Assembly: GCF_004342285.1 (NCBI RefSeq)
Contig: NZ_SMCV01000005.1
Span: forward strand, 186,001 to 250,000
From: Klebsiella sp. BIGb0138
GTDB taxonomy: Bacteria > Pseudomonadota > Gammaproteobacteria > Enterobacterales > Enterobacteriaceae
DNA: 64,000 bases
Direction: 5' to 3'
Shown here: positions 1-64,000 of the stretch, one piece after another
How the letters are laid out: each line of letters starts with the position of its first letter
Position numbering within the stretch: the first letter of the stretch is position 1
Notes under the pieces: model-generated
The model's database searches: none
The model's input: the letters and a program-made list of their open reading frames with translations, nothing else
What the model was told of the DNA's origin: nothing
Position numbers and translations under genes: made by a program

Positions 1-275
1 AAGAGGGGGTCAGCATCGTCACCGAGCCGGTGGCAATGATGAAGAACGCGAAAAATCCACAGGCCGCGAAGGCGTTTATTGATTTCTTACTGTCGACCGA
101 GGGACAGCAGCTGGTGCTACAGCAGGGCTATCTGCCCGCCGATGCTTCGCTGCCGGTGCCGAAGGGTTTCCCGCCGCGCGACAGCATTAAGCTGATGCCG
201 TTCGACGCCGCCAAAGCGCTGGCCGACACCGAGGCGAACAAAAAGCGTTTTGCCGACCTGTTTGGCAGCCGTTAA
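1..275 (+). CDS. ABC transporter substrate-binding protein, C-terminal fragment (5' end outside window)
   Basis: The reading frame is open from the window edge (first full codon at 3) to TAA at 273-275, so only about the last 90 residues are seen. The stretch VAMMKNAKNPQAAKAFIDF, followed by LLSTEGQQLVLQQGYLPA, is the characteristic C-terminal lobe of iron(III)/AfuA-type periplasmic binding proteins of ABC importers, where a helix near the end packs against the hinge. It lies three bases ahead of the permease gene and is clearly the first visible gene of the same operon. The ligand cannot be read from this fragment. The AfuA/FbpA superfamily includes ferric-iron, hexose-phosphate and phosphonate binders. 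Confidence in the family is high, in the ligand low. Confidence 0.85.
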   Translation, partial: EGVSIVTEPVAMMKNAKNPQAAKAFIDFLLSTEGQQLVLQQGYLPADASLPVPKGFPPRDSIKLMPFDAAKALADTEANKKRFADLFGSR

Positions 276-278
276 TTG

Positions 279-1991
279 ATGAACGCGATGACACTGCCTC
301 AGAACGCCAGCGGCAGCCGGATGAAAGGGCTGCTGTGGCTCTTATTATGCCTTGTCGCGGCGATCAGCCTGCTACCCAGCCTGCGCCTGCTTATCGCGGC
401 ACTGCTCGACTGGCGACTGGGCGGCGACAGCAGCTTGTGGCGCGTGCTGAGCAATCCCGCAACCTGGACCGCGCTGTATAACAGCCTGTATACCAGCGGG
501 CTGGGAACGCTGATCTCGCTGCTGCTCGGCAGCCTGTTCGCCTTTTGCCTGGCATTGACCAATATCCGCTTTAAGCCGGTGTGGGTATTCCTGTTTATGC
601 TGCCGATGATGATCCCGCCGCAGGTCACCGCCCTGAGCTGGCTGCAGCTCTTCGGCCCGAGCAGCATTCTGCTCAACAGCATCGGCCTGGCGCCGGGATT
701 TGGCAGCGCCAATCCGCTCTATTCGGCGCAAGGCATCGCTCTGCTGCTCGGCATTCAGCATGCGCCGCTGGTGTTTCTGGCATTGCGCACCCAGCTGCAA
801 TGCCTGCCGAAAGAGCATATCGAAGCGGCCAGGCTCAACGGCGCATCGCTGTGGCGCGTCTTTTTCGATATCGTGCTGCCGCTGTGCCGTACGGCGTTGT
901 GGGGCGGGGCGGCCATCGCGTTTGTCTCCGCGCTCGGCAATTTTGGCATCCCGGCGATGCTTGGGATCCCCATCTCGTTATTTGTGCTGCCGGTCTATAT
1001 CTACCAGACGCTCTCCAGCTTTGGCCCGTCGATGCTTAATGACGTGGCGGCGCTGTCGGTGCTGATGGGCACGCTGGCGATCGGGATTGTTATCGTGCAA
1101 GGCCATATGCAGCGTCGTTACGCCCTACCGCTGATTGGTATGGCAGGGCGCGCGCTGGGCTTTTCGCTGGGGAAATGGCGGCTGGCGACGGAAATTCTGC
1201 TGGGGGTCGTGCTGTTGGTGATTCTGGTCGCGCCGCTGCTGGCGCTGCTGGCGACATCGCTGGTGCCGACGCTCGGCGTCCCGCTCAATGGCGACACCCT
1301 GACCTTTGCCGCCTGGCGCGGGGTCATCGATGCGCAGAGCGCCACCTGGCGAGCGCTGAGCAATAGCATGCTGCTCTCGGTTTGCGCAGCGATGGTGCTG
1401 ATGCTGATTAGCCTACCGCTGGCGTGGCTGCTGGTGCGCCATCCGCGCCGGCCGCTGCGCTGGCTGCACAATATCATCGATATTCCCTATACCCTCCCCG
1501 GCGTGGTGCTGGCGATTGCCTGCATTCTGCTGTTCGCCCGTCCGCTGCCGCTGCTGAATATCAGCCTAATCGGGACATTGACGATTATCTTTTTCGCCTA
1601 TCTCGCCCGTTTCCTCACCGTTTGTCTGAAGCCGGTGCACAACAGCATGTTGCAGCTGGATCCGGCGATGGAAGAGGCTGCGAGCCTCGCCGGCGCAAAT
1701 GTCTCGCAGCGTATGCGCCACATTGTCCTGCCGCTGCTGGCGCCAGCGGCGTTCGCCGGCGCGCTGCTGGTGTTTCTTTCCGCGGTGAACGAGCTGACGG
1801 TTTCGGCGCTGCTGTGGAGCGCCGGGAAAGAGACGCTGGGGGTGATGATTTTCAACCTCGATGAAAGCGGGGACAAAGTGCAGGCGTCGGCGCTTTCGGT
1901 GCTGGTGGTGGCGCTGGTCGCGCTGGTGATGCTGTTGCTCAGCGCGCTCGGCCGATATTTACCCAAAGGAGTGATTCCATGGCAGAACTGA
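279..1991 (+). CDS. Fused two-domain ABC transporter permease (FbpB/AfuB type)
   Basis: A 570-residue inner-membrane protein with about twelve hydrophobic segments, built as two tandem permease halves. This is the usual layout of the iron/AfuB/2-aminoethylphosphonate permease family. Each half has an EAA-type cytoplasmic loop that contacts the ATPase: EAARLNGASLWRVFFDIVLP from about residue 182 and EEAASLAGANVSQRMRHIVLP, of which I cite only the position, from about 465. The ATG at 279 follows the binding-protein stop by three bases and lacks a clear Shine-Dalgarno sequence, suggesting translational coupling; an in-frame TTG at 276 and ATG at 288 are alternatives. The stop overlaps the start of the ATPase gene. 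Substrate unknown; downstream phosphatases hint at a phosphorylated one (inference). Confidence 0.85.
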   Translation: MNAMTLPQNASGSRMKGLLWLLLCLVAAISLLPSLRLLIAALLDWRLGGDSSLWRVLSNPATWTALYNSLYTSGLGTLISLLLGSLFAFCLALTNIRFKPVWVFLFMLPMMIPPQVTALSWLQLFGPSSILLNSIGLAPGFGSANPLYSAQGIALLLGIQHAPLVFLALRTQLQCLPKEHIEAARLNGASLWRVFFDIVLPLCRTALWGGAAIAFVSALGNFGIPAMLGIPISLFVLPVYIYQTLSSFGPSMLNDVAALSVLMGTLAIGIVIVQGHMQRRYALPLIGMAGRALGFSLGKWRLATEILLGVVLLVILVAPLLALLATSLVPTLGVPLNGDTLTFAAWRGVIDAQSATWRALSNSMLLSVCAAMVLMLISLPLAWLLVRHPRRPLRWLHNIIDIPYTLPGVVLAIACILLFARPLPLLNISLIGTLTIIFFAYLARFLTVCLKPVHNSMLQLDPAMEEAASLAGANVSQRMRHIVLPLLAPAAFAGALLVFLSAVNELTVSALLWSAGKETLGVMIFNLDESGDKVQASALSVLVVALVALVMLLLSALGRYLPKGVIPWQN

Positions 1992-3007
1992 AGCTGGAGC
2001 GGCTCAGCAAAGTCTTTGGCAACCAGAGCGTGGTGCGGGATCTCAATCTGACCATCCCGCAGGGCGCTTTTACCGCGCTGCTGGGGCCGAGCGGCTGCGG
2101 CAAAACCACCACGCTGCGCATTCTTGCCGGCCTGGAGCAGCTTAGCGACGGACGCCTGCTGCTGGGCGATCGCCTGCTGGCGGATAACGCTGTCCATCTC
2201 CCGCCGGAACAGCGCGATATGGGAATGGTGTTTCAGTCCTACGCCCTGTGGCCGCATATGACCGTCGCGGAAAACGTGGGCTATCCGCTCAGGCTGCGTA
2301 AAGTGCACGGCGCCGCCCGTCAGAAGCGGGTGATGGAAGCGCTGGAGGTTGTCGAGCTCGGGGCCTATGCCGGGCGTTCGCCGCAGGAACTGAGCGGCGG
2401 GCAGCGTCAGCGGGTGGCGCTGGCGCGCTGCCTGGTCTCCGAGCCGCAGGTGGTACTGCTGGATGAGCCGCTGGCGAATCTCGACCGGCATTTACGCGCA
2501 ACGATGGAACAGACGTTCCGGGAGTTTCATCGCCGTACCGGCGCGACCTTTGTCTATGTGACTCACGATCAGGCGGAGGCGATGGCGCTGGCCAGCCACA
2601 TCGCGGTGATGCATCAGGGAGCATTAATGCAGTGGGGCGCGCCGCAGGAGCTGTATCAGCAGCCGCAAAACGCCTGGGTCGCACGCTTTATCGGCAAGGG
2701 GCAGGTGCTCTCTCTGGCGATACCGGGCCAGCGTCGGGAGCTGGACTGCACGCTGCTGCATGAAGGATTCTCCGCGGCGAATCCTGCCACTTTGCAGCCG
2801 GTGCTGGTGCGCCCGGAGCATGTGCGGCTGTCTGACAACGGGCTGCGCGCGGAAGTGGAACACTGCATCTATCAGGGAGAACGTTATCTGGTGGATTTGC
2901 GCCTCGCTGACGGGCAATCGCTGAGCGCCTTTCACCACGCGCCGCTGCAGACGCAGCAGAGCGTCTGCGTGCAGCTGACGCAGGGCTGGCGTCTGGAGGC
3001 GGCGTGA
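1979..3007 (+). CDS. ABC transporter ATP-binding protein (FbpC/AfuC type)
   Basis: A 342-residue ATPase that would energise the preceding permease. Visible motifs are Walker A GPSGCGKTT at residues 36-44, the signature LSGGQRQR from 138, Walker B VVLLDEP near 158-164 and the switch histidine in THDQAEA. The C-terminal third (from about 240) is a TOBE/OB-like regulatory domain, as in sugar and iron importer ATPases. AAAGGAG stands upstream of the ATG at 1979, which lies inside the last codons of the permease gene; the stop overlaps the next gene by four bases (GTGA). It belongs to the CUT1/FbpC-like subfamily, but the motifs do not identify a substrate. Confidence 0.9.
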   Translation: MAELKLERLSKVFGNQSVVRDLNLTIPQGAFTALLGPSGCGKTTTLRILAGLEQLSDGRLLLGDRLLADNAVHLPPEQRDMGMVFQSYALWPHMTVAENVGYPLRLRKVHGAARQKRVMEALEVVELGAYAGRSPQELSGGQRQRVALARCLVSEPQVVLLDEPLANLDRHLRATMEQTFREFHRRTGATFVYVTHDQAEAMALASHIAVMHQGALMQWGAPQELYQQPQNAWVARFIGKGQVLSLAIPGQRRELDCTLLHEGFSAANPATLQPVLVRPEHVRLSDNGLRAEVEHCIYQGERYLVDLRLADGQSLSAFHHAPLQTQQSVCVQLTQGWRLEAA

Positions 3008-4062
3008 AGATTGAGATCGTCAGCGGCTTAAACCGTAAGGCCCCGGCGGCGATTTTGCTGAGCACCCCGCGCCAGCGTATCCTGCTGGATGCCGGCGGCG
3101 CGCTGGAACCGGATGAGGCGCCGTGGCCGGTCCCGTCGGATATCGACGCGATCCTGTTGAGCCACGATCATGTGGATCATATTGCCGGGCTGAACCGGCT
3201 CCCGGCGCATATTCCGATCTACTGCAGCGCGGTCACCGCCCAGGCGCTGCCGCCGGGGCGCAATGTGCATCCGGTGGCGGTGCGCGGTCAGTTTTCCCTC
3301 GGCGAGATCGCGGTGACCACCGGTAGCTGCGGCCACGCCTGGGGCGGCATGTGGTTTCATCTGAACATCGCCGGCGGCCTGTTTTACAGCGGCGATATCA
3401 GTATGGAATCTCTGCTGTTCCGCTTTGATGTTCCGCCTCCGGCGCGTTTTGCGCTGGTAGATGCCTCCTACGGTTTATACGATGAACCGCAATACCGGCA
3501 GCGGCAAAAACTGCGGGCGCTGCTGTCGCAGCCTACCTTATGCCCGGTTCCGCCTTCCGGGCGGGCCGCCGAGCTGGCGCTACTTATGGCGCGCGAAAAC
3601 CATCCGGATATCGCCATGGATGCCGCCTGTCGCGCCATGCTGGTTCAGATGGCGGAGCATGACGATGGCAGCCTGCACCCCGGGGTCGCCGCGGAGCTGC
3701 GGGCGCTGATTCCGGCGCTACCGGTCTTTTCGCCTCATGCGCAGCTGGTGCTGGCCGCCGACCCGGATGGGATGAACGGCATGGCGGGTGCGCTGCGGGC
3801 GCGGGATGATTTTCAGCATCGTACCCTGTTTACCGGCCATCTGAATCAGCTTGCGCACCAGCAGTGGCTGGCAGGTGAGGTCGACTTCTGCCGCTGGAAC
3901 GTCCATCCCACCCTTAGCTGCCTGCAAACGCTGGTCGCCCGGCTATCGTGCCGCTATTTCGCACCGCTGTTTACCGCGATTGACAACCCGCATCAGTGGC
4001 AGCGGGCGCTGAACTGCCAAATTATGACTCATCCCACGATCGAGATGGAACTATGCCAATAA
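3004..4062 (+). CDS. Metallo-beta-lactamase-fold hydrolase
   Basis: A 352-residue protein starting at GTG 3004, overlapping the ATPase stop. It carries the metal-binding HDHVDH motif of the metallo-beta-lactamase superfamily at residues 54-59, an upstream LLDAGG strand, a second metal-ligand candidate in SCGHAW and the YSGDIS strand near residue 125. This architecture is shared by PhnP-like phosphodiesterases, RNase Z-like enzymes and many uncharacterised hydrolases. Its position in an importer operon with two phosphatase-type genes suggests processing of the imported compound in the cytoplasm; no signal peptide is seen. The exact reaction is not identifiable from sequence alone. Confidence 0.75.
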   Translation: MKIEIVSGLNRKAPAAILLSTPRQRILLDAGGALEPDEAPWPVPSDIDAILLSHDHVDHIAGLNRLPAHIPIYCSAVTAQALPPGRNVHPVAVRGQFSLGEIAVTTGSCGHAWGGMWFHLNIAGGLFYSGDISMESLLFRFDVPPPARFALVDASYGLYDEPQYRQRQKLRALLSQPTLCPVPPSGRAAELALLMARENHPDIAMDAACRAMLVQMAEHDDGSLHPGVAAELRALIPALPVFSPHAQLVLAADPDGMNGMAGALRARDDFQHRTLFTGHLNQLAHQQWLAGEVDFCRWNVHPTLSCLQTLVARLSCRYFAPLFTAIDNPHQWQRALNCQIMTHPTIEMELCQ

Positions 4063-4610
4063 TCTGTAAGCCTTTTGTCTTTGTTCGCCACGGCGAAACC
4101 GCGCTGAACCGGGATAAATTAATCGGCGGCAGTACGGACGTACCGCTTACCGAAGAGGGCGAACTGCAGGCGCAGGAAGTGCGTCCGCTGCTGAGCCGCT
4201 ATCGCTGGAGCGGCATCGCCGTCAGCCCGCTGCTGCGCGCGCGGCAAACGGCCGAGCTGGCGCTCCCCGGCGCGCCCTATACGGTGTTCGATGACCTGCG
4301 CGAGCGGGACTGGGGCGATTTAGAACGGCGGCCATGGGCTGAACAGCCGCCGTACGAAGAGACGCCGCCGGGCGGGGAAAGCTGGGAAGCGTTTTGCCAC
4401 CGGGTGACCGGCGCACTGAACGCTATTCTGACGCAGTACGAGCGTCCGTTAATCGTGGCGCATTCCGGAGTGTTTCGCGTGCTGCGCCGCTATGCGCTCG
4501 GCACGCCCTATGGCGCCCGGCCTGGTCACGTGGTGCCGATGTGGATCTCCCCCGGACAGCAGGCGAATGAGTGGCGGATGGTGCCTCTGGAGGAAGCCGA
4601 TGAGCGCTAA
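4053..4610 (+). CDS. Histidine phosphatase (phosphoglycerate mutase-like) family protein
   Basis: A 185-residue protein of the histidine phosphatase superfamily. The catalytic RHGE motif is at residues 12-15 (the phospho-accepting His is 13), and a second active-site histidine is at about 137 in VAHSGV. The acid residue is probably in the ERDWGDLE segment. Length and domain match small-molecule phosphatases such as CobC/GpmB-like enzymes. The start at 4053 is chosen because the family N-terminus begins just ahead of RHGE. It overlaps the previous gene by ten bases, and its own stop overlaps the next start. It is likely to dephosphorylate a metabolite that enters through, or is processed after, the upstream importer; the substrate is unknown. 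Confidence 0.8.
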   Translation: MPIICKPFVFVRHGETALNRDKLIGGSTDVPLTEEGELQAQEVRPLLSRYRWSGIAVSPLLRARQTAELALPGAPYTVFDDLRERDWGDLERRPWAEQPPYEETPPGGESWEAFCHRVTGALNAILTQYERPLIVAHSGVFRVLRRYALGTPYGARPGHVVPMWISPGQQANEWRMVPLEEADER

Positions 4611-5055
4611 ACCCTGCGTGATTGTAGATATTGACGGCACTCTGGCGGAGTTTGACGCTGAAAAAATGCGTGACTGGGTGCTGGGGAGCGAGAAACAGTG
4701 GCCGCCCTTTTTTGAGGCGATGGCGGACGCGCCGCCGAACGCGGCGATACACAAATTAGTCGCGCTACTGAACGCGACCGAGCAGGCGGTTGTGATTTGC
4801 AGCGGGCGTCCCGCCGCGTTTCGTCTGCATACCGAGGCGTGGCTGGCGCGGCACGGTATTGCCTATGATGGGCTCTATCTGCGCCCGGATGGCGATGATG
4901 GCGTGGCGGATGAAGAGGTTAAGAAGGGGCTGTTGCAGCAGATCGTTGCCGATGGCTATCGGCCGTGGCTGGCGATCGACGACCGTCAGGCGGTGGTGGA
5001 TTTCTGGCGCCGCGCGGGGCTGACCTGCCTGCAGTGCGCGCCCGGCAATTTCTGA
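4600..5055 (+). CDS. HAD-superfamily phosphatase domain protein
   Basis: A 151-residue protein with the HAD nucleophile motif DIDGT at residues 10-14 (D10 nucleophile, D12 general acid/base). Further HAD elements are VICSGRP (motif II Ser), a KKG lysine near 107 and AIDDRQAVVDFW (motif III acidic pair). The single compact domain resembles the polynucleotide kinase 3'-phosphatase-like HAD group. The ATG at 4600 has a good GGAGG eight bases upstream and overlaps the end of the histidine phosphatase gene. As the last gene of the operon it is followed by a hairpin at 5065-5094. Enzyme class is fairly sure; the substrate is unknown. Confidence 0.75.
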   Translation: MSAKPCVIVDIDGTLAEFDAEKMRDWVLGSEKQWPPFFEAMADAPPNAAIHKLVALLNATEQAVVICSGRPAAFRLHTEAWLARHGIAYDGLYLRPDGDDGVADEEVKKGLLQQIVADGYRPWLAIDDRQAVVDFWRRAGLTCLQCAPGNF

Positions 5056-5064
5056 ATCTTAATG

Positions 5065-5094
5065 GCGGCGCTTGCGCAGTCCGGATGGCGCCGC
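5065..5094 (+). terminator. Hairpin at end of the importer/phosphatase operon
   Basis: Inverted repeat GCGGCGC / GCGCCGC (5065-5071 and 5088-5094) starts ten bases after the stop of the HAD gene. There is no U-tract on the plus strand (AAAAAG follows), so it may be a Rho-assisted or 3'-end-stabilising hairpin. Confidence 0.45.
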
Positions 5095-5122
5095 AAAAAG
5101 TGACGCCATTTAAAAAAGACAA

Positions 5123-5149
5123 TAAAAAAGCCACTCGCATGAGTGGCTT
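5123..5149 (-). terminator. Original ileX terminator, now stranded left of the island
   Basis: AAGCCACTC-gcat-GAGTGGCTT (5129-5149) followed on the minus strand by a run of T (5123-5130) is a strong intrinsic terminator for minus-strand transcription. It sits just outside attL, where the 3' end of the minus-strand tRNA gene would have been before integration. It is therefore best read as the ancestral ileX terminator. Confidence 0.8.
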
Positions 5150-5174
5150 AACTATTTGCTTCTTAAGTAGAATT

Positions 5175-5219
5175 TGGTGGCCCCTGCTGGACTTGAACCA
5201 GCGACCAAGCGATTATGAG
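5175..5219 (-). repeat. attL: 45-bp displaced 3' half of ileX
   Basis: Identical over 45 bases to the 3' half of the intact tRNA at 22176-22220, from the encoded CCA through T-arm and variable loop to the anticodon loop. After base 5219 the two diverge at once (left AATGG, right TCGCC). It is the leftover of the original gene end. Confidence 0.93.
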
Positions 5220-5326
5220 AATGGCGATATCATCCTACTCAATTATACTTTGTTATAATAAATCAATTACTTATAAAAATAATTGACACTGTATAAATAA
5301 CCAGAAATACTCTATTTTACCTGTTC

Positions 5327-5349
5327 ATGGCACCCCCGCGGGACCCCCA
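5327..5349 (+). repeat. int arm: Putative integrase arm-type site, left copy
   Basis: A 23-bp segment built around two ACCCCC units recurs at 22107-22129 near attR with one mismatch (G versus A in the centre). A third ACCCCC follows at 5357-5362. Matching sites flanking the core att repeat at both ends are what a tyrosine integrase with an arm-binding N-terminus needs. Confidence 0.65.
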
Positions 5350-5393
5350 GACTGGAACCCCCGTGGCCAAACGATCTTTTTTGCGCAACAAAA

Positions 5394-6830
5394 ATGGCTG
5401 AAAAAACATTCAGATTTACCAAATCCAGGCTTGAAAGTTTATCCCCGGCACCAAAAGGTGGTCGCGTAGAATATCGAGATTCTGAGGTGCAGGGGCTTAT
5501 CCTACGTGTAACTGCTGGTGGTGTGAAAACGTTCAGCGTATCGCGTAAAAAACACGGAGAACACTTCCGGGTGACGCTTGGGCGCTTCCCCGATCTGAGC
5601 GTCGAAAATGCCCGACAGATGGCGGTAAGATCCCTGGGTGAAATGAGCATGACCCGGAAGAACCCTAACGACCTCCGCAAGCAGGAAGAAAAACGGTTGA
5701 TAACGCTGCTGGATGCGTTTGAGGAACGTTTAAAGGTTCGGGGGCATCGGATTAGCCAAACAACCGCAGAACAATACAGAGGGCTGCTTACCAACTATTC
5801 CGGAGACTGGCTGAACCAGCCAATGGTTAATATTACTCGTGAGCGTATCGAGAATCGTCACAAAGCTGTTACCGATGGCTCTGTGTGGTTTGGTGTAGAT
5901 CGTTCAAAGCTCCGGGCGGGTGTGGGAACGGGAAGTAAATCACAGGCGGATGCATGGGGACGTGCGATCAGGACTGTATTCCGTTTTGCCTGGGACCATT
6001 ATCGTGATGATGAGGGGCGCAGTCTGCTGCCCGAACCACCAACGATGGTATTGAGTACCAAAAGCCACTGGCACGGGCTGACGCGAAAAACTGAGCGTGT
6101 AAGAAACTCCGACCTTGGGCGATGGTTTGCCGCTATCGAGCAGGTGCGCCTGCAGTCCGCCGAAAATCGGGATGATTTTGCAGAAGCTGTTTGTGACGCC
6201 ATCTACATGATGATGTTTACTGGGCTGCGTAAGTCGGAGGTACTTCAACTGGAGTGGAGTCGGGTAAATATGGCGAGTCTGTATTACTGGATAGACAAGA
6301 CAAAGAATGGGGATCCCTTGGAACTTCCAATGATCTCCTCTCTGCTGAAAATGTTCCGGCGTCGGCTGTCGCTTCGCAAAGCAGATGATCGGTTGGTGTT
6401 CCCCGGAAAAGATGGTGGCACAATCAGCGAGGCGAGAAAGGTCATTTCTCGGATTGTTGCGGCCACAGTGCCTGAGCATAACCCCGATGCTCTACAGCCA
6501 GTGAACTTTAAATACCATGATGCCCGGCGTACGTTTGGCTCTGCTGCGGCGCTATGCGGTCTCGATGGGTATCTGATAAAGCGTCTGATGAACCATAAAA
6601 CCATGCGTAGCGCAGATGTTACGCAGGGCTATCTGCATTTTGGCGCTGATGAACTGCAGGAACATGCCGAGAAGGTGGAGCGTTACATACTGGAAAAAGC
6701 CGGGCTGGTGGAAAGCAAAGGTAATCTTGATATGCAGCTGCTGGCCGTCATGGGGTCGATGACCGATGAGCAAAAACGGAGAATTATTTTTGACGTGCTA
6801 AATCACGATAACATGCAGGTTGAAAAATGA
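5394..6830 (+). CDS. int: Tyrosine recombinase/integrase of the satellite
   Basis: A 478-residue P4-type site-specific recombinase that would integrate and excise the element at ileX. The N-terminal about 90 residues resemble the DUF4102-like arm-binding domain (GLILRVTAGGVKTFSVSRK). A core-binding SAM-like domain follows, and the catalytic domain starts near 230. Catalytic residues visible are R279 (TGLRKSEVLQLEW), H375 and R378 (HDAR), H401 (NHKT) and the nucleophile Y413 (QGYLHF), so it looks intact. The ATG at 5394 has no strong Shine-Dalgarno, but the family N-terminus fits. It reads away from attL and its stop overlaps the next gene (ATGA). Confidence 0.93.
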   Translation: MAEKTFRFTKSRLESLSPAPKGGRVEYRDSEVQGLILRVTAGGVKTFSVSRKKHGEHFRVTLGRFPDLSVENARQMAVRSLGEMSMTRKNPNDLRKQEEKRLITLLDAFEERLKVRGHRISQTTAEQYRGLLTNYSGDWLNQPMVNITRERIENRHKAVTDGSVWFGVDRSKLRAGVGTGSKSQADAWGRAIRTVFRFAWDHYRDDEGRSLLPEPPTMVLSTKSHWHGLTRKTERVRNSDLGRWFAAIEQVRLQSAENRDDFAEAVCDAIYMMMFTGLRKSEVLQLEWSRVNMASLYYWIDKTKNGDPLELPMISSLLKMFRRRLSLRKADDRLVFPGKDGGTISEARKVISRIVAATVPEHNPDALQPVNFKYHDARRTFGSAAALCGLDGYLIKRLMNHKTMRSADVTQGYLHFGADELQEHAEKVERYILEKAGLVESKGNLDMQLLAVMGSMTDEQKRRIIFDVLNHDNMQVEK

Positions 6831-7441
6831 GTTATTTGAAAAGAGTTGATAATGAGCATGTGGCAAAAATGATTGCCTTTAGAAAAATGTTCGATGATTT
6901 TTCATCTGAGCGGGCATTGGAACATGTTAATTTCACCGAAAAGTTGGTAGATAAAAAAACTATCAGTGAGAAAAAATGGATTGCTGATCAGTTTGCAGTA
7001 GCAGAGATGGTTTATAAGAGTAGGAGAATTTCTCCTGATGAGGAGACTTTGACGAGAGCTGTAAATGTTCTGACAGCCCTTGGTTATACGGATCTAGCGA
7101 GGGATCTTGGAACCCTTACTGAAAAAGTTATCCGCAGTACAACTTTCAGCGATATTTATATTAATAATATTATAGATGGCGCAATCAAAAAGAATAGAAG
7201 TGATGCAGCTTCAGGTTATCGCCATCATTTAAGTGATGAGATTTTGGCAATTATGAAAGCCACCTGGAAGAAAAACCCAGCATTGTCAAAAAAGAAAATG
7301 ATATCAAAGTTAATGATACGCTATGAGGGGCGGGTAGATGAAGGGACCCTGGATAACTGGATCAAGAAAGAAAAATTGTTGCCACCAAAACCAAAAAAAT
7401 ACTTAATTTCTGATTTGGTTATTCCCAGCCAGTACGAATAG
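6827..7441 (+). CDS. Unknown protein translationally coupled to the integrase
   Basis: A 204-residue, lysine-rich, mainly helical protein that I do not recognise. Its ATG overlaps the integrase stop by four bases, so the two are probably made from one transcript. The C-terminal third (LSDEILAIMKATWKKNPALS followed by a DEGTLDNWIKKEKLL segment) looks like a helix-turn-helix-like substrate or DNA-binding region of the kind seen in transposase-associated proteins, but that is weak. Its AT content is higher than that of int, suggesting a separate origin. It may help integration/excision or be cargo; no function is assigned. Confidence 0.75.
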   Translation: MSYLKRVDNEHVAKMIAFRKMFDDFSSERALEHVNFTEKLVDKKTISEKKWIADQFAVAEMVYKSRRISPDEETLTRAVNVLTALGYTDLARDLGTLTEKVIRSTTFSDIYINNIIDGAIKKNRSDAASGYRHHLSDEILAIMKATWKKNPALSKKKMISKLMIRYEGRVDEGTLDNWIKKEKLLPPKPKKYLISDLVIPSQYE

Positions 7442-7458
7442 CATTGGATTGCCGAATA

Positions 7459-7485
7459 GGGGGGGGGTAGTAGATACCCCTCCCC
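7459..7485 (+). terminator. G/C-run hairpin after the int operon
   Basis: A run of G ending GGGGTA pairs with TACCCCTCCCC across a short loop, 20 bases after the stop of the coupled gene. There is no clear U-tract, so it is only a possible terminator between the int transcript and the AlpA-like gene. Confidence 0.4.
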
Positions 7486-7588
7486 ATAAGTAACTCTCCA
7501 TCCTGAATATTAAATTCCCACCTTATTGGATTAAAATCAAAAAACTAGAGTAGCTCCTGTTGTTAACCAGTAATACACGGAGCTACTT

Positions 7589-7795
7589 ATGCATTTAGCC
7601 AAAATCGACAATTCAAAAAAACTTACTCGCAGTGAAGCTGCTGAGCACTTGGGTGTGAACGCACAGACGCTGGCGAACTGGGCTCATACAGGGCGGGTAA
7701 AAATCCCATTTCATAAAGTCGGACGCAAGGTCATTTACTTCAAATCTGATCTTGATGCTTATCTGGATTCCACGCGTAGAACTCAGACGGCTTGA
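7589..7795 (+). CDS. AlpA/MerR-like helix-turn-helix regulator (putative excisionase/activator)
   Basis: A 68-residue protein whose whole length is one winged helix-turn-helix of the HTH_17/AlpA kind: LTRSEAAEHLGVNAQTLANW is the HTH (residues about 12-31), followed by VGRKVIYFKSDLDAYL, the wing and helix typical of excisionases. In P4-like satellites and PICIs such proteins activate int or act as recombination directionality factor. ACACGGAG lies upstream of the ATG. It sits between int and the replication operon, the expected position. It might alternatively be only a transcriptional activator. Confidence 0.8.
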   Translation: MHLAKIDNSKKLTRSEAAEHLGVNAQTLANWAHTGRVKIPFHKVGRKVIYFKSDLDAYLDSTRRTQTA

Positions 7796-7810
7796 GGTGG
7801 GATATGACAC

Positions 7811-7840
7811 ATAAAACAAAGGCAGCTTTGCAGAGCTGCC
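7811..7840 (-). terminator. Intrinsic terminator of the minus-strand regulator operon
   Basis: GGCAGCT and AGCTGCC form a 7-bp stem at 7821-7840. On the minus strand it is followed by TTTGTTTTAT (7811-7820), so it terminates the transcript of the two minus-strand genes that end at 7969. Confidence 0.7.
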
Positions 7841-7968
7841 AATGTCACTACCAAAAACTCAAGCAAAATAAGAATACCAGGGTTAATGCTGGTGGTCAAA
7901 ATCACATCTCAATCGATATTAGGGGTACCCTATCTTCTGATAGATTATGGGGCGGTCAGCACTTAAAT

Positions 7969-8232
7969 TTAGATCCTTCCGTTTTCTTTCAATTGACGCT
8001 CAATGAATTCGAGGTGCTCTTTCAGCCGAGCTTTCCTTTTGAAGATTTTGCTGTCGATAGTGAAATTAAATGGGTTATGAGATTCAGATTTGGGGAATCT
8101 GATAAAAATCTCATTTTCGTAATCGTCTGTTTTAATGGAGCAATTATAGTCAGAGAAGTGATGCCTTACTTGATTAATGGCTTCCTCAACTTCTTGGACG
8201 TTAGGTACGGATTCATCATTAATCATGGTCAT
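7969..8232 (-). CDS. Small unknown protein downstream of the RHH regulator
   Basis: An 87-residue protein of mixed charge with no domain I recognise; the C-terminus (RKARLKEHLEFIERQLKEN) is a strong helix. Its ATG overlaps the stop of the upstream regulator gene (TAATG), so the two are coupled, and a terminator follows at 7811-7840. The arrangement regulator then small partner, divergent from the early operon, could fit an immunity, toxin-antitoxin or anti-repressor role. None is shown by the sequence. A second in-frame ATG at 8226 is possible. Confidence 0.65.
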   Translation of the reverse strand: MTMINDESVPNVQEVEEAINQVRHHFSDYNCSIKTDDYENEIFIRFPKSESHNPFNFTIDSKIFKRKARLKEHLEFIERQLKENGRI

Positions 8233-8423
8233 TATGTGGCCTCATTCGGAGCGATTTTAGTCTGCTTACGTTGGCGGCGTTTGATCTCACCTCTTGCTGC
8301 AGTTACGAGAAAACCAGCGGTGCTTTCGCCTTCTTGCTTCAAACTTTCAATATCTTCCATCACATCATGGGGGATTCGAACTGTAGTCATTTGTGACTTT
8401 GCATTCTTCGCACCTGTTGCCAT
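8232..8423 (-). CDS. Ribbon-helix-helix repressor-like protein (YlcI/YnfO type)
   Basis: A 63-residue basic protein. MTTVRIPHDVMEDIESLKQ is a clear ribbon-helix-helix start (beta strand TTVRIP, then helix), the fold of Arc/MetJ-like dimeric repressors. The ATG at 8423 has AAGGAG seven bases upstream, which rules out the longer upstream reading frame. It is divergent from the Icd-like early operon. Three GTGTATTTCA-type repeats fill the space between them, making this protein the natural candidate to bind them and control both promoters. Operator binding is inference. Confidence 0.75.
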   Translation of the reverse strand: MATGAKNAKSQMTTVRIPHDVMEDIESLKQEGESTAGFLVTAARGEIKRRQRKQTKIAPNEAT

Positions 8424-8442
8424 TACTAAAACTCCTTGTGTT

Positions 8443-8538
8443 AGGTGTATTTCAGTATACGCAAAAAAAACAAAAGAAAAAGACTTGAAGTGTATTTCAC
8501 TTTGGGCTAGCTTGAATATCGAAGGTGAAATACACCTT
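8443..8538. promoter_or_regulatory. Three operator-like repeats GTGTATTTCA between divergent operons
   Basis: GTGTATTTCA occurs at 8445-8454 and 8490-8499, and its reverse complement at 8526-8535. The last lies within a palindrome AAGGTG-AAATA-CACCTT (8522-8538). Spacings are about 45 and 36 bases. They lie between the ribbon-helix-helix gene and the early operon, so they are likely repressor sites. Confidence 0.65.
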
Positions 8539-8613
8539 GTAAGTGCGAAGCCCGGCAGTGCTAGGAACACTAACCGGGCCTCTAACCACAAACCGTTAGT
8601 AGAGGTAACAGTT
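8539..8613 (+). ncRNA. Candidate C4/CI-type antisense immunity RNA region
   Basis: The leader of the Icd-like gene contains two hairpins: GCCCGG-CAGTG/CACT-CCGGGC (about 8551-8576), then CTAAC-cacaaacc-GTTAG (about 8582-8598). P4-like elements carry the CI/C4 antisense RNA at this position ahead of the early genes. The match to that RNA family is from memory of its layout; a covariance search would decide. Confidence 0.4.
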
Positions 8614-8871
8614 ATGGCTGGATCACAGCATACCCAAACTCACCCCAAATTTACATGGTTGTTCCTTGCGACACCCAAAAATCATCCTGAGTGTTTACCT
8701 GTGCTCCTTCGCTTCAGTTCTGACACTGAAGACGGTGCCCGCCAGGCATTTCCGGGCTGGGAACTGATTTTTGCCGCGAAAATCCGCACTGAATCCCCCT
8801 GCAAGTTTGCTTTCTACGATTATGAAGTCGGAATGGGTCTGGCGTTCGACTGCCGCGAGGTGCGCTCATGA
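8614..8871 (+). CDS. Icd-like (host cell division inhibitor-like) early protein
   Basis: An 85-residue protein beginning at ATG 8614 after AGAGGTAAC. The core HPKFTWLFLATPKNHPE, then ARQAFPGWELIFAAKIRTES, is typical of the small proteins annotated as Icd-like in P4-type prophages. In these the early operon starts with a short protein overlapping the immunity region that can block cell division when expressed. The stop overlaps the next start (TCATGA). The reading frame continues upstream to 7792, but the upstream part runs through the regulator genes and lacks a start signal, so the short form is preferred. Functional assignment is by family habit, not experiment. Confidence 0.7.
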   Translation: MAGSQHTQTHPKFTWLFLATPKNHPECLPVLLRFSSDTEDGARQAFPGWELIFAAKIRTESPCKFAFYDYEVGMGLAFDCREVRS

Positions 8872-9095
8872 ATACTGAATATTTTAATGGCCTGAAGGCG
8901 GGTTTTAAGGGCGCACCCCTGGATGCTGAAAACGCCATATTCCCTGTGGTCGATATGATAAATGCTGCATCTTTTTTGCTTCGAACAGCAGGACGGCATG
9001 AAACCGGAATGATTCTGCTGGAGATTGCAGAGGAATATGCGTCGCTGGTGGCGGAGAATATCAATCGCGGAGATACGGAGGCGCATTATGAATAG
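8868..9095 (+). CDS. Small early-operon protein, function unknown
   Basis: A 75-residue acidic helical protein (MNTEYFNGLKAGFKGAP at the N-terminus; MILLEIAEEYASLVAENI near the C-terminus). It overlaps the Icd-like gene by four bases and the next gene by eight. Similar small proteins are usual fillers in the P4-like early operon between the immunity region and the replication gene. No catalytic motif is visible. Confidence 0.7.
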   Translation: MNTEYFNGLKAGFKGAPLDAENAIFPVVDMINAASFLLRTAGRHETGMILLEIAEEYASLVAENINRGDTEAHYE

Positions 9096-9327
9096 AAAAT
9101 ATCTATTTATTTTCATCGTTGGTGAGAAGTCCTCTTCTACATCTCGTTGCCGCGTGGAAGTGGTTTATGCAGATAACAAACGTTATGCATGGCGAGAAGT
9201 TACGAGAAAGATCCCAAAAGGCGTAAGTATCCGTCTGTGCGCCAACATACGTTTGAAAGATGTTCCTTATGAGTTTTACCAGGATGGGTTAACTTTTTCA
9301 CTTAGCTGGGGGAAATTCCATGCGTAG
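9088..9327 (+). CDS. Small early-operon protein, function unknown
   Basis: A 79-residue basic protein. ATG 9088 is preferred over an in-frame upstream start at 9025, because it directly overlaps the previous stop (ATGAATAG) and the upstream extension is an arginine-rich out-of-frame reading of the previous gene. The protein has a beta-rich look (YLFIFIVGEKSSSTSRCRVEV). It overlaps the next gene by eight bases. No family recognised. Confidence 0.6.
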   Translation: MNRKYLFIFIVGEKSSSTSRCRVEVVYADNKRYAWREVTRKIPKGVSIRLCANIRLKDVPYEFYQDGLTFSLSWGKFHA

Positions 9328-9520
9328 TCAGATACCTATGCTCAATGTGGATCTCCACGTCTCCCCCGACTTTTCTGGCCGCATCATGCTTTATGTGGTC
9401 GATGGGATTGTTAAATGCGAAATGCGATTACATGAGGATGAAATTATCGGTACGCCGTCTCTGTTCAATCAACTGCTCGAGCGTGCCGGATATCATGTAA
9501 CAACCGCCAAAAAGGATTAA
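9320..9520 (+). CDS. Small early-operon protein, function unknown
   Basis: A 66-residue protein starting at ATG 9320 inside the end of the previous gene. It is predicted mostly beta strands in the first half (VDLHVSPDFSGRIMLYVV) and a helix near SLFNQLLERAGYHV. Four bases separate it from the DUF4222 gene. The tight packing and shared strand indicate co-expression with the replication gene. No motif identifies its role. Confidence 0.65.
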   Translation: MRSQIPMLNVDLHVSPDFSGRIMLYVVDGIVKCEMRLHEDEIIGTPSLFNQLLERAGYHVTTAKKD

Positions 9521-9524
9521 TGCC

Positions 9525-9824
9525 ATGAGAAAGAAAAATACCGGACTTAATGCCGGGGGCTTCACTCATCCTGAGATCCTCCCGGGCGATATTTACAAGG
9601 ATAAACGGGGTGAACGTGTAACGGTTTTATCTGCGACGCCAAACCGAATTTGTTTTATTCGTGACGGATACTCAGGGGAATGTGCATTTCCTGCGGTTCG
9701 TTTTCTGAGGGAGTTTACGCCAGTGAAGCGCCAGACGATCGCCGAATGGTGCGATACCAACAACACAGCAGAAAAGATAAAGAAAATTCGCGCGTTGATT
9801 GCTGCTAAGAGAGTCGGGAAATGA
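9525..9824 (+). CDS. DUF4222 domain protein
   Basis: A 99-residue protein. The segment GDIYKDKRGERVTVLSATPN, then RICFIRDGYSGECAFPAVRFLREF, matches the DUF4222 pattern found in lambdoid and P4-like prophages near excisionase or replication genes. It is a small SH3-like beta domain without known catalytic residues. The last four bases overlap the start of the helicase gene. Its role is unknown; genome context links it to early phage or satellite regulation. Confidence 0.75.
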   Translation: MRKKNTGLNAGGFTHPEILPGDIYKDKRGERVTVLSATPNRICFIRDGYSGECAFPAVRFLREFTPVKRQTIAEWCDTNNTAEKIKKIRALIAAKRVGK

Positions 9825-11635
9825 AGAACGCACCGAACGTAAAGGCGCTGCCGAAGGACAAATTTACTGAGGCGATTATCTTCGCTGGTGCTGACGCATG
9901 GAGTCATGCCAAAGGCTGGGAGGAAGGTATGGGCAAACAGGTAGCCGGCGATACCACGCCGCCGGTTTATCTGGGGCCGAAGCAGCTGGAGGAACTGGAC
10001 AACCTTCGCATTATCGATGACGGACGCAGAGCTGCGCGGGTATACCTGGCTGGTGAGATTGAGCCGCTGATGATTAACGCGATTGGTACTCGGTTGGCGC
10101 TCGCAGGTGTGCAGGATGCCAAATTGTATAAAGGCATTCCAGATCGCCATCCGGAAGACTGGCACGATTATCTGAACCGGTTGCGTGAACAAGCGGAACG
10201 GGGGGAAAGAACTGTGGTCGATCTGCCAGTAACTAAGCGAGAACACTTGCAAAATAGCGTAGTGCCAGCACTGAACCAGATGGGGGCCAGCCAGCGCGGT
10301 GAGGTGCTGTTGGCTCACTATGATGGGAACCTGGCGATTCATGCCGACTCTGATACGGTTCACCACTACAACGGTGTTGTCTGGAATCCACTACCGGATA
10401 AAGAACTACAGCGTGAAATGGCACAGATCTACATCGATTCTGAGGTGGCCTACTCGCAGAACGCCATTAAATCTGCGGTGGAAACTATGAAACTGAGTCT
10501 ACCGGTCATGGGGGTTACAGCCCGCAACCTTATTGGCTTCAGCAATGGTGTATTTGATACCCGGACGGGGCAATTCAGGGAGCATAACAAAACCGACTGG
10601 CTGCTGATTGCCAGCGAACTGCCGTTCAGCCCGCCGGCAGATGGCGAGACGCTGGCGACTCATGCGCCGAACTTCTGGAAATGGCTTCGCCGTTCCGTGG
10701 CCAGCAATGACCGTAAGACGGATCGTGTACTGGCTGCGCTGTTTATGGTGCTGGCGAACCGTTACGACTGGCAGTTGTTCCTTGAAGTTACGGGGCCGGG
10801 TGGCAGCGGTAAAAGCGTCATGGCGGAAATCTGCACGATGCTGGCGGGCAAAGCCAATACCGTATCAGCCAGTATGAAAGCGCTGGAAGATGCAAGGGAC
10901 CGGGCGCTGGTGGTTGGCTACTCGCTGATCATCATGCCGGACATGACCCGCTATGCTGGCGATGGTGCCGGGATAAAAGCCATTACCGGCGGCGATAAGG
11001 TGTCGATAGACCCGAAACACAAGGCGCCATACTCGACGCGGATACAGGCGGTAGTGCTGGCTGTAAACAATAATGCCATGACGTTCAGCGACCGCAGTGG
11101 CGGGATATCTCGTCGCCGGGTGATATTCAACTTTTCCGAGGTCGTGCCGGAGGATGAGCGGGATACGATGCTGTCCGAAAAAATCGAAGGGGAGTTGGCC
11201 GTCATTATTCGTCACCTGCTCACACGTTTTGCCAGCCAGGACGAAGCCAAACGACTACTTCACGAACAGCAGAAATCAGAGGAGGCACTGACTATTAAGC
11301 GCGAAGGTGACTCGCTGGTGGACTTCTGCGGCTATCTGCTGTCGTCGGTGGCGTGTGACGGGATGTTTATCGGTAACGCTGAGATAGTACCATTCAGCCC
11401 ACGCCGTTATCTGTATCACGCCTACATGGCATACATGCGGGCCAATGGACTGAGTAAGCCGGTGTCGTTAATGCGGTTCGGCACGGATATGCCCGGTGCT
11501 ATGTCCGAGTATGGGAAGAAGTACGATAAACGGAAAACAAAGCACGGTATCAGGTCAAACGTCACCCTGCATGATGATTCAGAAGATTGGATGCCATCAT
11601 GTAACAGTACTTCTGAGAACGGCAAGGTAGAGTAA
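9821..11635 (+). CDS. SF3 helicase / P4-alpha-like replication protein without visible primase domain
   Basis: A 604-residue phage/plasmid primase-helicase (D5/P4 alpha C-terminal type). The helicase domain has Walker A GPGGSGKS at 325-332, Walker B-like SLIIMPDM near 370, the sensor asparagines in LAVNNNAM and the arginine finger region SGGISRRRVIFNF. The D5_N-like region precedes it (about 190-300). P4 alpha is near 777 residues with an N-terminal zinc/Toprim primase. Here the first about 190 residues show no zinc cysteines or primase EGxxD motif, so priming may come from the host. The C-terminal about 120 residues would bind the iterons that start 12 bases after the stop. It overlaps the DUF4222 gene. 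Confidence 0.88.
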   Translation: MKNAPNVKALPKDKFTEAIIFAGADAWSHAKGWEEGMGKQVAGDTTPPVYLGPKQLEELDNLRIIDDGRRAARVYLAGEIEPLMINAIGTRLALAGVQDAKLYKGIPDRHPEDWHDYLNRLREQAERGERTVVDLPVTKREHLQNSVVPALNQMGASQRGEVLLAHYDGNLAIHADSDTVHHYNGVVWNPLPDKELQREMAQIYIDSEVAYSQNAIKSAVETMKLSLPVMGVTARNLIGFSNGVFDTRTGQFREHNKTDWLLIASELPFSPPADGETLATHAPNFWKWLRRSVASNDRKTDRVLAALFMVLANRYDWQLFLEVTGPGGSGKSVMAEICTMLAGKANTVSASMKALEDARDRALVVGYSLIIMPDMTRYAGDGAGIKAITGGDKVSIDPKHKAPYSTRIQAVVLAVNNNAMTFSDRSGGISRRRVIFNFSEVVPEDERDTMLSEKIEGELAVIIRHLLTRFASQDEAKRLLHEQQKSEEALTIKREGDSLVDFCGYLLSSVACDGMFIGNAEIVPFSPRRYLYHAYMAYMRANGLSKPVSLMRFGTDMPGAMSEYGKKYDKRKTKHGIRSNVTLHDDSEDWMPSCNSTSENGKVE

Positions 11636-11925
11636 AGTTATAAATTAAGTGTTCACCAGTATTCACCCTGTTAAAAAGTTTATTTATAACAGCAAGTTAA
11701 ATGGTGAACACTTATTTGTTAAGTATTCACCAAGTATTCACCTGTTCACCTTTTGATTGTTTTTCATCCTAAAGGGTGAAGGATAGGGTGAACACTAGTG
11801 AATACCTTAAAGAAGAGTATTCACCATATAACTACATGAATATAATCATGAAATTTGAAAAGGTGAAGGGGTGAACACTTAAACGCATATTTTTTAATTT
11901 TATAGCTGAGTGGGTCCAGTAAACG
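11636..11925. other. ori: Iteron-type replication origin candidate
   Basis: Nine copies of (AAG)TRTTCACC / GGTGAACACTT lie at 11647-11657, 11658-11667, 11703-11713 (minus), 11721-11731, 11732-11742, 11743-11750 (short), 11787-11796 (minus), 11816-11825 and 11870-11880 (minus), in AT-rich DNA with no gene. P4 alpha binds GGTGAACA-type iterons in the P4 origin and crr, so this is very probably the origin used by the helicase gene just upstream. Confidence 0.8.
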
Positions 11926-12129
11926 TCAGTGCAACCTTTGCTACATCGCTGGCTGGCAGAGTCCCAGCGGCTAAGTGAACAGGCTCGTTTTAATCTGAAC
12001 ATTTCTGGAGTGGGCGGGAGGGTATGATATAGAGATCTGTTTCTTGAATCGCCTGAGTGGCTACCAGAGCAGAAAATTCCGGTTCCAAACGTGACATTTC
12101 GTCGCTTACCTTCTGTACCAGTCTTTTGA
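11923..12129 (+). pseudogene. Possible decayed gene fragment with in-frame stop
   Basis: One frame reads HRWLAESQRLSEQARFNLN, an in-frame TGA at 12025, and then RDLFLESPEWLPEQKIPVP and FRRLPSVP before TGA at 12127. The composition is protein-like on both sides of the stop, and there is no usable start codon. I do not recognise the parent protein, and chance coding potential cannot be excluded. It may be a remnant of an older satellite gene downstream of the origin. Confidence 0.3.
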
Positions 12130-12217
12130 TTTGTTATATTGTGCTTTCGTATAGAAGTTCAGGTTTGACTTTGCCAATATAAAATCGCGGTAGACGCGTA
12201 GTGGGTAGGTTTAGCGG
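12130..12217. promoter_or_regulatory. AT-rich leader of the DUF4365 cassette
   Basis: Non-coding, AT-rich DNA (TTGATTTGTTATATTGTGC and TATAAAATCG) ahead of ATG 12218 should hold its promoter. No exact -35/-10 pair can be fixed by eye. No strong Shine-Dalgarno is seen. Confidence 0.35.
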
Positions 12218-12718
12218 ATGGACAAAAAGAAGCAGATGGAGCAATTCAATATTGCCTATATACGTTCTCTTGCTGCACATGCAGGCTTTAAAGTGTCTAC
12301 TGGTGAAGTAGATGATGATAGTGTTGATATAACAATTGAAGGGACTGGGTTTAATAACTCAGTTATTCGGAACCCCAAGGTAGATATTCAGTTAAAATCC
12401 ACTAAGAACTTTAAATTAAAAGATAATGTTATTACATATGCTTTAAAAGCAAAAAATTATTCAGACCTAATTGGTGATAATGTTTTATCTCCTAGATATT
12501 TAGTATTGCTCCATTTGCCGGTTAATGACTCTGATTGGCTATACCACAGTGTTAATGGTATTACATTAAGAAATAGATGTTATTGGTTTTCGTTAAGGAA
12601 TTTGCCTCCAAGTGCCAACAGGAATAGTGTAACTCTTAACATACCTGCCAATCAGGTGTTGACTTCATCTTTGCTAAAGGACATGATGAAGGCGGCTAGC
12701 AACGGGATGAGTGTATAA
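12218..12718 (+). CDS. DUF4365 domain protein, probable PD-(D/E)XK-type nuclease
   Basis: A 166-residue protein that fits DUF4365. It has a helical N-terminus, then the acidic strand GEVDDDSVDITIEG (residues 29-42) and VDIQLKST (55-62) with the D56-x-Q58-x-K60 triad in place of D/E-x-K. DUF4365 is assigned to the restriction-endonuclease-like fold and is common in defence islands. Codons are AT-rich, unlike the chromosome and the satellite core, which indicates imported cargo. The gene overlaps the next by eight bases, and the two look like one transcriptional unit. It likely cuts or binds nucleic acid with its partner as part of an anti-phage cassette; that role is inferred from context. Confidence 0.75.
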   Translation: MDKKKQMEQFNIAYIRSLAAHAGFKVSTGEVDDDSVDITIEGTGFNNSVIRNPKVDIQLKSTKNFKLKDNVITYALKAKNYSDLIGDNVLSPRYLVLLHLPVNDSDWLYHSVNGITLRNRCYWFSLRNLPPSANRNSVTLNIPANQVLTSSLLKDMMKAASNGMSV

Positions 12719-13841
12719 TATGAAATTATACAATGAGAAATTTATAACGACAGAGGACTTTTCGAACTATCTTATTTTGAAAGGATGGATCTTATTTTCT
12801 AAATTACCCAATGTTGCTAATGTCTGGCGTTATGAGAAAAATGATAATTATGAAATATTACAGCCAGTCCGTGCCGATTTAAAAGATTATTCCAACAGAG
12901 TTGTCGATATCATTAATGTTCTCAGTGAGAGTGAGAATAAATCAAAGGATGAGGTTGTTAGAGAACTTGATAATATTAGTAATGATATTATTAGTCTCAG
13001 AGTAATTCATGATGATGTAGCTAACGGAGAGATACCTTTTGCTGATGGACTTATTCTGTTTTCTAAAACAAAAGACTTGATGCTTTCAGCTGCAAGGTCT
13101 GTTGTTAAGCCTCAGCGCGGCCGCTATTCTGGCAAAAATCCAGAGGTTGTAGATCGTTTCTTCAATAGCCTGAAACTAGGTCAAACCCAGGTCGGTAGTT
13201 ATGTGCTTAATCTGGTTTCACCAATATATTGGGAAGATGATGTACAGGAAGATTATTGTAAGGTTCCTTTTTCAAGAACAGTTACGGAACGGTTAATGTA
13301 TAGCATTGAGAAACTAAGTAATGCTGTTGATAAATATAAGGAGTGTGGAGATTTAAAAGTTTTTGAATCTATTATTAACGACGGTGTTAATGCAACGCTA
13401 TGCTCTGCAATAATTGGTTTGAGTGGATTGAATAAGTCAAGGATTGTTGAGATTACGGTCTTAAAGTCAGTCATCGCTGATGCTTCAAATAGTGATATAA
13501 CTAAAGTGTCTATAACGCCAGAGAAGATAAAATATATCGAAGAAGCAGAAGGTTATTACTCAAGTAACTATACAGTGAAAGGTTATAATCTTGTCGGTTC
13601 GGTAATTAGGTTAAATAGAGATATAAATTCATCGGGTGGGACGGTGACCATTGTTGAATCTTCTGAGAATAACCGTAAAGTTACGGTTGAACTCGATGAG
13701 GAACACTATAATGAAGCCATTAAAGCACATGAGAATAAATATGAAAATGCACGTTTGGTTGGTATGCTGATAGTAACTCCGAAGACGACAAAACTTGTTG
13801 ATGTGAGTGAGTTTCACATATTACATCATCCCATAAAGTAA
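12711..13841 (+). CDS. Unknown partner of the DUF4365 protein
   Basis: A 376-residue protein I do not recognise. The start could be TTG/ATA-region 12711 or ATG 12720 (MKLYNEKFITTEDF); the latter is better by codon and removes the overlap. The N-terminal half is helical (ADLKDYSNRVVDIINVLSES and following). The C-terminal about 100 residues are a beta-rich domain (VKGYNLVGSVIRLNRDINSS, GGTVTIVE, ARLVGMLIVTPKT) of a type seen at the end of several uncharacterised large defence-linked proteins. No Walker, HNH or protease motif is visible. Coupling to a DUF4365 nuclease in satellite cargo suggests a two-gene defence or toxin-antitoxin-like unit. Confidence 0.7.
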   Translation: MYNMKLYNEKFITTEDFSNYLILKGWILFSKLPNVANVWRYEKNDNYEILQPVRADLKDYSNRVVDIINVLSESENKSKDEVVRELDNISNDIISLRVIHDDVANGEIPFADGLILFSKTKDLMLSAARSVVKPQRGRYSGKNPEVVDRFFNSLKLGQTQVGSYVLNLVSPIYWEDDVQEDYCKVPFSRTVTERLMYSIEKLSNAVDKYKECGDLKVFESIINDGVNATLCSAIIGLSGLNKSRIVEITVLKSVIADASNSDITKVSITPEKIKYIEEAEGYYSSNYTVKGYNLVGSVIRLNRDINSSGGTVTIVESSENNRKVTVELDEEHYNEAIKAHENKYENARLVGMLIVTPKTTKLVDVSEFHILHHPIK

Positions 13842-14307
13842 GGGTGAGGGTGTTTTTTTGATTTTAGCTCGATTAAATTCGGGCTTATGTATTGATCGGC
13901 AACAATATATTTAATGAGACTGAAGAGAATAAGGACGGTTGAGCTAGTATAAAAGGTTAAATGAACGCAGGTTTTAGTGCTCGCTAGTTGCAATGCTCAA
14001 CGTTGGATACTGTAACCACTCAGCAGTCTAGGGATTATATGTAAAACCAGAACGACTCTTGAAATGCCCATATCTTATTTATAGGAAAATGAGATGTGTT
14101 CTGCTTGTAGGGGGTAGAATTAGGTTTCCGTCAGAGAGGAAGAGCGCAAAGACCACACATCGCTTCTCCTCCAGTGTCCTCTTGATAATCAGAGAAAGTA
14201 GTAACTACTGCTACGTAAGGCTGCATTCCTTTTTAGGTTACTACGCAATTAAAGTTCAGAAAGGAATTTCCACTGGCACATGAAGTTGCGCCGGTGGAGT
14301 CAATGCC
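13842..14307. other. 466-bp gap between two cargo genes
   Basis: No convincing gene is found. A short plus-strand reading frame at 14059-14283 has no ribosome-binding site and an unnatural composition. A hairpin stands at its end (14269-14298). The rest is AT-rich DNA between convergent transcripts and may contain remnants. Confidence 0.5.
14269..14298. terminator. Hairpin between convergent cargo genes
   Basis: TCCACTGGC and GCCGGTGGA pair (one G-U) around a 12-base loop, immediately downstream of the DUF2971 gene on the minus strand. The U-tract is poor on either strand, so it is only a likely terminator. Confidence 0.45.
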
Positions 14308-15444
14308 TTAATCAAGAATAACTCTTCGTGAACTCATTCCTTTGTCTGTTGGGGTAATATGAAGGGCTTCGCCATTTTTCCAAAAGTTGTATTTTGTATT
14401 GAATGATGGATTTGAGAAATTTATCACGTCCCCGCAATCAAATATCTCTGTTGGCTCAATAGAAATGGTATGTTGGTCATCATTAAAACTGGCGTCAAAT
14501 GACACGATATTGAATAAATATTTTTCGCTTTTAGTATCCATATAGCGTTCTTTGCTTTTTCTCAGAAGTATTTCTTTAATGATGTTTTTGTTTTGTTCAG
14601 ACATGCGCATGCCATAAATCACGCCAGCAATCTGTGAGTTGTCGTAATGAAATATTTTGTCAATTGGTGAAAGTATCTCCTTAGATAAGCTGGGTGAGGG
14701 CGCATGTATGTATAGCCTTGATTCTTCTTCGTAGTCCCAGCAAGCAGATTTTGTTAAATATACATTCTCTCTGCTTTCCCAATAAGAGGTAATTTCTTCG
14801 TTGGATAACTCTCTACCGTAGACATAACTCGGAAATAGAGTGAATCCATCAAGGTTTTTCTTGCTTCCATAAGTAACGTTATGCATTTTAAATTTCTCCT
14901 CAATGCTGAGAGAGCAGTGATCACCTAAATTTATAATGCTTTTTTTACGGGATTTGCACTGGTTAATATTTCCTTCTATACTTCTGAATATAAGGCAGAA
15001 ACCCTCATGCTTTCCTGTGTAATGGGACCACATTAATGTGTTTTTATATGTTCTGGAAAATGATACAGAACATCCTTCGGATGGAATATATCCTGAAATG
15101 TAATATTTTAGTGTTTCAGAAAGAAAATATGCCGTTTCTCTCTTTGATTCTCCAATAAAGGATAAAATCAGTTCAAACAAAAATGTTTGGTTTTCTACTA
15201 ATTTTCTAACCGAAAGTGGCGATTTTTTGGCGAAACTTTCAGCTAAAAATCTCGTATCTACTGGCAGGCCTTTAAAGGCTAAATCTAAAAGCCTGTTCCA
15301 CTTTGGAAAGTCTTCTGGGAATTCATAAGAAATTAATCCATCAAGAGGGTCGTTTAACTCCGATGGATATGAAAAATACAACTCATCGTAAATTAGCTCT
15401 TTGATGGATAAGGCGCTCATGGGGCGATATCTGTAATACAGCAT
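14308..15444 (-). CDS. DUF2971 domain protein
   Basis: A 378-residue protein starting YYRYRPM and continuing ELYFSYPSELNDPLDGLISY, the hallmark N-terminal motif of DUF2971 (conserved Tyr/Arg, then F-x-x-P-x-x-x-N-D-P-x-D). A second typical stretch is MWSHYTGKHEGFCLIF near residue 135, followed by conserved basic and aromatic residues (VYLTKSACWDYEEESRLYIH). DUF2971 proteins are scattered singly in defence islands and prophages, and no biochemical activity is established as far as I know. The gene is AT-rich, alone on the minus strand and in the variable cargo slot of the satellite, so a defence or accessory role is plausible. Confidence 0.8.
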   Translation of the reverse strand: MLYYRYRPMSALSIKELIYDELYFSYPSELNDPLDGLISYEFPEDFPKWNRLLDLAFKGLPVDTRFLAESFAKKSPLSVRKLVENQTFLFELILSFIGESKRETAYFLSETLKYYISGYIPSEGCSVSFSRTYKNTLMWSHYTGKHEGFCLIFRSIEGNINQCKSRKKSIINLGDHCSLSIEEKFKMHNVTYGSKKNLDGFTLFPSYVYGRELSNEEITSYWESRENVYLTKSACWDYEEESRLYIHAPSPSLSKEILSPIDKIFHYDNSQIAGVIYGMRMSEQNKNIIKEILLRKSKERYMDTKSEKYLFNIVSFDASFNDDQHTISIEPTEIFDCGDVINFSNPSFNTKYNFWKNGEALHITPTDKGMSSRRVILD

Positions 15445-15761
15445 TTAATTATCCTCATTTTATATGGCGGCTTATTGTGTATGAAACGTAACTTTTTGCC
15501 CTTAAACGAAAACAAAAGTCTCTTATGAGTATTGAGTCGTTCCCTGCAGTCACAATCGACCAGCCAATCATCTTTGTGTGAGCCAAGGACAAAGGGCTTC
15601 AATGTAGGCCGCCTACCATTTAGTGAAGATACCTTCTTCTTCCCTCGTAGTTGCATTTTTTATGATTTAAATATTTTATCTTGACGATTTAATTTATTGA
15701 TCATAAGTTAAGCGTATGAAGAAGAGTTCTGTATGTTTAACCAGTATCAGGAGGTCAGGAA
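15445..15761. other. Intergenic region between DUF2971 cargo and the structural-like module
   Basis: It contains the promoter regions of the minus-strand DUF2971 gene and of the plus-strand module. A 79-codon minus-strand frame (15417-15656) overlaps the DUF2971 start, lacks a Shine-Dalgarno and is not accepted as a gene. Near 15749 an AGGAGG serves the next small gene. Confidence 0.5.
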
Positions 15762-15938
15762 ATGGCAGTCACGAACAAAAAGCCGATTCTTGTTGATCAG
15801 CCGATTCTCGAAGGGTTACAGCGCCTCCGGGATGATGAATGCCGGCGTTCTACCGTTGGCGCAGCCCCAAGCATTCAGGAGCTGGCGCGTCACCTTTTGC
15901 GCCAGGGCATCCACCGGCATGAGGCGGGCAAGAAGTAA
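15762..15938 (+). CDS. Small basic protein heading the structural-like module
   Basis: A 58-residue protein from ATG 15762 to TAA at 15936-15938, too short for most gene callers but with a strong AGGAGG about eight bases upstream. It reads MAVTNKKPILVDQPILEGLQ, then a charged helix and SIQELARHLLRQGIHRHEAG. The second half resembles the helix pair of ribbon-helix-helix or CopG-like proteins, so it may be a small regulator or scaffold. The next gene follows 26 bases downstream on the same strand. Confidence 0.65.
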   Translation: MAVTNKKPILVDQPILEGLQRLRDDECRRSTVGAAPSIQELARHLLRQGIHRHEAGKK

Positions 15939-15964
15939 CGCTACCGTCCGAAAAGGAGAAACCA

Positions 15965-16741
15965 ATGCCGTTAATGAAATTACCCACATGGGCGCTAACA
16001 GCGTTCGGTACGAAAGGTAAGAAAAAACAGCCCCAACTATCTGAGGAAAACCCATCCATGTTCGATTTCTCGCATCTGTCAGGAAAAACCAAAACGAAAG
16101 GCGAGTCCGATAACGGGAATGCGCCACTGAAGCTGGACAGTGACGACACCCAGATCACCCGACCTAAGCAGCACAGTCGCGGCCACAATGTCGCGGTATC
16201 GACTGAAGCTAAGGATAACCCGGTTCTGGCGGTTCGTTTGCTGAAGGAGACCGAGCTTTCTTCGAAGAAAATTAAGCTGAAACTGGCATCGTCACCGGCG
16301 GCCCTTTCTGTCTTTACCATGAAATTTATGGAAGAGAACGATCCAACCTGGGAATTTCAGGACGATGAAGAGAAAGCCCACACGGCGCTGATGTTTTCGA
16401 CGCAGAATCGCGACGCAAATGGTTATATCGCTGCCAAAACCAGCGCTCTCAAGGCATTGAAGAAAATGGAAGAGCCTCTGACAGGGGATGAGGTCAAGGC
16501 ATTAGCCAGCATGGCATCGAAGATGCAAAATGATTACGACCCGATGTCGCCTGAAAATGTGAGAGCTCGCCGCAAGGCTGACGAAGAGTATCAGGAAGAA
16601 GTCGCCCAGGCGGCCGCACGCCGTAATGACCGTATCCGGGCATCTGGTGTGAGCTTGCCGGGAGATACTCGTCGCGTTAATGGCAAGATTGAAGGGCCGG
16701 TACGTGAAGCCGAACTCCTTAAATCACAGGTTCCTCTCTGA
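15965..16741 (+). CDS. Paralogous satellite protein A of the ejection-like module
   Basis: A 258-residue highly charged protein from ATG 15965 with AAGGAG upstream. Residues about 70-175 align with the next gene product (163 aa). Shared pattern elements are VSxEAKxNP, LSxFTxxxME, PxWEFxDxE, DxNGYxA and ALxxLxKxxEPxT. The two are therefore tandem paralogues, this one with a longer charged N-terminus and a C-terminal coiled-coil-like tail (ARRKADEEYQEEVAQAAARR). No enzymatic motif. Adjacency to a tape-measure/muramidase-like protein suggests small virion or ejection proteins, but no direct similarity to a known one was recognised. Confidence 0.7.
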   Translation: MPLMKLPTWALTAFGTKGKKKQPQLSEENPSMFDFSHLSGKTKTKGESDNGNAPLKLDSDDTQITRPKQHSRGHNVAVSTEAKDNPVLAVRLLKETELSSKKIKLKLASSPAALSVFTMKFMEENDPTWEFQDDEEKAHTALMFSTQNRDANGYIAAKTSALKALKKMEEPLTGDEVKALASMASKMQNDYDPMSPENVRARRKADEEYQEEVAQAAARRNDRIRASGVSLPGDTRRVNGKIEGPVREAELLKSQVPL

Positions 16742-16752
16742 GAGGTGCGGTG

Positions 16753-17244
16753 ATGAGCGTTATGAATTTTCAGCACCTCAATCCGCCGCAGCCCGATGCG
16801 CAGGCATATGGCTTTTCCGGGCGCCGTATGCAGCGCATGCATCGACTTCAGCAGTCTGTTGAAGACGAGCAACCCCCTGAACGTCGCCATTCTGATGCAC
16901 ATCTGATCGCGGTGAGCAAAGAGGCCAAACAAAACCCGATACAGGCACTTCATCTTATCGCTGAAGGGATACCACACCAGCGGGCCATCGCCTTACTGCA
17001 GGGCAGCGTTCGGCAGCTCAGTCGTTTTACCCGTCGGGCCATGGAGAAAGCCTATCCTGGCTGGGAGTTCCTTGATGCCGAAGACCAGAACATGGCGGCA
17101 TTCCAGCACAGCATGATTAACGGCGACACCAACGGCTATCGGGCTGGCTTTAACGCTGCTCTGTCGGCGCTGGAGAAGTTTGTAGAGCCAGTTACGTTTG
17201 ACGATATCGTGAATAGCGTTAATTCGCTGGTGGAGGAAGTATGA
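16753..17244 (+). CDS. Paralogous satellite protein B of the ejection-like module
   Basis: A 163-residue protein. ATG 16753 follows AGAGGTG by five bases; an in-frame GTG directly before it and an ATG at 16762 are alternatives. Its core (LIAVSKEAKQNPIQALHLIA, then RQLSRFTRRAMEKAYPGWEF and INGDTNGYRAGFNAALSALE) matches the central part of the preceding protein, indicating gene duplication followed by divergence. The last codons overlap the start of the large downstream gene (ATGA), so expression is coupled. The function is unknown; it is proposed to act with protein A and the 609-residue protein. Confidence 0.7.
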   Translation: MSVMNFQHLNPPQPDAQAYGFSGRRMQRMHRLQQSVEDEQPPERRHSDAHLIAVSKEAKQNPIQALHLIAEGIPHQRAIALLQGSVRQLSRFTRRAMEKAYPGWEFLDAEDQNMAAFQHSMINGDTNGYRAGFNAALSALEKFVEPVTFDDIVNSVNSLVEEV

Positions 17245-19070
17245 GTAATTCATTCGATTTTGAGCTGGTTGCTGATGACAGGGTCAGCGGGACCATTGAC
17301 GACATTAATGAGGCTATTCGAAATCTTGGACCGCATCTGGAGAAGACGCGGGAAAGCCTCAGGCTGGGCGGGGATGAGACTGCAGAAGATTTAGATGGTG
17401 TCGTTGACAGACTAGGAAAAATGTCACGAGGTGCGCGTGATAATGTTCAGTTTATCGGTGACATCATTCCTCCGTTGAAAATTGTAGGTGAACTGGCTGG
17501 TAAGGTGGCTGGGTTCGGAGCTGCTGGCGTCGTAGGGTTCGGTGTCCAAAAGATTGCTGACGGTTTTCGGGATGCGGCAAAAGGGGCATATGACCTCGAA
17601 ACGCACGCCAAAAATACCGCCATGAGCGTTCAGGAATTTTCGCGGCTGGCCGGTGCCATGCGTATTTTAGGGGCGGACAGCGAAAGCGCAACTGCTTCAA
17701 TAGATAGTTTCTTTAAGGGGCTCAATGAAGCAGCCAGCGCGAAAAATCCGGGGTTTATGAATGCTATGTCGCAAATTGGTGCGCAGATCGAGAAGAATAA
17801 AGATGGTTCGGTGAACACCTTAAAAACACTGGAGTCGATTGCGAAAATTTTCCCAACCCTACGGCCTGATCAACAAAAATCCGCTGCCGATGGGTTGGGT
17901 ATGACGCCTGAATTGCTGACACTGATGCGTGAAGGTGTGGAATACAAAAAATATCTGGCGAAGGCAGATAAATTTGGTCTGACAGTGGATCCTGAATTTA
18001 ATGCGGAAATGTCAGAAGCCAATCGCCAGATGAATGAACTTTATGCTCGTGTTGCTGGTTTTAAAACGGTTGCAGGGAATGAAACAATTAAGTTATTTCG
18101 ACACGATCCCGCTATTGATAAATCTCTCAATGACGCCCAAAAATATGACGGGAAGGTCTTTTATCATGGCGATCGTGATAAAGATATTCGTTGGAAAGCA
18201 TTAAGGGATGATGAGTTTAAAGCCAGTCTGTCAGCTTCTGAAAGGCTCAACTTTACACTTAACAGACCCGACCCCGAGGTGGAGAAAAAGCTTAATGCCC
18301 GATACGGCGCAATGTGGCAGGCATATCGGTTGCAGGATGATTTATCTGCCATTTCCAAAATATCCGGCAATGACAAAGTCCCTTATAACGATGGCCATAA
18401 TGCCTCTAACACTCTGGGATTTCGGAATCACAATCCTGGCAACTTGAGAGATGCCTCAAACACAACAGGGAAGAACGGCGGTTTCTCGACGTTCGCCAGT
18501 GATCATGATGGCCTTGCAGCAATGGCGCGCCAACTGATGTTATACGGTGACCGCGGAAATAATACCCCAAGGGGCTTTCTTCATACGTATGCCCCGAGTT
18601 CTGAAAACAATACCCGGGCTTATATCGATGATGTGACTTCCAGAACTGGTTTTGGTGCAGGCCAGCGTCTTGACCTCCATAACCCTGAAGTCCTTAAGAC
18701 GTTGATGGCCGCAATGATCAGGCATGAGCAGGGCTCTCAACCCTATACGGAGGAACAACTCAAAAACGCGATAAGAATGGCCATAACGGATGACCGGTGG
18801 TCTGGAAAGCGCAGCCCGGAGCTACTCTCTCAGCAGCGGAACAATATCAACGCGATGCCGACTGGTGGCTATCGCCCGGAATCAATACTGGCGCCAAAGA
18901 AAAGCAATAGTGACTCGAATGCCGTCACCGATAACCTGGCCCGCTCCCTCAAGGATGCTTTCACAGAACAACCGTTAAGACTGGAGATCGTTATGACTAA
19001 CGATAAAGGCGAGCGAAAAACTTACAACGTTGAGAACAACGGGAAAATAATTACGCCCATGAACTATTGA
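17241..19070 (+). CDS. Tape-measure-like protein with C-terminal muramidase/P5-like domain
   Basis: A 609-residue protein with GGAGG upstream. Residues about 80-110 are glycine-rich and hydrophobic (GKVAGFGAAGVVGFG). Residues 128-260 (MSVQEFSRLAGAMRILG and following; DGLGMTPELLTLMREGVEYK) match a helical segment recurrent in phage tail-length tape-measure proteins. From 393 the motif GFRNHNPGNLR, followed by GGFSTFASDHDGLAAMARQL and HTYAPSSENNTRAYI, is the conserved core of a virion-associated muramidase/P5-like domain. In phages such proteins are ejected to open peptidoglycan during DNA entry. A satellite without its own capsid carrying one is unusual; it could modify helper particles. Domain calls come from motif memory. 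Confidence 0.7.
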   Translation: MSNSFDFELVADDRVSGTIDDINEAIRNLGPHLEKTRESLRLGGDETAEDLDGVVDRLGKMSRGARDNVQFIGDIIPPLKIVGELAGKVAGFGAAGVVGFGVQKIADGFRDAAKGAYDLETHAKNTAMSVQEFSRLAGAMRILGADSESATASIDSFFKGLNEAASAKNPGFMNAMSQIGAQIEKNKDGSVNTLKTLESIAKIFPTLRPDQQKSAADGLGMTPELLTLMREGVEYKKYLAKADKFGLTVDPEFNAEMSEANRQMNELYARVAGFKTVAGNETIKLFRHDPAIDKSLNDAQKYDGKVFYHGDRDKDIRWKALRDDEFKASLSASERLNFTLNRPDPEVEKKLNARYGAMWQAYRLQDDLSAISKISGNDKVPYNDGHNASNTLGFRNHNPGNLRDASNTTGKNGGFSTFASDHDGLAAMARQLMLYGDRGNNTPRGFLHTYAPSSENNTRAYIDDVTSRTGFGAGQRLDLHNPEVLKTLMAAMIRHEQGSQPYTEEQLKNAIRMAITDDRWSGKRSPELLSQQRNNINAMPTGGYRPESILAPKKSNSDSNAVTDNLARSLKDAFTEQPLRLEIVMTNDKGERKTYNVENNGKIITPMNY

Positions 19071-19087
19071 TGCGGCCTTCCGCCGTC

Positions 19088-19127
19088 GCCTTACAAAAAT
19101 GGGTCCTTCCTGAGACTTTTGTAAGGC
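19088..19127 (+). terminator. 11-bp perfect inverted repeat after the tape-measure-like gene
   Basis: GCCTTACAAAA is exactly complementary to TTTTGTAAGGC 18 bases later. The hairpin stands 17 bases after the stop codon, as a terminator would, though the run of T is inside the stem. It may alternatively belong to a packaging site. Confidence 0.5.
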
Positions 19128-19177
19128 ACGGGCATTGCGCGCCGCGGTGTTTTTGTAGCTATGGGTTTTCAATTTGA

Positions 19178-19382
19178 TTGACACTTTACACTTGACACTT
19201 TTTTGTTGTCAGGTTGTTAAGTCCCAGAAACGGCGCGTGATGCAGGGGAATTGGTGAGGATTTTGGTTGACAGTTTGATTGACACTTTCAGCCCGAAAAG
19301 TGTCAAGTTGACAGAAAAAAGTGTCAAGCGGTAGATCCCTTGACGTTTGATTGACAGTTTTCCGCCGGCGGGTTGACACACT
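19178..19382. repeat. Array of TTGACA(C/G)TTT repeats in both orientations
   Basis: Copies are at 19178-19187, 19192-19201, 19267-19276, 19279-19288, 19297-19306 (minus), 19318-19327 (minus) and 19351-19360. Shorter variants are at 19308-19314, 19340-19348 and 19373-19382. Three carry the longer form TTTGATTGACA. The array ends about 35 bases before a gene for a Nu1-like DNA-binding protein, so it may be its binding site: a packaging (pac/cos) or regulatory region. Confidence 0.7.
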
Positions 19383-19416
19383 GGCCAGCCGGCGACAATG
19401 AGGCAGGAGAAAAATT

Positions 19417-20004
19417 ATGTCACTAATGAGCGTCAGCCAGTACGCAAAACATGCCGGAATGAGCCGGCAGGCGCTGTATAACTGGGAGAGCCATGAAGGA
19501 TTTCCGGCGCGGGTTGACGGGAAGATTGACCAGGAGGTCTGCGATGCCTATCTGGCCCGATACCGCAGCGCCAGTGACCCGCGCACGAAGAATGCCAGGG
19601 GAAAAACCAAATCTGCTCCAGCCGGTCAGGCGCAGGGGAGTGCGCTGGTGGAAATGAGTGTTGCGGAGATTAAGCGCATCATGGCGTCAGGTGCCGGTAA
19701 GGTGTCCGGGATGGACCCGGACGAACGTGCCCAACTGGCTGCAAAGGCTGTGGAGCTGTTTTTAAGCGAAGGGCCTTATAACCCTCCTGTGACGTTCGGC
19801 GGCTACCGGCTGTCGATTGTTGAAACGCCAGATGTTGAAATCGGGCAGATCATCGCGGGCGGCGCGTTCGGTCTGTCTGCATATGATGTGATTTACGAGT
19901 GCCGGGATTACACCCTGACCCTCATGAGCGATGAAACCGAAGAAACAGCCATGCGGAGAGTGATCCCTTCGTTGCTGTATGCCCTGGCCGACGATACCGA
20001 CTAA
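19417..20004 (+). CDS. Nu1-like/terminase small subunit-like DNA-binding protein
   Basis: A 195-residue protein with AGGAG upstream of ATG 19417. Residues 4-45 (SVSQYAKHAGMSRQALYNWE, then GFPARVDGKIDQEVCDAYL) form a winged-helix of the Nu1/terminase small subunit or excisionase type. The middle is a linker rich in Lys/Ala/Gly, and the C-terminal domain (FGGYRLSIVETPDVEIGQII, EETAMRRVIPSLLYALADD) is unknown to me. In PICIs a small-terminase homologue or Rpp protein redirects helper packaging to satellite DNA. The TTGACA array directly upstream fits a recognition site. It could also be a simple regulator. Confidence 0.65.
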   Translation: MSLMSVSQYAKHAGMSRQALYNWESHEGFPARVDGKIDQEVCDAYLARYRSASDPRTKNARGKTKSAPAGQAQGSALVEMSVAEIKRIMASGAGKVSGMDPDERAQLAAKAVELFLSEGPYNPPVTFGGYRLSIVETPDVEIGQIIAGGAFGLSAYDVIYECRDYTLTLMSDETEETAMRRVIPSLLYALADDTD

Positions 20005-20033
20005 AGCAAAGTGTGCCAGCGGGCTCCTGTTAT

Positions 20034-20055
20034 TCCAGCCCTTCGGGGCTGGCTT
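20034..20055 (+). terminator. Terminator after the Nu1-like gene
   Basis: CCAGCCC-ttc-GGGGCTGG (stem AGCC/GGCT with tetraloop-like TTCG) is followed by CTTTTTATATC. This is a canonical intrinsic terminator 30 bases after the stop at 20004. Confidence 0.8.
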
Positions 20056-20111
20056 TTTATATCGTTGCCCAGGGCATAGCCGGTGAGCCTGTAGAGCAAG
20101 AGGATAAGACT

Positions 20112-20300
20112 ATGTTAAAACAGAAGAAAATCGAGGTGGTAATTGAAGAGCTGGCCCGCCTACAGGGGCATGAGCTGAATGCCGCCGATATGCTGGAGTT
20201 ACGTTGCAGGGTTGCGTGTACGCTCGCAGCGAAGGAGCGGCACCGCAGGCGAATGACTGCTCCCGAATATCACTGGTGTAAGCCAGCACCTCGCCGATAA
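20112..20300 (+). CDS. Small basic protein, function unknown
   Basis: A 62-residue protein starting at ATG 20112 behind AGAGGAT. The sequence MLKQKKIEVVIEELARLQGH, then LELRCRVACTLAAKERHRRR, gives one acidic/basic helix and a strongly basic tail that could contact nucleic acid. It follows the Nu1-like gene by about 107 bases on the same strand. The gap contains a hairpin-like CCAGCCCTTCGGGGCTGG near 20034-20051, so it may be transcribed separately. Small proteins at this position are common in satellites, but none is identified here. Confidence 0.55.
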   Translation: MLKQKKIEVVIEELARLQGHELNAADMLELRCRVACTLAAKERHRRRMTAPEYHWCKPAPRR

Positions 20301-20597
20301 CCTCTTGTTCATTGAACCGCTAAAACTTTATTAACGTGTCATATACTGAAAAATCTACCAGCGCCATAAGGTTGAATTCACTAAAAGCATGACGGCCAAA
20401 GTGACGGTCTCGGATAAATCAAAGAGTTACAGCGAGTACAGACTGAATTTCTCCTGCTTAGTACCTGAGTGGCCACGGCGCTGTCAGTGAAGAAACAGAA
20501 AAGCCCCGAATTAACTCTGAGACATTCCAGTGACTAAAACCGAAACCACCCAGGTAAGTTTCTATCTTATAAAATGTTGTCTAAAAGTGATAAACAA
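20301..20597. other. Non-coding gap before the DUF3892 gene
   Basis: About 300 bases without an acceptable gene. A 33-codon plus-strand frame from ATG 20389 has no ribosome-binding site. I see only scattered AT-rich DNA and no convincing repeat. Confidence 0.45.
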
Positions 20598-20885
20598 TTA
20601 GCAGTTTGGCAGGGAGAGTAAATTGTCACTCCACTTGCCATCGGCGTAAGTCCTAATGTATTTAGCCCCGCCATTCCCCGGGTCTACAACACCTACATAC
20701 GCAACATTACCCGCCGAATCTTGGACATAGAAAGTATGTTCTTTATTTTCAATCGCACGAACAACCTGAGCGACAGTCCATTTTGAACCAGCTGGTTGAA
20801 ACTGGTCGCTACCTACATGAGTAATATGTTGGTGAGATTTCACTGTTCCTGACAAGGTAATGCACTTAATTCTTACATTTGCCAT
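20598..20885 (-). CDS. DUF3892 domain protein
   Basis: A 95-residue protein beginning MANVRIKCITLSGTVKSHQH with GAGGAT upstream of the ATG at 20885; a start five codons earlier is less likely. The order I-x-x-I, HITHVGSDQF, a helix WTVAQVVRAIENKEHTFYV, then VGVVDPGNGGAKYIRTYADG and a C-terminal Leu/Pro motif is that of DUF3892, a small single-domain family found alone on islands and plasmids. Its function is unknown. It is isolated on the minus strand next to the attR-side cargo and has its own AT-rich promoter region. Confidence 0.75.
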   Translation of the reverse strand: MANVRIKCITLSGTVKSHQHITHVGSDQFQPAGSKWTVAQVVRAIENKEHTFYVQDSAGNVAYVGVVDPGNGGAKYIRTYADGKWSDNLLSLPNC

Positions 20886-21286
20886 GTAAACGATCCTCAT
20901 TTTTTATAGAACTGAGTTGGAAGGCTGTGCGCGCGATTACGCAAAAACAAGTGTAAGATATCATTTCAAAAAGTGCGTGTATGTTTTTTGATTTTATCCT
21001 TTATTTACATTTTTTTGGGGATTGCTCTCAGAACCTGTTGTCATGGTTAGTGAATTGAATCTGATAATGAAAATTTCGGTCGGGTGTTATCACCGCTACC
21101 GGTATTGTGCATACCGTGACACGCTCCATCAGCCTGCCAGCATCCAAGATTTCTAACGCTCTCCACCACGATCCGTGATTCGCGTCTCACTACCTATCAA
21201 AATCAGTAAATCGGAGGCTGCTATCATTGATAAATAAGTTTTTAACCATATTTATTAGAAGGTATTTAACTCAAAGGATCATTTGA
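20886..21286. promoter_or_regulatory. Divergent promoter region of the attR-side cargo genes
   Basis: About 400 bases between the DUF3892 gene (minus) and the 228-residue gene (plus). The part near 20960-21020 is very AT-rich and must contain promoters. A stretch at 21070-21180 reads protein-like in one frame (VITATGIVHTVTRS) but lacks a start and may be a gene relic. CAAAGGATC precedes the next ATG. Confidence 0.4.
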
Positions 21287-21973
21287 ATGGCCGGACAATT
21301 AGACGAAGCAGCAAAACAGATTTTGGGTACCTTACTGGCAGATTTTACAGATCGAGGGTTAACTGCGCAGGACTTAAAAAAAGGTTATGAAGGCCCGAAT
21401 ATCAATGCGCTAGCGACTGCAGTATGCAACGTCGCTGATTTTACATCTGTAGATTTTGAAGTTGCCTTTGGTGATCTCGAAAAAGGTAAGCTAATCAGAA
21501 CCGGGCCAATGAAAATGTTTGATAATGATCACAATAGTTCTGTGGTCATTATTGGCTCTTATAGTCTACGTGATTTTGTTTATTTGACGGAAGCTGGATA
21601 CAAGGAGTCCAGAAAGGTACCAAATCGCCCGGAACGTGTTCAGCGTATAGTCAATAATCTGACCATCACCGGCGGTAATTTCAGCAATACGCAACTAGGA
21701 CAGGGGGAAGTCGTTTCTCAGACTCAAAACATCACGAGCAATTCCGATTCTGAAATAGTTTCAAAGCTGATTTCTATCCTTGAAGAACAGGGGCAGCCGG
21801 TTAATGCTACACAACGTACTGACATCGCTGCTGCAGTAGCTGCAGCGAATGAAGGTGATGGTAAGGAGGCGAAATCTTTGCTGGCTAAAGTCTGTGGGCC
21901 GGTTTGGGAATCGGTACAGCCGGTTATGTGGCCGATAGTGGGTGAGTTGGTCAAGAAAAGCCTTGGGCTTTGA
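21287..21973 (+). CDS. Unknown cargo protein with winged-helix-like N-terminus and hydrophobic tail
   Basis: A 228-residue protein, not recognised by name. Residues 1-115 look like a winged-helix or small sensor domain (ILGTLLADFTDRGLTAQDLK; SYSLRDFVYLTEAGYKES). A spacer INNLTITGG-like segment (VNNLTITGGNFSNTQLGQGE) leads to a helical C-terminus that ends VQPVMWPIVGELVKKSLGL. The same order of Asn/Gly-rich linker and amphipathic tail is frequent in abortive-infection-type effectors, where the tail is thought to act on membranes. It sits alone beside attR, the usual cargo slot. Defence function is inference only. Confidence 0.6.
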   Translation: MAGQLDEAAKQILGTLLADFTDRGLTAQDLKKGYEGPNINALATAVCNVADFTSVDFEVAFGDLEKGKLIRTGPMKMFDNDHNSSVVIIGSYSLRDFVYLTEAGYKESRKVPNRPERVQRIVNNLTITGGNFSNTQLGQGEVVSQTQNITSNSDSEIVSKLISILEEQGQPVNATQRTDIAAAVAAANEGDGKEAKSLLAKVCGPVWESVQPVMWPIVGELVKKSLGL

Positions 21974-22106
21974 TATCGATAATATTCTTCATGGGCCGCG
22001 CTTGCGGCCTTTTTCATACCTGCTGTACGAGCAGTAATCCTGCTAAGCGAAAAACAACCTTTCCGTATAAATTGACCAAGCGATTTATACCCGGCCTTAC
22101 CCCCTG

Positions 22107-22129
22107 ATGGCACCCCCACGGGACCCCCA
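22107..22129 (+). repeat. int arm: Putative integrase arm-type site, right copy
   Basis: Matches 5327-5349 at 22 of 23 positions, in the same orientation, about 47 bases inside attR. The pair is most simply explained as binding sites for the integrase N-terminal domain. Confidence 0.65.
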
Positions 22130-22141
22130 AGGAAAGCATAA

Positions 22142-22165
22142 GGGCCGGAAATTTCTCTCCAGCCC
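22142..22165 (-). terminator. Element-supplied hairpin downstream of ileX
   Basis: Read on the minus strand, GGGCTGGA pairs with TCCGGCCC (one G-U) about ten bases after the tRNA CCA end. The following TTATGCTTTCC is only moderately U-rich. It replaces the original terminator that integration moved to 5123-5149. Confidence 0.55.
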
Positions 22166-22175
22166 TTGCTGTATC

Positions 22176-22251
22176 TGGTGGCCCCTGCTGGACTTGAACC
22201 AGCGACCAAGCGATTATGAGTCGCCTGCTCTAACCACTGAGCTAAGGGGCC
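22176..22251 (-). tRNA. ileX: tRNA-Ile (CAU anticodon), ileX; island attachment site
   Basis: A 76-nt tRNA including the encoded CCA: 5' GGCCCCUUAGC, D-arm AGCUCAGUGGUUAGAGC, anticodon loop CUCAUAA, T-loop GGUUCAAGUCC, acceptor pairing GGCCCC/GGGGCC. The CAU anticodon in this body is the minor isoleucine tRNA of enterobacteria, in which C34 is changed to lysidine by TilS so that it reads AUA, not Met. The gene is complete because the element carries the same 45-base 3' half. It is immediately upstream of mug on the opposite strand, as in E. coli. Confidence 0.93.
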
Positions 22252-22375
22252 GTGGCGAGGGATTATAAAGTAACTGGCAGATGCAATCCAGCGTAAAACG
22301 CACGGCTGCTGTTTTTATAAACAATGCATTTTCAATCCTTTATAATCAGCATTTAGGTATTGAGCTGGGGGAAAG

Positions 22376-22882
22376 ATGATTAACGATATTCTGGCGCCGG
22401 ACCTGCGGGTGGTCTTCTGCGGCATCAATCCGGGGAAGTCCTCTGCCCATACCGGTTTTCACTTCGCGCATCCGGGAAATCGCTTCTGGAAGGTGATTTA
22501 TCAGGCCGGATTTACCGACCGCCTGCTGAAGCCGGAAGAGGAGCTGCAGCTGCTCGATACGCGCTGCGGGATTACCATGCTGGTGGAGCGCCCGACGGTG
22601 CAGGCCAGCGAGGTGGCGCTGCAGGAGCTACGCAGCGGAGGGCGTGAGCTGGTGCTGAAAATCGAACAGTATCAGCCGCGGGCGCTGGCGATCCTCGGTA
22701 AGCAGGCCTTTGAGAAAGCGTTTCAGGTCCGCAGCGCGCGCTGGGGTAAGCAGCAGGTGACCATCGGCGATACGGAGGTGTGGGTGCTGCCTAATCCCAG
22801 CGGGCTGAACCGGGCGACGCTGGATAAACTGGTGGAGGCGTATCGTGAACTGGATGATGCGCTGGCATCGCGAGGACGGTAG
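22376..22882 (+). CDS. mug: G/U mismatch-specific DNA glycosylase
   Basis: A 168-residue enzyme that removes uracil and ethenocytosine from mismatches with guanine in DNA base-excision repair. The active-site motif [23 protein letters not shown], of which only INPGKSSA and HPGNRFW need be noted, and the C-terminal LPNPSGLNR loop are present. The length equals that of E. coli Mug. The ATG at 22376 has GGGGGAAAG upstream. It is convergent with rpoD and shares the terminator at 22915-22940. Confidence 0.96.
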
Positions 22883-22914
22883 GGCGCTGTTGCGGCTGGC
22901 GGTGAATTCAGAGC

Positions 22915-22940
22915 AAAAAAAAGCTCCCCGCAGGGAGCTT
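22915..22940 (-). terminator. rpoD operon terminator
   Basis: AAGCTCCC-cgca-GGGAGCTT followed on the minus strand by eight T is a strong intrinsic terminator 19 bases after the rpoD stop. On the plus strand it may also end the mug transcript. Confidence 0.9.
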
Positions 22941-22958
22941 GTTTGTTTCCGGCGACGA

Positions 22959-24803
22959 TTAATCGTCAAGGAAGCTACGCAGTACTTCAGAACGGCTCGG
23001 ATGACGCAGCTTACGCAGCGCCTTCGCTTCGATCTGACGAATACGTTCGCGGGTAACGTCGAACTGTTTACCCACTTCTTCCAGCGTATGGTCGGTGTTC
23101 ATATCGATCCCGAAACGCATACGCAGCACTTTCGCTTCACGGGCGGTCAGACCGGCCAGAACGTCGTGCGTGGCCGCGCGCAGGCTTTCCGTGGTGGCGG
23201 AGTCCAGCGGCAGCTCGAGGGTGGTATCCTCGATGAAATCGCCGAGATGCGAATCTTCATCGTCGCCGATCGGCGTTTCCATGGAGATGGGCTCTTTAGC
23301 AATTTTCAGCACTTTACGAATTTTATCTTCCGGCATCAACATGCGCTCAGCCAGCTCTTCCGGCGTCGGTTCGCGACCCATTTCCTGCAGCATCTGGCGG
23401 GAGATACGGTTGAGCTTGTTGATGGTCTCAATCATATGCACCGGGATACGGATGGTGCGCGCCTGATCCGCGATGGAGCGGGTGATCGCCTGACGGATCC
23501 ACCAGGTTGCATAGGTGGAGAACTTGTAACCACGACGATATTCGAACTTATCGACCGCTTTCATCAGACCGATGTTACCTTCCTGAATCAGATCGAGGAA
23601 CTGCAGGCCGCGGTTGGTGTATTTCTTGGCGATCGAGATAACCAGACGTAAGTTCGCTTCAACCATCTCTTTCTTCGCACGGCGGGCTTTCGCTTCCCCG
23701 ATAGACATGCGACGGTTGATATCTTTAACCTGCTCAATGGTCAGGCCGGTCTCTTCTTCAATCTGCTGCAGTTTCTGCAGGCCGCGCTGAACGTCTTCTT
23801 TGACATCGTGCAGCTTTTCAGACCACGGCTTGTTCATCGCGATAGCGGCGTTGAACCAGGTCTCGCTGGTTTCGTTGCCGGTGAATAGGGTGATGAAGTT
23901 CTTCTTCGGCATTTTGCACTGTTCGACGCACAGTTTCATGATGATGCGTTCCTGAGTACGGACGCGATCCATCATGCTACGCATGCTGCCAACCAGGTAA
24001 TCGAACTGTTTCGGCACCAGACGGAACTGTTTGAACACTTCTGACAGCTTGAGAATTTCTTCCTGCGCGGCGGCGTGGCTACGACCTTTGGCTTTGATGG
24101 TGTCGCGGGTCAGCTCGTACTGCGTACGCAGTTCAGCGAATTTCTCGCGCGCCAGCTCAGGGTCGATGCTGTTGTCGTCATCGCTGCTGTCGTCGTCGTC
24201 TTCTTCATCTTCGTCTTCGTCGTCATCCATCTCTTCCTGAGAGAGTTCAGAACCGACGTGCGTGGCGGTTGGCGCCAGGTCTTCCTCGGCGTTCGGATCG
24301 ACGAAGCCGGTGATCAGGTCAGACAGACGCGCTTCTTCAGCCTCAACGCGATCGTACTGCTCCAGCAGATAGGTAATCGCTTCCGGATATTCAGCAACGG
24401 AGCACTGAACCTGGTTGATCCCATCTTCGATACGTTTGGCGATGTCGATTTCGCCTTCACGCGTCAGCAGCTCTACGGTACCCATTTCGCGCATGTACAT
24501 GCGCACCGGGTCGGTTGTCCGCCCGATTTCCGATTCAACACTGGACAGAACCTGTGCAGCCGCTTCTTCTGCATCTTCGTCGGTGTTGTTGCTGTTTTCA
24601 GCCAACAGCAGATCATCGGCATCCGGTGCTTCTTCCATCACCTGAATGCCCATGTCATTGATCATTTGGATGATGTCTTCGATCTGATCGGAGTCGACGA
24701 TATCTTCCGGCAGATGGTCATTGACCTCGGCATAGGTCAGATAGCCTTGCTCCTTACCACGTTGGACAAGAAGCTTCAGCTGTGACTGCGGGTTTTGCTC
24801 CAT
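22959..24803 (-). CDS. rpoD: RNA polymerase sigma factor RpoD (sigma-70)
   Basis: A 614-residue primary sigma factor that directs core RNA polymerase to housekeeping promoters. Region 1.1 is at the N-terminus. The non-conserved region contains a long Asp/Glu run (near residues 190-215). Region 2 is recognisable by [15 protein letters not shown] near 425-445, and region 4.2 by [20 protein letters not shown] near 570-590, the -35-binding helix-turn-helix. Length is one residue more than E. coli. It is the last gene of rpsU-dnaG-rpoD; in E. coli additional heat-inducible promoters lie inside dnaG. Confidence 0.98.
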
Positions 24804-24954
24804 AAGACGGTATCCACACTTAATTCGTTTGATTGGTGTCGACAGACAAAACTGCCAACATTTAAAGCGAGGGCGTACTTATATTATTGCCGCTGCGCCT
24901 CAGCGCGGCTGTCGGGGGCTTCCCGAACGATATTCGGCACTTAAGCCGTGCAAT

Positions 24955-26700
24955 TCATTTTTTTGCCAGCTCCTGACTGATTGTCCAGAGTTCCCGGCGT
25001 TCTTCACTGCTTAAACCGTGCGTGCGATCGCGAGCTATCAACTCTTCTTGTCGCAGTTCGAGCAGTGAATCAAACATATGGTTGAGCGAGTCGGTGAAGG
25101 TTTTTTCTGCGATATCTTTATCTGCTATATCGTCCCACATCGACAGTTTTTCAAGGGTCGCGGCCTCATTTGTCCCGCGATACTGCTCTAAAAGTTGCCC
25201 GGTTGTCAGACCCGGCTGAGATAGACAGCTGCTGACCAGTTCGCTGAACAGGCCAAGCCCGGGCATTTTGCTCTGATCCAGGCCTGCTAAAGGCGGGACC
25301 AGCGGCGCCAGATCCGGGTTTTGCACCAGCAGTCCTATCAGTATACGCATGGTCGTGCGTTTTAGCTGCGGCGCGGGGCGCGGAGCACCATTTTCTGTCT
25401 GTTTTGGCATTAAACGTTCAAGCTGGGCATCATCCAGAATCCCCAGCTTGTTGCCCAACTCCTGGCGCAAATAAATGCGCAGCGTTTCGCCCGGCACCTG
25501 GGTTATCAGCGGCAGCGCTAAGGTGCTGAGCTGCGCGCGCCCATCCGGGGTGCTCAAATCAACCTGCGGCAGCAGGCTGTTGAACAAAAACGTGGAGAGC
25601 GGCTGAGCCTGCTCCATCCGCGCCTCAAACGCGGCTTTCCCCTCTTTACGCACCAGCGTATCCGGGTCTTCGCCGTCGGGCAGAAACATAAAGCGTAGCT
25701 GACGACCGTCGGTCATGTACGGTAGCGCCGTTTCCAGCGCCCGCCAGGCGGCATCGCGGCCGGCCCGGTCGCCGTCGTAACAGCAGATGACCTGATTGGT
25801 CGCCCGGAACAAAAGCTGAATATGGTCGGCAGTGGTCGACGTACCCAGCGACGCGACGGCATAGTTAATGTCGTACTGCGCCAGCGCCACGACGTCCATA
25901 TAGCCTTCGACCACCAGCAAGCGCTGTGGTTCGGCATTATCCTGCTGCGCTTCATACAGGCCGTACAGCTGACGGCCCTTATGGAAAATATCGGTTTCCG
26001 GGGAGTTCAGGTATTTCGGCAGGGCATCGCCCAGCACGCGACCACCAAACCCAATGACCCGGCCTCGCTTATCGCGGATAGGGAACATCACCCGTTCGCG
26101 GAAGCGGTCGTAACTGCGTCCCTTATCGTTGGTGACCAGCATGCCGGCATCGATAAGCGACTGGCGGTTTTCCTGATTGCCGCCAAAGCGTTTTAAGACG
26201 TTGTCCCAACCGGGCGGCGCATAGCCAATCGCGAAACGCGCAATGACTTCGTTGCTTAAACCCCGTTTCGCCAGATACTGGCGCGCAGGGTCAGCGGCGG
26301 GCTGCATCAGAGACTGCTGATAAAACGCATTCAGACCGTCCATCAACTGATAGAGGCTTTGCCGCTGATGGCGCTCTATCTGACTCGGTCCATTGCCTGC
26401 TTCATATGGCACTTCGAGGTTGTGCATGGCCGCCAGTTCTTCGACCGTCTCCACGAACTCGAGCTTGTCGTAGTTCATCAGGAAGTCGACGGCGTTGCCG
26501 TGCGCACCGCAGCCAAAGCAGTGATAAAACTGTTTTTCACCGTTGACGGTAAAAGAGGGGGTTTTTTCGTTATGGAATGGACAGCACGCGTGGTAGTTCT
26601 TGCCCTGCTTTTTGAGCTTTACCCGCGCGTCAATCAGATCGACGATGTCGGTGCGCGCCAGCAGGTCATTGATAAATACGCGTGGGATTCGTCCAGCCAT
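24955..26700 (-). CDS. dnaG: DNA primase
   Basis: A 581-residue primase that makes RNA primers for the replication fork with DnaB. The zinc-binding domain CCPFHNEKTPSF...CFGCGAHG has ligands near C40, H43, C61 and C64. The RNA polymerase domain carries VVEGYMDVVAL and the Toprim DGDRAGRDAA. The C-terminal helicase-binding domain ends NQELAKK-like (SQELAKK). The start is placed at ATG 26700 (MAGRIP), which gives the E. coli length; a longer frame upstream is not conserved. It is the second gene of the macromolecular synthesis operon, separated from rpsU by a hairpin that lowers its expression. Confidence 0.97.
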   Translation of the reverse strand: MAGRIPRVFINDLLARTDIVDLIDARVKLKKQGKNYHACCPFHNEKTPSFTVNGEKQFYHCFGCGAHGNAVDFLMNYDKLEFVETVEELAAMHNLEVPYEAGNGPSQIERHQRQSLYQLMDGLNAFYQQSLMQPAADPARQYLAKRGLSNEVIARFAIGYAPPGWDNVLKRFGGNQENRQSLIDAGMLVTNDKGRSYDRFRERVMFPIRDKRGRVIGFGGRVLGDALPKYLNSPETDIFHKGRQLYGLYEAQQDNAEPQRLLVVEGYMDVVALAQYDINYAVASLGTSTTADHIQLLFRATNQVICCYDGDRAGRDAAWRALETALPYMTDGRQLRFMFLPDGEDPDTLVRKEGKAAFEARMEQAQPLSTFLFNSLLPQVDLSTPDGRAQLSTLALPLITQVPGETLRIYLRQELGNKLGILDDAQLERLMPKQTENGAPRPAPQLKRTTMRILIGLLVQNPDLAPLVPPLAGLDQSKMPGLGLFSELVSSCLSQPGLTTGQLLEQYRGTNEAATLEKLSMWDDIADKDIAEKTFTDSLNHMFDSLLELRQEELIARDRTHGLSSEERRELWTISQELAKK

Positions 26701-26913
26701 AGGCCCCGTAAAGTATATACCGCATGATTCAAACTGCCCCAATCTTAGCCAGGTTTGTCCGCCCTGCCACTTACTGACGTAAGCGCCGGGGATTCACGCC
26801 CTTGCCGCCCGGGATGCATCCTGAATGATGTGGTATATCTGCTAATGCATAAACGAAAATAAGCCGCGCATTCCTTCCGGAAGCACGGCCTTACAACTAC
26901 AACTCGCTCTGAA

Positions 26914-26932
26914 TTGAGGGCTGTCGCGCCCT

Positions 26933-26935
<3 letters not shown>
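26914..26935 (-). terminator. Attenuating hairpin between rpsU and dnaG
   Basis: TTGAGGGC-gcgaca-GCCCTCAA is a perfect 8-bp stem without a long U-tract. In E. coli a partial terminator at this place sets the high rpsU to low dnaG ratio. Confidence 0.8.
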
Positions 26936-27535
<600 letters not shown>

Positions 27536-28549
27536 ATGCGTGTACTGGGTATTGAAACATCCTGCGATGAAACCGGCATCGCCATTTATGGCGACGAAAA
27601 AGGCCTGCTAGCCAACCAACTGTATAGTCAGGTGAAATTACATGCCGATTACGGCGGGGTGGTGCCTGAGCTGGCTTCGCGCGATCACGTGCGTAAAACC
27701 GTGCCGCTGATCCAGGCGGCATTAAAAGAGGCCGGGCTGACGGCAAAAGAGATTGATGCGGTGGCTTATACCGCAGGTCCGGGGCTGGTCGGCGCCCTGC
27801 TGGTCGGCGCAACCGTGGGCCGTTCGCTGGCGTTTGCCTGGAACGTGCCGGCAATCCCGGTCCACCATATGGAAGGGCATCTGCTGGCGCCGATGCTGGA
27901 AGATAATCCGCCGGCGTTTCCTTTTGTCGCTCTGCTGGTCTCCGGCGGCCATACTCAGCTCATCAGCGTTACCGGCATCGGTCAGTATGAACTGCTGGGA
28001 GAATCTATTGATGACGCGGCCGGCGAAGCGTTCGATAAGACCGCCAAGCTGCTGGGCCTGGATTATCCGGGCGGGCCGATGCTGTCGAAAATGGCCGCCC
28101 AGGGCAGCGAAGGGCGTTTTGTCTTCCCGCGTCCGATGACCGACCGTCCTGGCCTGGACTTCAGTTTCTCCGGCCTGAAGACGTTTGCCGCCAACACTAT
28201 CCGTAATAATGGCGATGACGAGCAGACCCGGGCGGATATTGCGCGCGCCTTTGAAGATGCGGTCGTGGATACGCTGATGATTAAGTGCCGCCGGGCGCTT
28301 GAGCAGACCGGCTTTAAACGGCTGGTGATGGCCGGCGGCGTGAGCGCCAACCGGACGCTGCGGGCGAAGCTGGCGGAGATGATGACTAAACGCGGCGGCG
28401 AAGTGTTCTACGCCCGTCCGGAATTCTGTACCGATAACGGCGCGATGATTGCCTACGCTGGCATGGTACGCCTGCGCACCGGGGCGAAAGCCGATCTGGG
28501 CGTTACCGTCCGTCCGCGTTGGCCGCTCGCGGAACTGCCTGCGGCGTAA
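27536..28549 (+). CDS. tsaD: tRNA N6-threonylcarbamoyladenosine synthase component TsaD
   Basis: A 337-residue ASKHA-fold enzyme that, with TsaB and TsaE, transfers threonylcarbamoyl to A37 of tRNAs reading ANN codons. The start [18 protein letters not shown], the metal-binding H111 and H115 (HHMEGH) and LVSGGHTQL are all conserved, as is FSFSGLKT. Length matches E. coli (337). The ATG at 27536 follows GAGGTAAAAC. It is transcribed divergently from rpsU. Confidence 0.97.
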
Positions 28550-28594
28550 TACCGCGGATAACAGGCCGACGTTGCGTCGGCCTGCCTTTCTGAT

Positions 28595-30202
28595 TTATTC
28601 CATACTCTTACACAGCGAACAGATAGCGCCCTGATGCTTGTGCGAATGCATCACGTCCGGCCGTTCGTACTCTTCTTCGCAGCTGACGCACTGGTAAACG
28701 GTGATAGACGCATTGCCCTGCGCGTCATAGCGTGGTTCGGCAATACCGTCGTCGTGCTGCTTGATGTAGTAGCGGCCGCCGGTCAGGATGCCCATCAGCG
28801 GCGTCATCACCAGCGCAACGACCAGCGCAATCAGCGGTGAGAAGGGGGCCAGAGTGGTTCCCAGCAGGCCGAAGAAGGCGCAGATGGAGAGCCCGGCCGC
28901 CAGAGCAAACGAGACCACGCCTACCGGATTGAGGTTGTGGATCATCCCGCGGCGGTATTCAGGCTGCGCCGGAGCCAGCTTCAGCAGGCCCTTATTGACG
29001 GTGATATCGGTAGCCACGACCACCACCCAGGCAATGGCAAAGTTGGAGTAAAAGCCGAGGATCCACGACAGGGCGCTGAACATGTCCCCTTCCATCAGCG
29101 CCAGCGCAATGGCCAGGTTAACGATAACGAAGATAATTCGCCCCGGATAGCGTCGGGTGGTGCGTGTCCAGGCGCTGGTCCACGCCAGAGAGCCGGAGTA
29201 GGCGTTGGTGACGTTGATTTTAATCTGCGAGATCACCACCAGCACCACGGCCAGGGTGAGTGCCAGCCAGCCGGGTACCAGGTTATCAAAGACGCTGACG
29301 AACTGCTGTACCGGTTCGGTATTGTGCACCGCCGGGAAGCGGGTCAGCAGATAGAAGCCGAGGAAGGCGCCGATGATCTGCTTAATCGCTCCTAATACCA
29401 CCCAGCCTGGGCCTGCGGAAAAGACCGCCAGCCACCAGCTTTTGCTGTTCTCTGCCGTTTTCGGCGGCATAAAGCGCAGATAATCGATCTGCTCGCCTAT
29501 CTGCATAATCAGCGACAGGCAGACGCCGGCGCCGAGCATAATGGCGGTTAAATCAACGTGCGCCGCGTTATTCTTGCCGGCGAAGTGCATAAATCCGTCC
29601 ACCAGCGCCGGGTCTTTGGCAATCAGCCAGGCAACCGGCACCACCATCAGCACCAGCCACAGCGGCGTGGTCCACACCTGCAGGCGGGTCAGGGCTTTCA
29701 TGCCGTAGATCACCAGCGGCAGGACCATCAGGGTGGCGATGAGATAGCCCATCCACAGGGGGATCCCTAACCCAACCAGCAGCCCCTGGGCCATAATCGA
29801 GCCTTCAAGCGCAAAGAAGATAAAGGTGAAACCGGCAAAGATAATGCTGGTGATCACCGAGCCAAAATAGCCGAATCCGGCGCTGCGGGTGATTAAGTCG
29901 AGGTCGATGTTGTAGCGTGCCGCGGTAATCGCCAGCGGGATGCCGGTGAGGAAGATCACCAGCGCCGCCAGCAGGATGGCATAAATGGCGTTGGTGGTGC
30001 CCCATGCCATGCCGATGCTGGCGCCGATGGAAAAGTCAGCCAGGTAGGCGATGCCGCCCAGCGCGGTTACGGCGACGACGCCAGGCCCCCAGCGGCGAAA
30101 GCTCAGCGGGGCGTAGCGCAGGGTGTAATCTTCCAGGGTTTCCCGCGAGCCGGATGCATCGCTCTGCGCAGGTAACTCCGTTTTTATATCCAGTGATGAC
30201 AT
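28595..30202 (-). CDS. NCS1-family permease with C-terminal zinc-ribbon-like tail
   Basis: A 535-residue inner-membrane transporter of the nucleobase-cation-symport-1 (CodB-like) family with about twelve membrane segments and typical elements such as SIGASIGMAWGTTNAIYAIL near the N-terminus. After the last membrane segment comes a cytoplasmic tail with two cysteine pairs, CVSC and CSLC, separated by HSHKHQGAI. This rubredoxin/zinc-ribbon-like module is not part of CodB. The ATG at 30202 is preferred (AAGGA six bases upstream) over 30208. It lies downstream of ureG on the same strand but behind a strong terminator, so it is probably a separate unit. The substrate may be a purine, pyrimidine, allantoin or related nitrogen compound; this is not decided. 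Confidence 0.85.
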   Translation of the reverse strand: MSSLDIKTELPAQSDASGSRETLEDYTLRYAPLSFRRWGPGVVAVTALGGIAYLADFSIGASIGMAWGTTNAIYAILLAALVIFLTGIPLAITAARYNIDLDLITRSAGFGYFGSVITSIIFAGFTFIFFALEGSIMAQGLLVGLGIPLWMGYLIATLMVLPLVIYGMKALTRLQVWTTPLWLVLMVVPVAWLIAKDPALVDGFMHFAGKNNAAHVDLTAIMLGAGVCLSLIMQIGEQIDYLRFMPPKTAENSKSWWLAVFSAGPGWVVLGAIKQIIGAFLGFYLLTRFPAVHNTEPVQQFVSVFDNLVPGWLALTLAVVLVVISQIKINVTNAYSGSLAWTSAWTRTTRRYPGRIIFVIVNLAIALALMEGDMFSALSWILGFYSNFAIAWVVVVATDITVNKGLLKLAPAQPEYRRGMIHNLNPVGVVSFALAAGLSICAFFGLLGTTLAPFSPLIALVVALVMTPLMGILTGGRYYIKQHDDGIAEPRYDAQGNASITVYQCVSCEEEYERPDVMHSHKHQGAICSLCKSME

Positions 30203-30312
30203 AGTCATTCCTTAATGGTTAGGCATGACTGGAATTAGCAAACCTTATGCCACTTCGTAGAGCAGCGCCGGCGGGCGTGGGCGGGAGGCGATGAATAAAG
30301 AGAGGGCAGGCT

Positions 30313-30349
30313 GTGCACCATCCGGGCGCAGGCGCGTCCGGATGGTGCA
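30313..30349 (-). terminator. Urease operon terminator
   Basis: TGCACCATCCGG and CCGGATGGTGCA form a perfect 12-bp stem six bases after the ureG stop. It lacks a long U-tract but is the strongest hairpin of the region. Confidence 0.7.
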
Positions 30350-30354
30350 GGGGG

Positions 30355-30972
30355 CTATGGCTTCAGCATGCCTTTGTCTTCGAGGAAGGCAATGATGTTG
30401 CTCAGGCCATCGCCGCTTTTCAGGTTGGTGAAGGTCCAGGGATGCTCGCCGCGCATGCGCATCGTGTCGCGCTCCATCACTGCCAGCGAGGCGCCCACAT
30501 ACGGTGCAAGGTCGGTTTTGTTGATCACCAGGAAGTCAGATTTGGTGATCCCCGGGCCGCCTTTACGCGGGATCTTTTCCCCTTCCGCGACATCAATCAC
30601 GTAGATGGTCAGATCCGCCAGCTCCGGGCTGAAGGTGGCGCTCAGGTTGTCGCCGCCGCTTTCAACGAAGATCAGATCGAGATTACCAAACTTCTCGCTC
30701 AGCGCTTCTACCGCCGCCAGGTTCATGGAGGCGTCTTCGCGGATGGCGGTATGCGGACAGCCGCCGGTTTCCACGCCGACAATGCGTTCCGGCTCGAGGG
30801 CGCCCGCCTCGGTCAGGATACGCTGGTCTTCTTTGGTGTAGATATCGTTGGTTACCACCGCCAGCTGGTAGGTGGTGCGCATGGCTTTACACAGCGCTTC
30901 CAGCAGGGCCGTTTTCCCGGAACCGACCGGGCCGCCGACGCCGACGCGCAGCGGGTGTTTGTAGTTGTTCAT
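30355..30972 (-). CDS. ureG: Urease accessory GTPase UreG
   Basis: A 205-residue SIMIBI-class GTPase that powers nickel delivery to urease. The P-loop GPVGSGKT is near residues 13-20, the metal-binding CPHT motif (C-P-H) near 70, and the NKTDLA G4 motif near 145. It acts in the UreD-UreF-UreG complex with UreE as nickel donor. It is the last gene of ureDABCEFG, eight bases after ureF. Confidence 0.97.
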
Positions 30973-30980
30973 GCTGTCTC

Positions 30981-31655
30981 CTAGGAACGGAATAATCGGG
31001 AATACTGAGTTTCATGTCGGGCGGAGGCAATGGCGGCCAGCGGCGTGGATGAGCCTATCGCGCTGTCCGGGGCCGCAAGGGCGCAGGCCATATCCGCCGC
31101 GTAGCGATCGCACAGGCGCAAAATCAGCTGCTGGGCGGCCTGCTGACCGAAAGGCACCAGCTTAACGCCGGCCATGACCGCGCTTTCAATCCAGCTGTAG
31201 CCGAGACTCAGCGCCAGATCGGCCATCGCGATATGCCACCGCACTCCGAGCCAGGCCATGCCGGCGAACTGGCTTTGCTGGCACAAGACGCGCCACTCCG
31301 GCGGGCAATCCGGTTGCCAGTCGGCCAGCAGGCGGGCAAAGGCCGCGCCGCGATTGCGCTCTTCTTCACGCAGTTCGCGGGTTTCACGGCAGGCGAGCAG
31401 GTACGCCGTCCAGCGTTGGGCGGCGGGCAGATCGTTGTGTTCACATGCCTGATACAGCCTCGCGAACAGCGGCAGATCGACGGTGAAGAAGCTGTGTTCC
31501 ATTTGTTGCCGCTGCCAGCGTTCAAAGGCGGCGGCATCGGGCACCCAGCCTGCTTCCACCGCCCACTCCAGCCCTTGCGACCAGCTATAGCCGCCGACCG
31601 GGAGGTTGCTGCTGGCAAGCTGCATCAGGCGCAGGCGTTTTTCCGGCGTCGGCAT
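30981..31655 (-). CDS. ureF: Urease accessory protein UreF
   Basis: A 224-residue all-helical protein ([20 protein letters not shown] at the N-terminus is a UreF hallmark) that recruits UreG to the apo-urease-UreD complex and gates GTP hydrolysis. It starts immediately after the ureE stop and ends eight bases before ureG. Length is that of K. aerogenes UreF. Confidence 0.96.
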
Positions 31656-32144
31656 TTAGTGGCTGTGCTCGTGGGCGTGATCATGACCATGATGGTGGCC
31701 ATGGCTATGCCCATGGCTTTCGCTGGCATAAGCGCCGGCTTCGGGCTCGAACGGCAGATGAGCGAAGCTCACCTCGAGACCGAACTGGCGCAGCATATCG
31801 TCCAGCACGTGGTCGTGGTGATAGCGCAGTTCGCCGGGCATGATTTGCAGCGGGACGTGGCGGTTTCCGAGGTGATAGCAGGCTTTCGCCAGCATGAACG
31901 GATCCGCGCAGCGCACCACCGATACCTCTTCATCAGCGGCGATAATCTCGACAAACTCGCTGCCCTCTTCATTACTCAGCACCTCGCCGCCGCGTAACAG
32001 CAGGCCGCGCGGCAGCATCAGCCCCGCTTCGCGGCCATCGTTGAGGGTAACTTTACTGCGGCTTTTCACCCGCACATCGATCGGCAGCGTGACGCTGGCG
32101 GTCACTTTACCGGGTGAATCAACTCGTTGGGTCAGATAGATCAT
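31656..32144 (-). CDS. ureE: Urease nickel chaperone UreE
   Basis: A 162-residue metallochaperone. The N-terminal peptide-binding domain is followed by the metal-binding domain with the conserved CYHLGNRH motif. The last about 20 residues are a histidine-rich tail (ESHGHSHGHHHGHDHAHEHS) that stores several nickel ions, as in K. aerogenes. Nine bases separate it from ureC. Confidence 0.97.
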   Translation of the reverse strand: MIYLTQRVDSPGKVTASVTLPIDVRVKSRSKVTLNDGREAGLMLPRGLLLRGGEVLSNEEGSEFVEIIAADEEVSVVRCADPFMLAKACYHLGNRHVPLQIMPGELRYHHDHVLDDMLRQFGLEVSFAHLPFEPEAGAYASESHGHSHGHHHGHDHAHEHSH

Positions 32145-32153
32145 CCGGACTCC

Positions 32154-33857
32154 TTAAAACAGAAAATAGCGTTGCGCCATCGGCAGGACGTCTGCCGGTT
32201 CGCTGGTAATCAGCTCGCCATCGATCCGCACTTCATAGGTCTGAGAATCGACGGTGATATGGGGTTGCAGGTCGTTATGGATCATGTCGGCCTTTTGTAC
32301 CGTCCGACAGCCTTTTACCACCGCCGTGGCGCTCTGCAGATTCAGGCGTTGCGCCACGCCGTTATCAACCGCCGCCTGCGACAGGAAGGTGAGACGACAG
32401 TGATGGCGCGCGCTGCCCAGCGCGCCGAACATCGGGCGATAGTGCACCGGCTGCGGGGTAGGAATCGAAGCGTTGATGTCGCCCATCGGGGCGATGGCGA
32501 TCATCCCCCCCTTGATAACCGTTGCCGGTTTAACGCCGAAAAACGCCGGGGACCACAGCACGAGGTCAGCCAGCTTGCCGACTTCCACCGAGCCGACCTC
32601 ATGGGCGATACCGTGGGTCAGCGCCGGGTTGATGGTGTACTTGGCGATGTAGCGCTTCACGCGGAAGTTGTCGTTATCACCGGTCTCTTCCGCCAGCGGG
32701 CCGCGCTGGACCTTCATCCGATGCGCGACCTGCCAGGTGCGTAGAACCACTTCGCCGACGCGGCCCATCGCCTGCGAATCAGACGAAGTCAGCGAGAAGG
32801 CGCCGAGGTCATGCAGGACATCTTCCGCCGCAATGGTTTCCCGGCGGATACGCGATTCGGCAAAGGCCACATCTTCGGCGATATCCGGGTCGAGATGATG
32901 GCAGACCATCAGCATATCCAGATGTTCGTCGATGGTATTGACGGTATAGGGCAGCGTCGGGTTGGTCGAAGAGGGCAAAATATTCGGGTGCGCACAGGCG
33001 GTAATAATATCCGGCGCATGGCCGCCGCCGGCCCCTTCGGTATGAAACGTGTGGATGGTTCGCCCGGCGATCGCCGCCAGCGTATCTTCCACAAAGCCGG
33101 ATTCATTCAGGGTATCGCTGTGTAGCGCCACCTGAATATCCATGTCGTCGGCAACGGTCAGCGCGCAGTTGATCGCCGCCGGCGTGGCGCCCCAGTCTTC
33201 ATGAATTTTCAGGCCGATAGCCCCCGCGGCGACCTGCTCGCGCAGAGCGTCCGGGTTGGAACCGTTGCCTTTACCCAGCAGGCCGATATTCACCGGCAGG
33301 CTGTCTGCCGCCTGCAGCATCCGCGAGATGTACCACGGGCCCGGCGTACAGGTGGTGGCGTGGGTGCCCGCGGCCGGGCCGGTGCCGCCGCCGATCATCG
33401 TGGTGACGCCGGAGACCAGCGCCTCTTCCGCCTGCTGCGGACAGATCCAGTGGATATGGGTATCGACGCCGCCGGCGGTGACTATTTTGCCTTCGGCGGC
33501 AATCACTTCCGTCGCTGCGCCGATGGGAATCGTCACGTTGGGCTGGATATCCGGGTTGCCCGCTTTGCCGATCGCCAGGATCCGCCCGTCTTTGATGCCG
33601 ATATCGGCTTTAACGATCCCCCAGTGATCGACAATCAGCGCATTCGTCAGTACCAGATCGACGCACTCATCCGCCAGCATCTGCCCCTGACCCATCCCGT
33701 CGCGAATCACTTTGCCACCGCCGAATTTAACCTCTTCGCCGTAGGTGGTGAGATCGTCTTCGACCTCGATCCACAGCTCGGTGTCCGCCAGACGCACTTT
33801 ATCGCCGGTGGTGGGGCCGAACATGTCGGCATAGGCCTGACGTGAAATATCACTCAT
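32154..33857 (-). CDS. ureC: Urease alpha subunit (catalytic)
   Basis: A 567-residue subunit that hydrolyses urea to ammonia and carbamate at a two-nickel centre. Visible active-site parts are HIHW (nickel histidines), GLKIHEDWG with the carbamylated lysine (K217 in K. aerogenes numbering), [21 protein letters not shown] and the flap cysteine in MVCHHLD. Length equals K. aerogenes UreC, and the sequence is nearly the same. The start overlaps ureB by eight bases. Together with ureA and ureB it forms the (alpha-beta-gamma)3 cytoplasmic enzyme. Confidence 0.98.
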
Positions 33858-34170
33858 CGTTTGCCTCCAGATTGCCCATCACATCGCCGCGAAAACCGTG
33901 CACCGCACGGCGGCCGGCGAGGGCGACCAGCTCCACTTCGCGTTTTTGCCCGGGTTCAAAACGCACCGCGGTACCGGCGGCAATGTTCAGGCGATAGCCC
34001 GTGGCCTGCCCACGGTCAAACTTCAGCGCCGGATTGACCTCGGCAAAATGGTAGTGCGAGCCAACCTGAATCGGCCGGTCGCCGTGATTCTCAACGATAA
34101 TGCTGCGGGTGGCGCGGCCAACGTTCAGGGCTATCTGCCCGGGCTGCACCTGGTATTCACCTGGGATCAT
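33850..34170 (-). CDS. ureB: Urease beta subunit
   Basis: A 106-residue structural subunit: [20 protein letters not shown] at the N-terminus and [18 protein letters not shown] in the middle are characteristic. It bridges alpha subunits in the trimer. It overlaps ureC by eight bases and follows ureA by nine. Confidence 0.97.
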
Positions 34171-34179
34171 CGCGATACC

Positions 34180-34482
34180 TCAGATAATCGGGTTATGGAC
34201 GGTGACCAGCTTCGAGCCATCCGGGAAGGTGGCCTCGACCTGGATATCGGGGATCATTTCGGGCACGCCCTCCATGACCTGCTCGCGGCTTAACACGTGG
34301 CGGCCTTCTTCCATCAGCGCGGCGACGGTTTTACCGTCGCGGGCGCCTTCCATGATAAAAGCGCTGATTAAGGCGACGGCTTCCGGATAGTTCAGCCTCA
34401 GACCGCGGGCCAGACGACGTTCCGCCACCAGCGCGGCGGTAAACAACAGCAGCTTGTCTTTTTCTCTGGGTGTCAGTTCCAT
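34180..34482 (-). CDS. ureA: Urease gamma subunit
   Basis: A 100-residue subunit starting [20 protein letters not shown] and containing [20 protein letters not shown], typical of UreA. It is the first structural gene, nine bases after ureD. It has no catalytic residues itself and is required for the assembled enzyme. Confidence 0.97.
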
Positions 34483-34491
34483 AGCGTTCTC

Positions 34492-35316
34492 TTAGGTCAG
34501 CCAGATTCGGGGAAGCACCGGCGATTTGCCGGTCAGATGCGGGCGCATAAACTGCCAGATATCACGCATCGCCCGCTGGCAAAGTAAATTATCGTCACTT
34601 AAGAATCGTACCGTCAGCAGGCCTTCGGTCAGCGTAGCCCCGGCATAGCTTGCCAGCGCCGCCAGCCGTTCCCGCACCCCTTCCAGCAGGGATTCGCTGG
34701 CGGGATAGAACAACAGGGTCCCGACCCATGGGCGATCGGCTACGCTTGCCAGCTGCCCATCGGCCAGGCTCAGGCGCTCAATCAGCTGCGGTGATTCATC
34801 CACCCACACTTCAAGACGGTTAGCAATGACGCCGTGGCTGAAGGTCTCGCCGATCGTCGGGCGGCCAAGGCACAGCAGATCCCAGGCCAGCAGTGTGCTG
34901 GAGGCGCAAAGGTGAAAGGCGGTGTGCAGATTGGCCCGGGCGCCGGGAAAGAAAATCGCGTCCTGCGGCAGCCATTCCAGGGTTGACTGCGCGGCGAGCG
35001 TCAGGCGCTGATGCAGGTGCGCCTGCGCGCCGCCGCTGCGATAAAATTTGCTGGCGCCGGGCATGGTGATCAACGTGTGGCAGCCGCTATCGAGCGTGGC
35101 GTTAATCGTCAGTTCATCACCGCCGACAATGCCGCCCGGCGGGTGCAGTAGATAGAGATGACAGGTGTCTTCTTCGGGATAAAAGGGGCGCTGGACGGTG
35201 AGGGGACCGACATGCCGGGCGGAGGTGAGTACCGTTTTGCCGCCGCGATGTTGAAAATGAAGGTCCAGCGTGGCCTGCCAGCCTTTTTTATTCTCTGGTG
35301 ATACGGTGCTGTGCAA
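34492..35316 (-). CDS. ureD: Urease accessory protein UreD
   Basis: A 274-residue assembly factor that binds apo-urease first and forms the channel through which nickel enters; motifs CHLYLLHPPGGIVGGDEL and LITMPGASKFYRS are diagnostic. The start appears to be TTG at 35316 with AGGGGCG upstream. K. aerogenes UreD has a slightly different N-terminus, so the exact first residue is open. It is the first gene of the urease operon; the weak start may keep its level low. The promoter must lie in 35317-35452. Confidence 0.93.
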   Translation of the reverse strand: MHSTVSPENKKGWQATLDLHFQHRGGKTVLTSARHVGPLTVQRPFYPEEDTCHLYLLHPPGGIVGGDELTINATLDSGCHTLITMPGASKFYRSGGAQAHLHQRLTLAAQSTLEWLPQDAIFFPGARANLHTAFHLCASSTLLAWDLLCLGRPTIGETFSHGVIANRLEVWVDESPQLIERLSLADGQLASVADRPWVGTLLFYPASESLLEGVRERLAALASYAGATLTEGLLTVRFLSDDNLLCQRAMRDIWQFMRPHLTGKSPVLPRIWLT

Positions 35317-35401
35317 TGTCGCGCCCCTGCAAAATCAAGATAAAACAGCAGCGATGAGTATTGATCGGGCGTAAAGCATCTCGATCATATGAAAAGCTTA
35401 T

Positions 35402-35437
35402 GCATAAAAACGGCAAAACAGCCGCCGGAACGACGGC
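35402..35437 (-). terminator. Terminator of the MFS transporter gene
   Basis: On the minus strand GCCGTC-gttcc-GGCGGC is followed by TGTTTTGCCGTTTTTATG, a reasonable intrinsic terminator 15 bases after the stop at 35453. Confidence 0.6.
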
Positions 35438-35452
35438 CGTTGAGTGGCAAGA

Positions 35453-36922
35453 TTATTGCGCCTGATAATCCTCGGCGTCAATGTCATAACCCGAAGGTTC
35501 CCAGCGGATGGCGAGCAGCGATAGCAGGCCAATCAGCGGCGCGGCGGCGATAACCCAGAATACCCGGGTATCCAGCGCGGCCACCAGCAGCGGGAACAGG
35601 AACAGCGACAGCGTCGAGCTGCTGCGCATCAGGGTCTGGTTCAGGCCGACGCCGACGCCGCGCAGCGAGGTCGGATAACTCAGCGAGGCAAAGGTCATGG
35701 TATGGGCGCCGGGGCCAAAGCCCTGGCCGAACAGGAACAGCGCCAGCATCGCCACTGCGGCAACACCCTCGTCCGCACCGTCCGGGCGGCCGATCAGCGC
35801 CAGCCCGAGCAGCGCCGCCAGCTGGCAGCTGTAGCCCGCCAGAGACATCTTCCAGGCCCCTAAACGCGGCACCAGCCGAACCGCCAGCAGACCGCCGACG
35901 AAGGCGAAGAGCAGATTCAGCGCCAGCGAGATCAGAATCGTCGTCAGCATCGACTGAACAAAGAAGCTGGAGATGATCACCGGCAGGCCGAAAGCGACGG
36001 CGTTATAGGCAAAGGATGAGACCACCGATAGCAGCGTGGCCAGCGTGGTACGCCGCAGATAGACGCCCTGGAACAGACGGAAATAGTTGCTCCATTGCGC
36101 CTTTTTCACCACCGGCGCCGGTTTATCCAGCGCATCCTGCGCCACGTGGGCGTTGATGTTATACGCCTGGCGTAGGATAGCGGCGGCTTCACGCAGGTTG
36201 CCCTGGTTGGCGGCCCATACCGGCGATTCGCTCATGTAGCGGCTGCGAATGGCGATAATCACCAGCGCAGGAACCGCGCCGAAGCCGAGAATCAGCCGCC
36301 ACAGCCAGTCGCTGTGGCTTTCTGGCAGCACGGCGTAGAAAAAGAGCACCAGCAGATACGAGATACTGATGGCGGCATACCACGTCGGGCACCACATGGC
36401 GACGCTGGCCGCTTTGTTGCCCGGCCCCTTAAGCCTGGAGAACTCGCTCAGGAAGGCCATCGCCACCGGCAGATCGATACCGACGCCGAGGCCCATGACA
36501 AAGCGGGCTCCGGTCAGAACGTATTCGTTGGGGGCCAGCGCGCAGGCGATCGCGGCCACGACGAAGAACAGCATATCGGCCATAAAGACGCGGTAGCGGC
36601 CGATTTTATCCGTCAGGTAGCCACCCAGCAGCGCGCCGACGATCGCTCCGAAGGTGATCGCCGATGCCACCATTCCGGTACCGGCAGGAGTCAGATTGAA
36701 CTCGCGGGTAATATCTTTCAGGCCGAAGGCCAGGGAGCCGAGATCGTAGGCATCAAGAAAAATACCGCCGAGGGCGATACCCATGACGATACGCGCATTA
36801 TTGCGCCCGCTGCTGCCCTCATTAATTAAACGTGACACATCGGCCGCGCCGCGTATCCATTGTACTTCCCCGCCGGGCGACCCTGTCGCAGCGACCGGAG
36901 CCGCATTAATTACGTCTGTCAT
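35453..36922 (-). CDS. MFS transporter (metabolite:H+ symporter type)
   Basis: A 489-residue inner-membrane protein with about twelve membrane segments. The MFS signature GGYLTDKIGRYRVF between segments 2 and 3 and RFVMGLGVGIDLPVAMAFL in segment 4 place it in the sugar-porter/metabolite-H+ symporter branch. A long central loop (about residues 225-275) joins the halves. The N-terminal about 40 residues are hydrophilic. It is monocistronic, upstream of the urease operon on the same strand but with its own terminator. Substrate unknown; a link to urea or nitrogen use is possible from position only. Confidence 0.85.
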   Translation of the reverse strand: MTDVINAAPVAATGSPGGEVQWIRGAADVSRLINEGSSGRNNARIVMGIALGGIFLDAYDLGSLAFGLKDITREFNLTPAGTGMVASAITFGAIVGALLGGYLTDKIGRYRVFMADMLFFVVAAIACALAPNEYVLTGARFVMGLGVGIDLPVAMAFLSEFSRLKGPGNKAASVAMWCPTWYAAISISYLLVLFFYAVLPESHSDWLWRLILGFGAVPALVIIAIRSRYMSESPVWAANQGNLREAAAILRQAYNINAHVAQDALDKPAPVVKKAQWSNYFRLFQGVYLRRTTLATLLSVVSSFAYNAVAFGLPVIISSFFVQSMLTTILISLALNLLFAFVGGLLAVRLVPRLGAWKMSLAGYSCQLAALLGLALIGRPDGADEGVAAVAMLALFLFGQGFGPGAHTMTFASLSYPTSLRGVGVGLNQTLMRSSSTLSLFLFPLLVAALDTRVFWVIAAAPLIGLLSLLAIRWEPSGYDIDAEDYQAQ

Positions 36923-37100
36923 GATGTTGTTCTGTTGTGTCTTATCGAGAGATTCAGAGTAAACATCGGCAGGAACGGGAATAAATCACTTTTGGTTATA
37001 AGACATAACTAAGTGATTGTAGTAAAAGGATTATCTTTAATGGCGGGATGGGGCAGGATAATTGGCTGAAAAATCGGGGAATTCAAAAAGATTGTCGTGG

Positions 37101-37127
37101 AAAAGGGACCCGGCGAGGCGTGCCGGG
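37101..37127 (-). terminator. plsY terminator
   Basis: CCCGGC-gaggcgt-GCCGGG with TCCCTTTTCC after it on the minus strand, eight bases beyond the plsY stop. Confidence 0.65.
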
Positions 37128-37134
37128 CGTGAGA

Positions 37135-37755
37135 TTATTTCTGCTCCGGCGTTTTTTTGTTCTTCTTCAGCCGGGACCAGATTTTGCTCTCCTGGCGGCG
37201 CCACAGACGCTGGATGTTGTCATGATGGCGCAGCAGGATCAGACAGGAGAGCATCGATACCGGGAAGGTATACTGCGGTTTGAACCACCAGACATAGAAG
37301 GGCGCAATGAGCGCGCTGACTATGGCGCCTAGCGAAGAGTAGCCGCTCAGCAGGATGGTCAGCAGCCAGGTACCGGCCATCACGCCGGTCAAATCCCAGC
37401 CGATCGGGGCGATCGCGCCGAAAGCGGTGGCAACGCCTTTACCGCCGCGGAAATTAAAAAACACCGGCCAGATGTGGCCAACGCAGGCCGCGATGGCGAC
37501 CAGGCCCAGCCAGAACGGAGTCAGACCGAGCGCCCAGGCACCCCAGACGGGCAGCATGCCTTTGAGCACATCAAAAATAAGAACCGTTACGGCTGCTCCT
37601 TTGCCGCCAATCCGTAGTACGTTAGTCGCTCCGGGATTGCCTGAGCCGCTATCGCGAGGGTCGGGCAGGCCAGCGAGGCGACACACCAGAATGGCGCTGG
37701 AAATTGAGCCGCAGAGGTAGGCAAGGATAACCAGTCCAGGCGCGATTGCACTCAT
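37135..37755 (-). CDS. plsY: Acyl-phosphate glycerol-3-phosphate acyltransferase
   Basis: A 206-residue membrane enzyme that acylates glycerol-3-phosphate from acyl-phosphate, the first step of phospholipid synthesis in the PlsX/PlsY route. Conserved motifs are [30 protein letters not shown] and the later [16 protein letters not shown]. About five membrane segments. ATG 37755 (MSAIAPG) gives the E. coli-like start; an in-frame ATG four codons earlier provides GGAACAG as ribosome-binding site. It is divergent from folB. Confidence 0.95.
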
Positions 37756-37985
37756 CAGCTGTTCCATTGTGAAAATGTCGTTTTGTCCCCGGTATTCTTC
37801 GCCTTACGGGGGCGCAGGCGGTCCTCGTCCGTGTCGCCACGGAGTACTGCTATGCTCCGGAACGCGTGCCGCGCCGCCGCTTTCCTGCAATGCGAATTAT
37901 TTAGGGGATGTCTTTGCATCTGTGGATAATACGCATAATTCGCCGGAAGTGGTATCCGGTTTAGCCAAAAAGCAGGCAGGTCGTG

Positions 37986-38339
37986 ATGGATATTGTATTT
38001 ATAGAGCAACTTTCGGTCATCACCACTATCGGTGTTTACGACTGGGAACAAACCATCGAACAGAAGCTGGTGTTCGATATCGAAATGGCGTGGGATAACC
38101 GCAAAGCGGCAGGCAGCGACGATGTCCGCGACTGCCTCAGCTATGCTGATATCAGCGAGCTGGTTATCAACCACGTTGAAGGCGGGCGCTTTGCGCTGGT
38201 TGAGCGCGTAGCGGAAGAAATCGCCGATCTGCTGCTGGAAAAATTTCAGTCGCCGTGGGTGCGGATTAAAGTCAGCAAACCTGGCGCAGTGGCCCGGGCG
38301 GCGAACGTTGGCGTGATTATCGAACGTCATCGGGCGTGA
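37986..38339 (+). CDS. folB: Dihydroneopterin aldolase
   Basis: A 117-residue enzyme of folate synthesis that cleaves or epimerises 7,8-dihydroneopterin; it forms an octamer. MDIVFIEQLSVITTIGVYDW and LSYADISELV, then VRIKVSKPGAV, are diagnostic of FolB. ATG 37986 is chosen over the adjacent GTG. Slightly shorter at the C-terminus than E. coli FolB (about 122). Confidence 0.96.
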   Translation: MDIVFIEQLSVITTIGVYDWEQTIEQKLVFDIEMAWDNRKAAGSDDVRDCLSYADISELVINHVEGGRFALVERVAEEIADLLLEKFQSPWVRIKVSKPGAVARAANVGVIIERHRA

Positions 38340-38650
38340 TTGGACGTGGCCTTAATCTGAAACAAAACTTTTCAGGTCATACTCATTAAACAAATTGTCT
38401 TTATACAGGTCATAGAACCCGGCCATCAGGCTATTTTATTTGTCATTTTGCAGTACAGCACTTTTCAGCAGGATACCTTAGCCTTTGAATGTGCCGGTAG
38501 ATAACGCGTAATGATTGATTCTTCACCGACTACGTGTACGCTGCGGGAGTGAAGCGCTATCTGTGTCCAAACTGGCTGCACCCATGACGCCTGATGGAAG
38601 GGTTCTTCAGATCTGGATTTTTCATTTTACTTTTTAAAGGGTTTAATTGG
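38340..38650. promoter_or_regulatory. folB-uppP intergenic region
   Basis: 311 bases with no gene. AT-rich at 38385-38450, with a possible promoter (TTGTCTTTATACAGGTCATAGAAC region). No small RNA could be identified by eye. Confidence 0.4.
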
Positions 38651-39472
38651 ATGAGCGATATACACTCGCTGCTGGTGGCGGCAATATTGGGTGTGGTTGA
38701 GGGTTTAACAGAGTTTTTGCCTGTTTCCAGTACTGGTCATATGATTATTGTCGGTCATCTTCTGGGTTTTGAAGGTGATACCGCAAATACTTTTGAGGTG
38801 GTTATCCAGTTAGGCTCCATTCTTGCCGTGGTCGTGATGTTCTGGCGCCGTCTGTTTGGCCTGATTGGCATTCATTTCGGTAAACCGCCGGTACATGAAG
38901 GCGAGGGGCGCGGTCGCTTATCACTGATTCATATTCTTCTTGGCATGCTTCCGGCGGTGGTGCTGGGCCTGATATTCCACGATGCCATCAAATCCTTGTT
39001 CAACCCGATAAACGTGATGTACGCGTTGATTGTCGGCGGCGTGTTGCTGATTGCGGCGGAATTGCTGAAGCCAAAACAGCCGCGTGCGGTGGGGATTGAT
39101 GATCTGACCTACCGTCAGGCGTTTATTATCGGCTGCTTCCAGTGTCTGGCGCTGTGGCCGGGCTTCTCCCGCTCTGGCGCGACCATTTCGGGTGGCATGC
39201 TGATGGGCGTCAGCCGCTATGCGGCGTCGGAGTTTTCCTTCCTTCTGGCCGTGCCGATGATGATGGGAGCGACCGTGCTGGATGTGTATAAGAGCATCGG
39301 CTTCCTGAACATGGGCGATCTGCCGATGTTTGCCGTCGGGTTCTTCATGGCGTTTATCGTGGCGCTGATCGCGATTAAAACCTTCCTGCAGCTGATTAAA
39401 CGTATCTCGTTCATCCCGTTCGCCATCTACCGCTTTATCGTCGCGGCGGTAGTTTACGTGGTCTTCTTCTAA
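38651..39472 (+). CDS. uppP: Undecaprenyl-diphosphate phosphatase
   Basis: A 273-residue integral membrane enzyme (BacA) that recycles undecaprenyl diphosphate to the monophosphate carrier for peptidoglycan and confers bacitracin tolerance. The catalytic (E/Q)-rich motif near [16 protein letters not shown] and the second [10 protein letters not shown] motif are present. About eight membrane segments. ATG 38651 (MSDIHSL) gives the E. coli length; AAAGGGTTTAATTGG lies upstream. Confidence 0.97.
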
Positions 39473-39487
39473 GCGCAGGTAACGCTG

Positions 39488-39511
39488 GCCCTCAGTCTTG
39501 CGGCTGAGGGC
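39488..39511. terminator. Bidirectional terminator uppP/cca
   Basis: GCCCTCAG-tcttgcgg-CTGAGGGC separates the convergent genes and overlaps the last cca codons. Confidence 0.65.
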
Positions 39512-40733
39512 AGCGCTCTTCCTTCCACCGTGCGACGGCCAGAATGCGCCGTCGCGTCAGCTCTTCACGAATTTCCACGCCTTTAAATCCCTCGGCAACC
39601 ACGTCTTTTGTTGCTACCGAACGGGCGACGTTCCAGGCTTCGAGCAGCAGGCGTCCCTGAGGATAATCACAGGCTTCGAAACCGGTACGACCGCGCACAT
39701 CCGCCTCGCTGGTTAAGGCGATTTGCAGCACCCGCTGCGGCTTGCGCCAGGCGTCGATATTATCGAACAGTTTGACCAGCGTTTTTGGCTGCAGAATGGG
39801 AAGGGTGTGAATCAGGTCGTGGAATTCGGCCACCAGTTTTGCCAGATCGCGAATATCGTTCGGTACCCGCAGGCGAGCGCAGAGCTGTTCGACCAGCTTA
39901 ACGCCAGCCGGGCCGTGGCCATGATGACGCGGCCAGAACTCTTTCGGCGTCAGCCCCTTGCCGAGATCGTGGCACAGGGTGGCAAAACGGACGTCAACGT
40001 CCGGCGACAGCATTGCCGCCATCGTCAGGGTCATCAACGTATGCAGACCGGTATCGATTTCCGGGTGCCATTTGGCCGGCGCGGGAACGCCGTAAAGCGC
40101 ATCGATTTCCGGGAACAGTACGCCGAGGGCATGGCAGTCGCGTAAGGTCTGGAAAAAGACCTGCGGATTGCGGGTGCCAAGGGCATTTTCCGTCTCTTTC
40201 CATACCCGTTCCGGCGTCAGATGCGCCAGTTCGCCGGCGTCGGCCATCTTGCGCATCAGCGTCAGCGTCTCGTCGGCGATGCGAAAACCCAGATGGGCAT
40301 AGCGGGCGGCAAAGCGCGCCACGCGCAGCACGCGCAGCGGATCTTCGCTAAAGGCCGGGGAGACGTGGCGCAGCAGGCGCAGACGTAAGTCGGCCTGGCC
40401 GCCGTAGGGGTCGATAATCACCCCGTCTGCGTCCTCGGCCAGCGCATTGACCGTCAGATCGCGGCGCAGCAGATCTTGTTCAAGGGTGACGTCAGGCGCG
40501 GCATAACAGGTGAAACCGGTATAGCCGGAGCCGGATTTCCGCTCGGTACGCGCCAGCGCGTACTCCTCCCGGCTTTCCGGGTGCAGGAACACGGGAAAAT
40601 CGCGGCCTACCTGCTGGTAGCCCGCGTCAAGCAGCTGGCCTGGCGTGGCGCCCACCACGACCCAGTCTCGGTCTTTGACCGGTAGCCCTAATAATGCATC
40701 CCGAACCGCACCACCGACCAGATAAATCTTCAC
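39492..40733 (-). CDS. cca: Multifunctional CCA protein (tRNA nucleotidyltransferase)
   Basis: A 413-residue enzyme that adds and repairs the 3' CCA end of tRNAs. The class II nucleotidyltransferase head has [20 protein letters not shown] with the catalytic DxD; the [10 protein letters not shown] motif follows; a C-terminal HD phosphohydrolase domain (CHDLGKG) gives the phosphatase activities of the E. coli enzyme. GTG 40733 gives a start KIYLVGG matching E. coli (412 aa). Confidence 0.96.
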
Positions 40734-40794
40734 GCCTGACTCTCCCGTATCCACTTTGCGCAAGATGATACGTAAGTCTGGCAGAGAAGACGAA

Positions 40795-41415
40795 TTAGTT
40801 CATCCACCGGTCTTTACGCTTACGGCTCGGGATCAGATGCGGTAGCACCAGACCGAGCAGCAGACCGACGCCGAGCACGCCGCCGCCGTACATAAACCAC
40901 TGCATGATAATGGTGCGCTGTTTGTCATCCAGCTGCAGATTGGCGGCATTGACCTTTTTCTGGGCGACAACCAGCTCATTTTTCAGCTTTTGATTCTCGT
41001 CTTTCAGCGCGTTAATGACGTTATCGCTACCGGCGACTTTTTTCTGCATGTCTGCGGTGCGCTGATTCCAGGTGGTATCGATGTTGTTCAGCTTGTCGGT
41101 CAGGGTCTTAACCTGATTTTCCAGATCCGGCACGCGGGTACGCAGGCTGGGCTGGGTGCTCAGCTCTTTCAGCGGAATCCAGGCGGTACGGCCATTGCCG
41201 TCGCGGATCTGTGCATAATTGGTGCTGTCATTAGTTTGCAGCAGAGAGACTTCTTCCCCGGCGTTGATGGTGCCCTGCAGACGATAATTATCGCCAGGAC
41301 CCGTGCGAACCCAGGTGTTCAGTTCATCAGAAACATAGCGCTTTTCTTCTGCATGAACCGCCGTGGCGGCGCTCAGCGCCAGCAAAGTAAAAGTGATAAG
41401 GCGTAATTTTGGCAT
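40795..41415 (-). CDS. ygiM: SH3-domain exported protein YgiM
   Basis: A 206-residue protein with a cleavable-looking signal peptide ([24 protein letters not shown]), a bacterial SH3 domain (residues about 25-90, [11 protein letters not shown]), a coiled coil (about 95-165) and a C-terminal membrane segment followed by RKRKDRW. It is anchored in the inner membrane with the SH3 domain in the periplasm. Function uncharacterised; it stands alone between cca and ygiF. Confidence 0.93.
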
Positions 41416-41629
41416 CAGGTCATCGTTTGATCATAAAAAGTTGAACGATAGTAGTGGCATCGCCATAGCGACGCAAAGTTTTCTGCCACAATCGGAAACA
41501 TCCAGGAGGTGGCCCGGCAAAATGCGCATTGCATGGCGATTCGCCGCAAAATACTATCTACTGACAAAAAATATCGGCGTTAGTTCGCCGTATTTTCCCG
41601 ACAGCGCAGAGAAGCGGAAGAATTCAGTC

Positions 41630-42928
41630 ATGGCTCAAGAAATCGAATTAAAGTTTATCGTTTCCGACGGCGGCGTAGACACATTACGTCAGCACCTTAA
41701 TACGCTTAATGCCCAGCATACGCCTGCGGGTCCATTGCTCAATATTTACTACGAAACGGCAGACAACTGGCTGCGCCGCCATGATATGGGACTACGCATC
41801 CGTGGCGATCGCGGCCGTTACGAAATGACGTTGAAAATCGCCGGTCGGGTGGTGGGCGGGCTGCATCAGCGCCCGGAATATAATATCCCGCTGGAGAAAC
41901 CCGAGTTGGCGCTGGAACGTCTGCCTGCCGGGGTCTGGCCGCAGGGCGAGCTGCCCGCGGGGCTCGCGCAAAACGTACAGCCGCTGTTCAGCACCGATTT
42001 TGAACGTGAAAAATGGCTGGTGAGCGAAGGCGACAGCCAGATTGAAATCGCCCTCGATCGCGGCGAGGTCAAAACCGCAGAGCATCAGGAAGCGATTTGT
42101 GAACTGGAGCTGGAGCTATTGTCCGGTGATACGGCCGATGTGCTGACGCTTGCGCGTCGTCTGCTCGACACCGGCGTACTGCGTCAGGGGAGTCTGAGCA
42201 AGGCCGCGCGCGGCTACCATCTGGCCCAGGGCAACGACCAACGCCCGCTGCGGTCCTGCGGCATTCTGCCGGTGGCAGCAAAAGCCAGCGTTGAGCAGGG
42301 GCTGGAAGCGGCGCTGGAGAACGCGCTGGCGCACTGGCTCTATCATGATGAGGTCTGGAACCGCGGCAACCCGGCGGCGAAAGCGCAAATTCTCCGCGCT
42401 ATCGCGCGGGTACGTCATGCGCTGGTGCTGTTTGGCGGCATTGTCCCGCGTAAGGCCACCGCGCAGCTGCGTGAGCAGCTCAGCGTAGCCGAAGCGGCGC
42501 TGGAGGAGGCCGGAAAAGACCCGGCCGCGCTGTTCAGTATCGCCACGGTCAGCGCGAAGCTAACCCTGACGGAGTGGCTGGTGGGCCGCGGCTGGCGCGC
42601 GTTTTTAAATGAAAACGGGCAAAAGAAGATCGCCGGCTCGTTTAAACGTTTTGCGGATATTCAGCTTTCGCGGGCGGCGGCTGAGCTCAAAAATGCGTTC
42701 CAGCAAACGCTGGGCGACGATTATGATGGCCAGCTGCCGCGTCTGGCCCGTGAAATCGACTGCGTTCAGCTGTTAGCCGGCGCCTATGCCGACGCCGCGG
42801 GAGCGTGGCTGGAAAACTGGCAGGAAGTTCGCCGCGCCATTGAACACCGGGATAGCAGCGTTATTGAATATTTCCGCCGCCAGGCGCTGGTCGCGGAACC
42901 GTTCTGGCTGCATAGTGGAAAACGATAA
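41630..42928 (+). CDS. ygiF: Inorganic triphosphatase YgiF (CYTH-CHAD)
   Basis: A 432-residue protein. The N-terminal CYTH domain starts with the EIELKF signature (E-x-E-x-K) that binds triphosphate and two metal ions, and the C-terminal CHAD helical domain (from about 220) has repeated basic histidine/arginine-rich helices that bind polyphosphate. E. coli YgiF hydrolyses inorganic triphosphate. ATG 41630 gives the E. coli length. It precedes glnE by 24 bases, and both are likely co-transcribed. Confidence 0.96.
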   Translation: MAQEIELKFIVSDGGVDTLRQHLNTLNAQHTPAGPLLNIYYETADNWLRRHDMGLRIRGDRGRYEMTLKIAGRVVGGLHQRPEYNIPLEKPELALERLPAGVWPQGELPAGLAQNVQPLFSTDFEREKWLVSEGDSQIEIALDRGEVKTAEHQEAICELELELLSGDTADVLTLARRLLDTGVLRQGSLSKAARGYHLAQGNDQRPLRSCGILPVAAKASVEQGLEAALENALAHWLYHDEVWNRGNPAAKAQILRAIARVRHALVLFGGIVPRKATAQLREQLSVAEAALEEAGKDPAALFSIATVSAKLTLTEWLVGRGWRAFLNENGQKKIAGSFKRFADIQLSRAAAELKNAFQQTLGDDYDGQLPRLAREIDCVQLLAGAYADAAGAWLENWQEVRRAIEHRDSSVIEYFRRQALVAEPFWLHSGKR

Positions 42929-42952
42929 TTTCAGGCCAGGGAGACCCCTATA

Positions 42953-45787
42953 ATGGCGCTTTCTTCGCAGTTGCAGCAGCACTGGCAGACGGTTGTGGAC
43001 CGGCTACCGGCGGATTTTCCATTATCCACGTTAAGTCCGCAGGCGCAGTCGGTGATGGCGTTCAGCGATTTCGTCCAGCAGAGCCTGGTGGCCCAGCCGC
43101 AGTGGCTGGCGGAGCTGGAAAACTCACCGCCTGAGGCGCAGGAGTGGCGTCACTATGCCGAGTGGCTACAGGCGGCATTAGCGGAGGTCAACGACGAAGC
43201 GGCGCTGATGCGCGAGCTGCGCCTGTTTCGCCGCCGAATGATGGTGCGTATCGCCTGGGCACAGGCGCTGTCGCTGGTCAGCGAAGAGAGCAGCTTGCAG
43301 CAGCTAAGCGCGTTGGCGGAGACCCTCATCGTTGCCGCCCGCGACTGGCTTTATACCGCCTGCTGCAGCGAATGGGGCACTCCGTGCAGCGCTGAAGGAA
43401 AGCCGCAGCCGCTGCTGATCCTCGGGATGGGTAAACTCGGCGGCGGCGAGCTCAATTTCTCGTCGGATATCGACCTGATTTTTGCCTGGCCGGAGCATGG
43501 TGCCACCCGCGGCGGGCGCCGCGAGCTCGATAATGCACAGTTCTTTACCCGCCTCGGTCAGCGGCTGATTAAAGTTCTCGATCAGCCGACGCAGGACGGT
43601 TTTGTCTACCGGGTGGATATGCGCCTGCGCCCCTTTGGCGACAGCGGACCGCTGGTGCTGAGCTTCGCCGCGCTGGAAGATTATTATCAGGAGCAGGGGC
43701 GCGACTGGGAGCGCTATGCGATGGTCAAAGCGCGGATCATGGGCGATAACGAAGGCACCTATGCCAGCGAGCTGCGCGCGATGCTGCGGCCGTTTGTCTT
43801 CCGTCGCTATATCGACTTCAGCGTGATCCAGTCGCTGCGCAACATGAAAGGGATGATCGCCCGTGAGGTTCGCCGCCGCGGCCTGAAAGACAACATCAAG
43901 CTTGGCGCGGGCGGGATCCGCGAAATTGAATTTATCGTGCAGGTCTTTCAGCTGATCCGCGGCGGGCGCGAACCGGCGCTGCAGCTGCGGGCGCTGCTCC
44001 CGACGCTGGCCGCCATCGATGAGCTGCACCTGCTGCCGGCAGGCGATGCCGCGCGGCTGCGCGAAGCCTATCTGTTCTTACGCCGCCTCGAAAACCTGCT
44101 GCAAAGCATCAATGATGAGCAGACGCAAACTCTGCCGCAGGACGCGCTCAACCGCGCCCGGCTGGCGTGGGGGATGCAGGTTGATGACTGGGAGGCCCTG
44201 AGCGCGCAGCTGGAAGAGAAAATGGCCAGCGTACGGCGGGTGTTCAACGAGCTGATTGGCGACGATGAAGCGCAATCGCCGGATGAACAGCTGGAAGAGT
44301 ACTGGCGCGAGCTATGGCAGGATGCGTTGGAAGAGGATGACACCAGCCCGGCTTTGGCCCACCTTGCGGATAGCGATCGCCGTAGCGTGCTGGCGCTGAT
44401 TGCCGATTTCCGTAAGGAGCTGGATAAACGCACCATCGGCCCGCGCGGGCGCCAGGTGCTGGATCAGCTGATGCCGCATCTGCTCAGCGAAGTATGCTCG
44501 CGTGCCGATGCGCCGGTGCCGCTGGCGCGAATTACGCCGCTGTTGACCGGCATCGTCACCCGGACCACCTATCTTGAGCTACTCAGCGAATTCCCCGGCG
44601 CGCTGAAACATCTGATTAGCCTGTGCGCCGCCTCGCCGATGGTCGCCAGCCAGCTGGCGCGCCATCCGCTGCTGCTGGATGAACTGCTGGACCCGAACAC
44701 CCTCTATCAACCGACGGCCACCGATGCCTATCGCGATGAGCTGCGTCAGTATCTGCTGCGCGTGCCGGAAGAGGATGAAGAGCAGCAACTGGAGGCGCTA
44801 CGGCAGTTTAAGCAGGCGCAGCTGCTGCATATTGCCGCCGCTGATATCGCCGGAACGCTGCCGGTGATGAAAGTGAGCGATCACTTAACCTGGCTGGCCG
44901 AGGCGATGATTGATGCGGTAGTGCAGCAGGCGTGGGGGCAGATGGTGGCGCGTTATGGCCAACCAACCCATCTGCATGACCGCCCGGGCCGCGGTTTTGC
45001 GGTCGTCGGTTACGGTAAACTGGGGGGGTGGGAGCTAGGCTACAGTTCCGACCTGGATCTGGTGTTCCTGCATGATTGTCCGGTTGAGGTGATGACCGAT
45101 GGCGAGCGCGAAATTGACGGTCGCCAGTTCTATCTGCGTCTGGCTCAGCGCATCATGCACCTGTTCAGCACCCGCACGTCCTCGGGGATTCTGTACGAAG
45201 TGGACGCTCGCTTACGTCCCTCCGGCGCCGCGGGCATGCTGGTTACGACCGCCGATTCATTTGCCGATTATCAGAAAAATGAAGCCTGGACCTGGGAGCA
45301 TCAGGCGCTGGTGCGCGCCCGCGTGGTGTATGGCGATCCGGAACTGCAGGCGCGTTTTGATACCATCCGGCGCGATATTCTCAGCGCCCCGCGTGGAGGG
45401 GAGACGCTGCAGACCGAGGTGCGGGAAATGCGCGAGAAGATGCGCGCGCATCTCGGGAATAAACACCGCGATCGCTTTGATATTAAAGCCGATGCCGGCG
45501 GCATTACCGACATTGAATTTATTACCCAGTATCTGGTCCTACGCTATGCGCACGATAAACCGAAGCTGACGCGCTGGTCTGATAATGTGCGCATTCTGGA
45601 GCTGCTGGCGCAAAACGACATTATGGATGAGCAAGAAGCACGGGCGTTGACCCACGCGTATACCACGCTGCGCGATGCGCTGCATCATCTGGCCTTGCAG
45701 GAACAGCCGGGGAACGTTGCCCTGGACGCCTTCACCCATGAACGTGAGCAGGTTAGCGCCAGCTGGCAGAAGTGGTTGATGGCTTAA
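42953..45787 (+). CDS. glnE: Glutamine synthetase adenylyltransferase/deadenylase
   Basis: A 944-residue bifunctional enzyme that adenylylates (C-terminal domain) and deadenylylates (N-terminal domain) glutamine synthetase in response to PII. Two nucleotidyltransferase centres are visible: [10 protein letters not shown] near residue 170 and [10 protein letters not shown] near 700. The region between is helical. Length within two residues of E. coli. It lies in the ygiF-glnE-hldE order common to enterobacteria. Confidence 0.97.
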
Positions 45788-45845
45788 CTAAAAAACCGGG
45801 TGTGCTATTATCGCGCGCAAAGTTTGCATCTCGCAGGAGAGAGTC

Positions 45846-47279
45846 ATGAAAGTAACGCTGCCGGAGTTTGAACGTGCAGGAGTGTTGGTGGTTGGCGATG
45901 TGATGCTGGACCGCTACTGGTATGGTCCCACCAGTCGTATTTCCCCTGAAGCCCCGGTGCCGGTGGTGAAGGTGGAAACGATCGAAGAACGCCCCGGCGG
46001 CGCGGCAAACGTGGCGATGAATATCGCTTCTCTCGGTGCGACTTCCCGCCTGGTTGGCCTGACCGGGATTGACGACGCCGCGCGTGCGCTCAGTAAAGCG
46101 CTGGCCGACGTCAACGTGAAGTGCGATTTCGTCTCCGTACCGACGCACCCGACCATCACCAAGCTGCGCGTGCTGTCGCGCAACCAGCAGCTGATCCGCC
46201 TTGATTTCGAAGAGGGGTTCTCCGGCGTCGATCCGCAGCCCATGCATGAACGTATTCAGCAGGCGCTGAGCACCATCGGCGCGCTGGTACTGTCTGACTA
46301 TGCGAAAGGCGCGCTGGCCAGCGTCCAGACCATGATTAAGCTGGCGCGTGAGGCGGGCGTACCGGTGCTGATCGACCCGAAAGGCACCGATTTCGAGCGT
46401 TATCGCGGCGCAACGCTGCTGACGCCGAACCTCTCTGAGTTTGAAGCGGTGGCGGGCAAATGTAAGGATGAAGCTGATATTGTCGAACGCGGTCTGAAAA
46501 TTATTGCCGATTTCGAGCTGTCCGCGCTGCTGGTGACCCGTTCCGAACAGGGGATGACGCTGCTGCAGCCGGGCCGACCGCCGCTGCATATGCCGACGCA
46601 GGCGCAGGAAGTGTATGACGTCACCGGCGCCGGTGATACGGTCATTGGCGTGCTGGCGGCGACGCTCGCCTCCGGCAATACGCTGGAAGAGGCCTGCTAC
46701 TTCGCCAACGCGGCGGCAGGCGTCGTGGTCGGCAAGCTGGGGACCTCTACCGTTTCGCCTATCGAACTGGAAAACGCGGTGCGCGGGCGCGCCGAGACCG
46801 GTTTTGGCGTGATGAACGAAGAAGAGCTGAAGCAGGCCGTCGCGGCGGCGCGTAAGCGCGGCGAGAAAGTGGTCATGACCAACGGCGTGTTTGACATTCT
46901 GCACGCCGGTCACGTTTCTTATCTGGCCAATGCGCGCAAGCTCGGCGATCGCCTGATTGTTGCCGTGAACAGCGATGCGTCGACCAAACGTCTGAAAGGG
47001 GAGTCCCGTCCGGTTAACCCGCTGGAGCAGCGGATGATCGTCCTGGGCGCCCTGGAAGCCGTCGACTGGGTGGTCTCCTTTGAAGAAGATACGCCGCAGC
47101 GCCTGATTGCCGGGATCCTGCCGGATCTGCTGGTGAAGGGCGGCGACTATAAGCCGGAGGATATCGCGGGAAGCGAAGAGGTGTGGGCCAACGGTGGTGA
47201 AGTGCTGGTGCTCAACTTCGAAGATGGTTGCTCAACCACCAATATCATCAGGAAGATCCAGAAAGACGGCGGCCAATAG
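45846..47279 (+). CDS. hldE: Bifunctional heptose-7-phosphate kinase / adenylyltransferase HldE
   Basis: A 477-residue enzyme of ADP-L-glycero-D-manno-heptose synthesis for the LPS inner core. Residues 1-318 are a PfkB-type kinase ([26 protein letters not shown] catalytic Asp), and residues 345-477 a cytidylyltransferase-like domain with [11 protein letters not shown] (HxGH). GCAGGAGAG upstream of ATG 45846. A strong terminator follows. Confidence 0.97.
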
Positions 47280-47313
47280 GCGTTTCCCGCACTCGCGGGG
47301 GAATATGAAACCG

Positions 47314-47344
47314 GCCCGCGATCGCCCGATCGCGGGCTTTTTTA
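47314..47344 (+). terminator. hldE terminator
   Basis: GCCCGCGATCG-cc-CGATCGCGGGC followed by TTTTTTT, a textbook intrinsic terminator 35 bases after the stop. Confidence 0.95.
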
Positions 47345-47491
47345 ATTTAATGCTGACAGACATGATGCAGCGCAATAAATATGCGATTAGAGCGCATTTT
47401 TCGTACAGAAAGCGTGTGCGTCAGGGTAAATACTTAAGTGAGTAAAAAGCATATGACCAATCAGAACAGCAACGGCTGAAGGAGTATGCGG

Positions 47492-47701
47492 ATGAATCAC
47501 AACGAACTGTATTTGATGAAGAACTTTGATTTTCTGGCCCTGAGTTTCGCCAGAATGCATACGCAAGGTCATGCCGTTGATCTGCAGGCCATTGTCGGTA
47601 ATATGGATGAAGATCAGCGTGAATGGTTTTGCCAACGGTATGAGCTCTACTGCCGCCAGGTCAGTGAAGAGGTTACACCGGCACCAGAGCTGGAACACTG
47701 A
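47492..47701 (+). CDS. glgS: Surface composition regulator GlgS
   Basis: A 69-residue protein; NFDFLALSFARMHTQG and GNMDEDQREWFCQRY are the GlgS core. In E. coli it lowers flagella and fimbria formation and affects glycogen. ATG 47492 is chosen because AAGGAG ends about seven bases upstream; the ATG at 47486 is too close to it. It is convergent with ubiK. Confidence 0.92.
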   Translation: MNHNELYLMKNFDFLALSFARMHTQGHAVDLQAIVGNMDEDQREWFCQRYELYCRQVSEEVTPAPELEH

Positions 47702-47707
47702 TACAAC

Positions 47708-47733
47708 AACGGGCCTGATGGCCCGTTATTTTT
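47708..47733. terminator. Bidirectional terminator glgS/ubiK
   Basis: AACGGGC-ctgatg-GCCCGTT followed by ATTTTTA, seven bases after the glgS stop. Confidence 0.85.
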
Positions 47734-48001
47734 ACTGCTTCTCTTCGGCGCTCGGAGTGGCCGGGCGGCTTTCGAGATCGCTGATACGCTGCTCCAGCAG
47801 AGCCAGTTTTTCGCGGGTGCGCAGCAGCACCTGAGTCTGCACATCAAACTCTTCGCGGCTTACCAGATCCAGGCGGGTCAGCTGTGACTGGAGCACCTGA
47901 CGGATCTTTTTCTCCACATCTTCCCCAAGATCACGAAGACCTTTCGGCATCGATTCATGGACCTGGCGGGCGATTTGTTCAATTTTTTTCGGGTCAATCA
48001 T
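47732..48001 (-). CDS. ubiK: Ubiquinone biosynthesis accessory factor UbiK (YqiC)
   Basis: An 89-residue BMFP-family protein ([19 protein letters not shown], then a C-terminal coiled coil from about 45 to 80). In E. coli it joins the aerobic ubiquinone synthesis complex via UbiJ. Length and sequence agree with YqiC. It is divergent from ribB. Confidence 0.95.
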
Positions 48002-48125
48002 GGTGGTTTCCTGCTCTGGTCGATTTACCGCTCATTGTAGTGCGAACGACGCAGCCTATAAACCAAAAATGTTTGAAGCTTATGCATTGCCGATGATAAT
48101 CAATAGCGTTATAGTGATCTTGCTT

Positions 48126-48271
48126 ATTCTCAGGGCGGGGCGAAATTCCCCACCGGCGGTAAATCAACCATCGCGTTGAAAGCCCGCGAGCGCTTTCTGT
48201 GAAAGCAGAAAGGTCAGCAGATCCGGTGTAATTCCGGGGCCGACGGTTAAAGTCCGGATGGGAGAGAGTAA
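48126..48271 (+). promoter_or_regulatory. FMN riboswitch (RFN element) upstream of ribB
   Basis: The conserved RFN blocks are present in order: AGGGCGGGGCGAAATTCCCC, ACCGGCGGTAAAT, AGCCCGCGAGCG, GGTCAGCAGATCCGGT, AATTCCGGGGCCGACGG and GTCCGGATGGGAGAGAGTAA. It binds FMN and represses ribB expression. It begins about 250 bases before the start codon. Confidence 0.96.
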
Positions 48272-48378
48272 CGGCTCAGTCGGGTTTCGATCCGCTTGCG
48301 TTGACTTTTGCCGCTTAACCGGCGCTCCTAAGACTGCCCTGATTCTGGTAACCATAATTTTAATGAGGTTTTTTTACC

Positions 48379-49032
48379 ATGAATCAGACGCTCCTTTCTT
48401 CTTTTGGTACCGCTTTTGAACGTGTGGAACACGCTTTAAATGCACTGCGCGAAGGCCGCGGTGTGATGGTGCTTGACGATGAAGACCGTGAAAACGAAGG
48501 CGACATGATTTTCGCCGCCGAAACCATGACCGTTGAACAGATGGCGCTGACGATTCGTCACGGCAGCGGCATTGTTTGTCTGTGCCTGACCGATGAACGT
48601 CGTAAACAGCTTGACCTGCCGATGATGGTGGAGAACAACACCAGCGCATACGGTACCGGCTTCACCGTGACCATCGAGGCCGCGGAAGGCGTGACTACCG
48701 GGGTTTCCGCTGCTGACCGCGTGACCACCGTGCGTGCGGCGATTGCCGATGGCGCAAAACCTGCCGATCTGAACCGTCCTGGCCACGTTTTCCCGCTGCG
48801 CGCGCAGCCGGGCGGCGTGCTGACCCGCGGTGGCCATACGGAAGCGACTATCGATCTGGTGACGCTGGCGGGCTTCAAGCCGGCTGGCGTACTGTGTGAA
48901 CTGACCAACGACGATGGCTCAATGGCGCGTGCGCCAGAATGCATCGCGTTCGCCCGGCAGCACAATATGGCGGTGGTCACCATTGAAGATCTGGTGGCTT
49001 ACCGTCGTGAACATGAGCGCAAAGCCAGCTGA
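48379..49032 (+). CDS. ribB: 3,4-dihydroxy-2-butanone-4-phosphate synthase
   Basis: A 217-residue enzyme that converts ribulose-5-phosphate to formate and 3,4-dihydroxy-2-butanone-4-phosphate for riboflavin. The active-site motifs [10 protein letters not shown] (near 37-46), [26 protein letters not shown] and TEATIDL are conserved. Same length as E. coli. Controlled by the FMN riboswitch upstream and ended by a terminator at 49052-49075. Confidence 0.97.
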
Positions 49033-49051
49033 TCCTGGCCCGCTTCATCGC

Positions 49052-49077
49052 AAAGCCCGCCTTATGGTGGGCTTTGT
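49052..49077 (+). terminator. ribB terminator
   Basis: AAAGCCCGCC-ttat-GGTGGGCTTT (one G-U) followed by GTTGTTTTT. Confidence 0.9.
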
Positions 49078-49089
49078 TGTTTTTGGCCG

Positions 49090-49196
49090 TTAGCCAATCC
49101 CCATCGCCTGCAGCGCAACCAGGCTCAGCCCCATCTCGCCCCGATGAAGGTGGCGCTCCCGGCCAGCAGGGTCAATATTAAGGGGGACGACATCAT
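49090..49196 (-). pseudogene. zupT: zupT remnant: N- and C-termini fused by an internal deletion
   Basis: Read on the minus strand, ATGATG at 49191-49196 (AGGAG upstream) gives SSPLILTLLAGSATFIGA, the first about 20 residues of zinc transporter ZupT. The frame then breaks, and another frame gives GLSLVALQAMGIG ending at TAA 49090-49092, the last about 14 residues of ZupT. More than 200 codons are missing, and the join is out of frame. E. coli has zupT here, between ribB and ygiD, in the same orientation. Alignment to E. coli ZupT is from memory. Confidence 0.85.
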
Positions 49197-49389
49197 TCAG
49201 CTCCTTTGATAATGATTATCATTCATAATATCTGGCTTGCCAGCTAACGGCGAGAGGGAAACAGGGCCCTTTACAGCGAATTACATTCAAATTTTCTGAC
49301 GATCATCATCATGCTTATCTGAGTTTATCCTGATGCAAAAACGCGTAATGTGAAGGCATCACATTTCCTCTTTACTTAAGGATATCACC
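49197..49389. promoter_or_regulatory. ygiD upstream region
   Basis: Contains the Fur-like site and AT-rich DNA (ATTACATTCAAATTTTCTGACG) that should hold the ygiD promoter. CTTAAGGATATCACC ahead of ATG 49390 gives the ribosome-binding site. No other gene. Confidence 0.5.
49208..49223. promoter_or_regulatory. Fur-box-like site upstream of the zupT remnant
   Basis: On the minus strand AATGATAATCATTATC equals 16 consecutive positions of the 19-bp Fur consensus. It sits just before the ribosome-binding site of dead zupT and about 170 bases from ygiD. Confidence 0.7.
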
Positions 49390-50181
49390 ATGTCCCGTAC
49401 CCGAATGCCAGCGTTGTTTTTAGGCCACGGTAGCCCGATGAACGTGCTGGAAGATAACGTCTATACCCGCGCCTGGCGTCATCTTGGCGAAACATTGCCA
49501 CGCCCTAAAGCCATCGTGGTGGTCTCTGCGCACTGGTTTACGCGCGGCACCGGGGTCACGGCTATGGAAACGCCGAAAACGATCCATGATTTCGGCGGCT
49601 TTCCGCAGGCGCTCTACGATACGCACTACCCGGCGCCCGGCTCCCCTGAACTGGCGCAGCGCCTGGTCGAGCTGCTGGCACCGGTACCGGTGACGTTGGA
49701 TAAAGAAGCCTGGGGTTTCGATCACGGTTCATGGGGCGTGCTGATTAAGATGTACCCCGATGCGGATATCCCGATGGTGCAACTGAGCATCGACAGCACC
49801 AAACCAGCAGCGTGGCATCTGGAGATGGGGCGCAAGCTGACCGCGCTTCGCGATGAAGGCATCATGCTGGTGGCGAGCGGTAACGTGGTGCATAACCTGC
49901 GCACCGCGCGCTGGCATGGCGAGAATACGCCTTACCCATGGGCGGAATCATTCAATGAGTATGTGAAAAGCAACCTCCGCTGGAAAGGGCCGGTTGCCGA
50001 GCATCCGCTGGTGAACTATCTGGCGCACGAGGGCGGTTCGCTCTCTAACCCGACGGCGGAGCACTATCTGCCGCTGCTGTACGTGCTCGGCACCTGGGAC
50101 GGCGAAGAGCCGATTTCTATTCCGGTAGAAGGGATGGAGATGGGGTCGTTGAGTATGCTGTCGGTGCTGATTGGGGCATAA
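49390..50181 (+). CDS. ygiD: 4,5-DOPA extradiol dioxygenase YgiD
   Basis: A 263-residue class III extradiol dioxygenase-type enzyme; E. coli YgiD opens the ring of L-DOPA. Metal and active-site histidines are seen in GHGSPMNVLED, SAHWFTRG and later VVHNLRTARWHG; the family uses Zn or Fe. Length as in E. coli. It is transcribed toward ygiC on the opposite strand. Confidence 0.93.
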   Translation: MSRTRMPALFLGHGSPMNVLEDNVYTRAWRHLGETLPRPKAIVVVSAHWFTRGTGVTAMETPKTIHDFGGFPQALYDTHYPAPGSPELAQRLVELLAPVPVTLDKEAWGFDHGSWGVLIKMYPDADIPMVQLSIDSTKPAAWHLEMGRKLTALRDEGIMLVASGNVVHNLRTARWHGENTPYPWAESFNEYVKSNLRWKGPVAEHPLVNYLAHEGGSLSNPTAEHYLPLLYVLGTWDGEEPISIPVEGMEMGSLSMLSVLIGA

Positions 50182-50228
50182 AAGTAACGCGATAACCCCG
50201 GCTGGCGTAAACGCCGCCGGGGAAGATC

Positions 50229-51389
50229 TTATTCGACGAAAATGTGCGGATAGAAACGCGACAGATCCTGGGTAATCAGCGCCCGATCCTCGCGCACGCC
50301 AATCCCGGCAGGTTGGTCGTTAATCAACCAGCTGCCGATCAGCGTATAGCTGTCACCGAACTTCGGCAGCGGATAAAACTCCTGCACGATAGTTCCTTCC
50401 TCACCGTATGGACCCTCTACCGCTTCCAGCACCTTGCCGTTTTCAACGATCGACACGTTCGCGCCTTCGCGGGAGAAAATCGGTTTGATGACGTACTTTT
50501 CCATCTCCGGATGTGCGTCTTCGCTAAACCAGGCCGCCAGCAGGTTAGGGTGGTTCGGGAACATCTCCCACAGCAGCGGGAGCAGCGCTTTATTTGAAAT
50601 GATACTTTTCCACGCCGGCTCCAGCCAGCGGACGCCGGCATCTTCCAGCTTAGTGGAGAACATTTCGCGCAGCATATACTCCCAGGGATAGAGTTTGAAC
50701 AGATTACCGATGACCTGATCCTGCAGATCGGTAAACTGCCCCTTTTCACCCAGGCCGATATCTTCGATATACAGAAACTCGGTGGCGACGCCCGCTTCCG
50801 CGGCGCAGTCCTGCAGATACTGAACGGTACCGCGATCTTCTTCGGTATCGCGGCAGCACGCCATATGCAGCAGCTGGAAGCCAAACTGCTCACGCAGCTC
50901 GCTAAAACGCGCAATCAGCTTTTCCTGCAGGCTGTTGAACTGGTCGCTACCTTGCGGCAACTGGCCGGCATTGAGCTGATCTTCCAGCCAAATCCACTGA
51001 AAGAACGCGGCTTCATACAGCGAAGTCGGCGTATCCGCGTTGTTCTCCAGCAGCTTGGGCTCACCCACGCCATCCCAGGCCAGATCGAGGCGAGAGTAGA
51101 GCGATGGCTGGTTGGTTTTCCACGACTGGCGCACAAAGCCCCAGGTGTGTTTCGGGATGCGAAACTTCGCCATCAGCTCGTCGCTGGCGATCACTTTTTC
51201 CACCGCCTGCAGACACATTTGATGCAGCTCGGCGGTCACCTCTTCGAGCTTCTCTACCTGGGCCAGCGTCAGCTTGTAATAGGCTTCTTCGCTCCAGTAC
51301 GGCTCGCCATACATGGTATGGAAGTTAAAGCCGTATTCGGTCGCCTTTTCGCGCCAGTCCGGGCGCTCCGTGATGCTGATTCTTTCCAT
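50229..51389 (-). CDS. ygiC: ATP-grasp family protein YgiC
   Basis: A 386-residue protein of the glutathionylspermidine synthase C-terminal (ATP-grasp) family. [20 protein letters not shown] and [14 protein letters not shown] are the nucleotide- and metal-binding stretches. E. coli YgiC is related to the synthetase domain of Gsp but its ligase product is not established. It follows ygiB by five bases and both belong to the ygiBC unit behind tolC. Confidence 0.94.
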
Positions 51390-51394
51390 GGTGT

Positions 51395-52063
51395 TTAGCC
51401 GCCCATTGAGCGCGAAGAAGAGGTGCCTGCCGCACTACGCTGCATGGTGGACTGCTTCGCCACCGATTCACCAAACCCGCCGCGGGTTACGGTGCTGGTG
51501 GTGGCCGGTTTTGGCGCCATCGCCGTCTTCGGTACGTTCATTGTGCGGCCGGGCTGCGCGGCGCCGTAGCTCTTACCGCCGGCATCGGTGTACTGACCGT
51601 AGGCCGGGCTGGCCGGGTTTTTCGAGCTGAACAGCGGCTGCTGCGCGCCCATGCCGCCGCCCATCATGCGACCCATCATGTAGCCTGCCATCAGCGGCAT
51701 CCAGAAGCTGCCGCTGCTTTGCGCCTGCGCCTGGTTTTCCGGCGCGACGCCTGCCTGAGCCGGCGCCTGCTGGCACTGGCCTTCACCGAATTCGGCTACG
51801 CAATCTTCACGCGTGGCGTATTTCGGCGCGGTACGTACAGCTTCTTGTTGGGCGTTATTGAATGCGGTGGTGCACTCCGCGCTTTTGTCAGGGTTGGCCG
51901 CAGAGCAGTCGTCGGCATTTTGATACAGAGAAACCGTCTCGTCGCTTTGTTCACAGCCGGCGAGCATAAATACGGCCGTAACGGCAAGAGCGACCGGCGT
52001 CAGATGACGTGCGCTCCAGCTTTTACGGAACGAGGCATGATTAATATTTTTTGTCCGTTTCAT
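51395..52063 (-). CDS. ygiB: DUF1190 lipoprotein-like protein YgiB
   Basis: A 222-residue protein with an N-terminal signal and lipobox LAGC near residue 36, then a cysteine-containing domain ([16 protein letters not shown]) and a C-terminal low-complexity Gly/Ser/Thr tail ([15 protein letters not shown]). Function unknown; conserved with tolC and ygiC in enterobacteria, and reported to be co-transcribed with tolC. Confidence 0.94.
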
Positions 52064-52234
52064 ATTTGTCTTCCAGGACCCAGTGGTATTGCGGTTTGTT
52101 AACGCTCAGGATAGAGGATGACTGGTGGAAAATGAAGCGAAGAGGGGCGGAAAGCAGGGGATCTTTACGTTGCCTTACGTTTAGCGCTTCGCTTAGCGAA
52201 ATTCGTTAAGCGAAGCGCCTTCACGCAAGGACGA
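52064..52234. other. ygiB-tolC intergenic hairpin region
   Basis: A 15-bp imperfect inverted repeat (GCGCTTCGCTTAGCG / CGTTAAGCGAAGCGC, 52184-52218) follows tolC. Without a U-tract it may be a partial terminator that lets some transcripts read into ygiBC. Confidence 0.55.
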
Positions 52235-53707
52235 TTACTGGCGGAAAGGATTCGTGCCGCTGGTTTTCGTGGTGCGGGTAGCCGCCGGTGTGGCTGCCGG
52301 AGCGGCATTGCCGCTGTAGCCGTCGGCGCTGGCGTCCTGCTGCGGGTTCTCCGGCGCGACGCTATCCGGCGACGTTGCGACAGGTTTGCCCAGCGTATTG
52401 TTCAGCGCAATCAGATCCTGCTCATTCAGCGTACCGAGCGCGGATTTAATGTTCAGCTGGTTGATCAGGTAGTTATAACGCGCGCTGGAGAGCTGCTGTT
52501 TGGCGTTGTACAGCGTGGTTGTGGCATCCAGCACATCCACGATGGTACGTGTACCTACCGAATATCCCGCTTCCATGGCATCAAGTGAGCTCTGCGCAGA
52601 GACCACCGCCTGTTTGTAGGCGTTGATGCTGCTGATAGAAGCATTGATGTTGTTAAAGGAAGAACGAACGGTCTGTACCACGCTACGATGCGAGCTTTCC
52701 AGCTGTTCGCTGGCGCCGACGAAGTTGTACTGCGCCTGTTTCACCTGCGAGTTAACCATCCCGCCCTGATACAGCGGCAGCGAGAAGCTCAGACCGATTT
52801 TATTCTGCCCGACGTCGCTGTCGCCATAGCGCGTTGGGTCGTTGGTTTTAGAACCGTTATAGGAGGTATTGGACACCCCGGTCGAGGCGGTTAAATCCAG
52901 GGTCGGCAGGTGGCCGTCCTGCGCCTGACGAATCTGTTCGCGCGCCAGGTCCTGGTTCAGACGCGCCTGCAGCAGCGACAGGTTGCGGTTTTCCGCTTCC
53001 TTCAGCAGGGCGTTGACCGTCTGCGGCTTGTTGGTTTTAAAACCGTCGACGTTCAGCGACGCCAGCTCCGGATAGTAGTTCCCGGTTACCTGGCGCAGCG
53101 CTTCCACCGCGTTATCGAGATCGTTACGCGCGGTCACTTCGTTCGCCAGCACCGAGTCGTACTGTGAACGGGCGTTCTGCACGTCGGTGATCGCCACGAG
53201 GCCGACGTTAAAGCGTTGGGTGGTCTGATCCAACTGACGATAGATCGCCTGTTTCTGCGCTTCGGTATAGGAGAGCGTATCGATGGCGCTCAGTACGTTA
53301 AAATAAGCCGTAGCGGTGTTGAGGATCAGCGTTTGCTGGTCAGTCTGATAGGTGACGTCCTGAATACCGGCTGCTTTTTCCTGCAGCGTCAGGGCACGCC
53401 ATTTCGACATATCAAACAGCGTTTGCGTGAGCTGCAGCGAGCCGCTGGTGACGTTAGAGTTCACGCCGTTGCTGTCGCGGTAGCCATTGGTGTAGGTATA
53501 ATCCGCGCCCAGACCGAGTTGAGGCAGTAACGGGCTACGTGCTTCGTTGATCTTTTCGAATGCAGCATCGCGATCGGCTGCTGATTTACGCAGGTCAGGG
53601 TTGCTGATACGCGCCTGCTGATAAACCTGCATCAGGTTTTCTGCCTGGCTCATGGCACTGAAGCCAGTCAGGCCCAGGCCGATAAGGATGGGGAAAAATT
53701 TCTTCAT
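52235..53707 (-). CDS. tolC: Outer-membrane efflux channel TolC
   Basis: A 490-residue protein that forms the trimeric outer-membrane channel for AcrAB, other RND/MFS/ABC pumps and type I secretion. Signal peptide MKKFFPILIGLGLTGFSAMS-QAEN; two internal outer-membrane-efflux repeats; periplasmic entrance acidic residues in the second repeat. ATG 53707 is preferred over 53713 by its AGGA spacing. A mar/sox/rob box lies 83 bases upstream. Confidence 0.97.
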   Translation of the reverse strand: MKKFFPILIGLGLTGFSAMSQAENLMQVYQQARISNPDLRKSAADRDAAFEKINEARSPLLPQLGLGADYTYTNGYRDSNGVNSNVTSGSLQLTQTLFDMSKWRALTLQEKAAGIQDVTYQTDQQTLILNTATAYFNVLSAIDTLSYTEAQKQAIYRQLDQTTQRFNVGLVAITDVQNARSQYDSVLANEVTARNDLDNAVEALRQVTGNYYPELASLNVDGFKTNKPQTVNALLKEAENRNLSLLQARLNQDLAREQIRQAQDGHLPTLDLTASTGVSNTSYNGSKTNDPTRYGDSDVGQNKIGLSFSLPLYQGGMVNSQVKQAQYNFVGASEQLESSHRSVVQTVRSSFNNINASISSINAYKQAVVSAQSSLDAMEAGYSVGTRTIVDVLDATTTLYNAKQQLSSARYNYLINQLNIKSALGTLNEQDLIALNNTLGKPVATSPDSVAPENPQQDASADGYSGNAAPAATPAATRTTKTSGTNPFRQ

Positions 53708-53789
53708 TTGCATTCCTTGTTGTGAAGCATAAAGCGCCGCCCAAATTCTAAATATATCTGCTGATTGTATCGACTCTGCCGCGGTAAAA

Positions 53790-53808
53790 AGTTGGCGTTA
53801 CGTGCCAT
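53790..53808 (-). promoter_or_regulatory. Mar/Sox/Rob box upstream of tolC
   Basis: On the minus strand ATGGCACGTAACGCCAACT fits the AYnGCACnnWnnRYYAAAY marbox consensus at all but one defined position. E. coli tolC is activated by MarA, SoxS and Rob through such a site. Confidence 0.8.
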
Positions 53809-53902
53809 CCGGCGGTAATTTGCACCAATCTAACATACAGACTGTAAAACGGTAGCCAAACGGCTTATAAATCCTTACTTTCGGATGCGCAGGACACAGA
53901 CA

Positions 53903-54535
53903 ATGAACAAGCCCAATCAGCAGGGAATTACCTTCTCGAAAAACGATGTAGAAATTATTGCACGCGAAACGCTTTATCGTGGTTTTTTTTCGCTGGATTT
54001 ATACCGCTTTCGCCATCGCCTGTTTAACGGCGGGATGAGCGGCGAAGTGACGCGAGAAATTTTTGAGCGCGGGCATGCCGCCGTCTTGCTACCCTTTGAC
54101 CCGATACGCGATGAGGTTGTGCTGATCGAACAGATTCGCATTGCCGCGTATGATACCAGCGAGAGTCCGTGGCTGCTTGAGATGGTCGCCGGTATGATAG
54201 AAGAAGGGGAAACGCCTGAGGATGTCGCCCGCCGGGAAGCGGTCGAAGAGGCCGGGCTGGACGTTGGGCGGACCAAACCGGTTCTGAGCTATCTGGCAAG
54301 CCCCGGCGGCACCAGCGAAAGGCTGTCGATTCTGGTGGGGGAAGTGGATGCCGCGACGGCCAAAGGCATTCATGGCCTGGCGGATGAACATGAAGACATC
54401 CGGGTGCATGTGGTAAGTCGGGAGCAGGCTTATCAGTGGGTTGAAGAGGGGAAAATCGACAACGCAGCCTCTGTCATCGCCTTGCAATGGCTGCAATTGC
54501 ATTATCACAATTTACGTAATGAGTGGACAAAATGA
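53903..54535 (+). CDS. nudF: ADP-ribose pyrophosphatase NudF
   Basis: A 210-residue Nudix hydrolase that cleaves ADP-ribose to AMP and ribose-5-phosphate. The Nudix box [23 protein letters not shown], quoted here as GMIEEGE and REAVEEAG, is intact and ends with the REx2EE metal-binding pair. ATG 53903 has AGGACA upstream. First gene of nudF-yqiB-cpdA-yqiA-parE; its stop overlaps yqiB. Confidence 0.96.
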
Positions 54536-54954
54536 AGCGTTATACACCTGACTTCCCGGAAATGATGCGCCTGTGTGAAACCAATTTTGCTCAGTTGCGC
54601 CGCCTGTTGCCTCGAACCGATGCGGCCGGCGATGTGGCGGGCTATCAGGTGGGCAATGCGCAATATCGATTAACTATCGTCGAATCGACCCGCTACACTA
54701 CACTGGTGTCGATTGAGCAGACGGTCCCCGCAGTGAGTTACTGGAGCCTGCCGTCAATGACGGTGCGCCTTTATCATGATGCGATGGTGGCTGAAGTGTG
54801 TTCGACTCAGCAGATCTTTCGCTTCAAAGCAAAGTATGATTATCCTAATAAAAAGTTGCATCAACGCGACGAAAAGCATCAAATTAATCAGTTCCTGGCG
54901 GACTGGCTGAGATACTGTTTAGCACATGGAGCGATGGCGATTCCGGTTTGTTAG
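54532..54954 (+). CDS. yqiB: DUF1249 protein YqiB
   Basis: A 140-residue protein of DUF1249 ([37 protein letters not shown]). Function unknown; it is encoded in all enterobacterial parE operons, overlapping nudF by four bases. Confidence 0.95.
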
Positions 54955-54978
54955 CGTCGTGAAACCTAAGGACACCAT

Positions 54979-55806
54979 TTGGAAAGCCTGTTAAATCTGC
55001 CTCTGGCTGGTGAGACCAGAGTCAGGATATTACAAATTACTGATACTCACCTGTTTGCTGAAAAGCATGAAACGCTGTTGGGCATCAATACCTGGGAAAG
55101 CTATCAGGCCGTGCTGGATGCCATCCATGCCTCACAGCGTCAGTGCGATCTGATTGTAGCAACAGGCGATCTGGCACAGGACCATTCAGCCGCGGCCTAT
55201 CAGCACTTCGCTGAGGGCATCGCGAGTTTCGCCGCGCCCTGCGTCTGGCTGCCGGGCAATCATGATTTCCAGCCGGCGATGTACAGCACGCTGCAGGAGT
55301 CCGGCATCTCCCCGGCCAAGCGGGTTCTGCTGGGCGATCGCTGGCAAATCTTGTTGCTGGATAGCCAGGTTTTCGGGGTGCCGCACGGCGAACTGAGCGA
55401 CTTTCAGCTGGAATGGCTGGAGCATAAGCTGGCGGAAGAACCCGAACGATATACGCTGCTGCTGTTGCATCATCATCCGTTGCCTTCGGGCTGTAGCTGG
55501 CTTGATCAGCATAGCCTGCGTAATGCCGGCGCGCTGGACCGCGCGTTGACCGCCTATCCTCGGGTTAAGCATCTGCTCTGCGGGCATATTCACCAGGAGC
55601 TGGACCTCGACTGGAACGGGCGCCGAATGATGGCCACGCCTTCGACCTGCGTGCAGTTTAAGCCGCACTGCGCCAACTTCACGCTGGATACCGTTTCTCC
55701 CGGCTGGCGCTGGCTGGAACTGCATGCCGATGGCACTCTGATCACCGAAGTTTGCCGCCTTGAGGGCGTGAAGTTTCACCCGGATATTGCTTCAGAAGGA
55801 TACTGA
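54979..55806 (+). CDS. cpdA: 3',5'-cyclic-AMP phosphodiesterase CpdA
   Basis: A 275-residue calcineurin-like metallophosphoesterase that hydrolyses cAMP and dampens CRP signalling. Metal ligands are in [32 protein letters not shown] and CGHIHQE. The start is TTG 54979, as in E. coli, a weak codon that may hold expression low. The stop overlaps yqiA (TGATG). Confidence 0.96.
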
Positions 55807-56381
55807 TGGCTACCCTCCTTTATCTGCATGGTTTTAACAGCTCACCGCGATCGGCCAAAGCGATGGCGCTAAAGGAGTGGCTGGCGCAGACCTCTCCCGA
55901 GATTACGATGGTGGTGCCGGAACTGCCCGCCTATCCGGCAGAGGCGGCGGAATTACTGGAAGCGATTGTCCTCGAACGCGGCGGGGAACCGCTGGGCGTG
56001 GTGGGGTCGTCTCTGGGGGGATACTATGCCACCTGGCTATCGCAGTGTTTTATGCTGCCGACGGTGGTGGTTAACCCGGCGGTACGCCCGTTTGAACTGC
56101 TGAACAATTTTTTGGGCCCCAATGAGAATCCGTACACGGGGCAGCAATATGTGCTAGAGTCTCGCCATATTTACGATCTCAAAGTTATGCAAATCGACCC
56201 GCTGGAAGCGCCTGATTTAATCTGGCTGCTGCAGCAAACGGGCGATGAAGTGCTTGATTACCGCCAGGCCGTTGCTTACTACGCCTCATGCCGGCAGACG
56301 GTAGAGGAGGGCGGCAATCACGCATTTGTCGGCTTTGAAGATCATTTCACTCAGATTATCGATTTTCTGGGTCTGCGTTAA
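55806..56381 (+). CDS. yqiA: Esterase YqiA
   Basis: A 191-residue alpha/beta-hydrolase with the nucleophile elbow GSSLGGYYA (Ser near 75). E. coli YqiA hydrolyses palmitoyl-CoA and short esters. Asp and His of the triad are likely in QTGDEVLDY and GGNHAFVG. It is coupled to cpdA and lies 30 bases before parE. Confidence 0.95.
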
Positions 56382-58307
<1,926 letters not shown>

Positions 58308-58321
58308 TACCGGCTTTAATC

Positions 58322-58344
58322 AGAACTGGCGCTGCGCCAGTTCT
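58322..58344. terminator. Hairpin between parE and ygiN
   Basis: AGAACTGGCGC-t-GCGCCAGTTCT, an 11-bp stem; the plus strand follows with GGTTCACTTCTCTTT. It ends the convergent parE and ygiN transcripts. Confidence 0.7.
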
Positions 58345-58394
58345 GGTTCACTTCTCTTTGCTTCGCCGGGTATTTTTCCCGGCTGCGCGCTGGC

Positions 58395-58709
58395 TTAAAC
58401 GCCCGGCTGCAGAATACGGATACTGACTTCCAGCACGTCCCCTTTCACCGCTTCGCTGTGCGCTTTCATATGCGGGGTTTGCAGGTGCGCTTCGAGATGG
58501 GCCACGCTGTCCCATAGTTCCACCATCACGATGGAATCTGGCGAGGTGCTCTGAAAGCTGACGCCTGCGGCATGGTCGACCATCGGCGTATAGCCGTGGC
58601 AGCCTTCTTCCTGTAAAACCAGCGGAATAGTTTTGGCGAACTGATCCAACACGGCCTGGCGGTGATGCTGGCCCGGACGAGTGCGAATTTCTGCGATCAC
58701 TGTCAACAT
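58395..58709 (-). CDS. ygiN: Quinol monooxygenase YgiN
   Basis: A 104-residue ABM-fold protein; MLTVIAEIRTRPGQHHRQAV and HLEAHLQTPHMKAHSE are diagnostic. E. coli YgiN oxidises menadiol and is proposed to work with MdaB in a quinone redox cycle. It follows mdaB by 35 bases on the same strand. Confidence 0.94.
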   Translation of the reverse strand: MLTVIAEIRTRPGQHHRQAVLDQFAKTIPLVLQEEGCHGYTPMVDHAAGVSFQSTSPDSIVMVELWDSVAHLEAHLQTPHMKAHSEAVKGDVLEVSIRILQPGV

Positions 58710-58744
58710 GATTAACTCAACTCCTTCTGTATGTAGATCTTTAG

Positions 58745-59326
58745 TTAACCAAAAATCTGCGCCAGATGCTTGCGATATTCTGCGATGTTGCGCGGCACAT
58801 CCGGCATTTTAATGACGTCGTTAGCGATAAAAGTCGGTAGAGCGCTCATCCCGAGGAACTGGTTCGCTTTATGGAACGGCAGATACACGCCGTCAACGCC
58901 AGCGCCATGGAAGAACTGTTCTTTATCGGTAAAGGCCTCCATCGGCGCATTCCAGGTCAGGGAAAGCATATAGCGTTTGCCCTGAATCAAACCGCCTGAG
59001 CCATATTTTTTGCTGTCGTCGGAGCGGCTACGGCCATCGCTGGCGTACAGCGAGCCATGGCCTTCGGTGAAGACATCATCGATATATTTCTTCACGGTCC
59101 ACGGCGCGCCCATCCACCAGCCCGGCATTTGCCAGATGACCACATCGGCCCAGAGGAAATTCTGTACCTCTTCTTGCGCAGCATAATCGCTTTCGGCGCG
59201 GACGATTTTAACATCATGCCCGGCGTCGCGCAGATAACCATCCGCGACCTCGGTCAGGGTGTCGTTCAACTGGCCGTTGGAGTGGGCGAATTTTTTCGCA
59301 CCGTTGATAATCAGGATGTTGCTCAT
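58745..59326 (-). CDS. mdaB: NAD(P)H quinone oxidoreductase MdaB
   Basis: A 193-residue flavodoxin-like FAD enzyme that reduces quinones by two electrons, avoiding semiquinones. MSNILIINGAKKFAHSNGQL at the N-terminus and QMPGWWMGAPWTVKKYIDDV are MdaB signatures. AAGGG precedes the start. Co-transcription with ygiN is likely. Confidence 0.96.
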   Translation of the reverse strand: MSNILIINGAKKFAHSNGQLNDTLTEVADGYLRDAGHDVKIVRAESDYAAQEEVQNFLWADVVIWQMPGWWMGAPWTVKKYIDDVFTEGHGSLYASDGRSRSDDSKKYGSGGLIQGKRYMLSLTWNAPMEAFTDKEQFFHGAGVDGVYLPFHKANQFLGMSALPTFIANDVIKMPDVPRNIAEYRKHLAQIFG

Positions 59327-59433
59327 TTTTTACCCTTCGATTTTCGAGTTTGTCACTGATTTTACCCCGTGAGGCGGGGCGGTAAAATGAGCAAAATGTG
59401 CAAAGTCTTTTGCGTTATTCGCAATAATCCCGG

Positions 59434-60771
59434 CTACCAGCGCACCCGCGCTTCGAAGCCGCCCGCCGACGAATTGCTGAAGGTGACGGTCATGCGGTGC
59501 AGCGTGGCGATGCGCCGGACGATAGATAGCCCCAGCCCGCTGCCGGGCTCATCCTGGCCGGGGGGGCGATAGAATCGCTCGCCGAGACGCGCCAGCGCCT
59601 CGGCGCTGATGCCCGGGCCATTATCGCGCACGTCAAATCCGCGCGCCGCGAGAGTGATATCCACCCGGCTTCCGCGCGGGCTGTAGCGCACGGCATTATC
59701 CAGCAGATTGCGCACCAGCAGACTCAGCAGCAGCGGCTGACCAGGGCGTGTGACGTTGGCAGCCTTCAAATGCAGACGGAGGTCGATGCCGGCCTGCTGC
59801 GCAGCATGGTACATCTCCATCACCGCCGATTGCAGCAGCTCGTCCATGCCGAGGGTCTGCACGTCATCAAGCTGCGCCAGTGAATCCAGACGCGAGAGGG
59901 TCAGTAGCTGGTCGACCAGGCGGGTTGCGCGGTCAATCCCCTGATGCATCTGCGCCAATGCCTTGTCGCGCCCCTGCGGGTCGTCTATCGACAGCTGGGC
60001 GACTTCGGTCTGCACCTTCAGCGCGGCAAGCGGGCTGCGTAGCTCGTGCGCGGCATCGGAAGTAAACCGACGCTCGCGCATCATGGTGTCATGGGTACGG
60101 GCAAACAGCTGATTCAACGCATCAACCAACGGCCGGACCTCGCTGGGCACCTTGTCGACGTTAAGCGATTCGGCTGAATCCGCCGCGCGCAGGCGCAGCG
60201 TTCGGGCCAACTGCTTCAACGGCGCCAGCTCCCGGCTCAGCAGGACAATCAGCAGCAGGAACATCAGCGGCAGCGCCATCAGCCAGGGCGTCAGCTGGGA
60301 GGTGACGATATCCAGCGCCATTTCCCGCCGGTAATCCCACTCCTGGCCGACGACAATGCGGTAGCGGCCGTCGCGGGTGGTCAGTTGCAGAAAGCGCCAT
60401 TCGTCATCGTCGTTTTCCAGATAGCCATCGCTAAACCCTTCCCGACGGTTGTGCCACGGAATGTCCTGGCCGTTCTCGCCATCGTGGAGCACCCGTTTGC
60501 CGTCGGCGGTGAAAATCGCGAACGCCAGCGCATCATCATCGAGATGGCCATGTTTCATTTTCTTTGCCTGTACCGGCGGGGTCAGCGTGTGCAGCTCGTC
60601 GAAGTTCATTGCGCTCAGGCGGCGGGCAAACAGCAGCTGCTGGGTATCAAAGAGCTTGTCCAGCTTGTCGCGGGTGTGCTGCCAGGCGATAAAACTGGCG
60701 ATGCCCCAGGCGGCGCTGGTCAACAGGAAAAAAAGCAGCGTCAGGCGGACGCGTAGGCTCAGTGGTTTCAT
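59434..60771 (-). CDS. qseC: Sensor histidine kinase QseC
   Basis: A 445-residue membrane kinase. Two membrane segments (about 12-32 and 160-180) flank a periplasmic sensor domain; a HAMP-like linker, then the HisKA box [16 protein letters not shown] (phospho-His about 245) and the HATPase region with [17 protein letters not shown] and [10 protein letters not shown]. In E. coli it senses autoinducer-3/catecholamines and phosphorylates QseB. Overlaps qseB by four bases. Confidence 0.95.
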
Positions 60772-61427
60772 GCATCACCCAGGGTATAGCCGATACCGTG
60801 GACGGTACGAATAAATTCGCTGCCGAGCTTGCGGCGCAGGTGATGAACATGAACTTCAACCGCGTTGCTGGAGACGTCATCGTCCCAGTTATAAAGCTTT
60901 TCTTCGATATGCTTTCGCGGCAGGACCCGTCCGGCATTGCGCATCAGGAGCTCCAGCAGGGCGAACTCTTTCGGCTTCAGCGCCAGGTTTTCGCCGTTCA
61001 GCGTCACCGTCAGGCCGCTGGGGTCGAGCGTGACGCGACCGTGGCGCAGCTCGCTGCTGCTCTGCCCGTGGGCGCGGCGAACCAGCGCCTCAAGGCGGGC
61101 GGCCACTTCAATCAGCGCAAAAGGTTTACACAGATAGTCGTCGGCGCCGAGGCGGAGTCCTTCGACCCGCTGGCTGAGGGCATCCCGGGCGGTAAGGATC
61201 AGCACCGGCTCGTGGCGGCCCGTGGCGCGCCATTCGCGCAGGATATCCAGCCCGTCAAGGCCCGGCAGCGTCAGGTCAAGGATCGCCGCGTCATAAGGGG
61301 CGCTGTAGAGCGCGGCTTTTCCCTCTTCGCCACGGGTAAACCAGTCGATGCTCAAGCCCATCTTTGCCAGTCCGGCTTTAATGCCATCGCCGATCAGCTT
61401 GTCGTCTTCCACCAGTAAAATGCGCAT
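60768..61427 (-). CDS. qseB: Response regulator QseB
   Basis: A 219-residue OmpR/PhoB-type regulator. The receiver domain has [10 protein letters not shown] with the acidic pair and phospho-acceptor Asp near 51 in [10 protein letters not shown]; the winged-helix output ends YTLGDA. It controls flagella and virulence genes in E. coli. Divergent from ygiW, with a direct TTAAG repeat in between. Confidence 0.96.
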
Positions 61428-61511
61428 TGCCTGCTCCTGTGGCCATCATGAATACGCGCAGTAAAGCGCGTTGTGGCGCGTACTGTACAGCAATAAAATT
61501 TCTTTTTTCCG

Positions 61512-61528
61512 CTTAAGAAGTCGTTAAG
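61512..61528. promoter_or_regulatory. QseB/PmrA-like direct repeat
   Basis: CTTAAG-AAGTC-GTTAAG places two TTAAG half-sites at the spacing used by QseB/PmrA-type regulators, between the divergent qseB and ygiW starts. It likely mediates autoregulation of qseBC. Confidence 0.6.
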
Positions 61529-61577
61529 TTTTGCCTGCTGTAATGGTAACGATATCAACATAAAGGGAGAACATATC

Positions 61578-61985
61578 ATGAAGAAAATCGCTGCAGTGAC
61601 CGCTATCGTTGCTCTGATTTCCATGCCGGTGCTGGCGGCTGAACAAGGCGGTTTCACCGGCCCGGGCTCGACACAAACCAGCCAGACTGCCACGCCAAAA
61701 GGCGGCTTTATCGGCCCGAGCGGTAGCGTGACGACGGTGGAAAATGCCAAATCGCTGCGTGACGATACCTGGGTCACTCTGCGCGGCAAAATCGTTCAGC
61801 GCGTCTCTGACGAGGTGTATAAATTCCAGGACGCCACCGGGACGGTGAATGTCGATATCGACCATAAACGCTGGAACGGCCTGACCGTCACGCCGCAGGA
61901 TACGGTCGAAATTCAGGGGGAGGTCGATAAAGACTGGAACTCGGTGGAAATCGACGTCAAGCAAATCAATAAAGTCACCCCGTAA
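61578..61985 (+). CDS. ygiW: BOF-family periplasmic stress protein YgiW (VisP)
   Basis: A 135-residue protein with signal peptide MKKIAAVTAIVALISMPVLA-AEQG and an OB-fold of the BOF family (VTLRGKIVQRVSDEVYKFQD; VEIQGEVDKDWNSVEID). In E. coli and Salmonella it is induced by stress and controlled by QseBC. Slightly longer than E. coli YgiW because of a repeated GGFTGPG/GGFIGPS stretch. ATG 61578 has AAGGGAG upstream. Confidence 0.94.
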   Translation: MKKIAAVTAIVALISMPVLAAEQGGFTGPGSTQTSQTATPKGGFIGPSGSVTTVENAKSLRDDTWVTLRGKIVQRVSDEVYKFQDATGTVNVDIDHKRWNGLTVTPQDTVEIQGEVDKDWNSVEIDVKQINKVTP

Positions 61986-62041
61986 CGCCGCTGACCCGGG
62001 TGACTTTGCTACGCTTAACCGCAGAATCTTCAACCGGTCTA

Positions 62042-62062
62042 ACGCCCTGTGACTCAGGGCGT
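62042..62062 (+). terminator. Hairpin between ygiW and parC
   Basis: ACGCCCTG-tgact-CAGGGCGT, an 8-bp stem, weak U-tract. Probable ygiW 3' end. Confidence 0.5.
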
Positions 62063-62132
62063 CAGATAGGGTATTATCGCCGGTAGTTTTGCCGCCCGCA
62101 CGGTCGGTACGCAGATTGAGGATTCACGATTA

Positions 62133-64000
62133 ATGAGCGATATGGCAGAGCGCCTCGCGCTGCATGAATTTACGGAAAATGCTTACCTGAACTATTCCAT
62201 GTACGTCATCATGGACAGGGCGTTGCCGTTTATTGGCGATGGTCTGAAGCCGGTACAGCGTCGCATCGTGTATGCGATGTCCGAGCTGGGGCTGAACGCC
62301 AGCGCGAAGTTCAAAAAGTCCGCCCGCACCGTCGGTGACGTGCTGGGTAAATACCATCCGCACGGCGATAGCGCATGCTATGAAGCCATGGTGCTGATGG
62401 CGCAGCCCTTCTCCTACCGCTACCCGCTGGTGGACGGCCAGGGAAACTGGGGGGCCCCGGACGATCCCAAATCCTTCGCCGCAATGCGTTATACCGAATC
62501 CCGGTTGTCGAAGTATGCGGAACTGCTGCTCGGCGAACTGGGCCAGGGAACCGTTGACTGGGTGCCGAACTTCGACGGAACGATGCAGGAGCCGAAAATG
62601 CTGCCTGCGCGTTTGCCGAATATCCTGCTGAACGGCACCACCGGTATCGCCGTGGGGATGGCAACCGATATTCCCCCGCACAACCTGCGCGAAGTGGCGC
62701 AGGCGGCGATAGCCCTGATCGAAAAACCGCAGACCTCGCTCGACGAGCTGCTGGATATCGTCCACGGGCCGGATTACCCCACCGAAGCTGAAATCATTAC
62801 CCCGCGCGCCGAGATCCGCAAAATCTATCAGAACGGTCGTGGTTCGGTGCGTATGCGCGCGGTGTGGAAGAAAGAAGATGGCGCGGTCGTGATCACGGCC
62901 TTGCCGCATCAGGTTTCCGGTGCCCGCGTGCTGGAGCAAATCGCCGCCCAGATGCGCAATAAAAAGCTGCCGATGGTTGACGATTTACGCGACGAGTCCG
63001 ATCACGAAAACCCGACCCGTCTGGTGATCGTCCCGCGTTCTAATCGCGTGGATATGGAGCAGGTAATGAACCACCTGTTCGCCACCACCGATCTCGAAAA
63101 AAGCTACCGCATCAACCTGAATATGATCGGCCTCGACAACCGCCCGGCGGTGAAAAACCTGCTGGAGATCCTCGCGGAATGGCTCACCTTCCGTCGCGAT
63201 ACCGTGCGTCGCCGCCTGAGCTATCGCCTGGAGAAGGTGCTCAAGCGCCTGCATATCCTCGAAGGTTTACTGGTAGCCTTTCTGAATATCGATGAGGTGA
63301 TCGAAATTATCCGCCACGAGGATGAACCGAAGCCGGCCCTGATGTCCCGCTTCGGCATCAGCGAAACCCAGGCGGAAGCGATCCTTGAGCTGAAACTGCG
63401 TCATCTTGCCAGACTGGAAGAGATGAAGATCCGCGGCGAGCAGAGCGATCTGGAAAAAGAGCGCGATCAGCTGCAGGCGATTCTGGCGTCCGAACGGAAG
63501 ATGAATAACCTGCTGAAGAAAGAGCTGCAGGCCGACGCCGACGCCTTCGGCGACGATCGGCGTTCCCCGCTGCGCGAGCGCGAAGAGGCGAAAGCCATGA
63601 GCGAGCATGACATGCTGCCGTCCGAACCGGTCACCATCGTGCTGTCGCAAATGGGCTGGGTACGTAGCGCCAAAGGCCACGACATTGACGCCCAGGGGCT
63701 GAGTTACAAAGCGGGCGATAGCTGGAAAGCCTCGTCGAAAGGCAAGAGCAACCAGCCGGTGGTGTTTATTGATACGACCGGGCGTAGCTACGCCATCGAT
63801 CCGATTACGCTGCCGTCGGCGCGCGGTCAGGGTGAGCCGATTACCGGCAAACTGACGCTGCCGCCGGGGGCCAGCGTTGAGCATATGCTGATGGAGAATG
63901 ACGATCGCAAGCTGCTGATGGCTTCCGACGCCGGCTACGGTTTCGTCTGCACCTTCAACGATCTGGTGGCGCGCAACCGCGCGGGCAAGGCGCTGATTAC
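62133..64000 (+). CDS. parC: DNA topoisomerase IV subunit A, N-terminal part (3' end outside window)
   Basis: Open from ATG 62133 (GAGGATTC upstream) to the window edge, about 622 residues of roughly 752. The DNA-cleaving Tyr120 is in AMRYTESR. The quinolone-resistance region [13 protein letters not shown] keeps Ser80 and Glu84, the susceptible state. The helical tower follows, and the first blades of the C-terminal beta-pinwheel ([20 protein letters not shown]) are reached. Partner of parE at 56412; together they decatenate chromosomes. Confidence 0.97.

Follow-up and report, generated by a model that had tools for sequence, protein, structure and literature searches.

The window analysed here, a stretch of DNA of 64,000 nucleotides, carries a 17.0-kb satellite element delimited by 48-nt repeats that lie 17,001 bases apart, and in the cargo slot of this satellite are two adjacent genes, M02A and M02B. 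The features are listed below with their coordinates in the window.

5172..5219, no strand: att repeat at the integrase-side end, a 48-nt direct repeat that shares 98% identity with the copy at 22173-22220
5394..6830, plus strand: tyrosine integrase (Pfam Phage_integrase 1.5e-14, Arm-DNA-bind_3 1.8e-10)
9821..11635, plus strand: P4-alpha-type primase/helicase (PHROG 864 DNA primase, 1.3e-162)
11640..11880, no strand: GGTGAA/TTCACC array between primase and cargo, from motif counts
11906..15659, no strand: variable cargo slot with M02A, M02B, and a DUF2971 gene
12026..12217, plus strand: leader of M02A-M02B, conserved with both genes in other elements (blastn)
12218..12718, plus strand: M02A, 166 aa, Pfam DUF4365; conserved E8, D37, Q58, K60, and W107
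12720..13841, plus strand: M02B, 373 aa; PADLOC PDC-M02B 8.2e-132, PHROG 27927 7.5e-41
14308..15444, minus strand: DUF2971 protein (Pfam 8.5e-7; PADLOC PDC-S31 8.4e-26)
22173..22220, no strand: att repeat at the far end, overlapping tRNA-Met 22176-22251 (minus strand)

The two repeat copies, 5172-5219 and 22173-22220, the latter overlapping tRNA-Met, confirm the satellite setting proposed in a preliminary description of this DNA. The primase of the satellite is 48% identical to the alpha protein of phage P4 and 78% identical to the primase of vB_KppS-Ant (L044). Counting both strands, GGTGAA/TTCACC occurs 11 times in the region 11635-12217, compared to 61 times in the whole 64-kb window, and 9 to 11 copies were found 3' of the primase in each of five related elements. 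We take these motifs to be satellite replication origin repeats, a role such repeats have in phage P4, and by this analogy the array is likely the replication origin of the satellite. Pfam searches with 17 ORFs of the element returned no match to capsid, portal, or large terminase families, which leaves other capsid families possible, and when 11 proteins of vB_KppS-Ant were compared to the element of the window, the primase alone matched.

The edges of the cargo slot were defined by comparison to related elements. On the left, homology stops at window position 11903 with L044, whose slot is empty, and at 11905 with L032 and L033, while on the right homology to the sister satellite L071 begins at 15660. 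L032 and L033 are viral contigs in which a primase, origin-type repeats, M02A, and M02B are followed by capsid, portal, and terminase genes; they are capsid-forming PICI-like satellites and, like the related element L044, have the P4-type primase and the origin repeats in common with the element of the window. Nine proteins match between L032/L033 and L044: identity is 83-97% for the capsid, p004, portal, connector, and terminase proteins and 43-88% for gp9 and P58. The slot of L044 holds no cargo and measures 85 nt versus 2,043 nt in L032, with flanks that are 92 and 93% identical; judged from these alignments, L044 is the empty and L032 the occupied version of the cargo site. By blastn, window 12026-12439 corresponds to L033 6530-6943 and window 12109-13840 to L032 4515-6247, the latter match stopping one base short of the end of the M02B stop codon. 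Since the homology to L032/L033 begins in the leader and ends at M02B, the leader, M02A, and M02B behave as one block.

The sister satellite L071, in genome G153 from another species of the same genus, sits at the same tRNA-Met and is 81-88% identical to the window over most of 15660-21076 (88% over 15660-16992). In place of M02, it encodes a 453-aa Fic protein (SoFic, PADLOC 1.5e-47; L071:10833-12194), flanked by a gene that begins like the window primase (77.5% over 414 nt). SoFic occupies the same slot as M02 but is an unrelated protein, so its presence shows only that the slot accepts varied cargo. A variable satellite cargo slot, as had been anticipated, was therefore seen in an empty (L044), an M02 (L032), and a SoFic (L071) version. 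For Escherichia coli, 2,138 records match the primase, and four elements were examined as looser comparisons: 3' of the primase, L045 carries dptFGH and AbiE genes (annotation) and L048 an OLD-like nuclease (PADLOC), and the annotation of L046 and L047 contains no named defence gene at that position. In the slot of the window, the DUF2971 gene stands tail to tail with the M02 pair, which places two candidate systems in one slot.

Both ORFs of the pair were found where the preliminary description had placed them, and both are AT-rich, with a GC content of 0.353 (M02A) and 0.352 (M02B) versus 0.551 in the whole window. The frame of the second gene is open from GTG 12711, as described, which reads as 376 aa; however, this length is probably too great, because the homologues favour 373 aa. 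Among the 12 closest homologues after a near-identical match, 11 have 373 aa and one has 379 aa, and in seven of the eight of these that were aligned, the start corresponds to the residue encoded by ATG 12720, which lies one base past the M02A stop. We therefore took M02B as 12720-13841; judging from the aligned sequences, ATG 12720 is probably the start and GTG 12711 probably 9 nt too early. Compared to the copies in L032, M02A is 90% and M02B 81% identical, with dN/dS of 0.059/1.21 for M02A and 0.111/1.36 for M02B, ratios that are only rough since dS exceeds 1 and is near saturation. M02A and M02B look like selected protein genes, and chance ORFs are disfavoured because of this apparent purifying selection relative to the L032 copy. 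The leader at 12026-12217 likely holds a promoter, and a promoter scan of this region gave five sites, compared to 9.7 on average in shuffled sequence, with no consensus site standing out.

In PADLOC-DB 2.0.0, M02A matches PDC-M02A (PDLC04297, 3.8e-61, residues 1-163 of 166) and M02B matches PDC-M02B (PDLC04330, 8.2e-132, over residues 3-372 when read as 376 aa). With both models matched, the genes one base apart, and gene order and adjacency the same as in relatives, the pair of the window is PDC-M02, a catalogued phage defence candidate. The view that the pair was undescribed has to be given up, since the database already lists exactly this pair; the comparison to defence databases that had been suggested did yield a match, but to a candidate entry and not to a characterised system. 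The source of the PDC list is reportedly a 2024 preprint by Payne et al. PDC-M02, M02A, and S31 are not mentioned in the literature searched, a scope outside which that preprint lies. As given in excerpts of two papers, PDCs are phage defence candidates that come from 'guilt-by-embedding' and are putative and mostly unvalidated (PMC10855318, PMC12988326). Among the excerpts of the literature searched, no test or mechanism of PDC-M02 was found, the PDC-M passages concerning M05 and M30, and the excerpts on DUF4365 nowhere describe the M02A-M02B pair; according to one of them, SGI1-related elements of Shewanella and Vibrio can have a gene for a DUF4365 protein as a replacement (PMC9035990).

The linkage of the two genes was examined from both sides. 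Starting from M02B in the genome and viral collections, M02A was found immediately upstream in 37 of 39 loci, and in the two exceptions (L027 and L028) M02B is cut at the contig end; these 39 loci are partly non-independent, since L014, L015, and L019 share one genome. Starting from M02A, a long and open M02B was adjacent in all ten loci, five of which are on contigs already counted. The genomic co-occurrence that the preliminary description had put forward is thus borne out, and the linkage is close to obligate. When 9 of 12 phage and plasmid records were examined, a recognisable M02A stood beside M02B in eight, in one of which it is cut by the record start, and the ninth is L042, described below (each of the remaining three equals an examined record in length and identity). 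Further genomes, excluding that of the window, yielded 11 M02B genes, nine of which are adjoined by M02A (one shortened at the locus start); the other two are L097, with an M02A fragment, and L100/L102, a single broken M02B without M02A. Pairwise distances of M02A and M02B over 36 pairs are correlated with r of 0.93, a value reached by 0 of 9999 permutations and one that shared descent by itself would also raise. A 4-nt overlap of the two ORFs was seen in 20 of 35 loci. The family ranges over proteobacteria, spirochaetes, clostridia, and actinobacteria, and the pair was also found on plasmids, bacterial contigs, and prophages of other kinds. M02 is rare: the genomes that have it number 1 of 392 in the family, 3 of 369 in the class, and 10 of 398 in the phylum (the window's own genome included in each), and the cassette DNA gave no match in 5,426 E. 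coli genomes.

Several loci carry an altered copy of one of the genes. In L042, an ORF that resembles an IS6-type transposase stands where M02A would adjoin M02B. In L033, M02A is split at L033:6949-7712 by an insertion with transposase ORFs, which we take to be IS1-like, and M02B is open. In L022, from a rumen member of the Aeromonadales, the M02A frame is broken around 8.6 copies of the 5-base repeat ACTGA (L022:7781-7823), a pattern that resembles a phase-variation switch of the nuclease. In L019, from the Pasteurellaceae, M02B lies in two frames (L019:1356-2613) beside a whole M02A, L014 and L015 being further copies in the same genome. In L043, a prophage record of Mycobacterium abscessus, the pair (398-2160) occupies the first two gene positions, near WXG and polymorphic-toxin genes.

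We collected 156 neighbouring genes from 28 loci (up to three per side, within 5.5 kb, at least 330 bases, more than 1400 aa excluded). The first 140 of them, which come from 24 loci, were scanned, these unrelated proteins being put in one alignment purely for joint scanning. No conserved third gene was found among these 140 neighbours, the commonest PADLOC model matching four of them (among the best 25 of 235 models), and N6_Mtase was found in two (among the best 25 of 126 Pfam families). Among ten large neighbours scanned singly, one in L010 is a type IIG restriction enzyme, two genes of L007 had weaker matches, and the other seven had no match.

M02A matches Pfam DUF4365 over residues 8-159 (E 1.1e-21; 77.8 bits with a cut-off of 24.3). 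A sequence search for solved relatives of M02A returned only three rows, all at chance level. In its predicted structure, M02A has a PD-(D/E)XK fold of the DUF4365/DREN type, the nearest fold being the nuclease (DREN) domain of SPARDA, with similarity also to branched-DNA resolvases, and D37, Q58, and K60 form the D...QxK arrangement of a catalytic site. D37 and K60 are conserved in 45 of 45 sequences and Q58 in 44 of 45, so that catalysis by M02A is likely under selection. The nuclease-like character first read from this DUF4365 protein is in line with the predicted fold and the conserved triad, and M02A is likely a DREN-type PD-(D/E)XK nuclease. The earlier choice of D56 and K60 as catalytic residues was half right: K60 is retained, but D56 was rejected because just 20 of the 45 sequences have an aspartate at position 56, and the conserved aspartate is D37 instead.

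The AlphaFold2 model of M02B has a mean pLDDT of 86.9 and predicts an OB fold at the C-terminus (about residues 283-370), with matches to OB-fold structures over 283-373. The N-terminal part is mixed alpha/beta in the model and contains the invariant residues Q155, T156, G159, and S160 (a QTxxGS motif). The preliminary outline of a helical N-half followed by a beta-rich C-domain therefore holds, except that the N-half is not purely helical but has strands too. A sequence search for solved relatives of M02B returned none at E up to 10, and Foldseek against the PDB gave no match under 1e-3. Compared to a viral library, M02B had six matches past 1e-3, the best being an unnamed Leptospira phage LE1 protein over the full length (2.4e-21). 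The N-terminal part had no convincing match to a solved structure in these comparisons, of which VIA-align probed chiefly the OB part. Pfam searches with 49 relatives of M02B gave no common family, only 20 weak families with at most two members each, one of which is an OB-fold model, and tblastn with three M02B proteins returned two mycobacterial prophage records only. Charge on the OB fold was also considered as a sign of nucleic-acid binding and was rejected, the computed charge not being supportive.

The closest likeness to a known system is to SPARDA, whose DREN nuclease domain has the predicted fold of M02A and the D-Q-K triad (D41/Q60/K62 in NbaSPARDA, D37/Q58/K60 in M02A). In an excerpt of the SPARDA literature, the DREN domain by itself has no activity (PMC12205087). 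In SPARDA, the nuclease protein also carries APAZ and is paired with a short Argonaute, whereas M02A is, at 166 aa, a nuclease domain only, without APAZ, and is paired with the OB-fold protein M02B. For M02B, no Argonaute family was found by Pfam, and the best 25 of 37 PADLOC families were all M02B. Since there is neither an Argonaute nor APAZ, the pair does not belong to SPARDA, and we infer that the analogy applies to the mode of working and not to membership. The archaeal Holliday junction resolvase Hjc had a lower top score (14.2) than SPARDA, although some SPARDA rows tie with Hjc; in contrast to Hjc, M02A is tied to one partner gene and belongs to a dispensable cargo.

Pairing, conservation, location in the cargo slot, and the PADLOC match were established in this analysis, and overall M02A-M02B is a genuine candidate defence pair, mobile and already catalogued, for which a defence function is predicted. 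By analogy to SPARDA, and with a confidence evenly divided between right and wrong, we propose that the pair is a defence unit in which M02B senses infection and switches on the SPARDA-type nuclease M02A. What this adds to the catalogue entry is an inferred but concrete and testable mechanism for PDC-M02. In an uninfected cell, M02A would be idle, and M02B would fill the role that the short Argonaute and APAZ hold in SPARDA. Through its OB fold or its N-domain, M02B would bind a signal of infection, for which phage nucleic acid or a phage protein bound to nucleic acid is the likeliest candidate, and would then gather several M02A subunits or unlock M02A. Clustered M02A would cut DNA broadly, with hardly any preference for sequence, so that the phage genome is destroyed, and would probably also stall or kill the cell. 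We offer more tentatively the specific form of an Argonaute-free SPARDA, in which DREN would work without guide RNA, wired to an OB-fold sensor that recognises phage DNA or a phage DNA-binding protein and assembles the nuclease into an active form.

Other explanations of the pair were weighed against this reading. A toxin-antitoxin-like arrangement, in which M02A would be constitutively toxic and restrained by M02B, so that the satellite is retained and defence is at most a by-product, appears rather unlikely. It fits the tight linkage and co-variation of the genes, the long open M02B in all ten loci found from M02A, and the M02B frames that stay open in L033, L022, L042, and L097, where M02A is interrupted, incomplete, or absent; however, L019 is the reverse, with a split M02B and a whole M02A (though that genome also has the L014 and L015 copies), and a 373-aa protein with an OB fold is big for an antitoxin. 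PADLOC moreover lists M02B among defence candidates, and the slot of the sister element L071 holds a PADLOC defence gene. The inactivity of the SPARDA DREN domain alone (PMC12205087, excerpt) also argues against a nuclease that is toxic unless restrained.

Ordinary methylase-protected restriction was set aside because a methylase is lacking, none of the 17 element ORFs scanned being a methyltransferase and N6_Mtase being present in two of the 140 neighbours of relatives (among the best 25 of 126 Pfam families). Restriction that depends on modification would need no sister methylase, since M02B would read modified phage DNA and M02A would cut it, and we consider this unlikely. It is quite improbable that the pair is a weapon against helpers or rival satellites that acts only on the replication of competitors during satellite induction: in three elements the pair lies next to the primase and the probable origin, and M02A is similar to branched-DNA resolvases, but the pair is also found on plasmids, bacterial contigs, and other kinds of prophage, and vB_KppS-Ant has the same flanks without it. 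A housekeeping repair or recombination unit of the element, consisting of an Hjc-like resolvase and an SSB-like partner, is very improbable and is the worst fit to the slot evidence among the rivals, since the pair is absent from L044, with the same flanks, and from L071, which has the same 3' backbone and SoFic instead.

If the sensor-effector reading is true, a SPARDA nuclease effector can operate in the absence of Argonaute, coupled to a switch of a new type, and DREN would be a general plug-in effector that has been paired in evolution with at least two unrelated sensors. The pair would then be a simple, two-protein, guide-free collateral nuclease, and the N-terminal part of M02B with its invariant QTxxGS would be a target in the search for a new infection signal. 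Related slots exist in an empty, an M02, and a SoFic version, which amounts to a natural experiment on the exchange of satellite cargo.

Elsewhere in the element, the gene at 17241-19070 encodes a protein whose N-part resembles a tail tape-measure protein (PHROG 2276, 1.5e-117) and whose later part resembles an endolysin (PHROG 873, 3.3e-41); no capsid genes were recognised in the element, and a similar gene is present in L071. Towards the tRNA, the protein encoded at 21287-21973 matches PHROG 28570 (1.1e-115); the surrounding stretch, which has no counterpart in L071, is perhaps a second cargo place. In a search for RNA families, tRNA alone reached the gathering threshold, and a match in L033 far under the threshold was treated as chance. 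The tRNA-Met was found in all 12 same-genus loci retrieved, and the tRNA-Met site in 20 of 20 same-genus genomes (the window's own included). A second att-like copy lies near tRNA-Met in at least four same-genus genomes (G153, G242, G309, and G405), as if the site were a hotspot for elements.
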